In this document: in pieces, positions 1 to 64,000 of the stretch
Numbering within the stretch: position 1 is the first letter of the stretch
Layout: each line of letters begins with the position of its first letter
Notes under the pieces: model-generated
The model's input: only the letters and a program-made list of their open reading frames with translations
Databases searched by the model: none
What the model was told of the DNA's origin: nothing
Source of the DNA: Burkholderiales bacterium
Lineage (GTDB): Bacteria; Pseudomonadota; Gammaproteobacteria; Burkholderiales; Casimicrobiaceae
Assembly (NCBI GenBank): GCA_016790165.1
Contig: JAEUPL010000007.1
Coordinates: forward strand, 1-64,000
Length of the DNA: 64,000 bases
Direction: 5' to 3'
Position numbers and translations under genes: made by a program

Positions 1-19
1 GCGCGAAAATACGACACGC

Positions 20-140
20 CCCGCAGGGTTGCAGCGAGACGGCGTGTCTGCGGCGTTGCGATGCTTGAACGTGGAACCACCACGTTCTTCGCCTCGCGCC
101 TTGCAGCCAACGCCGTCTCGCTGCAACGCATCTCGCGAAA
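20..140. repeat. Nested inverted repeat at window start
   Basis: A perfect 17-base inverted repeat has arms at 29-45 (TTGCAGCGAGACGGCGT) and 110-126. Inside it sits a second hairpin, AACGTGG at 68-74 pairing with CCACGTT at 80-86. The first 169 bases hold no supported gene. The structure could fold into a long stem with a nested loop, as in an intergenic mobile palindrome or a bidirectional terminator. No second copy was seen in this window, so its family is unknown. Confidence 0.6.
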
Positions 141-169
141 AATAGTGTTAACACGCCCTAATTGATCGC

Positions 170-1147
170 ATGAGCAGCAAACCCACCATCGTCGTGCTCG
201 ACGACTTCGAGCGCGTCGCCGCAGACTCTGCCGACTGGAGCACCGTCCGCTCGCGTGCCGATCTGCGCATCCACCAAGCGCCGCTGCGCGGCGACGCGCT
301 GCTGCAGGCGCTCGTCCCGGCAGATGCAATTGTGTTGATGCGCGACCGCACGCCACTGCTGGCACCGCTCATCGCGCAACTACCCAATCTAAAGCTGGTC
401 GTTTTCACCGGCACGCGCAATGGCGCGCTGGATGCCAAGGCGCTGGCTGCGCGCGGCATCCCGGTCGCGCACACCGGCTGGGGCCCAAACAAGGACGCGA
501 CCACCGAGCTGACCTGGGCGCTCATTCTGGCGGCACAAAAGCGCATCACAACGCACGACGCCGGGCTGCGCCGTGGCGACTGGCGGCCACTGCGGACGAT
601 GTTGCCGGTGCTGCACGGCCAGCGCATCGGGGTCGTCGGATTGGGCGAAATCGGTGGCCGCGTGGCCGGCATTGCCCGGGCGTTTGGGATGGAGGTCGTC
701 ACCTGGTCGCCGAACATGACCGCCGAGCGTGCCGAGGCCAAAGGCGCACGTTCGGTGCCGTTCGACGAGCTGCTCGCTACCTCACACATCATCAGCACGC
801 ATCTGGTGATGGGGCCAGCGACCAGGGGTCTCTTCGGCGCCACCCAATTCGCCGCCATGCGGCCGGACGCGGTTTTTGTAAACACCTCCCGCGCCGGATT
901 GATCGACGAAGCCGCACTGGTTGCAGCACTCGCGAAAGGACGTCCCGGTGTAGCCGCGCTGGACGTGTTCAGCGAGGAGCCATTGCCGACGCAGCATCCG
1001 CTGCTGGCGCTGCCAAACGTCGTGCTGACGCCGCATCTCGGCTTTGTGGCCGAACCCGTGTTCCGACGGTTCTATGCCGACGTGGTGGACACGCTCACGG
1101 CATGGCTCGCTGGCGCGCCGTTGCCGCGCTTGTTGCCGCCGACGTAG
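170..1147 (+). CDS. D-2-hydroxyacid dehydrogenase family protein
   Basis: This 325-residue protein of normal length for the family should reduce 2-oxoacids to D-2-hydroxyacids (or the reverse) with NAD(P)H in the cytoplasm. Seen in the sequence: the Rossmann motif GLGEIGG (about 162-168); the substrate-binding arginine in NTSRAG (about 242-247); the catalytic glutamate in DVFSEEPL (about 265-272); and the catalytic histidine in LTPHLG (about 287-292). The order and spacing match formate/glycerate dehydrogenase-type enzymes. It reads alone, with a hairpin just past the stop and no partner gene pointing to a substrate. The exact substrate cannot be told from sequence. Confidence 0.9.
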   Translation: MSSKPTIVVLDDFERVAADSADWSTVRSRADLRIHQAPLRGDALLQALVPADAIVLMRDRTPLLAPLIAQLPNLKLVVFTGTRNGALDAKALAARGIPVAHTGWGPNKDATTELTWALILAAQKRITTHDAGLRRGDWRPLRTMLPVLHGQRIGVVGLGEIGGRVAGIARAFGMEVVTWSPNMTAERAEAKGARSVPFDELLATSHIISTHLVMGPATRGLFGATQFAAMRPDAVFVNTSRAGLIDEAALVAALAKGRPGVAALDVFSEEPLPTQHPLLALPNVVLTPHLGFVAEPVFRRFYADVVDTLTAWLAGAPLPRLLPPT

Positions 1148-1174
1148 ACGACGCGGCGCGCGTCTACAGCTTTT
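1144..1174 (+). terminator. Candidate terminator after the dehydrogenase
   Basis: A 7-base stem (GTAGACG at 1144-1150, CGTCTAC at 1161-1167) overlaps the stop codon and is followed by a short T run (AGCTTTTC). The stem is GC-rich but the T tract has only four bases, so termination would be weak. Confidence 0.35.
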
Positions 1175-1182
1175 CAACACCA

Positions 1183-1284
1183 ACGACCAGCGGGCGGTCG
1201 TTGCATGGATTTTTCGAACCAAGTCGACAACGTCGATAATCAAGCGAAACGCGCCAATGGCTGGTCGCTAGCGCTAAAAAGCTG
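1183..1284. repeat. Dispersed intergenic element, copy A
   Basis: This is one of six related intergenic segments in the window. It starts with a small hairpin (ACGACC, AGCGGGC loop, GGTCGT), carries the AAGTCGACAA core, and ends CTGGTCGCTAGCGCTAAAAAGCTG-like, which is shared closely with the copy near 32690. The left part (CCAGCGGGCGGTCGTTG) recurs at 22214. No protein is likely to be encoded. Confidence 0.55.
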
Positions 1285-1335
1285 CCGACGCGTACGGCGC
1301 ATCGGCGAGGGCCAATCAACGCGCCATTTGTGGCA

Positions 1336-1351
1336 CAATTTGCACAAATTG
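1336..1351. promoter_or_regulatory. Palindromic operator of the first toxin-antitoxin pair
   Basis: A perfect palindrome, CAATTTG-CA-CAAATTG, lies 52 bases before the antitoxin start. Its right arm runs into a TTGACA hexamer (1349-1354) that could be a -35 box, although no convincing -10 is visible. Antitoxins of this type usually repress their own operon by binding such palindromes; that role here is inferred. Confidence 0.6.
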
Positions 1352-1402
1352 ACACAATGCGGCGCCGCAGCAATTCGGCGCCACCATCCACCCGCCAGCA
1401 TC

Positions 1403-1639
1403 ATGCGCACCCTCGGCATCCGCGAAGTTCGCCAACGCTACGAAATCCTCAAGGAAACGCTCGACGCGGAAGGCGAAGTGATCCTCACGCATCACGGCAA
1501 ACCGTTTGCGCGCGTGCTGCCGATCGAGCCGGTGAAGCCGCGCAAGAAGTGGCAGCCCCATCACGAATTGCGCGCGTTGCTGCCCGCGCAAATGACGCCC
1601 AGCGAATCGTTGCTGGCGGAAGAGCGCGAGGACCGCTAA
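1403..1639 (+). CDS. Type II antitoxin, Phd/YefM-like
   Basis: This is a 78-residue protein. The start at 1403 (MRTLGIREVRQRY) begins directly with the antitoxin fold: the pattern IREVRQRYEIL followed by GEVILTHHGKPFARVLPI is typical of Phd/YefM antitoxins, where the beta strands form the DNA-binding dimer and the C-terminal tail (from about residue 50) wraps and blocks the toxin. It sits 7 bases before a PIN-domain toxin, so the two are surely co-transcribed. A longer reading upstream is open but crosses the operator and is unlikely. No strong Shine-Dalgarno sequence is visible. Confidence 0.8.
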   Translation: MRTLGIREVRQRYEILKETLDAEGEVILTHHGKPFARVLPIEPVKPRKKWQPHHELRALLPAQMTPSESLLAEEREDR

Positions 1640-1646
1640 GGCCGCG

Positions 1647-2084
1647 ATGCAGCTTTACTTCGATACCAGCGCGCTGGCCAAGGCCTACACCAGCGAATCC
1701 GGCAGTGCCGACGTGGACGACTTTCTGTCGCGCGGCACCACGGTTTTTCTGAGCGATCTCAACCGCGTGGAGCTACGCTGCATGCTCGCCCGGCGCTTCC
1801 GCATGGGCGAACTCAATGCCATGCAGGAGCAGGCGATCTGGTCTCAGTTTTTGCTGGATGTCGCTGACGAATATTTTGAGCCGGTACCGATGCCCGCATC
1901 GGCATGGACCATCGCCACCGGTTTGATTGATCGTGTCGCCCCCGTCGCGCTGCGCACTTTGGACGCACTGCACGTTGCGCTGGCCAGCGGGCTACCCGGC
2001 GTCACCTTCGTCACGGCCGACCGCGCACAGCGTAGCGCCGCGCAGCAACTCGGCCTCAACACCGTCGGCATCGCACTCGACTGA
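1647..2084 (+). CDS. PIN-domain ribonuclease toxin (VapC family)
   Basis: At 145 residues this is full length for a VapC toxin. It opens with the PIN signature YFDTSALAKAY (first acidic residue D6). A conserved glutamate follows in DLNRVELRC (about 38), and the later acidic pair appears in TLDALHVALA (about 105) and in FVTADRAQ (about 124). VapC proteins cut specific RNAs, often initiator tRNA, using magnesium held by these acids. The upstream neighbour is the matching antitoxin and the operator lies at 1336-1351. All key acids are kept, so the toxin appears intact, unlike the one near 4.6 kb. Confidence 0.88.
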   Translation: MQLYFDTSALAKAYTSESGSADVDDFLSRGTTVFLSDLNRVELRCMLARRFRMGELNAMQEQAIWSQFLLDVADEYFEPVPMPASAWTIATGLIDRVAPVALRTLDALHVALASGLPGVTFVTADRAQRSAAQQLGLNTVGIALD

Positions 2085-2117
2085 CCCACAGACTCCACAA
2101 GAAGAACCCTGCAAGCC

Positions 2118-3623
2118 ATGACCACCGAAACCACCCCTCCCGCCCCGCAAGACGAAAACCACATCATCGCCGAGCGCCGCGCCAAGCTCGCTGCACTGCG
2201 CGCTGGCGGTCAGGCATTCCCGAACGACTTCCGCCGCGACAGCCTCGCAGGCGATCTCGCCGCGAAGTACGGCGACAAGACCAAGGACGAGCTCGACGCG
2301 CTGAACGTCAGCGTGAAGGTCGCGGGCCGCATGATGCTCAAGCGCGTGATGGGCAAGGCGAGCTTCGCCACCGTGCAGGACATGTCGGGCCGCATCCAGT
2401 TCTTCGTCACCGACGACGGCGTCGGCGCCGACTCGCACGAGGCGTTCAAGCGGTGGGACATGGGCGACATCATCGCGGCCGAAGGCGTGCTGTTCAAGAC
2501 CAACCGCGGCGAGCTCTCGGTGAAGTGCGCGACGCTGCGCATCCTGACCAAATCACTGCGCCCGCTGCCGGAGAAATTCCACGGCCTCACCGACCAGGAG
2601 CAGAAGTACCGCCAGCGCTACGTTGACTTGATCATGAGCCCCGAGTCGCGCCGCACGTTCGAGATTCGCTCGAAGATGATCTCGTTCATCCGCAATTTCT
2701 ACGTCGAGCGTGGCTATCTCGAGGTCGAAACGCCGATGATGCACCCGATCCCCGGCGGCGCGGCGGCCAAGCCCTTCATCACGCACTACAACGCGCTCGA
2801 CCAGCAGATGTACATGCGCATCGCGCCGGAGCTTTACCTCAAGCGGCTCACTGTTGGCGGCTTCGAGAAAGTGTTCGAGATCAACCGCAACTATCGCAAC
2901 GAAGGCATCAGCACGCGACACAACCCCGAGTTCACAATGCTCGAGTTCTACGAGGCGTACCAGGACTATCACTACCTGATGGACTTGACCGAAACGCTGC
3001 TACGTGAATGCGCGCAGCACGTGCTGGGCAGCACCACCGTCAAGTTCGGCGAGCTCGACATCGACCTCGGCAAGCCGTTCGACCGTCTCACGATGGCGCA
3101 GGCGATCATGAAGTACAACCCGCAGTACACCGAGGCACAGTTGAACGACATGGAGTTCCTGCGCAACGCGGTGAAGAAGGCGGGCGAAGAAGTGCGCGCG
3201 ACCGACGGCCTCGGGCTGCTGCAGCTCAAGCTGTTCGAGGCGAACACCGAAGAAAAGCTGATCCAGCCCACCTTCATCATCGCGCACCCGACCGATGTGT
3301 CGCCGCTCGCCCGCGCCAACGATGCGAACCCGGCCGTCACCGACCGCTTCGAGCTCTTCATCACGGGCCGCGAAATCTGCAACGGCTTCAGCGAACTCAA
3401 CGACCCCGAAGACCAGGCCGCGCGCTTTCAGGCGCAGGCCACGGCCAAGGATGCTGGCGACGAAGAAGCGATGTTCTACGACGCCGACTACATCAAGGCC
3501 CTCGAATACGGCCTGCCCCCCACGGCCGGCGAAGGCATCGGCATTGATCGCCTCGCGATGCTGTTCACCAACTCACCAACGATTCGTGATGTGATTCTGT
3601 TTCCGCAGTTGCGGAAGGAGTAG
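2118..3623 (+). CDS. lysS: Lysyl-tRNA synthetase, class II
   Basis: This 501-residue enzyme joins lysine to tRNA-Lys with ATP. An OB-fold anticodon-binding domain spans about residues 60-165 ([24 protein letters not shown]). The class II catalytic core follows: motif 1 near 206-220 ([17 protein letters not shown]), motif 2 near 253-275 ([21 protein letters not shown]) and motif 3 near 472-484 ([13 protein letters not shown]). Length and motifs match bacterial LysS. In E. coli and many relatives lysS follows prfB. Here prfB lies at the other end of the window on the opposite strand, so that pairing is broken. Confidence 0.98.
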
Positions 3624-3640
3624 GCAGAGGCATTACTTCG

Positions 3641-4580
3641 ATGAAATCAGAGTCAGAACTGCGTCAGCCGGAGCTACAACTTACTCGCACCGATTTCGTC
3701 GCCTGCGACTGGCGGAGCCCGCTAGTCGCAACTGAAAGAGACGGCTACTCTTCGATGCGCGACGCTTTTCTCGCGGCGGCCAGCCGTACGTTTGCGAGCC
3801 ACGAAAGGAAGGCAGCCAAAGTGTTCTGGTTGCTTTCGTCCGCGTGCTCGATGATGCTCCGCCCAGCCAGTGTCAATGAACCGTTCAAGCCGCTTTTCGT
3901 TCTCGAAGGCCAGCGATCGATAATCGCCGATGACTTTCAGAAAGAGGAGTTAGCCTTTTTCGCTGAAATTGTTGACGATATCGACGATCCGTGGCTACGC
4001 GCCAGATTGGCGGACATAGTTTGGCTCACATCTGATGTTCGTGACGTTCGATTTGCTCTGCTCGCGATTGATGCATATCGGTTGATTCCACTGAGTTTGG
4101 AGTCTTGGATTCGGGGAGGTGAACATTGTTGGGCTCGCGCTATCAGCCTAGCCAAATTGCTCAAGAGCGGTGCCGGCGACCAATTGAAGAAAATCGAAGA
4201 AAGCGTTATCACGGCGTTGAAAGCTGCTGGTAGCGCGGATGGGTTTCTTGCTTTGTGGCTAGCCGAAATGCTCGCAGCCGATGGTATGGCGCGTCACTGT
4301 AGCTTAGACATCGCGGACAAACTTCAGGAAATAGCCGATGATTTCCGCCATGCTGGTGAATCACTCAGAGCGCGCGGGTACTACAAGGGTGCGTCTGACT
4401 GGTACCGAACAGCGAGGGCCGACGACAAATCGGCAGATATGCTCGTTGAAGTCGCAGAGAGCTTTGTGGGTGAGGCACGGTCGAAAGCATCATCCGATAC
4501 TCCGATCAACATACTTGCCGCGTCGCACTATGAGGACGCAATTCAAGCGTACCGACAGATTCCGCGCGCGCTGCGTGGCG
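3641..4580 (+). pseudogene. DUF4209-like protein, 3' end lost
   Basis: The open frame from 3641 resembles the helical N-terminal part of DUF4209 proteins (segments DWRSPLVATERDGYSS, EIVDDIDDPWLRARLADIVW and HYEDAIQAYRQIPRALR). After about residue 312 the resemblance stops. The frame then runs through the antisense of a truncated PIN-toxin gene until a chance stop at 4675. Full-length relatives are much longer and carry a C-terminal DUF4209 domain, which is missing here. Sampled 60-base lines have about 48-53% GC, below the neighbours, suggesting transfer. A 12-base-pair hairpin lies inside the frame at 3704-3730. The family call is from memory of the sequence pattern; the function is not established. 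Confidence 0.6.
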
Positions 4581-4817
4581 TGTGGAGTCCGCCACGTCAA
4601 AAGCATCACTCCACGACAGCACGGCGTCGCGTGCCTGCTCCGCGCTTCGTCCGCTCTTCCTGGTCAGCACATTGAACAATTCGCCCAGCACCTGCGCGGG
4701 CAAGACGACGTTGTTCACGTCAAGCGCAGCAACCACGTCTGCCGCGCGTTTGCAGCGTTTGAGGTCACCCACGCCCTCCGCGTAGGCGAGTACGTTGGTA
4801 TCGATGGCGACTCTCAT
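4580..4817 (-). pseudogene. PIN-domain toxin (VapC-like), C-terminus lost
   Basis: The protein starts well (VAIDTNVLAYAEG, first acidic residue D6, then the conserved glutamate in VLGELFNVL) and follows a PIN-domain toxin as far as WSDAFDVADST near residue 79. There the homology ends at the same place where the opposite-strand DUF4209-like gene ends. The lost part normally carries the WDALI and SEDLQDG segments with the remaining metal-binding acids, so this copy should be catalytically dead. It lies 13 bases downstream of an intact antitoxin gene. The open frame continues to 4506 with unrelated residues. Confidence 0.7.
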
Positions 4818-4830
4818 TGCGAGCTACCGG

Positions 4831-5064
4831 CTACTCGTACAGATCGTTGCGTGTCCAGTTGCGCGCACCGCTCACAGGTTGTGCGCGCAGGCGTTTCAAC
4901 AACGCGGCTTTCGCCGATTGGCGAGTTTGATCGCCAACCTGAACGCCGACAATTTTCGCCACGGGTTTGCCGCGCGAGACGACAATCACCTCCTCGCCCG
5001 CGCTGACATCACGCAGCACAGCGGAGAAGTGACGATTGGCATCGGCAGACGAGATGGACTTCAT
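4831..5064 (-). CDS. Type II antitoxin, Phd/YefM family (orphaned)
   Basis: This 77-residue protein has the classic Phd/YefM pattern: SADANRHFSAVLRDVSAGEEVIVVSRGKPVAKIV (DNA-binding half) followed by a basic C-terminal tail that would bind the toxin. The start at 5064 (MKSISSADAN) fits the family; an ATG three codons upstream (5073) is also possible. A perfect palindrome lies at 5076-5092, placed to act as its operator. Its toxin partner just downstream is truncated, so this looks like an antitoxin that has outlived its toxin. It might still neutralise a related toxin elsewhere. Confidence 0.82.
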   Translation of the reverse strand: MKSISSADANRHFSAVLRDVSAGEEVIVVSRGKPVAKIVGVQVGDQTRQSAKAALLKRLRAQPVSGARNWTRNDLYE

Positions 5065-5075
5065 GGCGCTCAATT

Positions 5076-5092
5076 GTAGTGTTAAACACTAC
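5076..5092. promoter_or_regulatory. Palindromic operator upstream of the orphan antitoxin
   Basis: The 17-base sequence GTAGTGTTAAACACTAC is a perfect palindrome (8-base arms, one central base) starting 12 bases before the antitoxin start. Its sequence differs from the CAATTTG operator of the other module, so the two antitoxins probably do not cross-regulate. Autoregulation is inferred from the position and the family. Confidence 0.65.
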
Positions 5093-5104
5093 TATTTTTG
5101 CCAG

Positions 5105-5192
5105 CGTAACCTCGACGCAACTGAGTGGAATCGAGGGCCACATTCCGCGACCTGCAAATGCCTCGATTCCGTTGCACTGCATCGCGGCTACG
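5105..5192. repeat. REP-like inverted repeat, copy 1
   Basis: The right arm (5161-5192) begins CCTCGATTCCG and ends ATCGCGGCTACG. The left arm (5105-5136) is its degenerate reverse complement, ending GGAATCGAGG. The same arms occur at 26083-26171 and 35031-35189. It lies between a gene start and the end of a convergent-side gene, outside coding DNA. Confidence 0.75.
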
Positions 5193-5264
5193 GGCTCACG
5201 AGGCCACTGCTTCGGGGCAGCTAACTTGGCAGATCGAAAGGTTCAGCGCCGTCCCTCGCGCACC

Positions 5265-5906
5265 CTACCCACCCGCCAACCGCCCCACCACCTCCACCGC
5301 GCCGCCCTTGCCAGCGCGCACGACGACGGCTTCGCCCATGGCGGGCACAATGCCTGTGATGGCGGTGATGTTGACCTGATGGGTGACGAGCAGCAGCGTT
5401 TCGCCGGGCTTGAGGGTGGCGATGCGCTGGCGCACTTCGGCGGATTGTTTTGGCTCGGCGTCGCGGTCGTCAAAGAATGAGTTGAGCGCCGGCCAATCCT
5501 CCGCCTGCCCGGCGATGAGCGTGGCGGTGTCGCGGCAGCGGCACCATTGGCTGGTGTAGACGCCGGTGAAGCGCACACCCGCCTGCCGCAGCCGTTCGCC
5601 AAAGCGGGCAGCCGCGGCGCGCCCGTCCACCGAGAGGTTGCGTTGCGTGTCACACACGCCCAACTTGAAGCCGGGTGGGTCGCCGAGGCCGGGCACCGTC
5701 TGCGCGTGGCGCAGCAGCACGGCCACGCCGCCGCGATGGATCGCTGCGAGGGCGCGGGCGTCCTCGGCGGTCGTTGCTATCGTCACCTGAGCCGCCCATC
5801 CCAGCACGAGCGCGAGGCCGGGCCACAGCAGTTGAATTGCGCGGCGATGGGCGCTCCGAAGCGCGTTGTGCACCGTTCCTGGGATTTCCTGTGGAACAGA
5901 ATTCAT
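5265..5906 (-). CDS. Secreted or membrane-anchored histidine phosphatase family protein
   Basis: About 213 residues from the ATG at 5906. The catalytic signature RHAQT (about 65-69) is the phosphohistidine loop of the histidine phosphatase superfamily. A second histidine occurs in LLVTHQVNI (about 174), and arginines in the SQWCRCRDTA segment help bind phosphate. A hydrophobic stretch near residues 25-45 (AIQLLWPGLALVLGWAAQVTIA) looks like a signal peptide or anchor, so it probably acts in the periplasm. Five codons upstream another ATG (5921) is in frame. The substrate is not evident from the context. Confidence 0.8.
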   Translation of the reverse strand: MNSVPQEIPGTVHNALRSAHRRAIQLLWPGLALVLGWAAQVTIATTAEDARALAAIHRGGVAVLLRHAQTVPGLGDPPGFKLGVCDTQRNLSVDGRAAAARFGERLRQAGVRFTGVYTSQWCRCRDTATLIAGQAEDWPALNSFFDDRDAEPKQSAEVRQRIATLKPGETLLLVTHQVNITAITGIVPAMGEAVVVRAGKGGAVEVVGRLAGG

Positions 5907-6010
5907 CCAAAGATGCTGCAACGCGCTACGTGCGCCGTCAATCCGGTACGACCCGGCTTGGCACCTGCCACGCGATGTTCGTATCGTTGACGACCACTTA
6001 TCATGCAGCG

Positions 6011-6862
6011 ATGATCCGCACGCCGTTTGACCCGCTGCCCCTGCTTTCGCGTGACCCGCAGCGCCACATCACGCCGCTCAAGATGTATGGCCTCTATCGC
6101 GAGGCGATGCGCGTGTTGCCCATCTTCGCCGATACGCGAAATGAGCTGCCGGCAGCGGCACTGCTGATCGCGCCCAGATCAGCGAGCCAGTACGACCAGA
6201 GCCACTACGCCGATGTGCAGTGGGTGGTGTATCCCGCGCTTCCTGCCAACGCCGGGCCGGGCCTGATGGACGCGATGGCCGATGCCGTCGTGACGGCAGT
6301 CGGCGACGAGTCGTTTGTGCTGAAGACCATTGATGCGTCGCTGCCGCCCCTGGTCCAGCAACGGCGCGGCACACAGGCGGCGCCCGCCCCCGAATGCAGG
6401 CGCGCGTTGTGCACGTTTGGCGTGGACAAACACCCTGGCGCAAGCGCCGACGGCACGGTGCTCGTCAGCGCCCGCATTCCCGATGTCGCGCGCCCACTGC
6501 TGCGCATTCACGGCGTGTACTCCAAGGCCGAGCTGGACGCGCTGTTTGCCGATGGTTCGGCGCGCTGCCATGTGCGCCTTGCTGATCCGTCGGCGGGTGA
6601 TGGCAATGCGATTGGCGTATTGCTGACGTTCCCGAACACGCCGGCGATTCATGAAATTGGGTCGCTGCACGTGCGCGCAGACGCGCGCCGCGCGGGCCAT
6701 GCGCGGGCGCTGCTGGCGTCAGCGCTGGCGGACTTGCGGCAACGCGGGCTCACCGTGCGCTACGTGGTGGATGCCGGCAATGCCCCATCGATCGCGCTCG
6801 CCACTGCAGTCGGGCTGCGCGAGCAATTCCGGCTCGCGCACTGGGTGTTCGCGGCGAGCTAG
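6011..6862 (+). CDS. GNAT family N-acetyltransferase
   Basis: About 283 residues from the ATG at 6011; an in-frame ATG at 5975 is an alternative start. The C-terminal third carries a GNAT fold: HEIGSLHVRADARRAGHARALL (acetyl-CoA-binding loop, about 217-236), then ALADLRQRGL and VVDAGNAPSIALATAVGL (about 255-275). The first 180 residues do not show a recognisable motif and may be a degenerate first GNAT repeat or a substrate domain. Transfer of an acetyl group from acetyl-CoA to an unknown amine is the likely activity. It is flanked by unrelated genes. Confidence 0.75.
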   Translation: MIRTPFDPLPLLSRDPQRHITPLKMYGLYREAMRVLPIFADTRNELPAAALLIAPRSASQYDQSHYADVQWVVYPALPANAGPGLMDAMADAVVTAVGDESFVLKTIDASLPPLVQQRRGTQAAPAPECRRALCTFGVDKHPGASADGTVLVSARIPDVARPLLRIHGVYSKAELDALFADGSARCHVRLADPSAGDGNAIGVLLTFPNTPAIHEIGSLHVRADARRAGHARALLASALADLRQRGLTVRYVVDAGNAPSIALATAVGLREQFRLAHWVFAAS

Positions 6863-6906
6863 GAGAATATTTACGAGCACCGGACGTAACGTACCGCACC
6901 CAGATC

Positions 6907-7236
6907 ATGTCGCACTGCCAAACCTGCGGCGCCTGCTGCGCCAGTTTCCGTGTTGATTTCTCCGTGACCGAGTTGCAGGAGAACGGTGGCGCCGTGCCTG
7001 ACGGGCTGGCCGATGTGATCAACGACTACACGGCGCGACTGCGCGGCACCGACTACGCATCGCCGCGCTGCGCTGCACTGAGCGGGCGCATCGGAGAACG
7101 CGCGCATTGCAATATCTACGAATGGCGGCCGGGGCCGTGCCGCGAGTTCCGCGAGGGTGACGATGCCTGCGAACGGGCGCGGGCGCGGCACGGTTTGCCG
7201 CCGCTGCCCTCTGCTGCAGCGCGGCCAACGAACTAA
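6907..7236 (+). CDS. YkgJ family cysteine-cluster protein
   Basis: This 109-residue protein has cysteines in the order CxxCGACC (residues 4-10), C (about 57), C (about 70) and C (about 79), with YEWRPGPCREF, the hallmark of the YkgJ/Fe-S-oxidoreductase-like family thought to hold zinc or an iron-sulfur cluster. No enzyme activity is firmly assigned to the family. Its last four bases overlap the end of the opposite-strand methyltransferase gene, a convergent arrangement with no room for a terminator. Confidence 0.85.
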   Translation: MSHCQTCGACCASFRVDFSVTELQENGGAVPDGLADVINDYTARLRGTDYASPRCAALSGRIGERAHCNIYEWRPGPCREFREGDDACERARARHGLPPLPSAAARPTN

Positions 7237-8204
7237 AGGCCGACAGGCTCCTGGGCGAAGCGCTTCCGCATCGAATCCAGCCCGAAGGTTTCGAGCACCG
7301 CATCGAGTCGCGTTTGGGCCGCAACGCGCGGACGATTTTTGAATTGCGCGATGATCAGCTCGTTCTTCATCGAGTGCTCCCAGCCCACCAGTTCCGTCAC
7401 CCTGACCTGATAGCCCGCCGCCTCCAGGCGCAGCCCGCGCAGCACGTTGGTGATCTGCGCGCCGAACTCGCGCGCCTGGATCGGATGCCGCCACAACTCG
7501 GCGACGCTGGACTTGCTGCGTGATTGATCCTTGTCGTTGCGCAGAAACGCCGCCACCTCGGCCTGGCAACAGGGCACCAGCACGATGAACTTGGCCTTCT
7601 TCGCCAGCGCGAAGGTGATCGCATCGTCGGTGGCGGTGTCGCAGGCGTGCAGCGCGGTCACGATGTCAATGGGTACATCGAGCTCAGGCGCGTTCGCCGC
7701 ATCGGCCACACTCAGATTGAGAAAGCTCAGATCGCTGAAGCCGCTGCGCGCGGCGAGCGCGCGCGAACTGTCGACGAGCGCCGCGCGCGTCTCGATGCCG
7801 TACATGTGGTGTGGCTGCGGCAACGCCTTGAGCACCAGATCATGCAGGATGAAGCCGAGATAAGACTTTCCGGCGCCGTGATCCACGAGGTTGACGCGGC
7901 CACGCTCGGCCACCGTCTGCTGAATCAACGGTTCGATGAATTGCGTGAGGTGGTAGACCTGCTTGAGTTTGCGCCGCGAGTCCTGATTCATGCGGCCATC
8001 GACCGTCAGGATGTGCAGCGCCTTGAGCAGCTCCACCGACTGGCCGGGCCGCAGCTCAAGCGGCGACGCGCCCCCCGCGGCGGCTCGCCCGGCGGATCGA
8101 GTCGCCGGTATGGCGTGTGACGTGGCGGCTGATTTGGCAGGTGTGGGCACAGAGGGGACGAAGGAATCAACGAAGTTGCGCTCGCCGCGCGGTGCTGCGC
8201 TCAA
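7233..8204 (-). CDS. SAM-dependent methyltransferase (METTL25/PF13679-like)
   Basis: About 323 residues. The SAM-binding motif LVDHGAGKSYLGF (about 127-139) and the acidic strand-2 loop (GIETRAAL) show a class I methyltransferase. ALHACDTATDDAI (about 207-219) followed by VPCCQAEV (about 233-240) is the pattern of the PF13679 family, which includes the eukaryotic METTL25 proteins. The substrate is unknown; RNA or protein are both possible. The start is uncertain: position 8204 is a TTG, no in-frame ATG precedes the conserved core, and the first 45 residues are poorly conserved-looking. Confidence 0.75.
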   Translation of the reverse strand: MSAAPRGERNFVDSFVPSVPTPAKSAATSHAIPATRSAGRAAAGGASPLELRPGQSVELLKALHILTVDGRMNQDSRRKLKQVYHLTQFIEPLIQQTVAERGRVNLVDHGAGKSYLGFILHDLVLKALPQPHHMYGIETRAALVDSSRALAARSGFSDLSFLNLSVADAANAPELDVPIDIVTALHACDTATDDAITFALAKKAKFIVLVPCCQAEVAAFLRNDKDQSRSKSSVAELWRHPIQAREFGAQITNVLRGLRLEAAGYQVRVTELVGWEHSMKNELIIAQFKNRPRVAAQTRLDAVLETFGLDSMRKRFAQEPVGL

Positions 8205-8328
8205 GGCATTCGCGCGGGAGCATAGCGCCTCGCGGGCGTCACGCGCGCGGGGTGTCTGGTCGGCAGGCAGGTTGGGGGTGCGGCTACAGCTTTGCCGCGT
8301 CGCCGACTGCCAGCTGGGGCCTGCAGCG

Positions 8329-8403
8329 AGCTTTTTGCAATTCTCGACTTACAGCCAAAATGGCCTAGATGCACCACCCGCCGGTCGATACATGCAAAAA
8401 GCT
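8329..8403. repeat. Dispersed intergenic element, copy B
   Basis: Perfect 11-base arms, AGCTTTTTGCA at 8329-8339 and TGCAAAAAGCT at 8393-8403, enclose the core CTCGACTTACAGCCAAAATG and a GGTCGATA segment. This is the cleanest copy of the six-member family and shows its terminal inverted repeats best. It lies six bases downstream of the hutF stop, so it could also act as a transcript end. Confidence 0.65.
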
Positions 8404-8408
8404 GTTGC

Positions 8409-9854
8409 TCAGGATTCTGGCCACAATTCGTGCATCGCGCGGCGAAACGCCCCCGCGATGGCGTCGTCGCGCGGATGGCTGCCCGCGCGCAGCGCCCACC
8501 GCCCCGCGACGAGCACATCGGCAAAGCGGCGCGATGGACTGCTGAACACCATCGCATCGAGCAGCCGCGTGGGCGGCACACCGAGCAGCGCATCGTCGTC
8601 ATAGCGCACCAGCACCGCGTCGGCACGCGCGCCGGGTACCAGCCCCCACGCGTGCTGCCCGGCGGCGGCGGCGCTGCCGGTCACCATGCGCGAGAACAGT
8701 CGTTCCGCGGTCGCGGGTTGTTGCGCGGCGGGTGAAGCGGCGATATTGCGCGCCCGTCGCTGCAGGCGCTGCCCGTATTCGAGCAGGCGCAGCTCCTCCC
8801 GCCAGTCGCGGGTGACGTGGCTGTCGGAGCCCATCGCCAGCGCGGTGCCCGCATCGAGCCACGCCGCCACGTCGGTCAGGCCATCACCGAGATTGGCCTC
8901 TGTCGTCGGGCAGATCACGGCACAGGCGCCACTCGCGGCCACGCCGTCGATCTCTTCTCGGGTGACGTGGGTGGCGTGCACCAGCTGCCAACGCGGGTCG
9001 AGCGCGTGCTGCCGGAGTAGCCACTCGACCGGACGAAGCCCGGTGTGCTTCAGGCAATCTTCGACTTCGGCGGTCTGCTCGGCGACGTGGATGTGAATCG
9101 GGCCGTCGGCGCTCTGCGCCAGCTCGGCAATGCCCTCCGGCGTGGCCGCGCGTAACGAGTGGATCGCCACACCGGCGTTGAGCGGAGCGCCCTCCCCGCT
9201 AAAGGCATCGGCAAGGCGACGCTGTGCGTTGAGCACCCAGCGGGCGTCGGTCGCGAAGCGGCGCTGGTCGTCGCGCAGGCGCGGCAGCGCGAAACCGGCG
9301 CGCTCGTAGAGCACCGGCAGCAAAGTCAGGCGAATGCCCGCGTCCGCAGCGGCATCGGCCAGCGTCCACGCCATCAACAGCGGGTCGTCGTACTCCGCAC
9401 CGTCCAGACTGTGATGCAGGTAGTGAAACTCGCACACATGGGTGTAGCCACCGCGCAGCAGCTCAGTGTAGAGCCGCGTCGCGATGGCACGCAGCGCGTC
9501 AGGCGACACCGAAAGCGCAACACGGTACATACGGTCGCGCCAGCTCCAGAAGTCGTCATGCTCATTCTCACGGCGCTCGGCGAGCCCGGCGAAGGCGCGC
9601 TGAAAGGCATGACTGTGCGCGTTGATCACGCCCGGCATTACTGGCCCGGCGAGCACCATCGCGCCCCGCGCTGCGGCCTGCGCCGCGGGCACGCCCGTGT
9701 GCACGCTCGCCCAGCGCCCGGCGCCGTCGATTTCGAGAAGAACATCGCGCGCCCAGCCCTGCGCAGCGCCAGCACCTGTCCACGCCTGCGGCGCCCACAG
9801 CGCTTGGCAGCGCTCATGCGCCGTGTGTGCACCGGTTGCACGCGGTGCTGTCAT
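8409..9854 (-). CDS. hutF: Formimidoylglutamate deiminase
   Basis: A 481-residue amidohydrolase that converts N-formimino-L-glutamate to N-formyl-L-glutamate and ammonia, the fourth step of the five-step histidine pathway. Metal ligands are visible in GVINAHSHAFQRAF (H80, H82), later histidines in HIHVAEQ and LVHATHV, and the catalytic aspartate in AMGSDSHVTRDW. The start at 9854 is set by an ATGA overlap with hutG; longer upstream readings lie inside hutG. It is the last gene of the hutC-D-I-G-F operon. With HutG it distinguishes this pathway from the HutG-type formiminoglutamase route that releases formamide. Confidence 0.95.
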   Translation of the reverse strand: MTAPRATGAHTAHERCQALWAPQAWTGAGAAQGWARDVLLEIDGAGRWASVHTGVPAAQAAARGAMVLAGPVMPGVINAHSHAFQRAFAGLAERRENEHDDFWSWRDRMYRVALSVSPDALRAIATRLYTELLRGGYTHVCEFHYLHHSLDGAEYDDPLLMAWTLADAAADAGIRLTLLPVLYERAGFALPRLRDDQRRFATDARWVLNAQRRLADAFSGEGAPLNAGVAIHSLRAATPEGIAELAQSADGPIHIHVAEQTAEVEDCLKHTGLRPVEWLLRQHALDPRWQLVHATHVTREEIDGVAASGACAVICPTTEANLGDGLTDVAAWLDAGTALAMGSDSHVTRDWREELRLLEYGQRLQRRARNIAASPAAQQPATAERLFSRMVTGSAAAAGQHAWGLVPGARADAVLVRYDDDALLGVPPTRLLDAMVFSSPSRRFADVLVAGRWALRAGSHPRDDAIAGAFRRAMHELWPES

Positions 9855-10654
9855 TGCGGCCTCCAGTCGAGCATGAGGTGCAGCATGTCGCGCAGCAGCG
9901 GGAGCACGGTCGCGGCGCGCGTCTCGTCGTAGGCAAACGGTGGCACTTCCTGCATGTAGAGCAGCTGACACATTTCCATCTGCACGGCATGCACGCTATC
10001 GTCAGGCCGACCGTAGTGCCGCGTGATGTAGCCGCCCTTGAAGCGGCCGTCGACCGCATGCGAATACGCGGACGTTTGCAGGCAGGCAGCGAGCTGTTCG
10101 CGCAACGTGGGCGCGCAGCTTGCACCGCTTGCAGTGCCGAGATTCAGATCCGGCAGTTTGCCGTCAAACAGCCAGGGAATTTCAGAGCGGATGCTGTGGC
10201 CGTCCCAGAGTAGCGCATAGCCATGCCGCGCTTTTGCCTCCGCCAACGCCGCCCACAGCGTGTCGTGGTAGGGCCGCCAGTACGCATCGCGTCGCCTCGC
10301 CGCCTCCGTCGCATCGGGCGCCCTGCCCGGCAAGTACAACGACTCGCCATTGAAAAAGCGCGTCGGGCACAACTCAGTGTTGGACGCACCCGGGTACATC
10401 GGTGTATCGTCAGGCGGGCGATTGAGGTCAATGACGTACCGCGAGTAGCGCGGCACCAGCACTGTGGCGTCCAGCGCGTCGGCAAACCCGTAGAGGCGCT
10501 CCAGATGCCAGTCGGTGTCCTCCACCGTCAGGGCACGTGGCGCGTAGGCTGGACGCAGTTCGGCCGGGATTTCGGTGCCGACGTGCGGCAGGCTCAGCAC
10601 CAGCGGCGAGCTGCCGCGACGAATTGAAACCACGTCCTCAGTCGATGGCGACAC
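9851..10654 (-). CDS. hutG: N-formylglutamate deformylase (amidohydrolase)
   Basis: A 267-residue protein of the N-formylglutamate amidohydrolase family that yields glutamate and formate, the last step. Family segments visible are [46 protein letters not shown] and [11 protein letters not shown]. The start is the GTG at 10654: it is preceded by GGGAGG with a 5-base spacer and gives the usual N-terminus ([10 protein letters not shown]). This places the start 17 bases inside hutI, implying translational coupling. The stop overlaps hutF by ATGA. Confidence 0.94.
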
Positions 10655-11855
10655 GTTGACCTCCCGCCACCAGTTGCAGCAAAGGCTGGTGGCCAAAGCG
10701 ATACACCAGATCGCGTGGATGCTCGGCATCCCACACAGCGAAATCGGCACGCGCGCCGGCCCGCAGCACGCCGAACTCTGTGCCGAGGCCAAGCGCCCGC
10801 GCCGCGTTCACCGTGAAGCCGCGCCACGCCTCCTCCGGCGTCATGCGGAACAGCGTGCACGCCATATTCATCATCAACAGCGGCGACAACGTGGGCGACG
10901 ATCCGGGGTTGTGGTCCGTCGCCAGTGCGATTGGCACGCCTGCTTTTCGCAGCGCTTCAACGGGCGGCAATTGCGTCTCGCGCAAAAAATAGTACGCCCC
11001 CGGCAGCAATACCGCCACGGTGCCCGCTGCGGCCATCGCGGCGATGCCATCCTCCCCGATGTATTCGAGATGGTCGCAACTGAGTGCGCCAAACGCGGCG
11101 GCGAGTGCCGCGCCGTGCTGGTCGCTCAATTGCTCGGCATGCAGTTTCACTGGCAAGCCCAGCGACCGCGCCCGCTCAAAGACGCGCCGGGTCTGCGCAA
11201 CGGTGAAGCCGATGCGCTCACAAAACACGTCGACTGCGTCAACCAGCCCGTCGGCATGCAACCGCGGCAACCAGTCACACACCGCCGCGATGTAATCGTC
11301 CGCACGGCCATCGAATTCGGGCGGCACCGCGTGCGCACCAAGAAACGTGGTGCGCACGGTGAGCGGCAGTTGCTGCGCCACGCGGCGTGCGACGCGCAGG
11401 CTGCGAGCCTCATCCGCTTCGCTGAGGCCGTAGCCAGACTTGATCTCGACACTGGTGACGCCTTCGCGCATGAGCGCACGCGCACGCCCAACCGCCAGCG
11501 CGAGCAGTGCATCCTCATCCGCAGCACGTGTGGCGGCCACCGTTGAGCGGATGCCACCGCCCGCGCGCGCAATCTCTTCGTAGGTTGCGCCGGTGAGCCG
11601 CAGCTCAAACTCGCGCGCCCGGTTGCCCGCGTACACAAGATGCGTGTGGCAGTCGATCAGGCCCGGCGTGACGCAGGCGCCCTGAAGATCACATTCAGTC
11701 GCGGCGGCGAACTCGCGGGGTCGATCGCTCGACGCACCCACCCAGCGAATCTGCGCGCCGTCGGTGACGAGGCAGGCGTCAGCAATCCAGCCGTAGGGAG
11801 CGTCGCCGGTAAAGGTTGCAATGTTGGCGTTGCGCCACAGCGTGAGCGTGCTCAT
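10638..11855 (-). CDS. hutI: Imidazolonepropionase
   Basis: A 405-residue zinc/iron amidohydrolase that opens 4-imidazolone-5-propionate to N-formimino-L-glutamate. Metal-binding H70 and H72 lie in [16 protein letters not shown]. Later family segments are [15 protein letters not shown] and [12 protein letters not shown]. The length fits the family (about 400-410). The ATG at 11855 overlaps the hutD stop by four bases, which fixes the start. It is the third gene of the leftward hut operon. Confidence 0.97.
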
Positions 11856-12466
11856 TGCGTATTCCCTGCAGCGCTCGTCACGCCGCAATGCCAGACTAAG
11901 GTTGCGTCGCTGACGTCGACCGGAGCAAACGTTGTCTCCGCTCGCTCCGCTGGGGCCATACGCCAGGCAAGCGACATGGGGGGCAAGCACAACAATCCAC
12001 CGATTGACCGCAGTTCTCCACCACTCACCGTAAACAGGCCTTCGATCCTCGTCGTGCCCGAGCCGATTGGCTTCGCGAGCAAAAAGGGTGGCAGCGTACT
12101 TGCCCGCAAGCGTTGTAGCCCGCCCGTCGCACGTCCGCGACGGAGCATCAGGTTCAGGTCGCGCGTCGCACCATCGATCAGCCGGCAGGCCGGTGCGGAC
12201 TCACCGGCGAAGCGGATCGGGTCGCCGTCAGCGCGCACCGCAATCGCCGGAGCGCCCAGCCAGACGCCAGCCCCGGACAGTACGCCGAACCAGCGATCGA
12301 CGCCGTCAAAGGCGGAGAACGGTCCGTCTTGTGCAATGTCGGCCACCGACAGGCGAACAGCCCAATCATCCGCCGTCGGCCAGGCGAGCAGCTCGCGTGT
12401 GACGCCGCCGCCATTGCGCCACGGCCGCGGCGCTGCTTCCTCAACGCGAACGACATGCCAACTCAT
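11852..12466 (-). CDS. hutD: HutD family protein
   Basis: A 204-residue cupin-like HutD protein. It opens with [28 protein letters not shown], the family signature with the conserved PWRNGGG segment. HutD is conserved in hut operons. In Pseudomonas it has been proposed to bind formylated intermediates or urocanate and limit hut expression; the biochemical role is not settled. It overlaps both hutC and hutI by four bases, so it is co-translated with them. Confidence 0.88.
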
Positions 12467-13239
12467 GGCTGGAACACGCCTTCGATCTGGTAATGGCCGG
12501 CCGGATGCACCAGACGTGCCTGTGTGATCGGCACGCTACCGTTACTGGTGCGCCGCGCAACAATCAGGCAAGGGTCCGTGGTCTTGAGCCCCAGCAGCTT
12601 GGCCTCCCGCGCGCTCGGCAGTCCGGCCTGCACGGAGAAGTGCGCCTCGCGCAGTGGCGCGACGTCGAGCAGGTAATGCGTTGGCGTGATTTTCGTGAAG
12701 TCCACGCCAAGATAGTCCGGCGCGCATTCAGGGTTGACGTAGCGGTCTTCGCACTGCAGCGCCACACCATTTTCGTAGTGCACGATCAGGGTGTGAAACA
12801 CGCGCGTACCGAGCGCCACGCCCAGCCGCTGCGCAGCGTGTGCACTCGCCTGCTCCTCGCGGGCGAGGTGCACCGTGGCGTGATGGATGTGTCCGCGGGC
12901 GACGATCTCTTCATGAATATCGCGTATGACCAGTGACGAAGACACCCGATGCAGTTGTGCTGCAAAGGTGCCCACCCCCTGCACGCGGTCCACCAGCCCC
13001 TCGAGCTGCAATTCACGCAGCGCGCGATTGACCGTCATGCGGCTGACGCCGAACTGCGTCACCAGCGCCGCCTCCGATGGCATCAGCGTTCCCGGCGTCC
13101 ATTCGCCGGCGGCGAGCTGCGCCTTCAGGTACTGCTTGACCTGCTCAAACGGTGCCAGCCCATGGCTCGCGCGGAGCGCTGGCATGCGATCCGACATTGG
13201 CGTGCGTGCTGGGCGGGTGGAGCGCTGCCTGGCCTTCAT
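12463..13239 (-). CDS. hutC: Histidine utilisation repressor, GntR/HutC family
   Basis: A 258-residue regulator. The winged helix-turn-helix (about 30-95) shows PSEAALVTQFGVSRMTVNRALRELQLEGLV and RVQGVGTF, and a UTRA effector domain follows (about 110-250, with RYVNPECAPDYLGVDF and ARRTSNGSVPITQARLVHPAGHYQIEG). HutC binds CTTGTATATACAAG-type sites and is released by urocanate. The matching site CTTGTCTATACAAG lies at 13289-13302 in the gap between hutC and hutU, so it should repress both directions. It heads the leftward operon. Confidence 0.95.
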   Translation of the reverse strand: MKARQRSTRPARTPMSDRMPALRASHGLAPFEQVKQYLKAQLAAGEWTPGTLMPSEAALVTQFGVSRMTVNRALRELQLEGLVDRVQGVGTFAAQLHRVSSSLVIRDIHEEIVARGHIHHATVHLAREEQASAHAAQRLGVALGTRVFHTLIVHYENGVALQCEDRYVNPECAPDYLGVDFTKITPTHYLLDVAPLREAHFSVQAGLPSAREAKLLGLKTTDPCLIVARRTSNGSVPITQARLVHPAGHYQIEGVFQP

Positions 13240-13279
13240 GCCGCAATGCTAACGCAGGTTTGCGCGTGCGGTGACATGC

Positions 13280-13308
13280 TTGCATAAGCTTGTCTATACA
13301 AGTATAGT
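13280..13308 (+). promoter_or_regulatory. hutU promoter with embedded HutC operator
   Basis: A -35 box TTGCAT (13280-13285) and a -10 box TATAGT (13303-13308) are separated by exactly 17 bases. The near-palindrome CTTGTCTATACAAG (13289-13302) fills most of that spacer and matches the known HutC site pattern. Repressor bound there would block RNA polymerase directly. The transcription start would fall near 13315, giving a leader of about 57 bases before hutU. Confidence 0.75.
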
Positions 13309-13371
13309 TCGCCGACTTTTCATCCACTGTGCCCCGAGCCACCGGTTCGGGGCGCCGCACGGGAGACCCGT

Positions 13372-15075
13372 ATGACGCATCCCAATCATCCCCCCGCCCA
13401 CGCCCTGCCACGCGCTGTTCGAGCGCCGCGCGGCAGCACGCTCACCTGCAAAAACTGGCTGATTGAAGCGGCCTATCGCATGGCGCAGAACAATCTTGAC
13501 CCCGAGGTGGCCGAGAACCCGGATGCACTGGTGGTCTACGGCGGCATTGGCAAGGCCGCGCGCAATTGGGATTGCTTTGAGGCGATCCTGAAATCGCTGC
13601 GCGAGCTCAATGAAGACGAATCGCTGCTGATCCAGTCCGGCAAGCCGGTGGGCGTTTTCAAGACGCACCCCGACGCGCCGCGCGTGCTACTCGCCAACTC
13701 GAACCTGGTGCCAAAGTGGGCTACCTGGGAGCACTTCAACGAGCTCGACCAGAAGGGCCTGATGATGTACGGCCAGATGACGGCCGGCTCGTGGATCTAC
13801 ATCGGCAGTCAGGGCATCGTTCAGGGCACCTACGAAACCTTCGTCGAAGCGGGTCGCCAGCACTTCGGTGGCAGCCTCGCCGGCAAGTGGATTCTGACGG
13901 CTGGCCTCGGCGGCATGGGTGGCGCCCAGCCGCTCGCCGCCAACTTCGCCAGTGCCTGTTCGCTCAACATCGAATGCCAGCAATCGCGCATCGAGTTCCG
14001 CCTGAAAACCCGCTATCTCGACGAGCAGGCCACCGATCTCGACGACGCGCTGGCACGCATTGCGAAATACACCGCCGAAAAGCGCGCGGTGTCGATTGGT
14101 CTGCTGGGCAACGCCGCAGACATCCTGCCGGAACTGGTTCGCCGCGCCAAAGCGGGCGGCATCAAGCCGGACATCGTGACCGATCAAACCTCGGCGCATG
14201 ATCTCGTCAACGGCTATCTGCCGATGGGCTGGACACTGGCGCAATGGCAGGAAGCTCGGGTTGACAGCGCCCGTCACGCCGCGCTGCGCGACGCGGCCGC
14301 GCAGTCCTGCGCGGTGCACGTGCAAGCGATGCTCGACTTTGCCGCGATGGGTGTCCCGACGGTCGACTACGGTAACAACATTCGTCAGGTCGCGTACGAC
14401 CGTGGCGTAAAGAACGCGTTTGACTTCCCCGGTTTTGTGCCGGCTTATATCCGCCCGCTGTTCTGCCGTGGCAAGGGCCCGTTCCGCTGGGTGGCGCTCT
14501 CCGGTGACCCGGAGGACATCGCCAAGACCGACGCCAAGATGAAGGAGCTGTTCCCCGAGGACAAGCACCTGCATCGCTGGCTGGACATGGCTGGTGAGCG
14601 CATCGCCTTCCAGGGGCTGCCAGCGCGCATCTGCTGGATCGGTCTCGGTGAGCGTCAACGCGCCGGGCTGGCGTTCAACGAGATGGTCAAGCGCGGCGAG
14701 CTGAAGGCACCCATCGTGATCGGTCGCGACCATCTGGACTCGGGCTCGGTCGCCTCACCCAACCGCGAGACCGAAGCGATGATGGACGGTTCGGATGCCG
14801 TATCCGACTGGCCACTGCTCAACGCGCTGCTCAACACCGCTGGCGGCGCCACGTGGGTGTCACTGCATCACGGCGGCGGCGTCGGCATGGGGTACTCGCA
14901 GCACTCGGGCGTGGTGATCGTCTGTGACGGCACCGACGCTGCGGCGAAGCGCATCGAGCGTGTGTTGTGGAACGACCCGGCCACGGGCGTCATGCGCCAC
15001 GCCGACGCGGGCTACGAGATCGCGAAGCAGTGTGCGCGCGAATGGGAACTCAAACTGCCGATGCTGACGGCCTGA
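13372..15075 (+). CDS. hutU: Urocanate hydratase
   Basis: A 567-residue NAD-dependent enzyme converting urocanate to 4-imidazolone-5-propionate. Family segments run in order: [52 protein letters not shown] (NAD-binding region, about 177-191), [29 protein letters not shown] and [16 protein letters not shown] near the C-terminus. It is slightly longer than the common 555-560 residues because of a longer N-terminus. It is the first gene of the rightward hut transcript. Confidence 0.98.
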
Positions 15076-15098
15076 ACCGTCACCGCAGGATTCGATAC

Positions 15099-16667
15099 GT
15101 GAAGCGAAACTTTGAACTCAACGTCGGCGGTCTCGCGCTGGACGATCTGCAAACGTTGCATGGCGGCGACGTCACCCTGACGTTGCCGGAATCCGCGCGC
15201 GCCGCCATTCGCCAGAGCCATGCCGTAGTGGCTGCTGCAGCGGCTGGTGACGCACCGGTGTACGGCGTCAACACGGGTTTCGGCAAGCTGGCGAACCAGC
15301 GCATCAATGCGGCCGATCTCGACACCCTGCAACTCAACCTGATCCGCTCGCATTCGGTCGGTGTCGGCGAACCGCTCGCGCCCGCCGTGGTGCGGTTGAT
15401 GCTGGCGCTCAAGGCGGCGAGTCTCGCCCGTGGTTACTCGGGTGTGCGCGAGGTGGTGGTCGACACGCTGCTGGCCGTTTACAACGCTGGGCTCATCCCG
15501 TGCGTGCCGAGTCAGGGGTCGGTCGGCGCCTCGGGTGACCTGGCACCGCTGTCACACATGACGCTGGCGCTACTCGGCGAAGGCGAGATGCTGCAGGACG
15601 GCAAGCGCGTGCCCGCAGCAAAGGCACTGGCGAACGCGGGCATCGCGCCGCTGCGGCTTGCTGCCAAGGAAGGGCTGGCGCTCATCAACGGCACGCAAAC
15701 TTCAACGGCGCTGGCGTTGCACGCCTTCCTCACCTTCGAACCGGTGCTGGAATCGGCGCTGGTGATCGGCGCGCTGACGGTCGACGCCGCGCGTGGTAGC
15801 GACGGTCCGTTCGATCCACGCATCCATGCGGTGCGCGGCCAGCCGGGGCAGATCGATGTAGCACGCTACTACCGTGCGCTGCTGTCCGGGAGCGAGATTC
15901 GCCATTCGCACGAGGAGAACGACGACCGCGTGCAGGACCCGTATTGCCTGCGTTGCCAGCCGCAGGTGATCGGCGCCTGTCTGGATCAGCTGCGTCACGC
16001 CGCACTGGTGCTGCTGCGTGAAGCCAACGCAGTGACCGACAACCCGCTGGTGTTCGGCGATACGCAGCAGATGATCTCCGGCGGCAACTTCCACGCCGAG
16101 CCGGTCGCCCTTGCCTGCGACGCGATGGCCGTCGCCATTGCCGAGGTCGGCGCCATCGCCGAGCGCCGCATTGCGATGCTGATCGACACCGGCGTGTCGC
16201 GCCTGCCGCCGTTCCTGACGGCGGATGCCGGGCTGAACTCCGGCTTCATGATTGCGCACGTCACGGCGGCGTCACTCGCCAGCGAGAACAAGTCGATGGC
16301 GCATCCGGCGAGCGTGGACAGCCTGCCGACATCGGCCAATCAGGAAGATCATGTGTCGATGGCGACCTTCGCTGCACGCCGTCTGCAGCCGATGATCGCC
16401 AACACGGCACACATCCTGGGCATTGAGTTGCTGGCCGCGGCGCAGGGTATCGAGTTCCTGCGCCCGCTCAAATCGTCGGCAGCACTGGAACAGGCGCACG
16501 CATTGCTACGCACCCAATGCGCTTCGATTGAACGGGACCGCTACCTGGCGCCCGAGATCGAACGTGCGACACTCTTGGTACGCAACGGCGCGCTGTCTGC
16601 CGTGTTTCGCGCGCTGCCCGCGGCCGACGAAAGCGTCGCGCTGCCGGCGCTGTGGATTCCCGTCTAA
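15099..16667 (+). CDS. hutH: Histidine ammonia-lyase
   Basis: A 522-residue enzyme that removes ammonia from L-histidine to give urocanate, the first step of the pathway. The MIO electrophile forms from A144-S145-G146 in [15 protein letters not shown]. Other family segments are [33 protein letters not shown] and SADQED-like [10 protein letters not shown]. The start is taken as the GTG at 15099 (VKRNFELN), 23 bases after the hutU stop; upstream in-frame ATGs lie inside hutU. It is co-transcribed with hutU under HutC control. Confidence 0.97.
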
Positions 16668-16695
16668 CCCAACTTATCGCTTCGAAAGGAACCTC

Positions 16696-17643
16696 GTGAA
16701 AAAGACGCTCATCGCCCTCGGCATCGCCGCTCTCTGCACCGCACCGGTGCTGGCACAGGAAACCAAGGTCGCCATCGGCATCTCGGGCTGGACCGGATTC
16801 GCGCCACTGACACTGGCAAAAGAGACCGGCCTGTTCAAGAAGCAGGGCCTCGACGTCACTATCAAGAAGATTCCGCAGAAAGATCGCCATCTCGCCATCG
16901 CCTCCGGCGACGTGCAATGCGCGGCAACAACCGTTGAGACGTGGGTGGGCTGGAATGCCGCGGGTGTAGCCACCACGCAGATCTTCCAGCTCGACAAGAG
17001 CTACGGCGCCGACGGCATGGTGGTCAAGCCCGGCATCGCGAAGATCGCTGACCTGAAAGGCAAGACCGTCGCCGCCAGCGCGCCGGGTACGTCGCCCTAC
17101 TTCGCGCTGGCGTGGATGCTGAAGAAAAACGGCCTCTCGGTGAAGGATGTGAAGATCGTCAATCTCGAGCCGCAGGCCGCTGCCAACGCCATCCTCGCCG
17201 GCAATGCCGATATCGACGCGGCAATGACCTATGAGCCGTATCTCTCCGGCGTGCGCAACGCGCCGGACAAGGGCAAGATCATCGCCACCACGCTCGACTA
17301 CCCGATGGTGATGGATACCTTCGGCTGCACGCCGAAATTCCTCAGCGACAATCCGAAAGCCGCGCAGGCACTGGCCAATGGTTACTTCGACGCGCTTGCC
17401 ATGATCAAGGCCGATCCGAAGAAGAGCTTTGAAATCATGGGCGCCGACGTCAAGCAGACCGGCGAAGCGTTCGAGAAGAGCCAGTCGTTCTTGCGCTGGC
17501 AGGACAAGGCCGCGAACCAGAAATTCTTCGCCGGCGAGCACGCCCAGTTCACCAAGGAAGCTGCTGACTTGCTGCTGGAAGTGGGCATCATCAAGGCGAT
17601 CCCGGATTTGTCGAAGCTCGCTGATACACGTTTCATCAAGTAG
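16696..17643 (+). CDS. ABC transporter substrate-binding protein (NMT1/SsuA-TauA type)
   Basis: 315 residues from the GTG at 16696, preceded by AAGGA. A signal peptide (KKTLIALGIAALCTAPVLAQ) ends near residue 20, so it is periplasmic. The mature fold is of the NMT1/aliphatic-sulfonate/nitrate type: SGWTGFAPLTLAKETGLFKKQGLDV, DLKGKTVAASAPGTSPYFALAWML and TYEPYLSGVRN. It follows hutH by 28 bases in the same direction, suggesting it serves histidine, urocanate or a related imidazole compound. That substrate is inferred from position only; family members bind sulfonates, nitrate, pyrimidines and others. Confidence 0.88.
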   Translation: MKKTLIALGIAALCTAPVLAQETKVAIGISGWTGFAPLTLAKETGLFKKQGLDVTIKKIPQKDRHLAIASGDVQCAATTVETWVGWNAAGVATTQIFQLDKSYGADGMVVKPGIAKIADLKGKTVAASAPGTSPYFALAWMLKKNGLSVKDVKIVNLEPQAAANAILAGNADIDAAMTYEPYLSGVRNAPDKGKIIATTLDYPMVMDTFGCTPKFLSDNPKAAQALANGYFDALAMIKADPKKSFEIMGADVKQTGEAFEKSQSFLRWQDKAANQKFFAGEHAQFTKEAADLLLEVGIIKAIPDLSKLADTRFIK

Positions 17644-17662
17644 TTTCGTTCACTTCAATGCA

Positions 17663-17686
17663 TCACGCCCGCTACGGCGGGCGTGA
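17663..17686 (+). promoter_or_regulatory. Intercistronic hairpin with UACG tetraloop
   Basis: A perfect 10-base-pair stem (TCACGCCCGC / GCGGGCGTGA) closes a TACG loop, so the RNA would form a very stable C(UACG)G hairpin. No T run follows, so it is probably not a terminator. Between a binding-protein gene and its permease, such a hairpin commonly protects the upstream mRNA from 3' decay and raises binding-protein yield; that role is inferred. Confidence 0.6.
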
Positions 17687-17698
17687 CTCCCGGAACGC

Positions 17699-18478
17699 AT
17701 GAAACCACTCACCCCCGTCGCCCCCGCCACCCGCGTGACACTGGGCATCGCGTTTTTTGTGTTGTTTGTCGCGGTGTGGGCGATTGCCACGCTGGGCGGT
17801 TTTGTGCCGAAGACGTTTCTGGCTGACCCGATCACGATGGTGAAGAGCGGCTATACGCTGATTGCCGAGATGGGTTTCCTCAAGGACATCGGCATGACCG
17901 TATGGCGCGTGTTGGGTGGCTTCATCATCGCAGCGCTGATTGCATTGCCGCTGGGCGTGCTGATGGGCGCCTACAAACCCATCGAAGCCTTCTTCGAGCC
18001 GTTCGTCTCGTTCGCGCGTTACTTGCCAGCGTCGGCATTCATTCCGCTGCTGATCTTGTGGGCCGGTATTGGCGAGGCGCAAAAGCTGTCGGTGATCTTT
18101 ATCGGCTCTTTCTTTCAACTGGTGCTGATGATCGCGGTCGCGGTTGGCAATACCCGACGCGACTTAGTGGAGGCCGCGTACACGCTGGGCGCGAGCGATT
18201 CGAGCCTGGTCAAGCGCGTGCTGATTCCCGGCGCGGCGCCAGAGATCGCGGAAATCCTGCGCATGGTCCTCGGCTGGGCCTGGACCTATGTCATCGTGGC
18301 CGAGCTGATCGGCGCATCCAGCGGCATCGGCCACATGATTACCGACAGCCAGGCGTTGCTGGCGACTGACCAGATCATCTTCGGAATCATCGTGATTGGA
18401 TTGATCGGGCTGGTGAGCGATCTGCTGTTCAAGCGGGTGAACCGCCAGCTCTTCCCCTGGGCGGCGTTGGGGAAGTAA
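17699..18478 (+). CDS. ABC transporter permease (SsuC/TauC type)
   Basis: 259 residues with about six membrane segments, starting LGIAFFVLFVAVWAIATLG. The EAA coupling loop, EAAYTLGASDSSLVKRVLIPGAAPEI (about 160-185), contacts the ATPase. DPITMVKSGYTL and ARYLPASAFIPLLILWAGIGEAQK are typical of taurine/sulfonate/nitrate-type permeases. It lies between the binding protein and the ATPase. The stop is one base from the ATPase start, so the two are translationally linked. Confidence 0.92.
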   Translation: MKPLTPVAPATRVTLGIAFFVLFVAVWAIATLGGFVPKTFLADPITMVKSGYTLIAEMGFLKDIGMTVWRVLGGFIIAALIALPLGVLMGAYKPIEAFFEPFVSFARYLPASAFIPLLILWAGIGEAQKLSVIFIGSFFQLVLMIAVAVGNTRRDLVEAAYTLGASDSSLVKRVLIPGAAPEIAEILRMVLGWAWTYVIVAELIGASSGIGHMITDSQALLATDQIIFGIIVIGLIGLVSDLLFKRVNRQLFPWAALGK

Positions 18479-18479
18479 C

Positions 18480-19277
18480 GTGGCGAACATTCTTTCTGTG
18501 CGCGGTATTTCCCGCACCTTCGAAGTCGCCGGGCGTGCGCCCACGGTGGCGCTGCAGGCCACCGATCTTGACGTCGCCGAGAACGACTTCATCACCATTC
18601 TTGGCCCGTCAGGTTGCGGCAAGAGCACGCTCCTGCGCATCGTCGCGGGGCTCGATAAACAATCGAGCGGCGAGGTGCTGCTCGACGGCAAACGCATTGA
18701 CGGCCCCGGCGCCGACCGTGGCATGGTGTTTCAAAGCTACACGCTGTTCCCCTGGCTCACGGTGCGCGACAACGTCTGCTTCGGCCTGCGCGAGCGCGGC
18801 CTGCCACGCCAGCAACAGCTGGAAATCGCTGACGCCTTTCTGCACAAGGTCGGCCTGCGCGGTTTCGAAAGTCACTATCCGAAGCAACTGTCAGGCGGGA
18901 TGCAACAGCGCACGGCCCTCGCCCGCGCGCTGGCCAACAACCCGCGCATACTGCTGATGGACGAGCCGTTCGGCGCGCTCGACCACCAGACGCGCGAGTT
19001 GATGCAGGAGCTGCTGCTCGGCATCTGGGAATCGGAGAAGAAGACCGTACTCTTCGTCACCCACGACATTGACGAAGCCGTCTTCATGGGCAGCCGCGTG
19101 ATGGTGATGAGCGCCCGGCCGGGCCGGATCAAGCTCGATCGCGCCGTGCCGATCCCGCATCCGCGGCACTACTCGCTGAAGACCACCCCGGTGTTTGCCG
19201 AGTTGAAAGCCGAGCTCACCGAACAGGTGCGGGCGGAAGTCATCGCGAGCCAAAACGCTACAACGACCGCGAGCTGA
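18480..19277 (+). CDS. ABC transporter ATP-binding protein (SsuB/TauB type)
   Basis: 265 residues from a GTG at 18480. Walker A GPSGCGKSTLL (about 42-52), Q-loop FQSYTLFPWLTV, ABC signature LSGGMQQR (about 138-145), Walker B RILLMDEPFGALDH and the switch histidine in FVTHDIDEA are all present. It powers the importer encoded just upstream. Its last 20 bases overlap the convergent FAD-protein gene. Confidence 0.95.
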   Translation: MANILSVRGISRTFEVAGRAPTVALQATDLDVAENDFITILGPSGCGKSTLLRIVAGLDKQSSGEVLLDGKRIDGPGADRGMVFQSYTLFPWLTVRDNVCFGLRERGLPRQQQLEIADAFLHKVGLRGFESHYPKQLSGGMQQRTALARALANNPRILLMDEPFGALDHQTRELMQELLLGIWESEKKTVLFVTHDIDEAVFMGSRVMVMSARPGRIKLDRAVPIPHPRHYSLKTTPVFAELKAELTEQVRAEVIASQNATTTAS

Positions 19278-20922
19278 GCGTTCGCGCGACGGCCTCCGCC
19301 ACCCGAATGCCGTCGATGCCCGCCGACATGATGCCGCCGGCGTAGCCAGCGCCTTCGCCCGCCGGGTAGAGGCCAGCGACATTCAGGCTTTGCAGATCGT
19401 CGTCACGCCGCTTGATGCGAATGGGGGAACTGGTACGTGTCTCCACCGCCGTGAGCACGGCATCGTGCATGAAAAAGCCCGGGATCGTTTTATCGAATGC
19501 CGGCAGCGCCTCGCGCATCGCCACCACGGCGTAATCGGGCAACGCGGTCGCAAGATCAGTGAGGTGAACGCCCGGCTTGAAACTGGGCTCCACCGCGCCG
19601 AACGCCGTGGAGGCACGACCGGCCACGAAGTCGCCAACCAGTTGCCCCGGCGCGTTGTAGTTGCTGCCGCCCAGCACATAGGCGCGGCTTTCCCAGTGCC
19701 GCTGAAAGTCGATACCACCGAGCGGGTTTTGCATGTCAGCGGGGTAGTCGGCGGGCTCGATGCCAACGACGATGCCGGCGTTGGCGTTGCGCTCGTTGCG
19801 CGAATACTGACTCATGCCGTTGGTGACCACGCGCCCTTCCTCCGAGGTCGCCGCCACCACCGTGCCACCGGGACACATGCAGAAGCTGTACACCGAACGC
19901 CCATTCGTTGCGTGATGCACTAGCTTGTAGTCCGCCGCGCCGAGAATCGCGTTGCCCGCGTTGGGGCCAAAGCGCGCGCGGTCGATCAAGCCCTGCGGGT
20001 GCTCGATGCGAAAGCCGATCGAAAACGGCTTCGGCTCAATGTAGACGCCGCGCTCATGCAGCATCTTGAAAGTGTCGCGCGCGCTATGCCCAATGGCGAG
20101 GATGACCTGATCGGCTACCAGCGTTTCGCCGTTGTCGAGCACCACACCGCGAATGCGCTTTGATCGATGTTCATCGCCGTCCGTGTGCGTGTTTGCATCG
20201 AGCACCACATCGACCACGCGGCTTTGAAAGCGGAATTCGCCGCCCAGCGATTCAATCGTCGCGCGGGTGTGCTCCACCATCTTGACGAGCCGGAAGGTGC
20301 CGATGTGCGGCTTGCTGACGTAAAGAATTTCCTCCGGCGCGCCCGCCTTGACGAATTCTTCAAGCACCTTGCGGCCATAGTGTTTTGGATCCTTCACCTG
20401 CGTCCACAGTTTGCCGTCGCTGAAGGTGCCGGCGCCCCCCTCACCGAATTGCACGTTGGATTCGGTATTCAGTTCGCGCTGGCGCCAGAAGCCCCAGGTG
20501 TCTTTGGTGCGCTCACGCACGACTTTGCCGCGCTCCAGAATGATCGGCCTCAGCCCCATCTGCGCGAGGATGAGCGACGCGAGAATGCCGCACGGACCGA
20601 AACCAATGACGATCGGCCGTGGCGTCTTGATCGCAAACGAACCGGGGGGCGCGACGAACTGATACGCGGTGTCGGGCGTTGCGGAGATGTGCACGTCTTT
20701 GCGAAAGCGCTTCAGCAGCGCCGCTTCCAGCGCCTTCGGCAACGCCACATCCAGCGTGTAGACGAGCTGAATATCCGCCTTCTTGCGCGAGTCGTAGCCG
20801 CGGCGGAACACCGTGAATTTGAGCAACTCAGCCGGCTTGATGCCGAGCCGCGCGATGATGGCGGCGGGCACAGCCGCGTCGAGGTGGTCAAGCGGCAGCT
20901 TGAGTTCGGTGATGCGCAGCAT
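19258..20922 (-). CDS. FAD-dependent dehydrogenase (COG2509 type)
   Basis: A 554-residue flavoprotein. After an N-terminal domain of about 100 residues (LRITELKLPLDH, FRRGYDSRKK), the dinucleotide-binding motif VIGFGPCGILASLIL lies at about 105-119. Later segments are FGEGGAGTFSDGKL, ILAIGHSARDTF, CPGGTVVAATSEEG and a C-terminal GEGAGYAGGIMSAGIDG that completes the FAD site. This layout matches the broadly conserved, uncharacterised FAD-dependent proteins of COG2509. The start at 20922 has AGGAG seven bases upstream. The substrate is unknown. Confidence 0.88.
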   Translation of the reverse strand: MLRITELKLPLDHLDAAVPAAIIARLGIKPAELLKFTVFRRGYDSRKKADIQLVYTLDVALPKALEAALLKRFRKDVHISATPDTAYQFVAPPGSFAIKTPRPIVIGFGPCGILASLILAQMGLRPIILERGKVVRERTKDTWGFWRQRELNTESNVQFGEGGAGTFSDGKLWTQVKDPKHYGRKVLEEFVKAGAPEEILYVSKPHIGTFRLVKMVEHTRATIESLGGEFRFQSRVVDVVLDANTHTDGDEHRSKRIRGVVLDNGETLVADQVILAIGHSARDTFKMLHERGVYIEPKPFSIGFRIEHPQGLIDRARFGPNAGNAILGAADYKLVHHATNGRSVYSFCMCPGGTVVAATSEEGRVVTNGMSQYSRNERNANAGIVVGIEPADYPADMQNPLGGIDFQRHWESRAYVLGGSNYNAPGQLVGDFVAGRASTAFGAVEPSFKPGVHLTDLATALPDYAVVAMREALPAFDKTIPGFFMHDAVLTAVETRTSSPIRIKRRDDDLQSLNVAGLYPAGEGAGYAGGIMSAGIDGIRVAEAVARTLSSRSL

Positions 20923-20967
20923 GGTGCACTCCTGTCTGGCGGAAAGTTACTCCGCAATCAGCACATG

Positions 20968-21945
20968 TTAGCGGGCCGGTGCGACGGGTTCGTCACGGCC
21001 CTGCGCCGTCAGCCACGCGCAGAACGCCGACACCGCAGCGTTGCCCAGCGTGCGAGGGGCGCGGACCCAGTAGTTGTCCTTGGGCCCGACGGCGATCTGC
21101 GGAAACGGCTGCACCAGCGAGCCCTCCTGCAACAGCGGCCCGAGCAAGGGCGTGGGTGCCAGTGCCATGCCTGCGCCCGCGAGCGCGGCATTCAGCGCGA
21201 GGTGGGTGTGATCAAAGGTGATGTGCGTGCGCGGCTGGTGCTCAGCCGCCAAACCCGCCGCCTGCAGCCAGTCAGGCCACGCCGTCGGGATGGATCGACT
21301 CTCCAGCATGGGGTGTCGGGCCACATCCGTCAGCACGGCGAGCGGGCGCTCCGGCGTGGCGAGCTGTGGACTGCACACCAGCGAAAGCGATTCGCCAAGG
21401 AACCGTCCGGCCTGGACGCCGCGCCAGTCCCGTCGGCGCAGTTGCGTCTGCAACTCGTCCATCGTGTAGCAGCGGATCGACACGTCGTAGGACGCCGGAT
21501 CGAAGTCGGCACGCGGATAGTCGGTTGAAATGTCGACATCAACGTCGGGATAAGCGGCGCAGAAGTCGCCCAGCCGTGGCACCAGCCAGTAGGTCGCGAG
21601 CGTTGAAAACGTACTCACCGTCATGCGCTCGCGGCGCGCGCGGCGCTGCAGGCGACGCGTGGCGTCGGCCATCAGATCGAGGGCGGTGCCCAGGCTCGGC
21701 GCATACGCTGCGCCCGCCGGCGTGAGGGCAATGCGGCGACCGTCGCGTTGCACGAGTTTGGCGTCCAGCCATTGCTCCAACGCCTTGACCTGATGACTCA
21801 CGGCGCCTTGCGTGACGTGCAGCTCGGCCGCTGCCTGCGTGACGCTCTGGTGCCGCGCAACGGCCTCGAAGGCGCGCAGCATGGACAACGGCGGCAGCGC
21901 CGATCGAGGCTCGGCCACCGCCGACAATGCATTAGTTTGGTTCAT
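20968..21945 (-). CDS. LysR family regulator, GcvA-like
   Basis: 325 residues. The N-terminal winged helix-turn-helix (about 18-78) reads LSMLRAFEAVARHQSVTQAAAELHVTQGAVSHQVKALE, the style of GcvA/AmpR-type regulators. The effector domain follows, with FSTLATYWLVPRLGDF and an NAALAGAGMALAP segment. It lies just upstream of the FAD-protein gene in the same direction (45 bases apart), so it may control that gene or be co-transcribed. No clear operator was picked out in the 400-base gap upstream. Confidence 0.88.
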   Translation of the reverse strand: MNQTNALSAVAEPRSALPPLSMLRAFEAVARHQSVTQAAAELHVTQGAVSHQVKALEQWLDAKLVQRDGRRIALTPAGAAYAPSLGTALDLMADATRRLQRRARRERMTVSTFSTLATYWLVPRLGDFCAAYPDVDVDISTDYPRADFDPASYDVSIRCYTMDELQTQLRRRDWRGVQAGRFLGESLSLVCSPQLATPERPLAVLTDVARHPMLESRSIPTAWPDWLQAAGLAAEHQPRTHITFDHTHLALNAALAGAGMALAPTPLLGPLLQEGSLVQPFPQIAVGPKDNYWVRAPRTLGNAAVSAFCAWLTAQGRDEPVAPAR

Positions 21946-22356
21946 GTACTAGACAGAAATTCTCGATAGTCATACCCGGATTTCATACATAGCATTCGTC
22001 GCCAATCAGGAGGATTGGCGGATTGAATATTTTAGAACTGCTCATTGATTGCTGCGTCCACGCAGCGCCCTCGGCCGCCCCGCTGCGGCCGCCGCTGGAC
22101 GTCGCAAGGCATGTCGTACACGGGCTAGAGACATCAGACGACGCGACGCCCGCGGCGCCGGCAACACCAGCCGGGCGAGACCCGCCCAACGGAACAGCTT
22201 TCTGACGGCAGCGGCCAGCGGGCGGTCGTTGTGTCATGGATTGACGCGCTGTCGACTTTTACAAAAAATGGCCTCTATGCACCGTAGCTCAGCCGTTAGC
22301 TGGGAAAAGCTGTATCAGCGTGCCCCCGTGTCAAACCACGAAACGGTGAGCAGCGA
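21946..22356. other. Intergenic region with no supported gene
   Basis: The stretch between the LysR gene start and the TPR-protein stop has no reading frame with family-like sequence. Its left part (21950-22030) is relatively AT-rich and should hold the LysR promoter. Its right part contains the dispersed element copy at 22214-22312. Nothing else was recognised. Confidence 0.5.
22214..22312. repeat. Dispersed intergenic element, copy C
   Basis: Starts GCCAGCGGGCGGTCGTTG as in copy A, has the TGTCGACTTTTACAAAAAATG core followed by GCC as in copy B, and ends TGGGAAAAGCTG. A patch reading CCGTAGCTCAGCCGTTAGCTGG looks like a tRNA D-arm but has no matching tRNA around it. Confidence 0.6.
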
Positions 22357-24141
22357 TCAAGCGTGCTGCCAGACGAGCGAATAGCGCGCGAGCAACTGAT
22401 GAAACGCCGCGGTGCCCGCCAGGGGAATCAGCATCGGGTCCACCTGCACTTCCGCGAAACCGCCCTCGTGCGCGTCAGCGGCGCGCGTGAGCCAGTGCAC
22501 GGCCTCATCGAGGTCACCCAGTTGCGCAAACGCTGCGCCCAGCGCCGACGGATTGGTCTTTTCGATGCCGCCTTGCGCGCGAACGGCGTTGACGATCTTT
22601 CTCGCGCCGCGCTTGTCGCCTTCGCGTGCCGTGAGCATCGCCAGCGAGAGCCGCGCGCTGGCGTCATCCGGATCGTGCTCGATCACGGAGTTGAGCTCGT
22701 TGCGCGCGGCTTCCGTGGCACCGCACAGGATCAGCGAATTGGCCAGTGACAGCCGCGTGGAGGTGCGCTGCGGATATTCGGTCAGCAGCTCAAGGAAGAC
22801 GCGATTGGCGTCGTCGTAGCGTTGCGCGAAGTAATAGGCGACGCCGCGATTGGCGCGCGTCGCCGGAAACAGCGGATCCACCTCCTGCGCGGCGTCGAGA
22901 TGCGCGAGTGCGTCGTCCAGTCGCCCGCAGTACGACGCCGCCGTGCCCATCAGCATGTGCACGCCCGGATGTCGCGGCGCGAGTTTTCTGGCCTGACGCA
23001 GCAGCTCGCCAGCGCTGGCAAAGTCGTACTCGTAGTAAATCTTGTCCGCCGCGAGGTTGAGATACGCGCCCGGTTCCAGCGGGTCAATCGCCAGCGCCCG
23101 TTGCGACGCGGCACTGCCGATTCGCCAGGCTTCCTCCGGCGTCACCTGCTCGTACATCGAGAGGTTGCCCATCGTCGCCGCGAGGTAGGCATGGGCCATG
23201 GCGAAATCCGGTGCGAGGGCAATGGCGTGCTCGAGGTGGCAGCGCGCGTCGCGGTGCCCCTCGGCGGTGCCCAGAGCGCTGGCGCGGCGGGCCGCGACGA
23301 AGGCATCGGCGGCATCGCGCGGAACGCCTGTGAATCCCTTGCGCTGCGGCAGCGGTGCGTATTCGCCCGGCAGCAGATCGGCGAGGGAGTGCAAACTGTC
23401 GTCGCGCACCGCACGACTGACACGCTCGATAAACGTAGCGTCCGATTCGTCCGCACCGCGCGAGTAACGCCGGCTGGCCAGCATCTGCCCGTACGGGGCG
23501 GAAAGCAGCATGGTGTGCACATGCAGGGAATCGGGTGCGGGCGACGCCCCGGCGGCTTTGCCGTTGCTGTCGGTCAGACGCACCAGCCGCGATGACAGAA
23601 CGGCCTGTGCGTTCACGCGCCGTGCCGAATCCAGCGGCTCGTCGTCCGCCACCGCGCGGGCCGAGCGTGAGCCCAGCACCAGCACCTGCATCATGGCCTG
23701 CAGCTCGCCGATCGTCGACTCGAACAGTAGCGTCGCCAGCGCGTCGTCCCGCGCCTCGCTGACGAAGGGCAACACCAGAAAGCGCGGCGCGGCGAGCTGG
23801 CGAGCGCCGAGCTCAATGAACTCGGGCACATAACGGCCCTTGGGCAATTCGATGCGCACCTGCGGCGGCGCCTCGAACATCGCGTAGTGCTTGACCAGTC
23901 GATCACGCAGGCGACTCACATTGACGCGCACGATCGGGTCGTTCTTCGGGTCATACGTCGACGGGTTGCGGTGAAACACCTCGATGCCAATCGACATTTC
24001 ACGCAGCGCACCGTCGTCGTTGGCCAGCCGCCGCTCGACGAGATAGCGCAACAGCCGCAGATGACTCGGCGAGCGACGCAGAAAATCACTGGCAAGCAGC
24101 CGCTCGAGCTCGTTGCGAATCAAATTGCCGTCCTGCGTCAT
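22357..24141 (-). CDS. TPR protein with signalling-type N-terminal domain
   Basis: 594 residues. The first 110 (LRYLVERRL, YDPKNDPIVRVNVSRLRDRL, IELPKGRYVPEF) form a conserved module seen at the start of many bacterial TPR regulators and adenylate cyclase-like proteins. A TolB-like segment follows (FLVLPFVSEARDDALATLLFES, about 120-145). From about 265 there are repeated tetratricopeptide helices (for example AMAHAYLAATMGNLSMYE, PGAYLNLAADKIYYEYD, GVAYYFAQRYDDANRVF). No signal peptide or membrane segment is visible. It is probably a cytoplasmic scaffold or regulator; no catalytic motif was found. Confidence 0.75.
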   Translation of the reverse strand: MTQDGNLIRNELERLLASDFLRRSPSHLRLLRYLVERRLANDDGALREMSIGIEVFHRNPSTYDPKNDPIVRVNVSRLRDRLVKHYAMFEAPPQVRIELPKGRYVPEFIELGARQLAAPRFLVLPFVSEARDDALATLLFESTIGELQAMMQVLVLGSRSARAVADDEPLDSARRVNAQAVLSSRLVRLTDSNGKAAGASPAPDSLHVHTMLLSAPYGQMLASRRYSRGADESDATFIERVSRAVRDDSLHSLADLLPGEYAPLPQRKGFTGVPRDAADAFVAARRASALGTAEGHRDARCHLEHAIALAPDFAMAHAYLAATMGNLSMYEQVTPEEAWRIGSAASQRALAIDPLEPGAYLNLAADKIYYEYDFASAGELLRQARKLAPRHPGVHMLMGTAASYCGRLDDALAHLDAAQEVDPLFPATRANRGVAYYFAQRYDDANRVFLELLTEYPQRTSTRLSLANSLILCGATEAARNELNSVIEHDPDDASARLSLAMLTAREGDKRGARKIVNAVRAQGGIEKTNPSALGAAFAQLGDLDEAVHWLTRAADAHEGGFAEVQVDPMLIPLAGTAAFHQLLARYSLVWQHA

Positions 24142-24292
24142 CCTGCGCTACCTTGCTATCGTGTGCAACGAACTGTAGCGCGGATTGGCGCGGGCGCAGC
24201 GGTGGATGTAACAGCCTGTAACGTGCGCCACCGGTTGAGCGGGATCGGCAATGTTGATACCTGTGGGAGCGCGCTCCCGCGTGACAGGTCGA

Positions 24293-25390
24293 TCAGCGCA
24301 ACAAGCCAGCGACGTGCGCCCCAATCGCGAGGCAGCTGGTCAGGCCCGGCGATTCAATGCCGAACAGATTCACGAGCCCGCGAATGCCGTGCACGCCCGG
24401 CCCCATGATCACAAAGTCGGCGGCGGATTCGTTCGGGCCCGAGATTTTCGGGCGAATGCCGGCATACCCGGCTTGCAACGCGCCATCAGGCAGCACGGGC
24501 CAATACTTGCGCACCTCAGCGTAGAACGCGTCGCCACGCCGCGGATCGACCACCAGATCGTCGGCCGAGCTCACCCACTCCACGTCGGGCCCGAATTTGG
24601 CCTGTCCGCCGAGGTCAATGGTGAGGTGCACACCGAGCCCGGCGTGCTGCGGCACGGGATAGATCAGGCGGCTGAATGGCGAACGGCCCGCCAGCGTGAA
24701 GTAATTGCCCTTGGCGAAATATTGCGTTGGCACATGCGCCGCGCGCAGTCCCGCCGTCTTCGCGGCGAGTGACGGCGCACCGTTCCCTGCTGCGTTCACC
24801 ACGCGCCGGGCCAGCAGCTCAGTGCCGTCGTGCGTGCGCACCACGGTCCCATCGCACGTGTACGACAGCGCCGTGACGCGTGTGTTGAAGGCGACCAACC
24901 CGCCCGCGTTTTCCAGGTCGCCCTGCAATGCCAGCATCAGCGCATGGCTGTCGATGATGCCGGTGCTCGGCGAATGCACGGCGGCGACGCACGACAGCGC
25001 GGGCTCCATCGCCTTCGCCTCAGCAGCGCTCAGTTGCACCAAATCATGCACGCCGTTGGCAGCGGCCCGGGCGATGATGCCATCGATTTGCGCCACCTCG
25101 TCGTCCGCCGTGGCAACGAGCAGCTTGCCGCATCGCTGGTGCGCAATGCCGCGCTCGTCGCAATAGCGGTAAAGCAGCGCTTTGCCTTCAACGCAACATT
25201 TCGCTTTCAGCGACCCTGCCGGGTAATAGATGCCGGCGTGAATGACTTCGCTGTTGCGCGAACTGGTGCCCGTGCCTATGCCGTCTGCGGCCTCAAGCAG
25301 CATCACCTCCCGGCCGTCGAGCGCCAGCGCGCGCGCGGCGGCCAGGCCGACGACGCCAGCACCAATCACAAGGGTGTCCACGGTGTCCAT
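24293..25390 (-). CDS. FAD-dependent oxidoreductase, L-2-hydroxyglutarate oxidase-like
   Basis: 365 residues from the ATG at 25390 ([16 protein letters not shown]), which starts directly with the FAD-binding strand; a longer upstream reading is less likely. [14 protein letters not shown] binds the ADP part of [18 protein letters not shown] is diagnostic of the L-2-hydroxyglutarate oxidase (LhgO)/YgaF branch of the D-amino-acid-oxidase family, and VNAAGNGAP and [12 protein letters not shown] also fit. It likely oxidises L-2-hydroxyglutarate or a similar 2-hydroxyacid and passes electrons to oxygen or quinone. It stands alone. Confidence 0.85.
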
Positions 25391-25506
25391 TTGCGTATTG
25401 TCGCAGCCCGGTTGCAGCGATCCAGGCGAGCACGGCGGGACGCGTGCTACAAACACGACCTCTGCCCAACGCCAAACAACTCCTCGTGCAACTCCCGTCG
25501 TTCAAG

Positions 25507-26079
25507 ATGTCTGACCGTTCCCTGTTTGCCGTGCTGCTGCGCTCCCCGTGGTGGGTGAGTTTTGCGGTCGCCGGGGCGGTGGGCCTGGCCTGCTACCACC
25601 TGTTTCCGGCAGCGTATTCCGCCGTGGGTGCCGTGTCCGGGTTGCCGTTCGCCGTGATCGGCGTTATCGCCTTCGTCAAGCAATGGGGCAAGCCAAGCGC
25701 GGCGCGCCTTGACGCGACGTTGCACGCGGTGGCGGCGATGCCTGCACGCGAGCTGGTTGACGCGCTCGAAGCGGCCTATCGTCGCGAGGGCTACAGCGTG
25801 ACGCGCCTGACGGCCAACGGCGCGGAGCTCGCCATCAGCAAGGCCGGACGCACCGCCCTCGTCAGCAGCCGCCGGTGGAAGGCCGCAACGCACGGCGTGG
25901 AGCGGCTGCGCGAGCTGGCGTCCACGATGAATGCGAACGACGCCGGACAAGGCATTTACGTTGCGCTGAACGCGCCGGGCAGCGCGGCCCGCGAATTCGC
26001 GTCGCGCAACGGCATTCGCGTGCTGCAAGGGCACGAGCTGGCGATGCTCGTGATGGATGCGGTGCGAGCAAAAGCGTAG
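25507..26079 (+). CDS. Membrane-anchored Mrr/endonuclease-fold protein
   Basis: 190 residues from the ATG at 25507. Two membrane helices lie at about 14-32 and 39-57. The soluble part (about 75-188) follows the Mrr-type restriction endonuclease pattern: ELVDALEAAYRREGYSV, GAELAISKAGRTALVSSRRWKAATHG, and an A-x-FASRNGIRVLQGHELAML end. At the catalytic places the usual D-(Q/E)xK appears changed to E107 and S-S-R, so nuclease activity is doubtful. Homologues with membrane anchors are common in betaproteobacteria; their role is unknown. It is convergent with serS, with a REP-like palindrome between them. Confidence 0.65.
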   Translation: MSDRSLFAVLLRSPWWVSFAVAGAVGLACYHLFPAAYSAVGAVSGLPFAVIGVIAFVKQWGKPSAARLDATLHAVAAMPARELVDALEAAYRREGYSVTRLTANGAELAISKAGRTALVSSRRWKAATHGVERLRELASTMNANDAGQGIYVALNAPGSAAREFASRNGIRVLQGHELAMLVMDAVRAKA

Positions 26080-26082
26080 TGT

Positions 26083-26171
26083 CGTAGCCTCGATGCAGTG
26101 AAACGGAATCGAGGCATGTGTTCATCAAACCACCGTTGCCCTCGATTCCGCTACGCTGCATCGAGGCTACG
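26083..26171. repeat. REP-like inverted repeat, copy 2
   Basis: Arms at 26083-26114 (begins CGTAGCCTCGATGCAG, ends GGAATCGAGG) and 26140-26171 (begins CCTCGATTCCG, ends GCATCGAGGCTACG) are near-perfect reverse complements with a 25-base loop. It fills the whole gap between the convergent Mrr-fold gene and serS, ending two bases from the serS stop, so it may act as a transcript end or mRNA stabiliser. Confidence 0.85.
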
Positions 26172-26172
26172 G

Positions 26173-27798
<1,626 letters not shown>

Positions 27799-28464
27799 AT
27801 GTCCAAACAGATTTCTGGCAGCGTGGGATTTGGCGGAGCCAATCGTGGCTCAGACGTGGCGGTAGTGCAGTACCTGCTCGATTGCGTCCCGGCGTCACGC
27901 GGCGGCCCGACGCCCGAGCTCGCCATCGACGGCTTGTGCGGCCCCAAGACCACCGCCGCGATCCGCAATTTCCAGCGCGCGAGTGGTTGCCCGCAGGACG
28001 GGCGGATTGACCCCGGCGGCCCCACCTTTCGCGCGCTCTCCGCGTATGACCCGTACCCCAACCGAAACCTGCCGCCGCTCGGCGCTGGGAACTCCAAGGG
28101 CGGCGGCAAGGGCGTGCACCCGCCGGGTGGCGGTGGCAAGGGTGGCTTCGGCCCAGGGGGCAAAACCGGCTTCGGCGGTGGCGGCGACGACTACGGCGCC
28201 TATGGCAAAGATGGATTCGGCAAGTCGTCCGGCTTCGGCCCCGGTGGCGGAGCTCCCTTCGGGAAGACGGGCTTTGGCGGCGGCGGAAAGAGCGACTTTG
28301 GTGGCTTTGGCGGCGGCAAGAGTGATTTTGGTGGTGGCGGCAAAAGCGGCTTTGGCAAATCGTCCGGATTCGGCACGGGCGGCGGTGACCCGTTCGGCAA
28401 GGGCGGAATGGGTGGCTCGGGCGGCGGCTTCGGCAAAGGCGGCGGCGGCAAGTCGGGATGGTAG
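27799..28464 (+). CDS. Peptidoglycan-binding-domain protein with Gly/Lys tail
   Basis: 221 residues. Residues about 5-82 form a PG_binding_1-like domain (GSDVAVVQYLLDC, IDGLCGPKTTAAIRNFQR, DGRIDPGGPTFRAL). From about 95 to the end it is a glycine-rich tail holding 14 lysines (100, 104, 114, 122, 137, 142, 156, 164, 174, 182, 187, 201, 213, 218) and no arginine. Thirteen of the lysines follow glycine, often in FGKSSGFG or GGGKSDFG units. No signal peptide is visible. The last seven bases overlap the SET-domain gene. The tail is an obvious candidate substrate for that lysine methyltransferase, which is inference. Confidence 0.8.
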   Translation: MSKQISGSVGFGGANRGSDVAVVQYLLDCVPASRGGPTPELAIDGLCGPKTTAAIRNFQRASGCPQDGRIDPGGPTFRALSAYDPYPNRNLPPLGAGNSKGGGKGVHPPGGGGKGGFGPGGKTGFGGGGDDYGAYGKDGFGKSSGFGPGGGAPFGKTGFGGGGKSDFGGFGGGKSDFGGGGKSGFGKSSGFGTGGGDPFGKGGMGGSGGGFGKGGGGKSGW

Positions 28465-29042
28465 ATCAGACCGCCGACGCCGATGCGCTTGGGCTCGCCG
28501 AAGCGTTCAGCCACTTGCCGTACGACCCGAGCGAAGCACCGCCCTTTGTTCGCGAAGTGCTCTTCCCCGGCGGCCCGCAAGCCGTTGCGCGGGTGAATCC
28601 GCAGGCCACCCAGTTCGCCCTCGAAAGTCGTGCATCGCCGATCCATCGCTTCGGCATCTTCGCGCAGGAGCCCATTCCCTGCGGCGCGGAGGTGATCGAG
28701 TACACCGGCGAACGTATTTCGTACCGCGAAGCCGCGCGACGACGTGTGCGACCCCATCTCTACCTGTTCTGGATCACGCCGGGGCAACTGATCGACGGCG
28801 CCATCGGCGGCAGTGGCGCCGAGTTCATCAACCACAGTTGCGAGCCCAACCTGGTCACACACATCCGCGACGGACGGGTGTTCTTCGTCAGCGTGCGCGA
28901 CATCGCCGCGGGCGAGGAACTGCTGCTGGACTACAAGGTGCGCGGGGACATTGACCGCATTCCGTGCCATTGCGGCGCCGCCTCATGCCGCGGCTTTCTG
29001 AACATCGATGAAGTGGATGTCGACGGCGACAAGGGGCCGTAG
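28458..29042 (+). CDS. SET-domain protein lysine methyltransferase
   Basis: 194 residues with a complete SET domain. SAM-binding start RASPIHRFGIFAQEPI (about 58-73), EYTGERIS (81-88), the pseudoknot motif FINHSCEPN (123-131), ELLLDYK with the catalytic tyrosine (154-160), and a post-SET cysteine cluster CHCGAASCRGFLN (170-182) with NHSC supplying the fourth zinc ligand. SET enzymes methylate protein lysines using SAM. Its start lies inside the last codons of the Gly/Lys-tailed gene, implying tight co-translation and a functional link. No secretion signal is visible, so it should act in the cytoplasm. Confidence 0.88.
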   Translation: MVDQTADADALGLAEAFSHLPYDPSEAPPFVREVLFPGGPQAVARVNPQATQFALESRASPIHRFGIFAQEPIPCGAEVIEYTGERISYREAARRRVRPHLYLFWITPGQLIDGAIGGSGAEFINHSCEPNLVTHIRDGRVFFVSVRDIAAGEELLLDYKVRGDIDRIPCHCGAASCRGFLNIDEVDVDGDKGP

Positions 29043-29049
29043 CCCGCGA

Positions 29050-29919
29050 TCAGGTCCAGGCCAGACACACCACGCCCGCTGCGATCAGCGCCGCGTACGC
29101 CACACGGCGCAGCGTGTCGCCCTCCTGAAGCAGTTTGGCGCCAAAGAATGCCCCGATCATCATCGACACCTCGCGTGCTGGGGCCACGTGGGAGACCGGT
29201 GCCAGCTTCATGGCAAACAGCACGGCAATGTAGCCAATCGGCCCCAGCGTCGCCACAGTCACCACCTGCGGCCAGAACTGCCGCCATTGCGTACGCACCT
29301 CGGCGGGCTCGCGCAGCGCACGGCGCGCGAGCACGATGGACGCGAACAGATTGCCGCAGATGTCCACCACGAACGGCGACATCAGCAGATAACGCACCGC
29401 CCAGCCGTCGATCACCGTGTAGCCCGCCACGAACGCCCCAGCGATCAGCCCCCACAGCACGCCACGCAGGTCGACGCCGCCCCGATGCGCAGTTAACCAT
29501 GCGCGGCCGCCGGAGATCGCCAGCACGCCGAACACAATCAACACCAACCCCAGAAACGCGAGCAGCGATGGCTTTTCGCCCAGCAGCAGAATGGCGCCGG
29601 TGAACGACAGCAGCGGCCCCGAGCCCCGCGCGATGGGGTACACCACCGAGAAGTCGGCGACGCGATACGCCGTCTGCCGCGCCACGTTGTAGCCAAAGTG
29701 CACCACAGCGCTGGCGATGCAGGCGAACGCTTCGCGCCAGCCAAAGTTCACCGGCGTCGTGAGCAGTATCCAGCCGACCACGGGCAGGTAGAGCGCGGCG
29801 GCCATCGTGGCGGACAACCACATGAAGTGAGTGGCGTGCGCAGCGCGTTTCGCGGCAAGGTTCCACGTTGCGTGCAGCAGTGCAGCGCCGAGTACCAGCG
29901 CAAGAGCAGTCAACGGCAT
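29050..29919 (-). CDS. EamA/DMT family transporter
   Basis: 289 residues with about ten membrane helices in two repeated halves (for example ALALVLGAALLHATWNLAAKRA at the start and IGAFFGAKLLQEGDTLRR near the end). This is the drug/metabolite transporter fold, which usually exports amino acids or metabolites. The conserved GERP-type loop appears as LLLGEKPSLLAFLGL in the first half. It ends eight bases from the convergent SET gene. The substrate cannot be told. Confidence 0.85.
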   Translation of the reverse strand: MPLTALALVLGAALLHATWNLAAKRAAHATHFMWLSATMAAALYLPVVGWILLTTPVNFGWREAFACIASAVVHFGYNVARQTAYRVADFSVVYPIARGSGPLLSFTGAILLLGEKPSLLAFLGLVLIVFGVLAISGGRAWLTAHRGGVDLRGVLWGLIAGAFVAGYTVIDGWAVRYLLMSPFVVDICGNLFASIVLARRALREPAEVRTQWRQFWPQVVTVATLGPIGYIAVLFAMKLAPVSHVAPAREVSMMIGAFFGAKLLQEGDTLRRVAYAALIAAGVVCLAWT

Positions 29920-29925
29920 GCAGCG

Positions 29926-30717
29926 CTAACCTGACCCTTCGCCCGGACGCAGCACGCTCTCGTGCCAGCCGCCGAGCGCCCAGCGCGACAGTGCACCCAT
30001 CAGCAGGAACAGCAGCACACCGGTCGCCGCGATCAACGCCAATGCAGCGAACATGCGCGGAATGTTGAGTTGATAGCCGGCCTGCAGGATTTGATAGGCC
30101 AGCCCGGTGCCGGTGCCGCCGGTGCCGGCGACGAATTCCGCCACCACCGCGCCGATCAGGGCGAGGCCCGAGGCGATGCGCAATCCGCCAAAAAAGTACG
30201 GCAACGCACTGGGCACGCGCAAGCGGATCAGTGTCTGCCAGCGCGACGCGCGATGCATGCGAAACAGGTTCGCGAGCCCCGGGTTCACGCTGCGCAACCC
30301 AAGCGTCGTGTTGGCAATCACGGGAAAGATGGCCACAATGGTGGCGCAGATCACCAGCGAGAGCGTGGGGCTCTGCACCCAGATGATGATCAGCGGTGCA
30401 ATCGCCACAATTGGCGTCACCTGCAGTAACACCGCGTAGGGAAAGAATGCCGACTCAATCCAGCGGCTTTGCACAAACGCAAACGCGACCGCGACGCCGA
30501 GCACCACGGCGCAAAGCAAGCTGAGAAAAGTCACCTTCAACGTCACCAGCAGGGCGCCACCCAACACCGGCCAGTCGTTCACCAGTGTCTTGAGCACGAG
30601 CAAGGGGCTGGGCACGAGAAACGGTGGAATGTCGAACGTCGTGACCCACCCTTGCCACGTGGCAAGCAACACAGCGCCCACGACGAACGCCGGCAGTGCG
30701 CGGCGCAGGGTCTTCAT
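29926..30717 (-). CDS. ABC transporter permease (NMT1-associated)
   Basis: 263 residues with about six membrane helices. The coupling loop LGLRSVNPGLANLFRMHRASRWQTLIRLRVPSALPYFF (about 139-175) is clear. PPFLVPSPLLVLKTL near the N-terminus is typical of SsuC/ThiX-type permeases. It overlaps the upstream ATPase gene by four bases and is the last gene of a leftward binding protein-ATPase-permease operon. Confidence 0.92.
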   Translation of the reverse strand: MKTLRRALPAFVVGAVLLATWQGWVTTFDIPPFLVPSPLLVLKTLVNDWPVLGGALLVTLKVTFLSLLCAVVLGVAVAFAFVQSRWIESAFFPYAVLLQVTPIVAIAPLIIIWVQSPTLSLVICATIVAIFPVIANTTLGLRSVNPGLANLFRMHRASRWQTLIRLRVPSALPYFFGGLRIASGLALIGAVVAEFVAGTGGTGTGLAYQILQAGYQLNIPRMFAALALIAATGVLLFLLMGALSRWALGGWHESVLRPGEGSG

Positions 30718-31469
30718 GCCAGGGCCTCATCGGCATGACTGGACGCCGCGAGCAGCGCATCCTGCAGTCGCTTCGCGATCGCGGCGAATTCAGTCGACAC
30801 GCGAAACGCGTCGCTGCGTGCCACGCTGGGAACGACCGCGATCTCGTCCACCACGCGGCCCGGTCGCACGGCCATCACAATCACCCGGTCCGAGAGGTAC
30901 ACCGCCTCGTGGATCGAATGCGTCACAAACAGCACGGTGAGGTTGCGCTCGCGACGCAGACGCAAAAGCTCATCGTCCAGCCGGTTCCGGGTAATTTCGT
31001 CGAGCGCGCCGAACGGCTCGTCCATCAGCAGCAGCGAGGGCTCCGTGACGAGGCTGCGGGCAATCGAGGCGCGCATCTGCATGCCGCCCGAGAGCTCACG
31101 TGGTCTGGCCTGCGCGAACTTTTCCAGCCCAACCAGGCGAAGTGCCTCATTCACCCGCTGCGAGGCAGCCTCGCCACCCACGCCCGTCAGATCGAGTGGA
31201 AGACGCACGTTGTCGGCCACGCGCGCCCAGGGCATCAGGGTGGCTTCCTGAAACACAAACGACACGCGCTGCCCGTCGGCCACGCGCACGCTGCCCGCCG
31301 ACGGAGCGAGCAGACCGGCGACCATATTGAGCAGCGTGCTCTTGCCGCACCCAGACGGCCCGAGCAGCGTCACGAATTCGCCTGCGCCGACGGTCAGATC
31401 AACCGGCAACAGGGCGCGGACCCCGTTGGAGTAGGTCTTCTCGGCGGCGCGGATTTCGACGACGGACAC
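30714..31469 (-). CDS. ABC transporter ATP-binding protein
   Basis: 251 residues. Walker A GPSGCGKSTLLNMVAGLL, Q-loop FQEATLMPWARV, signature LSGGMQMRASIARSL, Walker B LLLMDEPFGALDE and H-loop FVTHSIHEA are complete. It drives the importer made of the adjacent permease and binding protein. It belongs to the same nitrate/sulfonate/thiamine-precursor ATPase group as the one after hutH, but the two are clearly distinct sequences. Confidence 0.95.
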   Translation of the reverse strand: MSVVEIRAAEKTYSNGVRALLPVDLTVGAGEFVTLLGPSGCGKSTLLNMVAGLLAPSAGSVRVADGQRVSFVFQEATLMPWARVADNVRLPLDLTGVGGEAASQRVNEALRLVGLEKFAQARPRELSGGMQMRASIARSLVTEPSLLLMDEPFGALDEITRNRLDDELLRLRRERNLTVLFVTHSIHEAVYLSDRVIVMAVRPGRVVDEIAVVPSVARSDAFRVSTEFAAIAKRLQDALLAASSHADEALA

Positions 31470-31479
31470 GACTCGGTCG

Positions 31480-32475
31480 CTACGGCATCACCTTCACGTC
31501 CTTGACGAACTTGTCCGTCCAGGCGTCGTTGAACTTGACCTTCGTGGTGTCGATCAATTTGTTCGCGACCATCATGTCCCAGGTCTGCTTCATGCGTGCT
31601 TCGGTGATGATGCCGATACCGAGCTTCGCCGCATCGCCGCCATCGACGATGCCCATTTCCTTCATCTTCCGCAGGCCATAAGCGAGCAGCTCGTCGGTCA
31701 TCGCCGGGTTGTCTTTCTTGATCAGGGCGTTACCGGGCGCCGGATTTTTCAGATAGCTCTTCCAGCCTTCCAACGTCGCTTTCACAAACGACTCGACCAT
31801 TTTCGGGTTGCCGTCGATGGTCTTTTTGAGCAGCGTGATGGTCTCGGTGTAGGGTGGGTAACCCAGATCGGCGAGCAGGAAGACCTTGGCATCCTTCACG
31901 CCGGCCTTTTGCACGGCCAGCGTTTCCGACGTCAGGTAGCCCTGCTGCGCCATATTTTTGTTGGCGACGAATGGCTGCACGTTGAAGGTGTACGGCCGCG
32001 TTTGCTCGTCCTTGAAGCCGAACTTCGCCTTCGCCCACGGCCACCAGTTGGTCTGGCCGTCGGTCGAGACGAGCACCGTCCGGCTCCTGAGATCGGCGAA
32101 GGTCTTCACGTCGCTGTGCGCGATGACCACGATCGGGTCTTTCTGGAAGAAGGTACCGACGCTCACCGCCTGCACGCCCTGCTCCCAGGCCTTGTAGTTC
32201 TGGATGTCGAAGCCCATGAAGATGTCGACCTGACCGGCTGCCAGCAATTGCAGGCCGTTCACCTGCGGGCCGCCCATCTTGACGGTGACGTCGAGGCCGT
32301 ATTTTTTGTAGGTGCCTTCGGCGACGGCCTGATAGAGCCCGCCGTGCTCGGCCTGAGCGAACCAGTTGGTCTGGAAGGTGACTTTTTGCTGCGCGACCGC
32401 GGTGATGGGCAGCACAGCGGTCAACGAGGCAATGAGGGCTGCGGCCGCTTTTGACATGGTTGGGCGGTAGAACAT
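31480..32475 (-). CDS. ABC transporter substrate-binding protein (NMT1/THI5-like)
   Basis: 331 residues from the ATG at 32475, chosen because GGAG lies five bases before it; an in-frame ATG six codons later is also possible. A signal peptide (KAAAALIASLTAVLPITAVAQ) precedes the mature start near QQKVTFQTNWFAQAEHGG. The fold is of the NMT1/THI5 type, with GGLYQAVAEGTYKKYGLDVTVKMGGPQVNG and WWPWAKAKFGF. Relatives bind thiamine precursors, riboflavin or pyrimidines. No TPP or FMN riboswitch was seen upstream, so the ligand is open. Confidence 0.88.
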   Translation of the reverse strand: MFYRPTMSKAAAALIASLTAVLPITAVAQQKVTFQTNWFAQAEHGGLYQAVAEGTYKKYGLDVTVKMGGPQVNGLQLLAAGQVDIFMGFDIQNYKAWEQGVQAVSVGTFFQKDPIVVIAHSDVKTFADLRSRTVLVSTDGQTNWWPWAKAKFGFKDEQTRPYTFNVQPFVANKNMAQQGYLTSETLAVQKAGVKDAKVFLLADLGYPPYTETITLLKKTIDGNPKMVESFVKATLEGWKSYLKNPAPGNALIKKDNPAMTDELLAYGLRKMKEMGIVDGGDAAKLGIGIITEARMKQTWDMMVANKLIDTTKVKFNDAWTDKFVKDVKVMP

Positions 32476-32580
32476 GGCATCTCCGGATGCGTGAACGAAA
32501 CGACGAATTATCCCGCGAGCAGCAACCCGGTCGAGCGCATCTGCGCACACCCGTACCGCATGCGCGCCACAACGAGTGAT

Positions 32581-32699
32581 CAGCTTTTTCGTGGTAACGG
32601 CTATCCTGTGGGCGATACATCTTGATTTACTGCAAAGTCGACTTACTGCGAAATCAGCCCTAAAGCGCCATCCACTGGTCGCTATCGCTAAAAAGTCGT
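32581..32699. repeat. Dispersed intergenic element, copy D
   Basis: Begins CAGCTTTTTCG and ends GGTCGCTATCGCTAAAAAGT, so the AGCTTTTT/AAAAAG ends are kept. The core is AAAGTCGACTTACTGCGAAA followed by TCAGCCC. It lies in the 309-base gap between the divergent binding-protein and DUF3592 genes; no protein-coding frame was supported in that gap. Confidence 0.6.
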
Positions 32700-32784
32700 T
32701 AACACGGTCAGCGTTGCGTCCGTATCATGGCAGCGCCCACACATTGCTCAGCACAGCGCGCGGCTCGCAAGGATCAGGAACCGT

Positions 32785-33600
32785 ATGAAGTCATCACGCA
32801 CGACCGCTCCCGGCGTCACGGCACGCCATCGCCTCATCGCGCTTCCGTTGTGGTTCCTGCTCGCGGCGATCTTTGGTCTGTGCGGCTGGCTGTTCGGGTT
32901 GCTGCCCATCGTCACGGCCGTGGGCAACTGGCAGCAGGCCCGCGACTACGTGGCTACCCCGGCGCAGGTGGTGCAGCGCGTGGCGAAAGACGGCACCGGA
33001 GCGCACGCCGCCTGGTCGGCCGCACAATACGAAGTGAACGGCAAGCGCTACTTCGCTGAGCGGGCCACCGTGCTCGACGACGACGACCCGTCGGCGGCGA
33101 ATAACGCGCAGGCACTCAAGGCGCTCGACGCGGCGCGTGCGGGCAATCAACCGATCACGGTCTGGGTGAGCCCGCGGCGGCCGGAAATTGCCCTGCTCTC
33201 GCGCGACCTGCCGCTTGCGTCGCTCTGGCCCCGATTGCCGATGGCGCTGGGCTTCCCCCTATTTGCGCTGGCGGGGCTGGCGGGAATGGTGGGCGCCCTG
33301 TTTAACCCCGGGTGGTACACGCGTCTGGCAAACGCTGCAGGCGTGTGGCTGTTTGCGGCGGCGTGGTGCGGCTTTGTCTTTCCGATGTTGCTGCTCATCA
33401 CCAGCGACAACCCTCACGAATGGGGGGGTGTGGCGATCATGTCACTGTTCGTGCTGGTCGGCATCGGCTGTTTGTGGGCAGCGATCGCGGGCAGCCTGCG
33501 CGGCGAAACCGGGACCAATGACCGCGATCTGTCGAGCAAAGGCCGCAACGTCAAGCGCGGTGGCCTCGGCGGCCGCGGCGACAAATTCGACAAGAACTGA
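32785..33600 (+). CDS. DUF3592 domain membrane protein
   Basis: 271 residues. A first membrane segment lies at about 18-45. The exposed domain that follows reads ATPAQVVQRV, AQYEVNGKRYFAERATV and ITVWVSPRRPEIALLSRD, the DUF3592 pattern of small beta-rich domains between membrane helices. Three more hydrophobic segments lie at about 148-240, and the tail is basic and glycine-rich. No function is established for the family, and the gene stands alone. Confidence 0.75.
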   Translation: MKSSRTTAPGVTARHRLIALPLWFLLAAIFGLCGWLFGLLPIVTAVGNWQQARDYVATPAQVVQRVAKDGTGAHAAWSAAQYEVNGKRYFAERATVLDDDDPSAANNAQALKALDAARAGNQPITVWVSPRRPEIALLSRDLPLASLWPRLPMALGFPLFALAGLAGMVGALFNPGWYTRLANAAGVWLFAAAWCGFVFPMLLLITSDNPHEWGGVAIMSLFVLVGIGCLWAAIAGSLRGETGTNDRDLSSKGRNVKRGGLGGRGDKFDKN

Positions 33601-33651
33601 TCGGCGCCGGGCTCACCCCAACCCAACGCGCGACGTATCGCGCAGACTGGT

Positions 33652-34932
33652 TCAGCGCGCCGACGCCTCCATCACCATTCGCGCCAGCAGATAGAGGCGC
33701 GGCTCAATCGACGAAATGGCGATGTATTCGGCATCGTTTGAATGCGCGCCAAAGCCGGCGAATCCAAAGCGCTCGATCACCGGGCCCTTCGCCTTGAGCG
33801 AGGCGAACGCGGCATCGGTGCCGCCGCCCTCGGCGATGCTGCTGACCTGCAATTCGCGGCCGACCTCGCTCCGGTAGATCGCCGCGGCCTTCTGCGCCAG
33901 CGCCTTTGCGGCATCGGTCGGCTCCAGCGGCGGACGACGGCGCACGAAATCCACCTCGACCTTTGCCTCGGGCAGTAACTGCTTCTTCGCGCGCTCGCGA
34001 ACCTCTGCCTCAATGCCGTCGTAGTCCGCCACACTCCAAACACGAACGTCGGCGTAGGCCACGGCGTCTGCCGGGATGACGTTGCGATTGGTGCCCGCGT
34101 TCGCCACCGTCCAGTTCAGCTTCAAACCCTGTTGCGGTTTCGACAGATCCCGCATCTGCAGCATCTGGTGCGACAGTTCGTACAGCGCGTTCACACCGAG
34201 ATGCGGCGCGCTGCCCGCGTGCGACGCACGGCCCTTCACTTTGAGTGTTACCGCCGCAATGCCGCTCGTCGCCAGCGACAAGCGGTCGCTCGCCACGCTG
34301 GTGCTCTCGCAGGAATACACGACGTCATGCTCGCTCCCGAGCGCAGTGAGCGTGGCACGCGAGCCGGGTGAGGAAATCTCTTCGTCGCCATTGATCAGCA
34401 CCGTGATCTTGCCGTAACCGTCGAAACCGGTTCGCTTGAGCGCGGTGAGCGCGTGAATGATCGCCGCGACCCCGCTCTTGTCGTCCGAAATGCCCAGGCC
34501 GTAGGCGCGATCACCCTCCACGCGGAACGGCTGCTTGGCCAGCATGCCCTTAAGGTAGACCGTATCCATGTGCGCGATCAACAGGATCGAACGCTGCCCC
34601 TTGCCCCGGAACGTCGCCTTGACCATCGGGCCGGTCTTCTCCGGCGTGTCGTGCATGCGATAGGCCGTCGCCATGTCGGCCTCGATCAGTTCCACGTCAC
34701 CGCCCAGCGCCTTCAACCGACCCCCGATGTAGGCTGCGATCTTTTCCAGCCCCTCACGGTCGCCGCTGCCCGACTCAAAGTTCACCAGATCGCGCAAGGT
34801 GTCCAGTGCGGGTTGTTTCTCGGCAGTGACCGCCTGCCAGAGCGCTTCGTTGCGGGCGGTTTGCGCCTGTGAGGAGGAAATGAAAGCCGCGCTCGCAAGT
34901 GCGAGGGCGACAGCCAGGGATTGACGGATCAT
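33652..34932 (-). CDS. M20 family metallopeptidase, glutamate carboxypeptidase-like
   Basis: 426 residues with a signal peptide (AVALALASAAFISSSQAQ), so it is exported. Zinc-binding and catalytic segments are LLIAHMDTVY (about 119-128), GISDDKSGVAA (about 150-160), INGDEEISSPGS (about 188-199) and AEGGGTDAAF, in the order of M20/M25/M40 peptidases. A dimerisation domain lies about 225-335. It resembles carboxypeptidase G2, which removes C-terminal glutamate from folates and peptides. The exact substrate is unknown. Confidence 0.88.
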   Translation of the reverse strand: MIRQSLAVALALASAAFISSSQAQTARNEALWQAVTAEKQPALDTLRDLVNFESGSGDREGLEKIAAYIGGRLKALGGDVELIEADMATAYRMHDTPEKTGPMVKATFRGKGQRSILLIAHMDTVYLKGMLAKQPFRVEGDRAYGLGISDDKSGVAAIIHALTALKRTGFDGYGKITVLINGDEEISSPGSRATLTALGSEHDVVYSCESTSVASDRLSLATSGIAAVTLKVKGRASHAGSAPHLGVNALYELSHQMLQMRDLSKPQQGLKLNWTVANAGTNRNVIPADAVAYADVRVWSVADYDGIEAEVRERAKKQLLPEAKVEVDFVRRRPPLEPTDAAKALAQKAAAIYRSEVGRELQVSSIAEGGGTDAAFASLKAKGPVIERFGFAGFGAHSNDAEYIAISSIEPRLYLLARMVMEASAR

Positions 34933-35030
34933 GGCAGCTCACCGGGAAAGATTGACCGACGCATCATAGTGCGAGGCGGCTGTCAGGCCAGCAAACAACC
35001 GTGCGTCATCGAAACCGGCGTAGCCAATAA

Positions 35031-35189
35031 TCGTAGCCCCGATGCAGCGCAGCGGAATCGAGGAATCGTGTGGAGGCCGAATACAACCCATGGCGGTGAA
35101 CCGTCCCGTTTCGAACGACTTCGACGCCGAAGCGGTCCTCCACACTGATCGGGCGCCCTCGATTCCGCTGCGCTGCATCGAGGCTACGA
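35031..35189. repeat. REP-like inverted repeat, copy 3 (long form)
   Basis: Near-perfect outer arms lie at 35031-35063 (begins TCGTAGCCCCGATGCAGCGC) and 35157-35189 (ends GCATCGAGGCTACGA). A second inner pair, GTGTGGAGG (35068-35076) and CCTCCACAC (35136-35144), extends the pairing, giving a nested hairpin of about 160 bases. It lies between the selO stop and the peptidase start, eight bases from the selO stop codon. Confidence 0.85.
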
Positions 35190-35196
35190 GCCGACC

Positions 35197-36789
<1,593 letters not shown>

Positions 36790-36853
36790 ATTTTTTCGGC
36801 GACGATCATCGGGCAGCACAGCGCCGCGACAGACCACGCATGTATCTCTGCGA

Positions 36854-37858
36854 TTACCCTGGCCAGTAAATTTTGCGGAGTGCGAGAAGTCGTTGTGAGT
36901 CAGTGTCCATTCGTTCGTAGTGCTCCAACACCGCGCGTACCAAGTCATCAAGGTCCATCAGCGTCAACGGGATACTGGCTCGCTCGGCTTCATATCGGGC
37001 TTCGCGGGAGAAGCCCCCGGTACTCACGTACAGACCCTTGTCATCCTTGTGTCTTCCCCCCAAGAAGCTGCGTACTTCCGGGCTACCCATCGCGCTCGCG
37101 GTCCGGTGCTTGACCTCGACGACGATTCGCGGGCTTTCAAAGCCGAATCCATCCGGCGATGCAACGATATCTTTTCCTCGATCAGGTCCGCTCGGCGAAA
37201 TGCGCGTCTTATATCCCATGGCACGCAGCAGCCCAGCAACCAACTCCTGCATCTCGTCCCAGTCCAAACGACTGATCTTGTCCTTGATGAATTCGAACGC
37301 CTTGTTCTGAATGTCCTTAAAAATCAAATCAACCTGAGTCTGCTCTTCAACGGGCGCTGCAGGCGCCGTCGACGCTGCGACAGTTCCGGCGGCGATCTGT
37401 TCAATTTCATCTGCGGCCTCTGTGGGCAACAGGAACAACGTCGCGATCGCGCCGAGGCTGTTTCGCGTGGCAACTGAAAGCACGTCCCGTGACACTGTCG
37501 CGTCCCATTGCACGCTGCGCAACTGAGGGTAACTACCGTCTGTCGCTGGTTTGTAGTTGTAGTCCCCGGTGACCGTTCCTAACAAGTACTCGCGACGACT
37601 TGGGTCGTACGTAACGACGCGGTCATGCTTCTTGATTTCACGAGCAAATCGGTAAGCCTGCCCTGCTGACATCGCCACCTGCATTCGTCTGGTACCGGGA
37701 TACGCTCGTTCCACCGCCTTTGTGAACTGTTCCCTTGTGTGCAGCGATGACATATCGCCCAGCTCTTCCCAACCGATCGCGACGACTGATCCTGCGCGGA
37801 ATTCGTCCACACGAACGCCACCCTCGCCCGCTCTCACCATCCACATCGGCTTACCCAA
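36854..37858 (-). CDS. Mrr-like restriction endonuclease with N-terminal EVE/PUA-like domain
   Basis: 334 residues. The N-terminal 110 ([49 protein letters not shown]) resemble an EVE/PUA-like reader of the type fused to modification-dependent nucleases. The C-terminal half (about 195-310) is an Mrr-type catalytic domain: [33 protein letters not shown] with catalytic D230, and IVVEVKHR with E248 and K250. All three catalytic residues are kept. It most likely cuts DNA with modified bases. It is the downstream end of the restriction island, 12 bases past the GIY-YIG/helicase gene. Confidence 0.82.
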
Positions 37859-37870
37859 TTCAGCTTTCCT

Positions 37871-40421
<2,551 letters not shown>

Positions 40422-40429
<8 letters not shown>

Positions 40430-42074
40430 CGTCGCTTTCGCTTATCGCGACGTCATCGAGCAAGTCTCTCGTCAATTCCATTGGACGCACGAGTTTCTCA
40501 ATGAAATCCACTTCGTGTGCAGAGATGCCATACCTGGCGTAAAGCTCCTCATCGGTCCATGTTTTGTTCCACTTCTGCCTCGGAACAAACGTGTACACGC
40601 GGCGTGTCGTGTCTTGGGACGGCTTGTGCAGAAGAATGAGAAACCGCGTCAGGCGACAGGTTAGGTAGGAGAGAGCACTTTCCGCTTCGTCCTTGGTATC
40701 AAACGGCCCGATGTACATATAAGTCCAGGAAGAAATACTGCCGGGCTCCCCGACAAAAGGCGTGCTCAAAATTCTGTGTGGATACGTGTCGCGGTTGCCG
40801 GTACCAGGTGCTGCTCGACCGATGAATATCTTCCACTTGTCGAATACGTGTTGCTCCTTTGTCACTTCTGATCTTGAGATGTATCCAATTCCGCCGTTTC
40901 GGTAGACCTTCAAGTCATCTCCCGACTTCTTGTCTCGGCCCTTGAACGTACTGCCAAGCCCAAAAGCTCCAATCGAGCTCACCAGGTGTGAGAATCTCTT
41001 ATCCTCAGGGAGTTGTAGCAACGCCCCTCCGCCAGTCTCAATACTCATGACCTTCTTGAGGATGGAAACGCCTTCATTGAAGCGTACGAATACGTCCACC
41101 CCTTGTTCGAGTAGTGGACGAATGGCGGTCGAAGGCGGATCATTTTTGTAGTGCGTACTGACACGACAGTCGCCTGCATTGTCACGTTCCCAAAGAAAGA
41201 AGCAAACTCCGCCCTTTAGCCCAACGCCGGGAAATACCTCAGACGCGGTAAGGTAATCGTCGATTGAACGCAGTCGATCATCGCCAAGCATTGACTCGCG
41301 GAACTCGTCCAATCCCATACCGCCGGAGAACCAACGCGCGGGAATGACCATGCACAGGTACCTTGGATCGAGGGCTTTTGCCTGCTGGACGAACTGTTGG
41401 TAAATAGGACGTGCCTGTGTTCCAAATCCATCCGTGTTGAGTTGGTACGGCGGGTTGCCGACGATCACATCAAATTGCATAGGTTTCCCAAAAAAATCGA
41501 TCAGTCGAGTCTTGATGTCCTTCGAGTGAATGAATGCGTACGCATGAGATTCCGCAGTAGCTCCTCGATCAAGTTCACTCCGACTTGCACCGCAGAAAAT
41601 ACATTTCTCATTTGCCCAGGTGTGCTCCGTGCGCTCAAACCAGATGTTGCCCGCATCGCTGCGAAAACCTTTGGCAATGGAGTGCTTGCCCTTGGCGTGC
41701 TTGCTGCAATACAAGCTGCGCCGAGCCAGCAGCGCCGTGAGTTGGGTGATGCCGATGCCGAACACCTGCTGCGTGAGGATGTGATTCACGCGCGTTTGCA
41801 AATCGGGTATTTCGGCGGCGAGCCCGTCGGTCAGCCGCCGCGTGATCTCGCGCAGAAACACGCCCGATTTGGTGCAGGGGTCAAGAAAGCGGACGCTTTT
41901 GTTCGCCCACAGATTGGCCCCACCATGATCGGCCGCCCAGGCAGCAGCGACGGTATCGAGCATGCGGTTGGCAAACTCCGGCGGCGTGAACACTTCGTCG
42001 TTGGAGAGGTTGGCGATGCAGGTGAGCACGTCGGGGTTACGCCCGCGCAGTGTGAAGCCGGCCTGCGCAGTCAT
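40422..42074 (-). CDS. Eco57I-type N6-adenine DNA methyltransferase, large subunit
   Basis: 550 residues. NDEVFTPPEFANRML (about 25-39) is a methylase N-terminal motif. LDPCTKSGVFL (64-74) sits where the SAM loop (PACGSGNF type) belongs but reads KSG rather than GSG. A likely zinc knuckle uses C123, C158 and C161 (KCIFCGAS). The catalytic motif IV is NPPY at 207-210 (IVGNPPYQL). The rest should be target recognition. Sampled GC is about 40-57% from 40450 to 41640 but 57-68% from 41640 to 42074, so the gene is mosaic. It overlaps both neighbours. Confidence 0.85.
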
Positions 42075-42715
42075 GCCGCTTCCTGTGCGACAGGCCGATC
42101 CAGCGCGGCGAGATCGGCTGCCGTCATCGGTTCATGCGTGCGCACGGGCGTGAAAATCTCGTGCTTGTCGAACAGCGAACCCTGCGCGGTGTGCTGGGCC
42201 ATGCCGGTGAGAACATCGAGGCGAAAATCCCGGCGCTTGAATTTGCCTTTGCCGAGCGAGGCCCATTCGGCAAAGGTGATCGGTTCGCCCGTGTGTGTGC
42301 TCATGGTGAGCGCGTCGCCATGCACGATGTTCTGCGACAGCACGTAGGATGCGGCGCGGTAGTGCGCGGCGCTGTCATCAAGGCCAAGATACCCGGCGAA
42401 CAGTTCGAGCACGTTGGCGCGGCATTCGGCAATGTTGTCCGGCAACAACTCCACACCGTAGACGCACATGAGTGCCAGCAACGCAAAGTGGCGGCGCTCG
42501 AAATCCGATTTGCCGTATTTGAGTTCCACCGCCGCAAACTTGCGGCGAAGAATGGCGACGATGAAATTGCCACTGCCGCAGGCGGGCTCAAGAAACCGCG
42601 AGTCAATCCGTTCGGTTTCGTGCTTGACCAGATCAAGTATGGCTTCAACCATCCACGGCGGGGTGAAAACCTCGCCGTGATCGGCGATGCGCTGCTTTGA
42701 TTTGATAAGCGTCAT
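42071..42715 (-). CDS. N6-adenine methyltransferase, small SAM-binding subunit
   Basis: 214 residues. GEVFTPPWMVEAILDLV (about 14-30) and FLEPACGSGNFIVAILRRKF (41-60) are the N-terminal motif and a canonical SAM-binding motif I. VLSQNIVHGDAL corresponds to a later acidic strand. No NPPY catalytic motif is present, and the protein ends soon after, so it looks like half of a methylase. The large subunit, which starts within its last four bases (ATGA), has NPPY but an altered SAM loop. The pair may form a two-chain enzyme; that is inference. Confidence 0.78.
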   Translation of the reverse strand: MTLIKSKQRIADHGEVFTPPWMVEAILDLVKHETERIDSRFLEPACGSGNFIVAILRRKFAAVELKYGKSDFERRHFALLALMCVYGVELLPDNIAECRANVLELFAGYLGLDDSAAHYRAASYVLSQNIVHGDALTMSTHTGEPITFAEWASLGKGKFKRRDFRLDVLTGMAQHTAQGSLFDKHEIFTPVRTHEPMTAADLAALDRPVAQEAA

Positions 42716-42754
42716 TGAGGCCAGTTCGTGCGTGCTTGCGCCGGGTACTGCTTT

Positions 42755-44179
42755 TTACCGCGAGCGCTCCAGCGTGTTGCGCCCCACCGTGTAGCAGTGT
42801 AGTGCCGTAGGGGTGAATTCAACTTCGATGCCGTCGATGATTTTCGTGATGGTGACGCTGCGGGTGGTGACCAGCGGGCGGCGGGCAAGCGGATTGGTGC
42901 GCGCAAATTCGAGCAGCGCCCGAATCTCCTTCGGGTCATCCGCCGGGCGGTCGCTCCACTTTACCTCCACCGCGAAGCGGGGTTTCAGCGCGGGATCAAG
43001 GCTCACCAGGTCAACCTCGCCTTTCTTCCAGCGGGCGTAGTGCAGGGATTCGATATAGGCCGCGTTATGCAGCCACTGACTGAACACGGCCGTCTCGACC
43101 ATGTGGCCAAGGGCCGGGTTGTCGGCGTCCAGCGGTGTGAACAGCGCAGCGCGCATCGTGGGGTTGGTGACATAGACCTTGAAGGTCATGGCCTTGCGAA
43201 AGCGCGCGGCGTTTTCATCGAGTCTGCGCAGGCGCTTGATGAGGAATGCAGCTTCGAGGTATTCGAGATATTTGTTGATGGTCGGCTTGGTCACGCCGCT
43301 TGATTTGGACAAGTCTTCAACGCTGATCTCCTGCGCGGAGTTATAGGCGACCGTGTTGAACAGGGCGTTCAGTTCCTGCACGTCGGCAATGCCGTACAGG
43401 CTTGGCAGATCGCGCAGCAGCACTTTGTCGATGATGTCGCTCTTGATGTAGCGGCGGGCGTTGTGGCGCACGGCCTCTGAGAACACGGCCTCGGGATAGC
43501 CGCCGAAGTTGACGTAGGCGATGAACGCCTCGTTGAGTGCATGCAAATCACGGGCGCGAAAACGCGATGCGTCAATGCGCTCTTCGTCGTCGGCGATCAG
43601 CGCATCTTCGATGTTCAGAAAGCGCAGGTACTCAAAGAATGTGAGAGGAGGCAATACGAACTCGGTGAATCGCCCCGCGCCCGACTCCGCGCTTTTGTGC
43701 TTGAGCGCGGCTGCCGCTGAACCCGTGGCCACAAACCGGATGCCGCGGTGACTGTCCACCAACGATTTGAGGTGAACTTCCCAATCCTTCAGGTACTGGA
43801 TTTCGTCGAAGAAAACGTAGAGCGGCGCCCCCTCCGGTCGCTCGAACGTCCGCTGAAAGCGCCGCAGCAGGGCATCGAGGCTTTGTCCGAAGAACGTTGG
43901 CGTGTCCATCGACACAAAGAGGATGTCGCGACCTGGCACGCCCTCGCGTAGCAGCGCATCGATGGCGTGAAACACCATGATGGTTTTGCCCACACGACGG
44001 GAACCCAGCAGCAACAGCGCGCGCTGCGGCCCGTCGCTGCGCAGCATTCGCGAGAAAGGCGCCAGGTAAGCGCGTCGCGGATACGCTGCGTATTCGCGCT
44101 CGATGCCACCGCCGGCCGTCCACCAGGGATTCTCCTCACGCAGGCGGCTGGCGATTTCCTGGTCTGAGACTTGGAGCAT
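42755..44179 (-). CDS. AAA ATPase with DUF4143 (AAA_14) domain
   Basis: 474 residues. Walker A LLLLGSRRVGKTIM (about 55-68) and Walker B PLYVFFDEIQYL (119-130), with sensor segment IRFVATGSAA (about 147-156), define the AAA_14 domain. A winged-helix stretch (SVEDLSKSSGVTKPTINKYLEYLEAAFLIKRLRR, about 285-318) and a DUF4143 endonuclease-like end (RWKKGEVDLVSL, RFAVEVKWSD; D, E and K spaced as in PD-(D/E)xK folds) follow. Such ATPases are common in defence and mobile regions, with unclear roles. It is 39 bases upstream of the small methylase gene and probably shares its transcript. Confidence 0.85.
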   Translation of the reverse strand: MLQVSDQEIASRLREENPWWTAGGGIEREYAAYPRRAYLAPFSRMLRSDGPQRALLLLGSRRVGKTIMVFHAIDALLREGVPGRDILFVSMDTPTFFGQSLDALLRRFQRTFERPEGAPLYVFFDEIQYLKDWEVHLKSLVDSHRGIRFVATGSAAAALKHKSAESGAGRFTEFVLPPLTFFEYLRFLNIEDALIADDEERIDASRFRARDLHALNEAFIAYVNFGGYPEAVFSEAVRHNARRYIKSDIIDKVLLRDLPSLYGIADVQELNALFNTVAYNSAQEISVEDLSKSSGVTKPTINKYLEYLEAAFLIKRLRRLDENAARFRKAMTFKVYVTNPTMRAALFTPLDADNPALGHMVETAVFSQWLHNAAYIESLHYARWKKGEVDLVSLDPALKPRFAVEVKWSDRPADDPKEIRALLEFARTNPLARRPLVTTRSVTITKIIDGIEVEFTPTALHCYTVGRNTLERSR

Positions 44180-44189
44180 GAGCAGGCAT

Positions 44190-44255
44190 CAGAAACAAAC
44201 AAAATAAATTTTGCTTGATTATCGATAAATAAGCAAACAAAAATTTATCTGATTG
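44190..44255. promoter_or_regulatory. AT-rich segment upstream of the defence island
   Basis: About 65 bases of very AT-rich sequence (AAACAAACAAAATAAATTTT, then ATTATCGATAAATAAGC and CAAAAATTTATCTG) sit immediately before the ATPase start in an otherwise GC-rich region. On the minus strand it can supply several TATTTATCG or AAATTTATT-like -10 boxes. It probably drives the island and would be a preferred site for xenogeneic silencers. The remaining stretch to 44435 shows no gene. Confidence 0.5.
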
Positions 44256-44435
44256 CAAGCCCCTGATTTTCCGATGCATTTCGCGCAGGCTGGCGCTTCC
44301 GCGTGGGCAGACGACACGACATTCAAAAGTCGTACGGGTGACCTGCCTCAGAACCGGTATCGTCGTCCAGGTCTGGGTCACCGCCTCCGCGGGGACGACG
44401 GCGCGAGCTGGCGGCCGTCCCCCGGCGGTGGAAAC

Positions 44436-46382
44436 CTACACCAGCAACGCATTCACCCGCTTCACATAAGCCGCCGGGTCCTCCGGCAGGCCACCCTCGG
44501 CCAGCATCGCCTGGTCGAACAGGATGTGGGCGAGGTCGGCGAAACGGGTGTCGTCGCCGGTCGAGGCTTCGAGCTTTTTCACCAATGCGTGCTCCGCATT
44601 GACCTCGAGGATTGGCTTCTGGTCGGGTACGTTCTGGCCGACCTGCTTGAGCATGCGGGCCATCTGCGTGGACATGCCGCCGTCCTCGACGACGAGGCAG
44701 GCGGCGGAGTCCACCAGGCGCGTGGTGACGCGCACGTCGGTGGCTTTGTCTTTCAGTGCGTCCTTGAGTTTGTCGAGCACCGGCTTGAACGATTCGGCGG
44801 CGGCTTCCGCGGCCTTTTTCTCCGCTTCGTCCTGCAGTTTGCCGAGGTCCACCGCACCTTTGGCAACCGATTGCAGCGGCGTACCGTCAAAGTCGTAGAG
44901 GAACTGCAGCGCCCATTCATCCACGCGATCAGTCATCAACAGCACCTCGATGCCCTTCTTGCGGAAGACTTCGAGCTGCGGGCTGTTCTTGGCGGCGGCC
45001 AGGGTGTCGGCGGTGATGTAGTAGATCGCTTCCTGCCCTTCCTTCATGCGGGCCTTGTAGTCGGCGAGCGCGGTCATTTCACCGGGGAGGATGGTGGTCG
45101 GGTCGGCGCCCTCTTTGCCCTCACGCGAGACACCGGAGGACGCGAAGCGCAGCAGTTTCGACAGGCGCTCGCGGTTGGCGAAGTCTTCGCCCAGCCCTTC
45201 CTTGAGCACGGCGCCAAACTCTTTGTAGAAGTCGGCGTATTTGGCCTTTTCGGCGTCGTCCCCGCTCGATGCCAGATCGTCAAGCATCGTCAGCACGCGG
45301 CGGGTGTTGCCTTCGCGGATGGCCTTTACATCGCGGCTCTCCTGCAAGAGCTCGCGTGAGACGTTGAGCGGCAGGTCGGCAGAATCGACCACGCCCTTCA
45401 CAAAGCGCAGGTACACAGGCATCAGCGCCTCGGCGTCGTCCATGATGAAGACGCGCTTGACGTAGAGCTTGAGGCCCGCCTTTTTGTCACGGTTCCACAA
45501 ATCCTGCGGCGCTTTGGCCGGGATGTAAAGCAGCTGCGTGTATTCCGTCGAACCCTCGACCTTGTTGTGGCTCCACGCGAGCGGCGCCTCGCTGTCGTAG
45601 CTGATCTGCTTGTAGAAATCGGTGTATTGCTCGGCAGTGATGTCCTTCTTCGGGCGCGTCCACAGGGCGCTCGCTTTGTTGACCGTTTCCCACTCGTCCT
45701 TGACGACGTTTTCCTTCTTCTCCGCGTCCCACTCCTCTTTCTGCATGAGGATGGGCAGCGATATGTGGTCGGAGTATTTGTTGATGATGGATTTCAGGCG
45801 CCACTGGCTCGCGTATTCGAGCGCATCGTCACGCAGGTGCAGGATGACGCTGGTGCCGCGCTTGTCGCGGGTAATAGTCTCAACCTCGAATTCGCCAGTG
45901 CCGCCGCTGATCCAGCGCACGCCTTCGTCCGCCTTGAGACCCGCACGGCGGGACTCCACGGTGATCTTGTCGGCCACGATGAACCCGGAATAAAAACCGA
46001 CACCGAATTGGCCGATGAGCGCACCCTGCTCTTTGGCGTCGGCCTTTTGCGAGGCTTCGAGCTTGCTCACGAAGTCGCGCGTGCCGCTCTTGGCGATGGT
46101 GCCGAGGTTGTCAATCGCCTCCTGCTGCGAGAGGCCGATGCCGTTATCGGTGATGGTGATGGTCTTGGCGTCCTTGTCGAAGGCGACGCGCACTTCAAGG
46201 TTGGGCTGGTCTTCCCACAACGTTGGGGTCGCCAGCGCCTCGTAGCGTAGTTTGTCGCAGGCGTCCGAGGCGTTGGAGATCAGCTCGCGCAGGAAGATTT
46301 CCTTGTTGGAATAAAGCGAGTGGGTGACAAGGTGCAGCAGTTGGGCGACTTCGGCCTGGAAGGAAAGGGTTTGTTTGCTCAT
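44436..46382 (-). CDS. htpG: Chaperone HtpG (Hsp90)
   Basis: 648 residues from the ATG at 46382 ([18 protein letters not shown]). The N-terminal GHKL ATPase domain shows [26 protein letters not shown] and [13 protein letters not shown]. The middle domain has [23 protein letters not shown] and VKRVFIMDD. The C-terminal dimerisation domain ends near residue 648. It folds client proteins under stress. Longer upstream frames lack family sequence. No heat-shock promoter was confidently placed. Confidence 0.97.
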
Positions 46383-46503
46383 GATCGTTGGCGTTGGCAT
46401 CGGAGTCGCAGCGCGCTCCGGCTTGTTAACAGTTTCCCTCGCGGACATGGGGGCGCCGTCCGCGCTTTCAAGCCGGCTGAGCAGCGTCGGGGGGACTCGC
46501 ACC

Positions 46504-47421
46504 TCACTCCGGTGCGGACGCCAGCAGGCGTTGGCGCGCTTTGGCTCGCTCCGAGATCACCATGTAGAGCCCCGCGCCGACGAGCAGTGCAATGCCGACC
46601 CACGCCAGCGCATTGGGCACCTCGCCCCATACGGCGAAACCAACGGACAGCGCCGCCAGAAGGCCGGAGTAGCGGAACGGCACGACGACCGACACATCCC
46701 CCGCGCGCATGGCGCCAATCAGGAGCATGTAGCCACTGCTCAGGAACAACGAGGCCGCGGCCAGCATGGCAAGCTGCGGCGCCGTCACCGGCTGCCAGTC
46801 CTGGAACGCCGCCAGCACCGCTCCGGCGATGGTCACGGCGATCGCGGTGCCGATGGTAATCAGGATCGATGGGGTGCCAGGGTCAATCCGGCGTGTGTAC
46901 AGGTCGCGGCAGGCGACGAAAAATGTACTCAACAGGCATACCAATGAATATCCGTTGAACCCGTCGCTGCGTGGCTGCACGATCAGCAGGACGCCGACGA
47001 AGCCAATGGCGATCACCAACCAGCGCAACACGCCAATACGCTCGCCCAGCCACAGCACAGAAAGCAGCGAGATGCAGAGCGGCGCCGCCATGTTGATGGC
47101 GGTGGCGTTCGCGAGCGGAAGGTGAAACAGCGCGGTGAGAAAGGTCATCGTCGAGATGGCATCAAGCACCGAGCGGGTGATCACAGTGCGCTGCCGCAGG
47201 TCACGCAGCCGCGCCGTCGGGCCGCGAACGTGGCCAAGCCAGAAGGCGGCGGCGAACAAAAAGACGATGGCGAACAATCCGCGAATAACAATGATCTGGC
47301 CGCCGGGCAGCGATTGGCTCGCGTACTTGACGAATGCATCATTGATGACGAACGACGTCATCGCGCCTATCATGGCGAGAATGCCGCGGCGGTTGGCGGC
47401 AGCGTGAACAGACGGAGTCAT
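46504..47421 (-). CDS. EamA/DMT family transporter
   Basis: 305 residues with ten predicted membrane helices in two EamA repeats ([78 protein letters not shown] near the end). The substrate is unknown; family members export amino acids or metabolites. It follows rarA by 18 bases on the same strand, so the two may be co-transcribed, and is 121 bases upstream of htpG. Confidence 0.88.
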
Positions 47422-47439
47422 CGGGGAGACGCGGCCAGG

Positions 47440-48759
47440 TTAGTGCTTGTCACTGCGGGCCCGCAAGACGTCCAGCTTTTCCTTGACTTTAGCCTCCATG
47501 CCCCGGTCGAATGGTTCGTAAAACCGCTGCACTTTCATGTCATCCGGGAAGTAGGTTTCTCCTGCTGCGAAGCCGCCTTCTTCGTCGTGCGCGTAGCGGT
47601 AGCCTTCGCCATAGCCGAGATGCTTCATGAGTTTGGTGGGGGCGTTACGCAGGCGCAGCGGCACGGGGCGGGTGCCGCTCTCGGCGGCTGCGGCGCGCGC
47701 TTTTTTGTACGCGGTGTAGACGGCGTTGCTCTTGGCCGCGACGGCGAGAAAAACGCAGGCCTCGGCGAGCGCGAGTTCGCCCTCCGGGGTGCCGAGCCGC
47801 TCGAATGCCGCCACCGCGTTGAGCGTGATCTCCAGCGCGCGCGGGTCGGCGAGGCCAATGTCTTCGCTGGCCATGCGGATCATGCGACGCCCGACGTAGA
47901 GCGGATCGGCGCCGCCCTCCAGCATGCGGCAAAACCAGTACAGTGCGGCATCGGGGTCGCTGCCGCGCACACTCTTGTGCAGCGCGCTGATGAGGTCGTA
48001 GAACTGCTCGCCGCGTTTATCGAAGCGCGCGCGCGCGCGAGTGAGCGAGCCCTTGACGAAGTCGACGTTGACCTGCGCGACCTGGCTGGCACGCGCCGCA
48101 GCGTCCATTTGTTCCATCGAGTTGAGAAAGCGGCGGCCGTCACCGTCAGCGTAGTCGATCAGCAACTGCTGCGCGTCGGCGTCCACGGTGTAGGCCGCGT
48201 TGAGCGCTGTGATCGCGCGTGTGAACATCGTTGCCAGCGCGTCGCGGTCGAGTGCTTCGAGCACATACACCTGCGCACGCGAGAGCAAGGCGGAATTGAC
48301 TTCGAACGACGGGTTTTCAGTCGTAGCGCCAATGAAGGTGAACAGCCCCGATTCAACATGCGGCAGGAAGGCATCCTGCTGGCTCTTGTTGAAGCGGTGA
48401 ACTTCGTCAACGAACATGATTGTGCGACGGCCGAACTGATCGCGCGCAAGCTGCGCACGCTCAATCGCCTCGCGAATATCCTTGACGCCGGCCATGACAG
48501 CAGAAAGCGCGATCATCTCGGCACCGAACGCGTCGGCGAGCAACCGCGCCAGCGTGGTCTTGCCGACGCCCGGCGGCCCCCAGAAGATCATGGAATGCGG
48601 CACGCCCGCTTTGATTGCGTTGGCGAGCGGCTTGCCGTCTGCCAGCAAGTGACGTTGCCCAACGACATCCGCAATCGATTGCGGGCGCAGTCGTTCGGCA
48701 AGCGGCGCGAGCGCCGTTGCGGCGCGTGGCGCGGGAGAAAGAGCGGCGGAGGCGGCCAT
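47440..48759 (-). CDS. rarA: Replication-associated recombination protein A
   Basis: 439 residues from the ATG at 48759. Walker [16 protein letters not shown] (about 60-74), Walker [17 protein letters not shown] and sensor 1 [14 protein letters not shown] are followed by the MgsA/RarA C-terminal domain ([38 protein letters not shown]). It is a homotetrameric ATPase acting at stalled replication forks, related to clamp loaders. In E. coli the order is [16 protein letters not shown]; here a diguanylate cyclase gene separates it from lolA. Confidence 0.96.
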
Positions 48760-48931
48760 GGTGCAATCGTAGCAAGGGCTCGATGTTTCGAGCACTCAAT
48801 CATGACAGTGGTATTCGACAATGCGGCGAAGGATTGGTACAAGGACACCTGCGGCCTGAACGATTCGTTGATTCGACCTCAAGCGCTCAGAGTCCTCTGA
48901 CGCTCATGCCGTACAACCTGCTTTTTCCCCG

Positions 48932-50659
48932 ATGCCTCGATTGTTTTCATCGTTGCGCGCTGCGCTATTGATCCCGTTTGTGGGCGTCGTGGTTCTGGTG
49001 GCGCTGTCCATTTCGCTGTTGTCCTATCAAACGGGATTGAAGGCGGTGGACGAACTCTCCGAGCAGCTTCTGCTTGACATTTCCAATCGCGTCACCCAGG
49101 CCACGAGCCGACACCTCGCCGCGTCGTCCGTGGTGCTCAACGCGGTGGCGCCGGATGATGCCGCCTCGGGGAAGGCTCCACGTCACGCCGACCTCGTGCC
49201 CGTCACGCTGGCGGACTTTGAGCATCGCATGTGGATCGCGTCGAATCTGTTTGCTTCCGACGAAGGCTATCTTTACTATGGCTCGCACGCGGGCGAGTTT
49301 GTTGGGCTCAATCGCGACGTTGCAGGCAACTACGAAATTCGCTGGCGCGAGGCCGATGCGCCGGCGCGGACGATTTACGCCACGCAGGGTCCGGGGTTGC
49401 GCGGCGCCGTCCTGCGCAGCGATGCGTATGATCCGCGCACACGGCCGTGGTTCACCGCCGCAACGCAGCGCGGGCTGCTGACGTGGTCTTCGGTCTATGT
49501 GGACTACACCACGCGCGCGTTGACCGTCACGCTGGCGAAGCCCGTATTCACGCAGCAGCGCTCGCAGCGCGGCGTGATCGCGACGGATATTCCGCTCACG
49601 GCGCTGACCGAGTTCGTGCGTGGCCTGCAAGTGAGCCAGACCGGCGTTGCATTCATCGTCGAGCGCGATGGCAGCCTGATCGCGACCTCGACGCAGGAAA
49701 AGTTGTTCGGTGAGGACGTCGGCAAACCTGTGCGACTGCACGCCAACGAGAGCGCGAGCGCGCTGGTGCGGCAGGCGTGGGCGCAGTTGCGGACGCAGGG
49801 CGCGCCGCTGCGCAGCGTGGTGCAAGGCGTGGACATCGCGCGCTATTCCTTCGATGGACAAGACGGTCGCGTTCACATGAGCGCGACGGCGCAGCGTGAC
49901 GGCGCGGGGCTCGACTGGACGATGGTCGTCGCAGTGCCGCGCTCTGACCACATGGGCAACCTGCGGCGGACCATTCTGCAAAACGTCGGCATCGGGCTGG
50001 TGGCGATCGCACTCGCCGTGGCCATTGGGTTCTGGATCATGCATCGGGTCACAGGCGACGTGCGCCGACTTTCCGAGGCAACGCGGCTGCTCGCCCGCGG
50101 CCAATCGCCCGAGCGCCTGTTCAAGGGGCGGCGCGACGAGTTGGGCGTCATCGCGCGGGCGATGGAAGACTTCAAGGAGGGTTTGCTCATTGATGCGTTG
50201 ACCGGTGCCTTGACCCGCAACGCCTTTGAGAAGCGGTTTGCGACCTACGTGCAACAACACGCCGATGCACGTCTGGCGATCGTCTTCGTCGACCTCGATC
50301 GCTTCAAGGCGGTGAATGATATGTACGGCCACGCCGTTGGCGATGCCGTGCTGGCGATTGCCGCGCAACGCATCGCAGCAACGCTGCGCCGCGACGACCT
50401 GCTGGCCCGCTTCGGCGGCGATGAGTTTGTGCTGCTGCTGCCGGCGGTCGATAGTGACGACGCGCTCAATGCGCAAATGGCGCGTCTGGCGGCGGCGCTG
50501 GACGCGCCCATCGTCGTGGCGGGAGAGAGCGTGCAGGCAGGCGGCTCCTGCGGCGGCGCGCTCTACCCACGCGACGGCGATTCGCTGGATGCGCTGCTGC
50601 AGATCGCTGACGACCGGATGTACGATAACAAGCGACAGCGCGCCACGCGCCGAACCTGA
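48932..50659 (+). CDS. Membrane diguanylate cyclase with dCache sensor
   Basis: 575 residues. A membrane helix lies at about 8-30 and a second at about 345-368, with a periplasmic dCache-type sensor between them (NLFASDEGYLYYGSHAG, DPRTRPWFTAATQRG, FIVERDGSLIATS). HAMP follows (about 370-415), then a GGDEF domain with FVDLDRFKAVNDMYGH and RFGGDEFVLLLP (GGDEF about 495-499). The RRDD just before is an intact I-site for product inhibition. It should make cyclic di-GMP in response to an external ligand. It is the only rightward gene in this leftward block. Confidence 0.92.
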   Translation: MPRLFSSLRAALLIPFVGVVVLVALSISLLSYQTGLKAVDELSEQLLLDISNRVTQATSRHLAASSVVLNAVAPDDAASGKAPRHADLVPVTLADFEHRMWIASNLFASDEGYLYYGSHAGEFVGLNRDVAGNYEIRWREADAPARTIYATQGPGLRGAVLRSDAYDPRTRPWFTAATQRGLLTWSSVYVDYTTRALTVTLAKPVFTQQRSQRGVIATDIPLTALTEFVRGLQVSQTGVAFIVERDGSLIATSTQEKLFGEDVGKPVRLHANESASALVRQAWAQLRTQGAPLRSVVQGVDIARYSFDGQDGRVHMSATAQRDGAGLDWTMVVAVPRSDHMGNLRRTILQNVGIGLVAIALAVAIGFWIMHRVTGDVRRLSEATRLLARGQSPERLFKGRRDELGVIARAMEDFKEGLLIDALTGALTRNAFEKRFATYVQQHADARLAIVFVDLDRFKAVNDMYGHAVGDAVLAIAAQRIAATLRRDDLLARFGGDEFVLLLPAVDSDDALNAQMARLAAALDAPIVVAGESVQAGGSCGGALYPRDGDSLDALLQIADDRMYDNKRQRATRRT

Positions 50660-50669
50660 GAAGGGAAAC

Positions 50670-50785
50670 AGCTTTTCCGTCTGAACGACAGATTGATGGC
50701 GCTTCAACGCGAAAAAAGGCAATAGTCGACTAGGACATTTTCCTCGCTACAACGACTGCTGGGCGGCGCTTATCGCGAAAAAGCT
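50670..50785. repeat. Dispersed intergenic element, copy E
   Basis: Begins AGCTTTTCC and ends GGCGCTTATCGCGAAAAAGC, with a TAGTCGACTAGG core and a GGACATTTTCC segment. It fills the gap between the convergent cyclase and lolA genes, with its end four bases from the lolA stop, and could act as a shared transcript end. Confidence 0.5.
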
Positions 50786-50788
50786 GCT

Positions 50789-51415
50789 CTACTGCTTCAG
50801 GATGTCGGCGCCCTTGGGCGGCGTGAAGCTGAACGCATCGGCGGCGACGCGGCCGTTCTTGCTCAATTCGCCAAAGCGCAGCGTATTGACGTTTTGCAGC
50901 GCGTCGCGCCACACCAGCTCGCTCGGCTGTAGCGCGACCATCGCGATGCGCAAGTCGCTGAACGGCGCATCGGCCTTGCGCGATCTGGCGTCGACAAACT
51001 GTATCGAACCGGCAGACTCCGCGGCCTTGAGGTCAAAGAGTTTGTCCGCGGCAGCCGGATCCAGCAACAGCGCCAACGGTTGTTCACTCACCGCGTCCCC
51101 CAGCTTGCGAATGGTGACCTGATTGAGGTCTTGGTCATGCAGCCACACCGTAGCGCCGTCGCTCACAATCGTTTGCTGGTAGGGGCGCTCGTAGACAAAG
51201 CGGAATTTCCCCGGCCTGGCGATGATGAACGATCCGCTCGACTGCCGACTCACGCGACCGTTCTTGTCGCGGACTTCCTGTGTGAATTTGCCCGCGAGTG
51301 ACTGCAAATCCCTCGTATAGGCCCGGAAGTCCGCAACCGCGCTGGCAGGCGCCTGCGCCTGGACAACCGGGGTGCCGAGCGCGAGCACAAAGCACATTAC
51401 AACAAGAAATTTCAT
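50789..51415 (-). CDS. lolA: Outer membrane lipoprotein carrier LolA
   Basis: 208 residues with a signal peptide (KFLVVMCFVLALGTPVVQAQ). The LolA fold shows AYTRDLQSLAGKFTQEVRDKNGRVSRQSSGSFIIARPGKFRFVYERPYQQTIVSDG split across typical strands. It carries lipoproteins across the periplasm from LolCDE to LolB. It lies 145 bases downstream of ftsK on the same strand, the usual pairing. The gap shows no further gene. Confidence 0.93.
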   Translation of the reverse strand: MKFLVVMCFVLALGTPVVQAQAPASAVADFRAYTRDLQSLAGKFTQEVRDKNGRVSRQSSGSFIIARPGKFRFVYERPYQQTIVSDGATVWLHDQDLNQVTIRKLGDAVSEQPLALLLDPAAADKLFDLKAAESAGSIQFVDARSRKADAPFSDLRIAMVALQPSELVWRDALQNVNTLRFGELSKNGRVAADAFSFTPPKGADILKQ

Positions 51416-51560
51416 GGCGAACGTCCGGAAGGGTTGCGAAGTTTGAACAGCAGCGGTGCAATCAGTTCAACGTAGTCACCGCTGCGCTCGCCGACCTGAT
51501 CGCCGCGAATACCCAGCGACAACGGTACGGCACGCTGACCGGTAATGCGAAGGCCGCGTA

Positions 51561-53966
51561 TTACAGTGCGTCGCCGCTTTTTGGCGCCAACACTTCGCGC
51601 TTGCCCATGGCGTTGGGCTTGCTCACGATGCCGGCCTGCTCCATCGCTTCGATGAGCCGTGCCGCACCGTTGTAACCGATCCGTAGCCGGCGCTGGACGT
51701 AGCTGATGCTGGCCTGCCGGCTTTCGACGACTGCCGCAACCGCCTCGTCGAAACGCGGGTCTTTCTCACCGGCGTTCGATCCGTCGGCGTTGATTTCGTT
51801 CAGCGTTTCGGCATCGGTACCCTCGAGCACACCATCGATGTACTGCGCGGGTGCCTGGGCCTTCCAGTGCTCAACCACGCGGTGCACTTCGTCATCGGTC
51901 ACGAAAGCGCCATGCAGGCGGTTGGGCACGCCCGTGCCACCAAGCATGAACAGCATATCGCCGCGCCCGAGCAGCGCCTCGGCGCCCATCTGGTCGAGAA
52001 TGGTGCGGCTGTCGATTTTGCTGGCGACCTGAAACGCGATGCGGGTCGGCACATTGGCCTTGATCAGGCCAGTGATGACGTCAACCGACGGTCGCTGTGT
52101 GGCCAGAATCAGGTGAATGCCGGCGGCGCGCGCCTTCTGCGCGAGGCGCGCGATGAGCTCTTCGATCTTCTTGCCAGCAACCATCATGAGGTCTGCCAGC
52201 TCGTCAATCACGACCACGATGAAGGGCAGCTCCTCGAGCGGCTCGGGTTCGTCCGGTGTCAGCGAAAACGGATTGCTCAGCGGTGCTCCTTTGGCTTTCG
52301 CCTCGCGTACCTTCTGGTTAAAACTCGACAATTGCCGCACACCGGCATGCGAGAGCAGCCGGTAACGCCGCTCCATCTCGTTGACGCACCAGTTGAGCCC
52401 GTTCGCCGCGAGTTTCATGTCGGTCACCACGGGGCACAAGAGATGCGGGATGCCCTCGTAGATCGAGAGCTCGAGCATCTTCGGGTCGATCAGCATCAGG
52501 CGCACCTGGCGCGGCTCCGCCTTGTACAGCAGCGAGAGGATCATCTGATTGATGCCCACCGATTTGCCCGAGCCCGTCGTGCCGGCGACCAGACAGTGCG
52601 GCATGCGGCCGAGATCGGACACCACCGGGCGGCCCGCGATGTCCTTGCCGAGGCCCATCGTCAGCAAACTCGATGAATCGTTGTATACCGCGCTGCCCAG
52701 AATTTCGATCAAGCCCACCGACTGCCGCTGCGGATTCGGCACCTCCAGTCCCATGCACGACTTGCCGGGAATGGTCTCGACGACGCGAATACTCATCACG
52801 CTCATCGCGCGCGCAAGATCCTTGGCGAGATTGACGATCGAATTGCCTTTGACGCCCACATCAGGCTCGATCTCGTAGCGTGTGATCACGGGACCGGGGT
52901 ACGCCGCAAGCACCTTCACTGGCACGTTGAACTCGGCGAGTTTGCGTTCGATCAGGCGCGAGGTGAACTCAAGCGTTTCTGCCGAGACAACGGGCTGATC
53001 CTTCGGCAAGGGCTCAAGCAACGCAAGCTGCGGCAGCGTCGAATCCGGCATCTCAGCGAACAGTGTGGTCTGCTTTTCACGCTCGACGCGCTCGGAAAGC
53101 ACCACGGGCTCGAAGGTCTCAACAATTTTGATCGGCTCGTGCTCTTCAACACGTCGGGATTCCTCCTGTATGTATTGATCCCGCAGCTCCACTTCGGGCG
53201 CCGCGATTTCGAAGTCGCGCTTGATTTCACGCACCTCTTCGCGGTGTGCCCGCCAGTGCGCCGCTCCGTCGAGCAGTAAGGAACCCAGACGCTCGCTGAG
53301 CAGCAGCCATGGAATGCGGAACGCGAGAGTCGCCCCGATAAACACCAGCACGATCAGCACCAGGAGCAACGGGACGAATCCGAGCCATTTCAGTGAAGGC
53401 AACGCCAGGCTTTGCCCCAACGCGCCGCCCGCGCCTTGCGGCAAGCCCGCGAAGGCGCGGTGCATGCCGAGCGCCTCCAATGCCGTGCTGCTCGTCACAA
53501 GCAGCAGCAGTCCAGCGAAGCGCCAGCCGTTAGTGGTGAAGTCGATAAGCGATGCGGAGCCTGTGGCGTCGTCACCGAGTTCGGTCAAGTCGGAAGCAGC
53601 GGAAGACCGGGGTGCTTCATCCCGCTTTCGCGGCAGGGTCTGCCAGCGATCAACGGCGAGAAAGACCAACACCCACCAGATGGACGCACCGAGGATGAAG
53701 TACCCGATATCACTGCCCCAGGCACCCGGCACCCCCAGCCAGTTTCTGAGTCGCAGATTGGCTCCGGTGGTTGACCACGCCGGATCGAGACGGTCGAAAC
53801 TGACCAGCGCCAGCGCGGCAGCCAGTAGCAGCGCCACTGACAATGCCCAAACGATCCAGCGGCGGATGTTTGCCAAACGGGTTGAGGCAGGCGTCGTCGG
53901 CCGCACGCCGCGGACACGGCGGTTGGTGGGCGGCCGCTGCAGCAGGCTACGGATTCGCGCGAACAT
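51561..53966 (-). CDS. ftsK: DNA translocase FtsK
   Basis: 801 residues. Four membrane helices fall in the first 240 residues ([32 protein letters not shown]; the next near [15 protein letters not shown]; and [23 protein letters not shown]). A linker rich in charged residues follows, then the motor: Walker [15 protein letters not shown] (about 461-474), Walker [18 protein letters not shown], and a C-terminal gamma winged helix ([31 protein letters not shown]) that reads KOPS sites. It pumps chromosome ends toward dif at the septum. Short linker and size fit betaproteobacterial FtsK. Confidence 0.96.
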
Positions 53967-54003
53967 ACGTTGATTTTATTGGTCGCCCATCCTGGGATCG
54001 CAA

Positions 54004-54035
54004 TAAAAAAGGCGCCCGCTTGCGCAAGGCGCCTT
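54004..54035 (-). terminator. Rho-independent terminator of the cytochrome pair
   Basis: Stem AAGGCGCC (54009-54016) / GGCGCCTT (54028-54035) with an A run (54005-54010) on the plus strand, which reads as a U run on the minus strand. It ends transcripts coming from the cytochrome genes at 54101-54756, about 65 bases after the second stop. Confidence 0.8.
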
Positions 54036-54100
54036 GTGTTGTCGATGCCGTCAACGACGGTGACGAATTGCTCGGCCCGCGTCGATTTCGAGGCAGGGGG

Positions 54101-54421
54101 CTAGTACTTTACGCCCAGCGAAGACGGGCGCGAAGCGAAGTACGCAGCCAGGTTTTCGATATCGGCCTTGCTCAAGGCTTTGGCGAAACCACCCATGATC
54201 GGGTTGTTGCGCTCACCGGACTTGTAGTCGCGCAGCGCCTTCGCCAGGTAACTACGATGCTGGCCCGCGAGGCGGGGGTTATTCGGATCAGTGCTATTGC
54301 CGTCGGCCTGATGGCAAGCTGCACACACTTCTTTAGCCTTGGCTTCACCCGCGGCGATGTCGGCGGCAGCCGCGACACCGGCGAGTGCGAACGCCGTGAG
54401 AACAGTCAGCAAACGACGCAT
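54101..54421 (-). CDS. Class I cytochrome c (monohaem), gene 2 of pair
   Basis: 106 residues with a signal peptide (RLLTVLTAFALAGVAAAAD). Haem-binding CAACH (about 33-37) and the sixth ligand methionine in NPIMGGFAKAL (about 76) define a periplasmic class I cytochrome c of the c553/c4-half type. Its ATG overlaps the stop of the upstream cytochrome by one base (TAATG), so the two are co-translated. It likely shuttles electrons between bc1 or thiosulfate-type donors and an oxidase. Confidence 0.9.
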   Translation of the reverse strand: MRRLLTVLTAFALAGVAAAADIAAGEAKAKEVCAACHQADGNSTDPNNPRLAGQHRSYLAKALRDYKSGERNNPIMGGFAKALSKADIENLAAYFASRPSSLGVKY

Positions 54422-54756
54422 TATTTGGCCTCCGCGTAGTAGGCTGCAAGATCCTGCATATCCTTGTCGGACAACGACGCCGCGATCCCGCGCATGCTGG
54501 GATGCTTGCGATCACCGCTCTTGTAGGCCTTGAGCGCATTGACGAACGCGGTTGGATGCTGCCCGGCAATCTTGGGCACGTGATAGACCTCTGGATAGGC
54601 GGTACGCCAATCGGCGATGCCGTGACAGCCCTGACACATGGCCACTTTTTGAGCGCCTGCCTTGGCATCGCCCTGCACCTGCGCCGCAGCCGAACCGGCT
54701 GCACACGCCAATGCCACCCCAACGGCCACGCCGACGAACAACTCGTTGCGTTTCAT
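54421..54756 (-). CDS. Class I cytochrome c (monohaem), gene 1 of pair
   Basis: 111 residues. Signal peptide ELFVGVAVGVALACAAGSAAAQ, haem site CQGCH (about 41-45) and axial methionine in HPSMRGIAASL (about 88). It has the same fold as its partner, and the pair reads like the two halves of a dihaem cytochrome c4 carried on separate, overlapping genes. It is exported and folds in the periplasm. A terminator follows the second gene. Confidence 0.9.
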   Translation of the reverse strand: MKRNELFVGVAVGVALACAAGSAAAQVQGDAKAGAQKVAMCQGCHGIADWRTAYPEVYHVPKIAGQHPTAFVNALKAYKSGDRKHPSMRGIAASLSDKDMQDLAAYYAEAK

Positions 54757-54925
54757 GGAAATTTAGATCGTTTTCTTGACGTAACGCAAAGGATTATACG
54801 GTGTGCGCACGCTCGTCGGGGTTGTGCCGCTGTGCCCGCGCCAGCCGGTCCGGCACCTCACCCTTGCGTTCCCGCAAAGCGCCATCAACTACTATTCACC
54901 CTTCTAGCCAATCTGCGGAGCTTCC

Positions 54926-55252
54926 ATGAGCGAAAACATCTCCCACGTCACCGATGCCACCTTCGACGCGGACGTCTTGCAGTCCGACACGCCGGTCTTG
55001 GTCGATTTCTGGGCTGAATGGTGCGGCCCGTGCAAGATGATCGCTCCGGTGCTGGAAGAAGTGGCCAAGTCGCATGCCGGTAAAGTCAAAATCGCCAAGG
55101 TGGACGTCGACGACAACCGCGAAATCGCTGCCAAGTACGGCATCCGCGGCATTCCAACCCTGATGATCTTCAAGAACGGCGAGCTGGCTGCGCAAAAGGT
55201 TGGCGCCCTATCGAAGGCGCAGCTGACCGCCTTTGTTGACAGTAACGTCTAA
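54926..55252 (+). CDS. trxA: Thioredoxin 1
   Basis: 108 residues, the standard length. The redox motif WCGPCK lies at about 33-38 ([20 protein letters not shown]), with the cis-proline segment [15 protein letters not shown] near 71-85. It reduces protein disulfides in the cytoplasm. The ATG at 54926 follows GGAG by six bases. A strong terminator lies 26 bases after the stop, so it is transcribed apart from rho, although trxA-rho adjacency is common in Proteobacteria. Confidence 0.97.
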
Positions 55253-55278
55253 GTCCGCAACAATCCGCGCTGTGTTCT

Positions 55279-55307
55279 CCCCGCCGTCCTGGCGGGGAAT
55301 GATTTTT
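55279..55307 (+). terminator. Rho-independent terminator of trxA
   Basis: Perfect stem CCCCGCC / GGCGGGG with a GTCCT loop (55279-55297), followed by AATGATTTTT. It ends the trxA transcript. The next 200 bases are the rho leader, in which no coding frame was recognised. Confidence 0.85.
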
Positions 55308-55509
55308 CCCTGAATCCTTTTCTGTTTCCAGAGCGCGCGTCGCGGCGCGTCGGTTCTCACGTACACAACCGGTTTTCGCTACGTCATCCCAGGTTACCCA
55401 AGCGGGTCTGCTCCGCCGAATCGGCCATGCATCGTCACGGTGCAGCCCATCCATCGCGCGTTGAGCGGCTCATCCTGCCACCGTCGGGTGGCTTCTCTCC
55501 CACACACGA

Positions 55510-56772
55510 ATGAATCTCGCTGAACTCAAAGCCAAGTCCGCCGCCGAACTCCTCGAAATCGCGACGGCCAACGAGCTAGAAAACGCCAACCGCTTCCGCA
55601 AGCACGACCTGATTTTCGCGCTGCTCAAGCAACAGGCAAAAAAGGGCGAGAGCATCCGCGGCTCGGGCGTGCTCGAAGTATTGCCCGACGGCTTTGGATT
55701 CCTGCGTTCGCCAGAAGCAAGCTACATCGCCGGCACGGATGACATCTACATCTCGCCATCACAGATTCGCCGCTTTAACTTGCACACTGGCGACTCCATT
55801 GAAGGCGAAATCCGGACGCCCAAAGAGGGGGAGCGGTACTTCGCGCTGACCAAGCTGGACAACGTCAACGGCTTTCCGCCGGAGGCCGGCAAGAACAAGG
55901 TGTTGTTCGAAAACCTGACACCGCTGTTCCCCGACGAACCGCTCAAGCTCGAGCGCGACATCAAGGCCGAAGAAAACATCACCGGCCGCGTGATCGACAT
56001 CGTGGCGCCGATCGGCAAAGGCCAGCGCGGCCTGCTGGTCGCCCCGCCGAAATCAGGCAAGACGGTCATGCTGCAGCACGTCGCGCACGCGATCGCCAGC
56101 AACCACCCGGATGTGGTGCTGATCGTACTGCTGATCGACGAACGCCCCGAGGAAGTGACCGACATGCAGCGCACCGTGCGCGGCGAAGTCGTCGCCTCCA
56201 CCTTCGACGAACCAGCGACGCGTCACGTACAGGTCGCCGAGATGGTGATCGAAAAGGCGAAACGCCTCGTCGAACACAAGAAAGACGTGGTGATCCTGCT
56301 CGATTCGATCACCCGCCTCGCCCGCGCCTACAACACGGTGATGCCGTCAAGCGGCAAAGTGCTGACGGGCGGCGTCGAGGCCAACGCGCTGCAGCGTCCC
56401 AAGCGCTTCTTCGGCGCCGCGCGCAACATCGAGGAGGGTGGTAGCCTGACCATCATCGCCACCGCGCTGATCGACACCGGCAGCCGCATGGACGATGTGA
56501 TCTACGAAGAATTCAAGGGCACCGGCAACATGGAGATCCACATGGATCGCCGCATGGCCGAGAAGCGCGTGTACCCGGCCATCAACATCGGCCGCTCGGG
56601 CACCCGCCGCGAAGAGCTGCTGCTTGAGCCAGGCGTGCTGCAAAAAACGTGGATCCTCCGCAAGCTCTTCTCCGAAATGGACGAGATTGAGGCGATGGAA
56701 AAGCTGCAAAAGCACATGCGCGAAACGAAGAACAACAAAGAGTTCTTCGACGCGATGACCCGGGCGCGCTAA
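55510..56772 (+). CDS. rho: Transcription termination factor Rho
   Basis: 420 residues. The N-terminal Rho_N helices ([17 protein letters not shown]) precede the RNA-binding cold-shock-like domain (about 50-125, [16 protein letters not shown]). The hexameric ATPase core follows with Walker A APPKSGKT (about 178-185), [24 protein letters not shown] and the Q/R-loops near 280-330. It unwinds RNA to stop transcription at rut sites. The leader of about 250 bases is long enough for the autogenous attenuation known for rho. Confidence 0.98.
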
Positions 56773-56805
56773 CGCGGCCGCGCCGTTTGGCGCAGCACGA
56801 ACTCG

Positions 56806-57711
56806 TCAGCGCCCTTTCGTCGCTGTCAAACCCGCAAGCCACTCCGCCCAGAATTCCACGCAAGCGCGAATCTTTGGCAGTCGGTTTCGCTCGGGCAACA
56901 TCATCGCGTAAACCGCAATGACCTGCTGGTCAGTAAACGGGGCGAGCACCTCGACCAATTCACCACGCCGCACCAGCGGTGCGGCGATGAGGTCATGCAC
57001 CCGGCAGATGCCCAACCCCGCCAGCGCCATTTCCTGCGTGATTGCAGTGCTGCTGGCACGCAGCTGGCCGTGCACCGGTCGCACCACCGGCTTGCCGTCG
57101 ATCACAAACGGCCAGTCGTTGAGGCGCGGAGCCGTGCTGGTCGTGATGATGCGGTGCTTGGCGAGATCGTCCGGGTGTTTCGGTTTGCCGTACTTCTTCA
57201 GGTAGGTCGGGCTCGCGTAGAGTCGCCGACCATGGCTACCAATCTGGCGAGCGATGACCTCTTCGGTTTGCGTGCTGCCGGTACGGATCGCGATGTCGAT
57301 ACCGTCCCGACTCATGTCCACCAGCGCGTCGCTCACCTGCAGGTCAATGGTCAAGCCCGGGTGTCGGGCGACCAGTTCGGGCAGGCTGGGCACCAGCACG
57401 TGCTGCGCCATGTTCGCACTCACCGCAACCCGCACGACGCCGCGCACGTTGCGCGCGCGCGACGTGAATTCTCCGTCGAGCTCGTCCAGGGTCTGCGCGA
57501 TGTTGCGGCAGTAGCCGAGGAAGACCTCGCCCTCCGCCGTTAGCGACAGGCCATGTGTCGTGCGGCGCAACAGCCGCACGCCGCAGTGTGACTCGAGCTG
57601 GCTCATCGCACGCGAAATCTGGCTCACAGCCACATCGCGCTCGCGCGCCACGGAAGACAGCGTCCCGAGCTCTGCGACACGGACGAACAGCCGCAAGTCA
57701 TCCACATTCAT
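56806..57711 (-). CDS. LysR family transcriptional regulator
   Basis: 301 residues. The N-terminal winged helix-turn-helix reads LRLFVRVAELGTLSSVARERDVAVSQISRAMSQLESH (about 5-41). The effector-binding domain begins near residue 90 with VRGVVRVAVSANMAQHVL and continues with GIDIAIRTGSTQTEEV. It is convergent with rho and divergent from the tautomerase unit 150 bases away, which is the most likely target. No binding site was confidently picked out. Confidence 0.88.
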   Translation of the reverse strand: MNVDDLRLFVRVAELGTLSSVARERDVAVSQISRAMSQLESHCGVRLLRRTTHGLSLTAEGEVFLGYCRNIAQTLDELDGEFTSRARNVRGVVRVAVSANMAQHVLVPSLPELVARHPGLTIDLQVSDALVDMSRDGIDIAIRTGSTQTEEVIARQIGSHGRRLYASPTYLKKYGKPKHPDDLAKHRIITTSTAPRLNDWPFVIDGKPVVRPVHGQLRASSTAITQEMALAGLGICRVHDLIAAPLVRRGELVEVLAPFTDQQVIAVYAMMLPERNRLPKIRACVEFWAEWLAGLTATKGR

Positions 57712-57865
57712 GGTCGCCTACCTTGAGTTGCTTTTGCAAAGTGCGCAAAAGCGAATTGCATCACAACACGTTTCCCATTGCGCTGTTGCGTCCTATTGTT
57801 CACCCGGTGGCCAACGCCCGCATCTGCGTCTGGTCGCGGGCCAAGCATCAACACAGGAGAACGTC

Positions 57866-57985
57866 ATGTCCTACTATCCAGTTCCACCCTACACGCAACG
57901 GTTGCGCTTTCATCGCGAATTCTGGCGCGCCTTCGCGGCGTGGTTTCGACGCACGTCAAAGTCACAAGTGTGCGGAGGCGAATGA
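57866..57985 (+). CDS. Small hypothetical protein upstream of tautomerase
   Basis: A 39-residue reading (MSYYPVPPYTQRLRFHREFW, then an AWFRR segment and CGGE at the end) preceded by AGGAGA with a 5-base spacer. Its stop overlaps the tautomerase ATG, so it is probably translated and coupled. It is rich in aromatic and basic residues and has no recognised family. It may be a leader peptide or a small partner. Confidence 0.5.
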   Translation: MSYYPVPPYTQRLRFHREFWRAFAAWFRRTSKSQVCGGE

Positions 57986-58365
57986 TGCCGCTGGTCACGC
58001 TTACCACCTGCAAACCGTTACCGCGCGAAACGAAGTCAGCGGCACTGGATGCCATTCACGCCGCGCTTGTCAACGTAGGTGTGCCTCCGGCTGACCGATA
58101 TCAGCGTGTGATCGAGCTCACGGCCGAGAACGTGCGCATCGACGGCACTTACCCGGACGTCGCCGGAGCTCGTGGTGACGACTTTCTGCTGGTAGAGATC
58201 CTCTGGTCGGTCGGCCGCAGCGTCAAGGTCAAGCGGACGCTGTTGGGTGATTTGATGGGCCGCCTGACAGCCACCGGCATCGACACCGAACAGGTGATGG
58301 TGGTATTCAAGGAAACCACTTGGGAGAACTGGTCATTTGCAGGCGGACGACTGCTGAACGCGTAG
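57985..58365 (+). CDS. Tautomerase family protein (4-oxalocrotonate tautomerase-like)
   Basis: 126 residues from the second of two adjacent ATGs (57985), chosen because it places the catalytic proline at position 2 of the gene product (MPLVTL), which becomes the N-terminus after methionine removal, and because GCGGAGG is six bases upstream. Length and the LLVEILWSVGRSVKVKR and VVFKETTWENWSFAGG segments fit the larger tautomerase-family members. It tautomerises or hydrates unsaturated oxoacids. The LysR gene divergent to it may be its regulator. Confidence 0.8.
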   Translation: MPLVTLTTCKPLPRETKSAALDAIHAALVNVGVPPADRYQRVIELTAENVRIDGTYPDVAGARGDDFLLVEILWSVGRSVKVKRTLLGDLMGRLTATGIDTEQVMVVFKETTWENWSFAGGRLLNA

Positions 58366-58386
58366 GCGCACGACCGCGAACGTCGG

Positions 58387-58740
58387 CTACGTACCGCGAA
58401 ACACGAAATACACCGCCCCGAGCAGGCAAAGGCCGGCCCACAGAAAATCCAGCTTCACCGGCTGGTTCATGTAGTACACCGCAAACGGCACAAACACCGC
58501 AAGCGTGATGACCTCCTGCATGATTTTCAGTTGCGCCAGCGAGAACTCAGACGCGCCGATGCGATTGGCCGGCACCTGCAGCAGGTATTCGAACAGGGCA
58601 ATACCCCAGCTCACCAGCGCGGCAATCCACCAGGGCTTGGTCGCGAGATTCTTCAGGTGACCGTACCAGGCGAAGGTCATGAATACGTTGGACAGGATGA
58701 GGAGGCCAGCAGTCTGGGCCCAGAGCGGCAAGCTTGTCAT
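58387..58740 (-). CDS. DUF486 family small membrane protein
   Basis: 117 residues from the ATG at 58740 with four membrane helices (QTAGLLILSNVFMTFAWYGHL; WIAALVSWGIALFEYLLQVPANR; LAQLKIMQEVITLAVFVPFAVYY; FLWAGLCLLGAVYFVFRGT). The NRIG segment and the tryptophan-rich loops match DUF486, a relative of the small multidrug resistance/DMT fold. Function is not established. It is convergent with the tautomerase gene. Confidence 0.88.
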   Translation of the reverse strand: MTSLPLWAQTAGLLILSNVFMTFAWYGHLKNLATKPWWIAALVSWGIALFEYLLQVPANRIGASEFSLAQLKIMQEVITLAVFVPFAVYYMNQPVKLDFLWAGLCLLGAVYFVFRGT

Positions 58741-58926
58741 GGAGCGGAAGGTGCAGTCGTTGTGGCGGTAACCCAGGACGCCTGGGGAGGTTGCGAATGA
58801 AGTGTAGTCGGCGAATGAGCCGTCGATTGCGTTACGCTTCAGCAACCGCCTGCACCTGACTGTTTCGATCCAGCCGGCGCGGCGAACGCATCATCCGGGC
58901 ACGAACACCGCACACAAGGAGGACTC

Positions 58927-59895
58927 ATGAAACTGAAAGCCGTCGCGTCAGCAATCGGCATCGCCGCAGCGCTCACCCTGTCACAGGGTGCCTGGGCACA
59001 AATGAAGATCAGCATCTCGGTCGCGCAAAACTCCCATCAGGGTATCGGCATTGACACGCTGGCGAAAGAGGTCGAGAAGCGCACCAATGGCCGCATCAAG
59101 ATTCAGCCGTTCTATTCCGGCTCGCTGGGCGGCGAACGCGAATCAATCGAAGCGGTGCAGCTGGGCACGCAGGAGCTCACGTTCACCTCCACCGGCCCCG
59201 TGCCGAATTTCGTGCCGGAGGCGCGCATTCTGGACATTCCGTTTTTGTTCCGGGACAAGGCACACGCACGCACGGTCCTTGATGGCCCGATCGGACAGGA
59301 AATGCTCGCCAAGTTCGAAGCCAAAGGCTTCAAGGCGCTGGCGTGGGGTGAAAATGGCGTGCGCCACATGACCAACAACAAGCGCGCTGTCAATGCACCG
59401 GAAGACCTCAAGGGCCTGAAGATGCGCACCATGGAGAACCCGGTGCATATCGCCGCCTACAAGGGTTTCGGCATCGTGACCACGCCGATGGCGTTCCCTG
59501 AGGTGTTCACCGCGTTGCAGCAGGGAACGGTCGATGGACAGGAGAATCCGCTGTCGGTGATCATGGCCGCGAAGTTTGAGCAGGTGCAAAAGCATTTGTC
59601 GCTGACGGGTCACGTCTATTCTCCGGCGATCTTCCTGATGAACAAGGCGGCCTTCGACAAACTCTCTGCTGCCGACAAACAGATCTTCCTCGATGCCGCG
59701 AAGGAGGCTGTCAAAGCCAACCGTGCGCGCGTGGACGAGGACGATGCCAAGGGTGTCGCAGAATTGCGCTCCAAGGGCATGCAGGTGATTGATGTGGATA
59801 AGGCCAAATTTGTCGCTGCGCTCGGCCCGGTCAACGCCGAGTTCGAGAAGCAGTTCGGCAAAGCCAACATCGATCGCATTCGCGCGGTGAAGTAG
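58927..59895 (+). CDS. dctP: TRAP transporter substrate-binding protein DctP
   Basis: 322 residues with a signal peptide (KLKAVASAIGIAAALTLSQGAWAQ). The DctP fold shows VAQNSHQGIGIDTLAKEVEKRTNGRIKIQPFYSGSLGGERE (split by loops) and the conserved arginine in GLKMRTMENPVHI (about 161-173), which holds the carboxylate of the ligand. FTALQQGTVDGQENPLSVI is the family signature. The ATG at 58927 has a strong AAGGAGG. A terminator follows, so it is made in excess over the membrane parts. Confidence 0.94.
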   Translation: MKLKAVASAIGIAAALTLSQGAWAQMKISISVAQNSHQGIGIDTLAKEVEKRTNGRIKIQPFYSGSLGGERESIEAVQLGTQELTFTSTGPVPNFVPEARILDIPFLFRDKAHARTVLDGPIGQEMLAKFEAKGFKALAWGENGVRHMTNNKRAVNAPEDLKGLKMRTMENPVHIAAYKGFGIVTTPMAFPEVFTALQQGTVDGQENPLSVIMAAKFEQVQKHLSLTGHVYSPAIFLMNKAAFDKLSAADKQIFLDAAKEAVKANRARVDEDDAKGVAELRSKGMQVIDVDKAKFVAALGPVNAEFEKQFGKANIDRIRAVK

Positions 59896-59914
59896 CAGCC
59901 AGCTGCGCGACCGA

Positions 59915-59938
59915 AGCCCGCCGCGTGCGGGCTTTTTG
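59915..59938 (+). terminator. Terminator or attenuator between dctP and dctQ
   Basis: Stem AGCCCGC / GCGGGCT with a CGCGT loop at 59915-59933, followed by TTTTTG. It lies between the binding protein and its membrane subunits, where partial read-through would give the usual high ratio of DctP to DctQM. Confidence 0.75.
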
Positions 59939-60015
59939 TTGCCGGTTCGTCGTCGAACCATGGCAGGCGATCGACAGGCCGCGCTGCCTACAATGCGCGG
60001 CAAAAAGGGGAGAGC

Positions 60016-60510
60016 ATGAAAGAGACGTTTCTGCGCCTGGAGCGAGCGACGACTGCGTTGTCGATGTATTTCGCCTGTGCAATGTTGGCGCTGGCCGCCG
60101 GACTCGGTGTGTTCCAGATTCTGACGCGATTCGTATTCGAAAAGCCCGCCGAGTGGACCGAGGTGCTCATTCGCTTCTCGCTGATCTGGATGGTGTTCAT
60201 GGGCATTCCGATGGCGTTCAGGCAAGGTGCCATGGTGAGTGTGGATGTGCTGTACCGCTGGGCCAGTGACCGCAACAAGCGGGTACTGGACGCGGTGGTG
60301 ATGGTGGCGTCGCTGCTGCTGATCGCGGTCATCATCGTTGTTGGGTGGGACTACTCACAGCGTGGTCGGGTACAGACCATCATCGGCCTCGAAGACTATT
60401 CGATGTTCTGGGCGTATATCGCCATGCCAGTTGGCGGATTGTTTGCCGTGCTCGGCATCATCGGCAACTTCCTTGATCCCAAGCGCCTCGAACTCGAGAC
60501 CGCTCAGTAG
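60016..60510 (+). CDS. dctQ: TRAP transporter small permease DctQ
   Basis: 164 residues with four membrane helices (ALSMYFACAMLALAAGLGVFQILTRFVF; IRFSLIWMVFMGIPMAFRQG; VVMVASLLLIAVIIVVGWDY; MFWAYIAMPVGGLFAVLGIIGNF). WTEVLIRFSLIWMVFMG is the DctQ signature. It pairs with DctM to form the membrane unit of a sodium-driven importer. The ATG follows GGGGAGAG. Twelve bases separate it from dctM. Confidence 0.9.
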   Translation: MKETFLRLERATTALSMYFACAMLALAAGLGVFQILTRFVFEKPAEWTEVLIRFSLIWMVFMGIPMAFRQGAMVSVDVLYRWASDRNKRVLDAVVMVASLLLIAVIIVVGWDYSQRGRVQTIIGLEDYSMFWAYIAMPVGGLFAVLGIIGNFLDPKRLELETAQ

Positions 60511-60522
60511 AAGGCGCCCACC

Positions 60523-61995
60523 ATGTCTACCGTCATGCTCATTACGATGGTGCTGTGCTTTGCGCTCACCATTTCGGTCGCTGTCTCGATCGGTCTTGCC
60601 GCCGTGTTCGGCATCTACATCGGTAACGTCAACATGCTGGTGTCAGTGAAGGAGATGTTCTCCTCCATCAATAAATTTCCGTTGGCCGCAATTCCGTTTT
60701 TCATTCTCGCCGGTAATCTCATGGAGACAGGCGGCATCTCGCGCCGGCTGGTCAACTTTGCGAAGAGCATCGTCGGTGGCGTGCAGGGCGGCCTGCCCAT
60801 GACCTGCGTGCTGACCTGCATGATTTTCGCGGCTGTGTCCGGTTCGTCTGTCGCCACCACCTTCGCCATTGGCGCCATCCTGATTCCGGCCCTCATCAAG
60901 CACGGCTATCCGACCCACTGGGCCGCTGCCCTGCAGGCGACCAGCGCGGAACTGGGCGTGATCATTCCGCCCTCGATCCCGATGATCCTCTACGGTGTGT
61001 CTGCCGAGATCTCCATCGGCGAACTGTTCATCGCAGGTTTCGGGCCCGGGCTCCTGATTGGAGGCGGCTTGATGCTCTACGTATACCTGCTTTGCAAGCG
61101 CAAGGGCTGGGGCAAGCAGGACGGTGATGGCAAGTTGCCTCTGTCCTCGGCATTCGCTGACTTCGCGTTGATCGGCGGCGGCATTGCGCTCCTGCTGTTC
61201 GGCAACAGAATCGTAGGCCCTGCGTTGTTTGGCAAGGGCGTCGACGAGCAGACGCTGGACCGATACACCGATATGGTTGGCGTGACGCTCTTCGCGCTCT
61301 ACTTTGTGGCGCTGTCGCTCATTCCGAAGTTGCGCGCCAGCCTCAATGGCCGCGCCGCCTACGCCCTGATGATGCCGGTCATCATCCTCGGCGGAATCTA
61401 CGGCGGTGTGTTTACACCCACCGAGGCGTCGGCCGTCGCGGTGATCTACGCGCTGTTCGTCGGCACGGCGGTGTACCGCGAGATCCGCTTGCGCGACCTG
61501 CTCCCCATTTTTCGCAAAAGCACGCTGTCGTCGGCGGTGATCATGTTCATCATCGCCAACGCTGGTCTGTTCGCCTATCTCATCACGCGCGCGGGTGTTC
61601 CCGACGCCATCGGTCATTTCCTGAAGGAATGGTTGCAAAGCCCGATGTTGTTCCTGCTCGGGGTCAACGCAGCGCTGTTCGTCATCGGCATGTTCATCGA
61701 AACGAGCGCCGCGATCATCGTGCTGGCGCCGATCCTCGCCCCCGTCGCCGTGCACTTCGGAATCGATCCCGTGCACTTCGGCATCGTCATGGTGGTCAAT
61801 CTTGCACTGGGCATGATCACGCCACCGTTTGGCGTGAATCTGTTCGCCGCCTGCACGGTGGCACGTATCTCACTGGACCGCATCGTTACCCAGCTGGTGC
61901 CCTTCGTGCTGGTCGTGCTGACCTGCTTGATAGTGATCACTTACGTGCCGCAGATTTCCCTGTTCCTGCGTGACGTGGTGTATGCGAAGCCGTAA
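60523..61995 (+). CDS. dctM: TRAP transporter large permease DctM
   Basis: 490 residues, longer than the usual 425-440, with about twelve membrane helices. PFFILAGNLMETGGISRRLVNFA, VSGSSVATTFAIGAILIPALIKHGY, SAELGVIIPPSIPMILYG, GGVFTPTEASAVAVIYAL and ALGMITPPFGVNLF are DctM landmarks, including the Na-binding serine/proline loops. An extra cytoplasmic or periplasmic loop near residues 190-260 (KGWGKQDGDGKLPL, GPALFGKGVDEQTLDRY) explains the length. It transports a carboxylate, whose identity is unknown. Confidence 0.93.
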   Translation: MSTVMLITMVLCFALTISVAVSIGLAAVFGIYIGNVNMLVSVKEMFSSINKFPLAAIPFFILAGNLMETGGISRRLVNFAKSIVGGVQGGLPMTCVLTCMIFAAVSGSSVATTFAIGAILIPALIKHGYPTHWAAALQATSAELGVIIPPSIPMILYGVSAEISIGELFIAGFGPGLLIGGGLMLYVYLLCKRKGWGKQDGDGKLPLSSAFADFALIGGGIALLLFGNRIVGPALFGKGVDEQTLDRYTDMVGVTLFALYFVALSLIPKLRASLNGRAAYALMMPVIILGGIYGGVFTPTEASAVAVIYALFVGTAVYREIRLRDLLPIFRKSTLSSAVIMFIIANAGLFAYLITRAGVPDAIGHFLKEWLQSPMLFLLGVNAALFVIGMFIETSAAIIVLAPILAPVAVHFGIDPVHFGIVMVVNLALGMITPPFGVNLFAACTVARISLDRIVTQLVPFVLVVLTCLIVITYVPQISLFLRDVVYAKP

Positions 61996-61996
61996 C

Positions 61997-62086
61997 ATCT
62001 TTTTTGCCTTAAACGGCGTCTGCGCGGCCATTTCGGCTAACTTTTTTCGTAAATCGACTATCCGCAAAAGTCAGGCAAAAAGCGCA
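61997..62086. repeat. Dispersed intergenic element, copy F
   Basis: ATCTTTTTTGCC at the left end pairs roughly with GGCAAAAAGCG at the right end, enclosing AAATCGACTATCCGCAAAAG. It lies between the convergent dctM and GNAT genes. The rest of this 266-base gap shows no supported gene. Confidence 0.5.
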
Positions 62087-62261
62087 CCCAGTCGTCGATG
62101 CCGCCTGAAAGCTGTTGAATTCGGATGCGTTTACGCTGCGACGGCGTCCGCGGGTGTGCTCACTCGTTGACGCGCACTCACGCTCCGGTCTCATGCCGAA
62201 CCGGGCGCTCTTCATGGGTGCCGCTTCGCACTGTCGCGACAATCCGGTCGGACGCCGACGC

Positions 62262-62852
62262 TTATCTGGTCGCCCACTCCCGGGCCAGCATGGCGTAAAC
62301 GAACGTGTCGCGTACCACCCCATGATGGTCACGGCATTCGCCGCGGAGATGCGCTTCTCGCGAGAAGCCCGCGCGTTCCGCGGCTCGCCAGCTCGCCTCG
62401 TTCAGCACATCAATCGTGCCCCAGACACGGTTGGCGCCCACGTGTTCGAACGCCAGCTTGCAGCACAGGCTGATCGCCTCGGTCGCGATGCCTTGCCCTC
62501 GCGCGCTCTTGCGCAGGAACCAGCCGATTTCGAGCGACGGCACTTTCCAGTCAAAGCCGTGAAAACCCGTGCCGCCAAAAAGCGTCTGCTCATCCCTGGA
62601 AAAAATGCCCATGATCAGGGCGTCGCGGGTGAGCCACTTGCCAGCCATGTTGCGCACATAGGACTCCGCCTCAGCGGCGGTCCTGTGCTGCGTGGCAGGC
62701 CACGCCATCCATTGATCGAGGTCAGCGCGATCTTCTTCGAGCGCGGCGAAGAAGCGTGGCCCGTCGCCGGGTGCATACGGCCGCAAAACGACCTTCTCGC
62801 CCTCAAGCCGTAGCGGCAGGTCGAGCAACCGTGGATGATCGATGACCGGCAC
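62262..62852 (-). CDS. GNAT family N-acetyltransferase (RimJ/RimL type)
   Basis: 196 residues starting at a GTG (62852) that shares its first base with the last base of the prfB stop codon (TAGTG). The RimJ/RimL-type pattern is clear: LEGEKVVLRPYAPGDG near the start, GTGFHGFDWKVPSLEIGWFLRKSARGQGIATEAISL (acetyl-CoA loop, about 96-130) and NEASWRAAERAGFSREAHLRGECRDHHG near the end. It probably acetylates protein N-termini or small amines. Coupling to prfB suggests co-expression only. Confidence 0.85.
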   Translation of the reverse strand: MPVIDHPRLLDLPLRLEGEKVVLRPYAPGDGPRFFAALEEDRADLDQWMAWPATQHRTAAEAESYVRNMAGKWLTRDALIMGIFSRDEQTLFGGTGFHGFDWKVPSLEIGWFLRKSARGQGIATEAISLCCKLAFEHVGANRVWGTIDVLNEASWRAAERAGFSREAHLRGECRDHHGVVRDTFVYAMLAREWATR

Positions 62853-63989
62853 TACTCGTCTCCCTTACCGCCGGCGGCGAGATCAGCGCCGGCCTTGAGC
62901 GAAGCTTCGATGAAGCCGTCAAGGTCGCCGTCGAGCACAGCACCAGTATTGCCAACCTCATACCCGGTGCGCAAGTCTTTGATGCGCGACTGATCGAGAA
63001 CGTAGCTTCGAATCTGATGACCCCAGCCGATGTCGCTCTTGGTGTCTTCCAGCTTCTGCTGCGCCTCCATGCGTTTGCGCAGTTCGTGCTCGTACAGCCG
63101 CGATCGCAGGCGCTTCCAGGCCACATCGCGATTGGTATGCTGGCTGCGTCCGTCCTGGCACTGCACGACGATTCCGGTCGGGATGTGCGTCAGACGCACG
63201 GCCGAATCGGTCTTGTTGATGTGCTGGCCGCCGGCACCGCTGGCGCGGAAAGTATCGGTGCGTACATCGGCAGGATTGATGTCGATCTCAATGGAGTCGT
63301 CAACCTCAGGGTACACAAACACCGATGCGAACGACGTGTGGCGACGGGCGTTGCTGTCGAACGGGCTCTTGCGCACGAGGCGGTGAATGCCAGTCTCGGT
63401 ACGCAGATAACCGTATGCGTAGTCGCCGGAGATCTTGATCGACGCGCTCTTGAGTCCGGCGACATCGCCCTCCGACTCGTCCTGCACTTCAACCTTGAAT
63501 CCCTTGCGCTCACCGTAACGACAGTACATGCGAAAGAGCATCTGTGCCCAGTCCTGCGCTTCGGTACCGCCAGAGCCCGCATTGATATCGAGAAAGCAAT
63601 TGGATTCGTCCTGCTCACCCGAAAACATGCGCTTGAATTCCAGATCCGCCAGGATCGAGGTGATCTTTTCGATGTCGACCTTCAGGCTTCGCAAGGTTGC
63701 TTCGTCGCCTTCGAGTTCGGCAAGTTCGAGCAATTCGGCTGCGCCCTGTGACTCGGCGGTCAGTGTGTCAATGTTCTCAATGACACCATCGATGAGGCGC
63801 TTTTCACGGCCCAACTCGCGAGCGCGATTGGCGTCATCCCAGACCTTCGGGTCTTCGAGTTCTGCATTCAGCTCAAGTAGACGTTGCGACTTCCTGTCGT
63901 ATTCAAAGTAACCCCCGAAGTTCGTCCACCTTGCTGCGCGCCGCAGCGATGGCAGGTTTGAGTTCGGCAATGAGCTCTGTGGTATTCAT
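62852..63989 (-). CDS. prfB: Peptide chain release factor 2, with programmed +1 frameshift
   Basis: The gene starts at the ATG at 63989 ([12 protein letters not shown]) and reads 28 codons to CGG GGG TTA CTT, then meets an in-frame TGA (63905-63903). A +1 shift at CTT-T continues as [12 protein letters not shown] to the end, giving about 378 residues. Domain features: SPF anticodon-like tripeptide in RKSPFDSN, and GAGGQHINK, whose GGQ enters the peptidyl-transferase centre. It releases proteins at UGA and UAA. A start at 63970 in the second frame would lose the conserved N-terminus and is rejected. In E. coli prfB-lysS form an operon; here lysS is 60 kb away. Confidence 0.93.
63903..63917 (-). 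other. Programmed frameshift site of prfB
   Basis: On the minus strand the sequence reads CGGGGGTTACTTTGA. It has an internal Shine-Dalgarno-like GGGGG just before CTT TGA, with the usual 3-base spacing. When RF2 is scarce, the ribosome slips forward one base at CUU-U and makes full-length RF2, so RF2 limits its own synthesis. The E. coli signal is AGGGGGTATCTTTGAC, nearly the same. Confidence 0.92.
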
Positions 63990-64000
63990 GCGTTCACCAT

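What the first reader, a model, noticed from the sequence alone, without database searches (positions are those of the whole stretch)
27799..29042. A SET lysine methyltransferase overlapping a gene for a lysine-studded glycine tail
The peptidoglycan-binding-domain protein has a tail (residues 95-221) with 14 lysines and no arginine, 13 of the lysines preceded by glycine in repeated FGKSSGFG- and GGGKSDFG-like units. Its stop codon lies inside the start of a complete SET-domain methyltransferase (NHSCEPN, ELLLDY, post-SET cysteines). Absence of arginine in a GC-rich genome suggests selection for lysine. I infer a writer-substrate pair: the SET enzyme methylates the tail. SET enzymes and PG-binding domains are known separately; I know of no described bacterial system of this form.
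Basis: partly seen in the sequence, partly recalled or inferred. Interest (0 to 1): 0.78.

Follow-up and report, generated by a model that had tools for sequence, protein, structure and literature searches.

The report
Lysine-tail protein and its methylating enzyme
Two neighbouring bacterial genes, one for a small wall-binding-like protein with a lysine-studded tail and one for a histone-methylase-like enzyme, are kept together across distant bacteria, which suggests the enzyme decorates that tail.

Summary
In detail: 27799-28464 encodes a 221-aa PG_binding_1 protein whose tail has 14 Lys and no Arg, overlapping by 7 nt an intact, MLL-like SET gene (28458-29042). It is not a local oddity. The same pair recurs in the genus, a Deltaproteobacterial/Myxococcota MAG and Acidobacteriota. 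In one order (257 genomes) the special PG-binding protein and the SET with an N-terminal FVREV motif occur in the same 14 genomes. Within the genus, the SETs without the partner also lack the motif. Tail repeat units differ by eye between lineages, yet 17 of 22 tails are Lys-rich and Arg-poor; in two close pairs the tail is under strong purifying selection. Against it: three of 22 partners have Arg-rich tails without Lys enrichment, although their SETs also differ at the product-specificity and post-SET positions, so the Lys tail is not universal. Best reading: a dedicated two-gene module in which the SET docks on the PG-binding domain and methylates the tail lysines. Co-occurrence and selection are shown by sequence; methylation, docking, export and function are inferred. 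Eight searches of an open-access paper library listed no description of this pair.

The parts
27799..28464 (+). gene for the PG-binding-domain protein with Lys-studded tail (221 aa); no signal peptide visible by eye at its start (MSKQISGSVGFGG...)
27799..28068 (+). N-terminal PG_binding_1-like domain (residues 1-90), special subfamily with VQYLL(N/D)CVP
   Evidence: PF01471 residues 17-72; alignment of 17 linked members
28069..28461 (+). low-complexity tail, 14 Lys, 0 Arg after residue 90, low model confidence as expected for disorder
   Evidence: AlphaFold pLDDT under 50 over most of 95-221 in a model that is poor overall (mean 47.6)
28438..28461 (+). C-terminal GGGGKSGW; a Lys within the last five residues is shared by the other Lys-bearing linked tails
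   Evidence: C-ends listed
28458..29042 (+). SET-domain lysine methyltransferase gene (194 aa), overlapping the end of the upstream gene by 7 nt
28539..28577 (+). N-terminal segment PPFVREVLFPGGP (residues 28-40), the motif found in SETs paired with this PG-binding protein and absent in the unpaired ones read; proposed docking segment
28650..28937 (+). SET catalytic domain incl. NHSCEPN and GEELLLDY (Leu at the residue before DY)
28965..28988 (+). post-SET cysteines C-x-C-x4-C followed by RG
27784..27790 (+). GAAAGGA, a possible ribosome binding site ahead of the first gene
   Evidence: read by eye; inference

Best explanation
A dedicated two-gene writer-substrate module. The two proteins are made together from one message (inferred from the overlap). 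The SET enzyme uses its N-terminal FVREV segment to hold the folded PG-binding domain (inferred), and its MLL-like active site methylates the lysines of the flexible tail one after another (inferred). Leu/Ile/Val/Phe at the residue before DY suggests more than mono-methylation (F/Y-switch rule, recalled). The protein shows no signal peptide, so it would be modified in the cytoplasm and then leave by a non-Sec route or at lysis, with the PG-binding domain anchoring a permanently cationic, more hydrophobic and Lys-protease-resistant tail at a cell wall (speculative).
For: Co-occurrence: in the order of G103 (257 genomes), linked-type PG-binding hits (E <= 2.2e-32; next best 1.3e-26) lie in 14 genomes. 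Those 14 are the genomes with a FVREV-type SET: 12 by score alone (E < 1e-67), plus G730 and G590, recognised by motif and neighbour. Thirty-six loci of unlinked PG-binding relatives show no SET-like or FVREV match. Adjacency: 18 of 22 partner genes read have the SET just downstream, the other 4 reach a contig end. A candidate start codon (ATG, GTG or TTG) of the SET lies within 20 nt of the partner's stop in 16 of 17 adjacent pairs; the exception is the frame-broken L183. Same-genus test: 3 of 17 genomes carry the partner, and all 3 SETs have FVREV; the 5 SETs without partner lack it. These unpaired SETs nest among the paired ones: a clade of paired SETs alone is rejected (p-AU 0.008). Tails: Lys:Arg bias in 14 of 16 pairs tested, p <= 1.5e-3 each. 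Of 25 Gly-rich 60-aa windows in about 705 crudely picked genes, the 8 with 5 or more Lys are all linked tails. Selection: tail pN/pS 0.024/0.369 (L003-L004) and 0.023/0.142 (L186-L153), with 11 of 12 and 11 of 11 Lys kept. Partner and SET distances correlate (17 pairs r 0.74, 0 of 5000 permutations; thinned to 13, r 0.54, 1 of 5000). G730 has two tandem Lys-tail partners before one SET.
Against: No methylation data. Three partners have Arg-rich tails without Lys enrichment: L041 1 K/19 R, L158 1 K/21 R, L091 4 K/17 R. L040 is 5 K/5 R (one K per repeat) and L089 8 K/4 R (cut by a contig end). A moderate Lys excess after the PG-binding domain is not special: 10 of 21 unlinked relatives have more Lys than Arg there (up to 16 K/4 R), though none is near Arg-free or Gly-rich. 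The SET core persists without the partner in 5 genus members, so it can have other substrates. The docking role of FVREV is unproven: that segment has pLDDT of only about 62-72 in the model. Correlated distances can also reflect shared descent. The pair is known only from MAGs or draft genomes. PG-binding is by family name only.
Confidence: 0.6

Rival explanations
1. Scaffold model: the PG-binding protein is a targeting or regulatory subunit that carries the SET to another substrate; its Lys tail serves only charge or adhesion.
For: Pairing and the FVREV motif persist in the pairs whose tails are not Lys-enriched. SET cores closely related to the window's also live without the partner.
Against: Differing repeat units keep Lys and nearly exclude Arg, which charge alone does not require. 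The three exceptions also differ in the SET (Tyr before DY in 3 of 3; CSR, CSR, CWG instead of CRG), as if the substrate had changed together with the enzyme. But two of 21 other unpaired SETs (L179, L180) also have Tyr there.
Confidence: 0.2
2. The two genes are neighbours without an enzymatic relation, for instance carried together by chance or for shared regulation.
For: Short operons can stay together; flanking genes look different between lineages by eye, so nothing else is known of the context.
Against: Co-occurrence in the same 14 of 257 genomes of one order, recurrence in Burkholderiales, a Deltaproteobacterial/Myxococcota MAG, Bryobacterales and Pyrinomonadaceae (record titles), motif loss with partner loss.
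Confidence: 0.08
3. The SET methylates a lysine of the folded PG-binding domain (K3, invariant in 17 of 17 linked members aligned), and the tail is irrelevant.
For: K3 is the only Lys conserved in all 17, Arg-rich-tail members included.
Against: Two unlinked PG-binding relatives without a FVREV-type SET in the locus also have Lys there (L166 MAKAISAS, L167 VPKSITAS). It does not explain the Lys tails.
Confidence: 0.06
4. The SET is a secreted nucleomodulin that methylates histones of a protist host, and the partner is its export companion.
For: Closest solved structures are MLL/KMT2 H3K4 methyltransferases. Characterised bacterial SETs such as NUE and RomA act on host histones (PMC3980110, section 4 and passages).
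Against: The pair occurs in environmental MAGs by record title. A T6SS sheath gene is about as common without the pair (18 of 19 against 32 of 41 genomes, p 0.15). I made no search for nuclear signals or for secretion genes beside the pair.
Confidence: 0.05

Closest known systems
MLL/KMT2-type SET lysine methyltransferases
   Same: SET core, NHSC, ELxxDY, post-SET Cys; best PDB matches by sequence (4z4p, E 2.3e-33) and by fold (2w5z, E 7.8e-14)
   Different: small stand-alone bacterial enzyme with an FVREV N-terminus and a dedicated neighbour gene instead of the WRAD partners (recalled)
Chlamydial SET (cpnSET/NUE) with histone-like substrates; archaeal SET with MC1-alpha
   Same: prokaryotic SET acting on Lys-rich proteins (NUE: title and abstract start of PMC2904774; MC1-alpha seen only as a reference title; chlamydial Hc1/Hc2 recalled)
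   Different: those substrates are DNA-binding proteins or host histones; here the partner is a PG-binding-domain protein with varied repeat tails, in the same operon
FliB-flagellin lysine methylation
   Same: a dedicated methylase marks many surface lysines of one bacterial protein; there it raises hydrophobicity and adhesion (abstract start of PMC8598068, title of PMC7181671)
   Different: FliB is a [4Fe-4S] enzyme (title of PMC8598068), not a SET; flagellin is not a PG-binding protein
PG_binding_1 proteins with other C-terminal parts
   Same: same N-terminal domain type; relatives in the same genus and in Acidobacteriota carry M15, C70 or weak M35-like peptidase regions
   Different: no SET-like or FVREV match in 36 of 36 such loci; after the domain they are 6-17% Gly and carry both Lys and Arg (21 read)

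Membership tests
SET-domain protein lysine methyltransferase (PF00856) | SET HMM over its curated cut-off | tested here: met
   70.2 bits against 22.4
SET-domain protein lysine methyltransferase (PF00856) | catalytic NHSC and ELxxDY motifs, post-SET cysteines | tested here: met
SET-domain protein lysine methyltransferase (PF00856) | methyl transfer to lysine | not testable with these tools
   needs an assay
PG_binding_1 protein (PF01471) | PF01471 HMM over its cut-off | tested here: met
   32.3 bits against 23 for the window protein; the linked member L037 falls below the cut-off, and L040, L087 and L091 give no hit
PG_binding_1 protein (PF01471) | binding to peptidoglycan; export to the wall | not testable with these tools
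   no signal peptide seen by eye; binding needs an assay
FliB-type lysine methylase | FliB family domain with [4Fe-4S] cluster | tested here: not met
   the only Pfam family of P0002 at E <= 0.001 is SET
Chlamydial SET/histone-like pair | substrate is a DNA-binding histone-like protein | tested here: not met
   the partner's only Pfam match is PF01471; the Ala-Lys tail of L039 looks H1-like by eye but follows a PG-binding domain
Dot/Icm effector AnkI/LegAS4 (NF043024) | NCBIfam score over the cut-off | tested here: not met
   20.9 against 550 bits
RiPP-like precursor plus modifying enzyme | leader recognised by the enzyme, repeated core units modified | not tested
   works-like resemblance only: conserved N-domain plus variable repeats plus adjacent enzyme

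The most novel reading that the evidence does not exclude
A transferable bacterial module that manufactures a multiply methylated (di/trimethyl-lysine) low-complexity polymer tail: a SET enzyme anchored on a PG-binding domain works along re-invented Lys repeats, producing a histone-tail-like, fixed-charge, protease-proof material for the cell wall, possibly guarding against Lys-specific peptidases that share the same kind of PG-binding domain.
Probability: 0.3. Interest if true: 0.85.

Novelty: new variant of a known kind. Interest (0 to 1): 0.72.

Why it matters
What free-living bacteria use SET methylases for is largely open; the characterised bacterial ones in the papers I saw act on host chromatin. 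Here sequence alone names a dedicated partner, a probable recognition segment and candidate target lysines, so the question becomes directly testable with a two-gene co-expression experiment. It would also be a bacterial parallel of histone-tail methylation on a non-chromatin, possibly wall-associated protein.

Tried and rejected
Chance or composition: rejected by the Lys:Arg test, the purifying-selection test and the Gly-rich-window control. That control is crude: genes were picked as longest ORFs, so several of the 17 Lys-poor Gly-rich windows are probably not genes, two of them lie in over-long ORFs of linked partners (L039, L098) ahead of the domain, and other linked tails, the window's included, do not appear because longer overlapping ORFs displaced them or they fell under the threshold. 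The unlinked PG-binding relatives are a weaker control than I expected: 10 of 21 have more Lys than Arg after the domain, none near Arg-free.

T6SS link: a VipB search over 60 genomes (19 with the pair, 41 without) gave 18 of 19 against 32 of 41, p 0.15: compatible, not informative. G103 and G625, whose only linked partners have Arg-rich tails, show only a divergent VipB match; G101, with both tail kinds, shows both; but G730, with Lys tails only, also shows both. Too few to count.

Phages and viruses: one viral-contig scan with the PG-binding alignment gave one weak locus, not followed. Plasmids: 8 records with PG-binding hits and 48 with SET hits; of the two hits opened from each list none shows the pair (no SET-like match in the two PG-binding loci). 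AlphaFold of the PG-binding protein was poor, so no fold search was made with it. The Aspzincin M35 matches of PG-binding relatives are below the cut-off; the Lys-protease-guard idea stays speculation.

Limits: the large genome searches score only 11 to 22 candidates per genome. In one search only the best 30 places became loci; lower SET hits were not inspected for neighbours, but searched the partner in the same 257 genomes. In one search the motif reader failed on L004 and L006; their sequences are (L004's gene has LLLDY; L006 has no FVREV). L070 reads motif-negative there only because its contig begins after the motif. In one search, 2 of 23 unlinked loci asked gave no row. Repeat units were compared by eye. 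The paper library is open-access only.

Full report
What is there. The first gene (27799-28464) encodes a 221-aa protein: a PG_binding_1-like domain, then a low-complexity tail, modelled without confidence, with 14 Lys, no Arg, 13 of the Lys after Gly. The second gene (28458-29042) overlaps the first by 7 nt and encodes a complete SET domain, the only one found in the genome. By sequence and by fold its closest solved relatives are MLL/KMT2 enzymes. The first gene shows no signal peptide by eye.

It is a recurring pair. A scan of one genome per species gave 39 loci with related SETs. The PG-binding neighbour is present in 6 of the 39: two MAGs with the same genes as the same-genus genomes G003 and G008 (L033, L032), a Deltaproteobacterial MAG placed in Myxococcota by its NCBI rank (L037), and Acidobacteriota (L039, L040, L041); in a seventh, L070, the contig begins inside the SET. 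These neighbours form a subfamily marked by VQYLLNCVP, GGP and DPYP (17 rows). The paired SETs share an N-terminal FVREVxLP-like segment that the unpaired relatives read lack.

Co-occurrence. In the order of G103, 257 genomes were searched with the paired-SET profile and with the PG-binding profile. The PG-binding hits show a wide gap: 17 places in 14 genomes at E <= 2.2e-32, then 1.3e-26 and worse. The SET hits show 13 places in 12 genomes at E < 1e-67, then 1.4e-61 and worse, among which G730 and G590 are paired when read. The two sets of 14 genomes are identical. If the sets had been fixed beforehand, chance would give this at 2e-23; two of the 14 were recognised through motif and neighbour, so by score alone it is 12 of 12 SET genomes and 12 of 14 partner genomes. 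In 36 loci of weaker PG-binding relatives no SET-like or FVREV match is present. In a sample of 320 genomes of the window's own order only the own genome and G005 had a SET match beyond 1e-45. In the class of G102, 4 of 162 genomes had one, and of these only G102 has the FVREV motif and the pair. A search of 396 genomes of the phylum of G101 found PG-binding hits at E <= 1e-20 in G101 and two others, both unlinked (L104 and L103 read).

Test inside the genus. Of 17 genomes (own plus 16), 8 have the SET and 3 the partner at E about 1e-49; in all 3 the two genes are adjacent. The five SETs without partner (L005-L009) follow what reads by eye as the serS antisense region, as in the window, without a partner gene, and have no FVREV. 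In a careful tree they nest among paired SETs, and a clade of paired SETs alone is rejected (p-AU 0.008). The simplest reading is loss of the partner together with the motif, twice on this tree; the branch that separates the two losses is not strongly supported (88/87), and the deeper branches have supports of 78-88. Distances in partner and SET correlate.

The tails. I read 22 distinct linked PG-binding genes. Seventeen tails are Lys-rich and Arg-poor (0 to 5 Arg; L039 is the one with 5, beside 28 Lys), with units that differ by eye: FGKSSGFG/GGGKSDFG (window), GYDPSGKQ (L003), GGKMAGGK (L037), GQKDGGFGWKTG (L185), AGSKQGYGP (L186), GFGHKGSFPQGFKD (L187), GGQAAKGGGY (L188), an Ala-Lys-rich stretch (L039), and others. 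L040 has one Lys in each AHEGIKR unit but as many Arg; L089 is cut by a contig end (8 K/4 R). Three (L041, L158, L091) are Arg-rich and not Lys-enriched. Of 16 pairs tested, 14 show a Lys:Arg bias against the PG-binding domain plus SET at p <= 1.5e-3; L040 and L041 do not. All 15 Lys-bearing tails listed there have a Lys within the last five residues, in 14 of them after Gly or Gly-Ile/Gly-like (GKSGW, GKSSW, IKSGW, GIKG, GGKI, GGKFG, IVGKV; L187 has SKG). Close relatives show strong purifying selection in the tail: pN 0.024 against pS 0.369 (L003-L004), and 0.023 against 0.142 (L186-L153); more distant pairs are looser (0.16 and 0.15 against 0.77 and 0.69), with 13 Lys kept and 5 or 2 changed. 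As a control, 10 of 21 unlinked PG-binding relatives also have more Lys than Arg after the domain, but all of these carry at least 4 Arg and none is Gly-rich.

The exceptions are informative. The three SETs that go with Arg-rich tails (L041, L119 and L070; for the last two the partner is on another contig of the same genome) have Tyr before DY and CSR, CSR or CWG where the others have CRG. Of 16 readable SETs with Lys tails or Lys-bearing repeats, 15 have Leu, Ile, Val or Phe there (L115 has Tyr) and all 16 have CRG. Under the F/Y-switch rule (recalled), Tyr favours mono-methylation. Tail change and active-site change thus go together, but the three branch close together near the base of the paired group, and 2 of 21 other unpaired SETs (L179, L180) also have Tyr, so this is a lead, not a test.

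Mechanism. Shown by sequence: pairing, order, overlap or near-overlap of the genes, motif-partner covariation, selection on the tail. Inferred: translation coupling gives stoichiometric product; FVREV binds the PG-binding domain; the enzyme methylates the tail lysines in the cytoplasm. Speculative: export and role. Methyl-lysine keeps its charge, is more hydrophobic and resists Lys-directed peptidases (recalled); flagellin methylation by FliB raises hydrophobicity and adhesion (abstract start of PMC8598068, title of PMC7181671). Two PG-binding relatives, one of the same genus, carry weak matches to a Lys-specific metallopeptidase family, below its cut-off (L074, L104).

Known or new. Eight paper searches on bacterial SET proteins, lysine methylation and such neighbours, in an open-access library, listed no description of this pair. 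A review of bacterial SET proteins (PMC3980110; section 4 and term passages seen) tabulates host-histone targets, and its main text has no occurrence of peptidoglycan, operon or Acidobacteria. Lysine methylation by SET enzymes is known; a dedicated PG-binding/Lys-tail partner is, as far as these searches show, undescribed: a new variant of a known kind.

Noticed in passing
L012, L014, L026 (SET loci of genus g6 in the same family): These SET proteins carry their own very Lys-rich C-terminal tails (20-24 Lys in a 50-residue window that includes the post-SET, poly-K/D), i.e. a Lys tail fused in cis to a SET domain.
   Followed up: no
G000:C37:73414-73653 (L082); also L074, L076, L077, L081, L103, L104: The own genome has a second, unlinked PG-binding protein whose C-terminal part resembles by eye relatives with an HELAHFVG-like zinc site; L074 and L104 match Aspzincin M35 (Lys-specific metallopeptidase) weakly, below the cut-off, L082 itself gives only PF01471.
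   Followed up: partly
L181 (G730:C16:11800-15500): Two tandem PG-binding genes, both with Lys tails (the first ends GGKQGW), precede a single SET.
   Followed up: partly
L041/L087, L158, L091 with SETs L041, L119, L070: Variant pairs with Arg-rich tails, Tyr at the F/Y-switch position and altered post-SET residues.
   Followed up: partly
L166: PG-binding domain followed by a Peptidase_C70 (AvrRpt2-like papain fold) domain in a genome of the G103 order.
   Followed up: no
G101:C333, G103:C59, G625:C94: Divergent VipB-like sheath genes (E about 1e-29 to 1e-31) in the genomes with Arg-rich-tail partners; no canonical VipB match in G103 and G625; G730, with Lys tails only, also has a divergent one.
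   Followed up: no
window 26173-27486 and L005-L009: The pair sits beside a gene that reads by eye as seryl-tRNA synthetase; SETs without the partner in the genus follow the same antisense region.
   Followed up: partly
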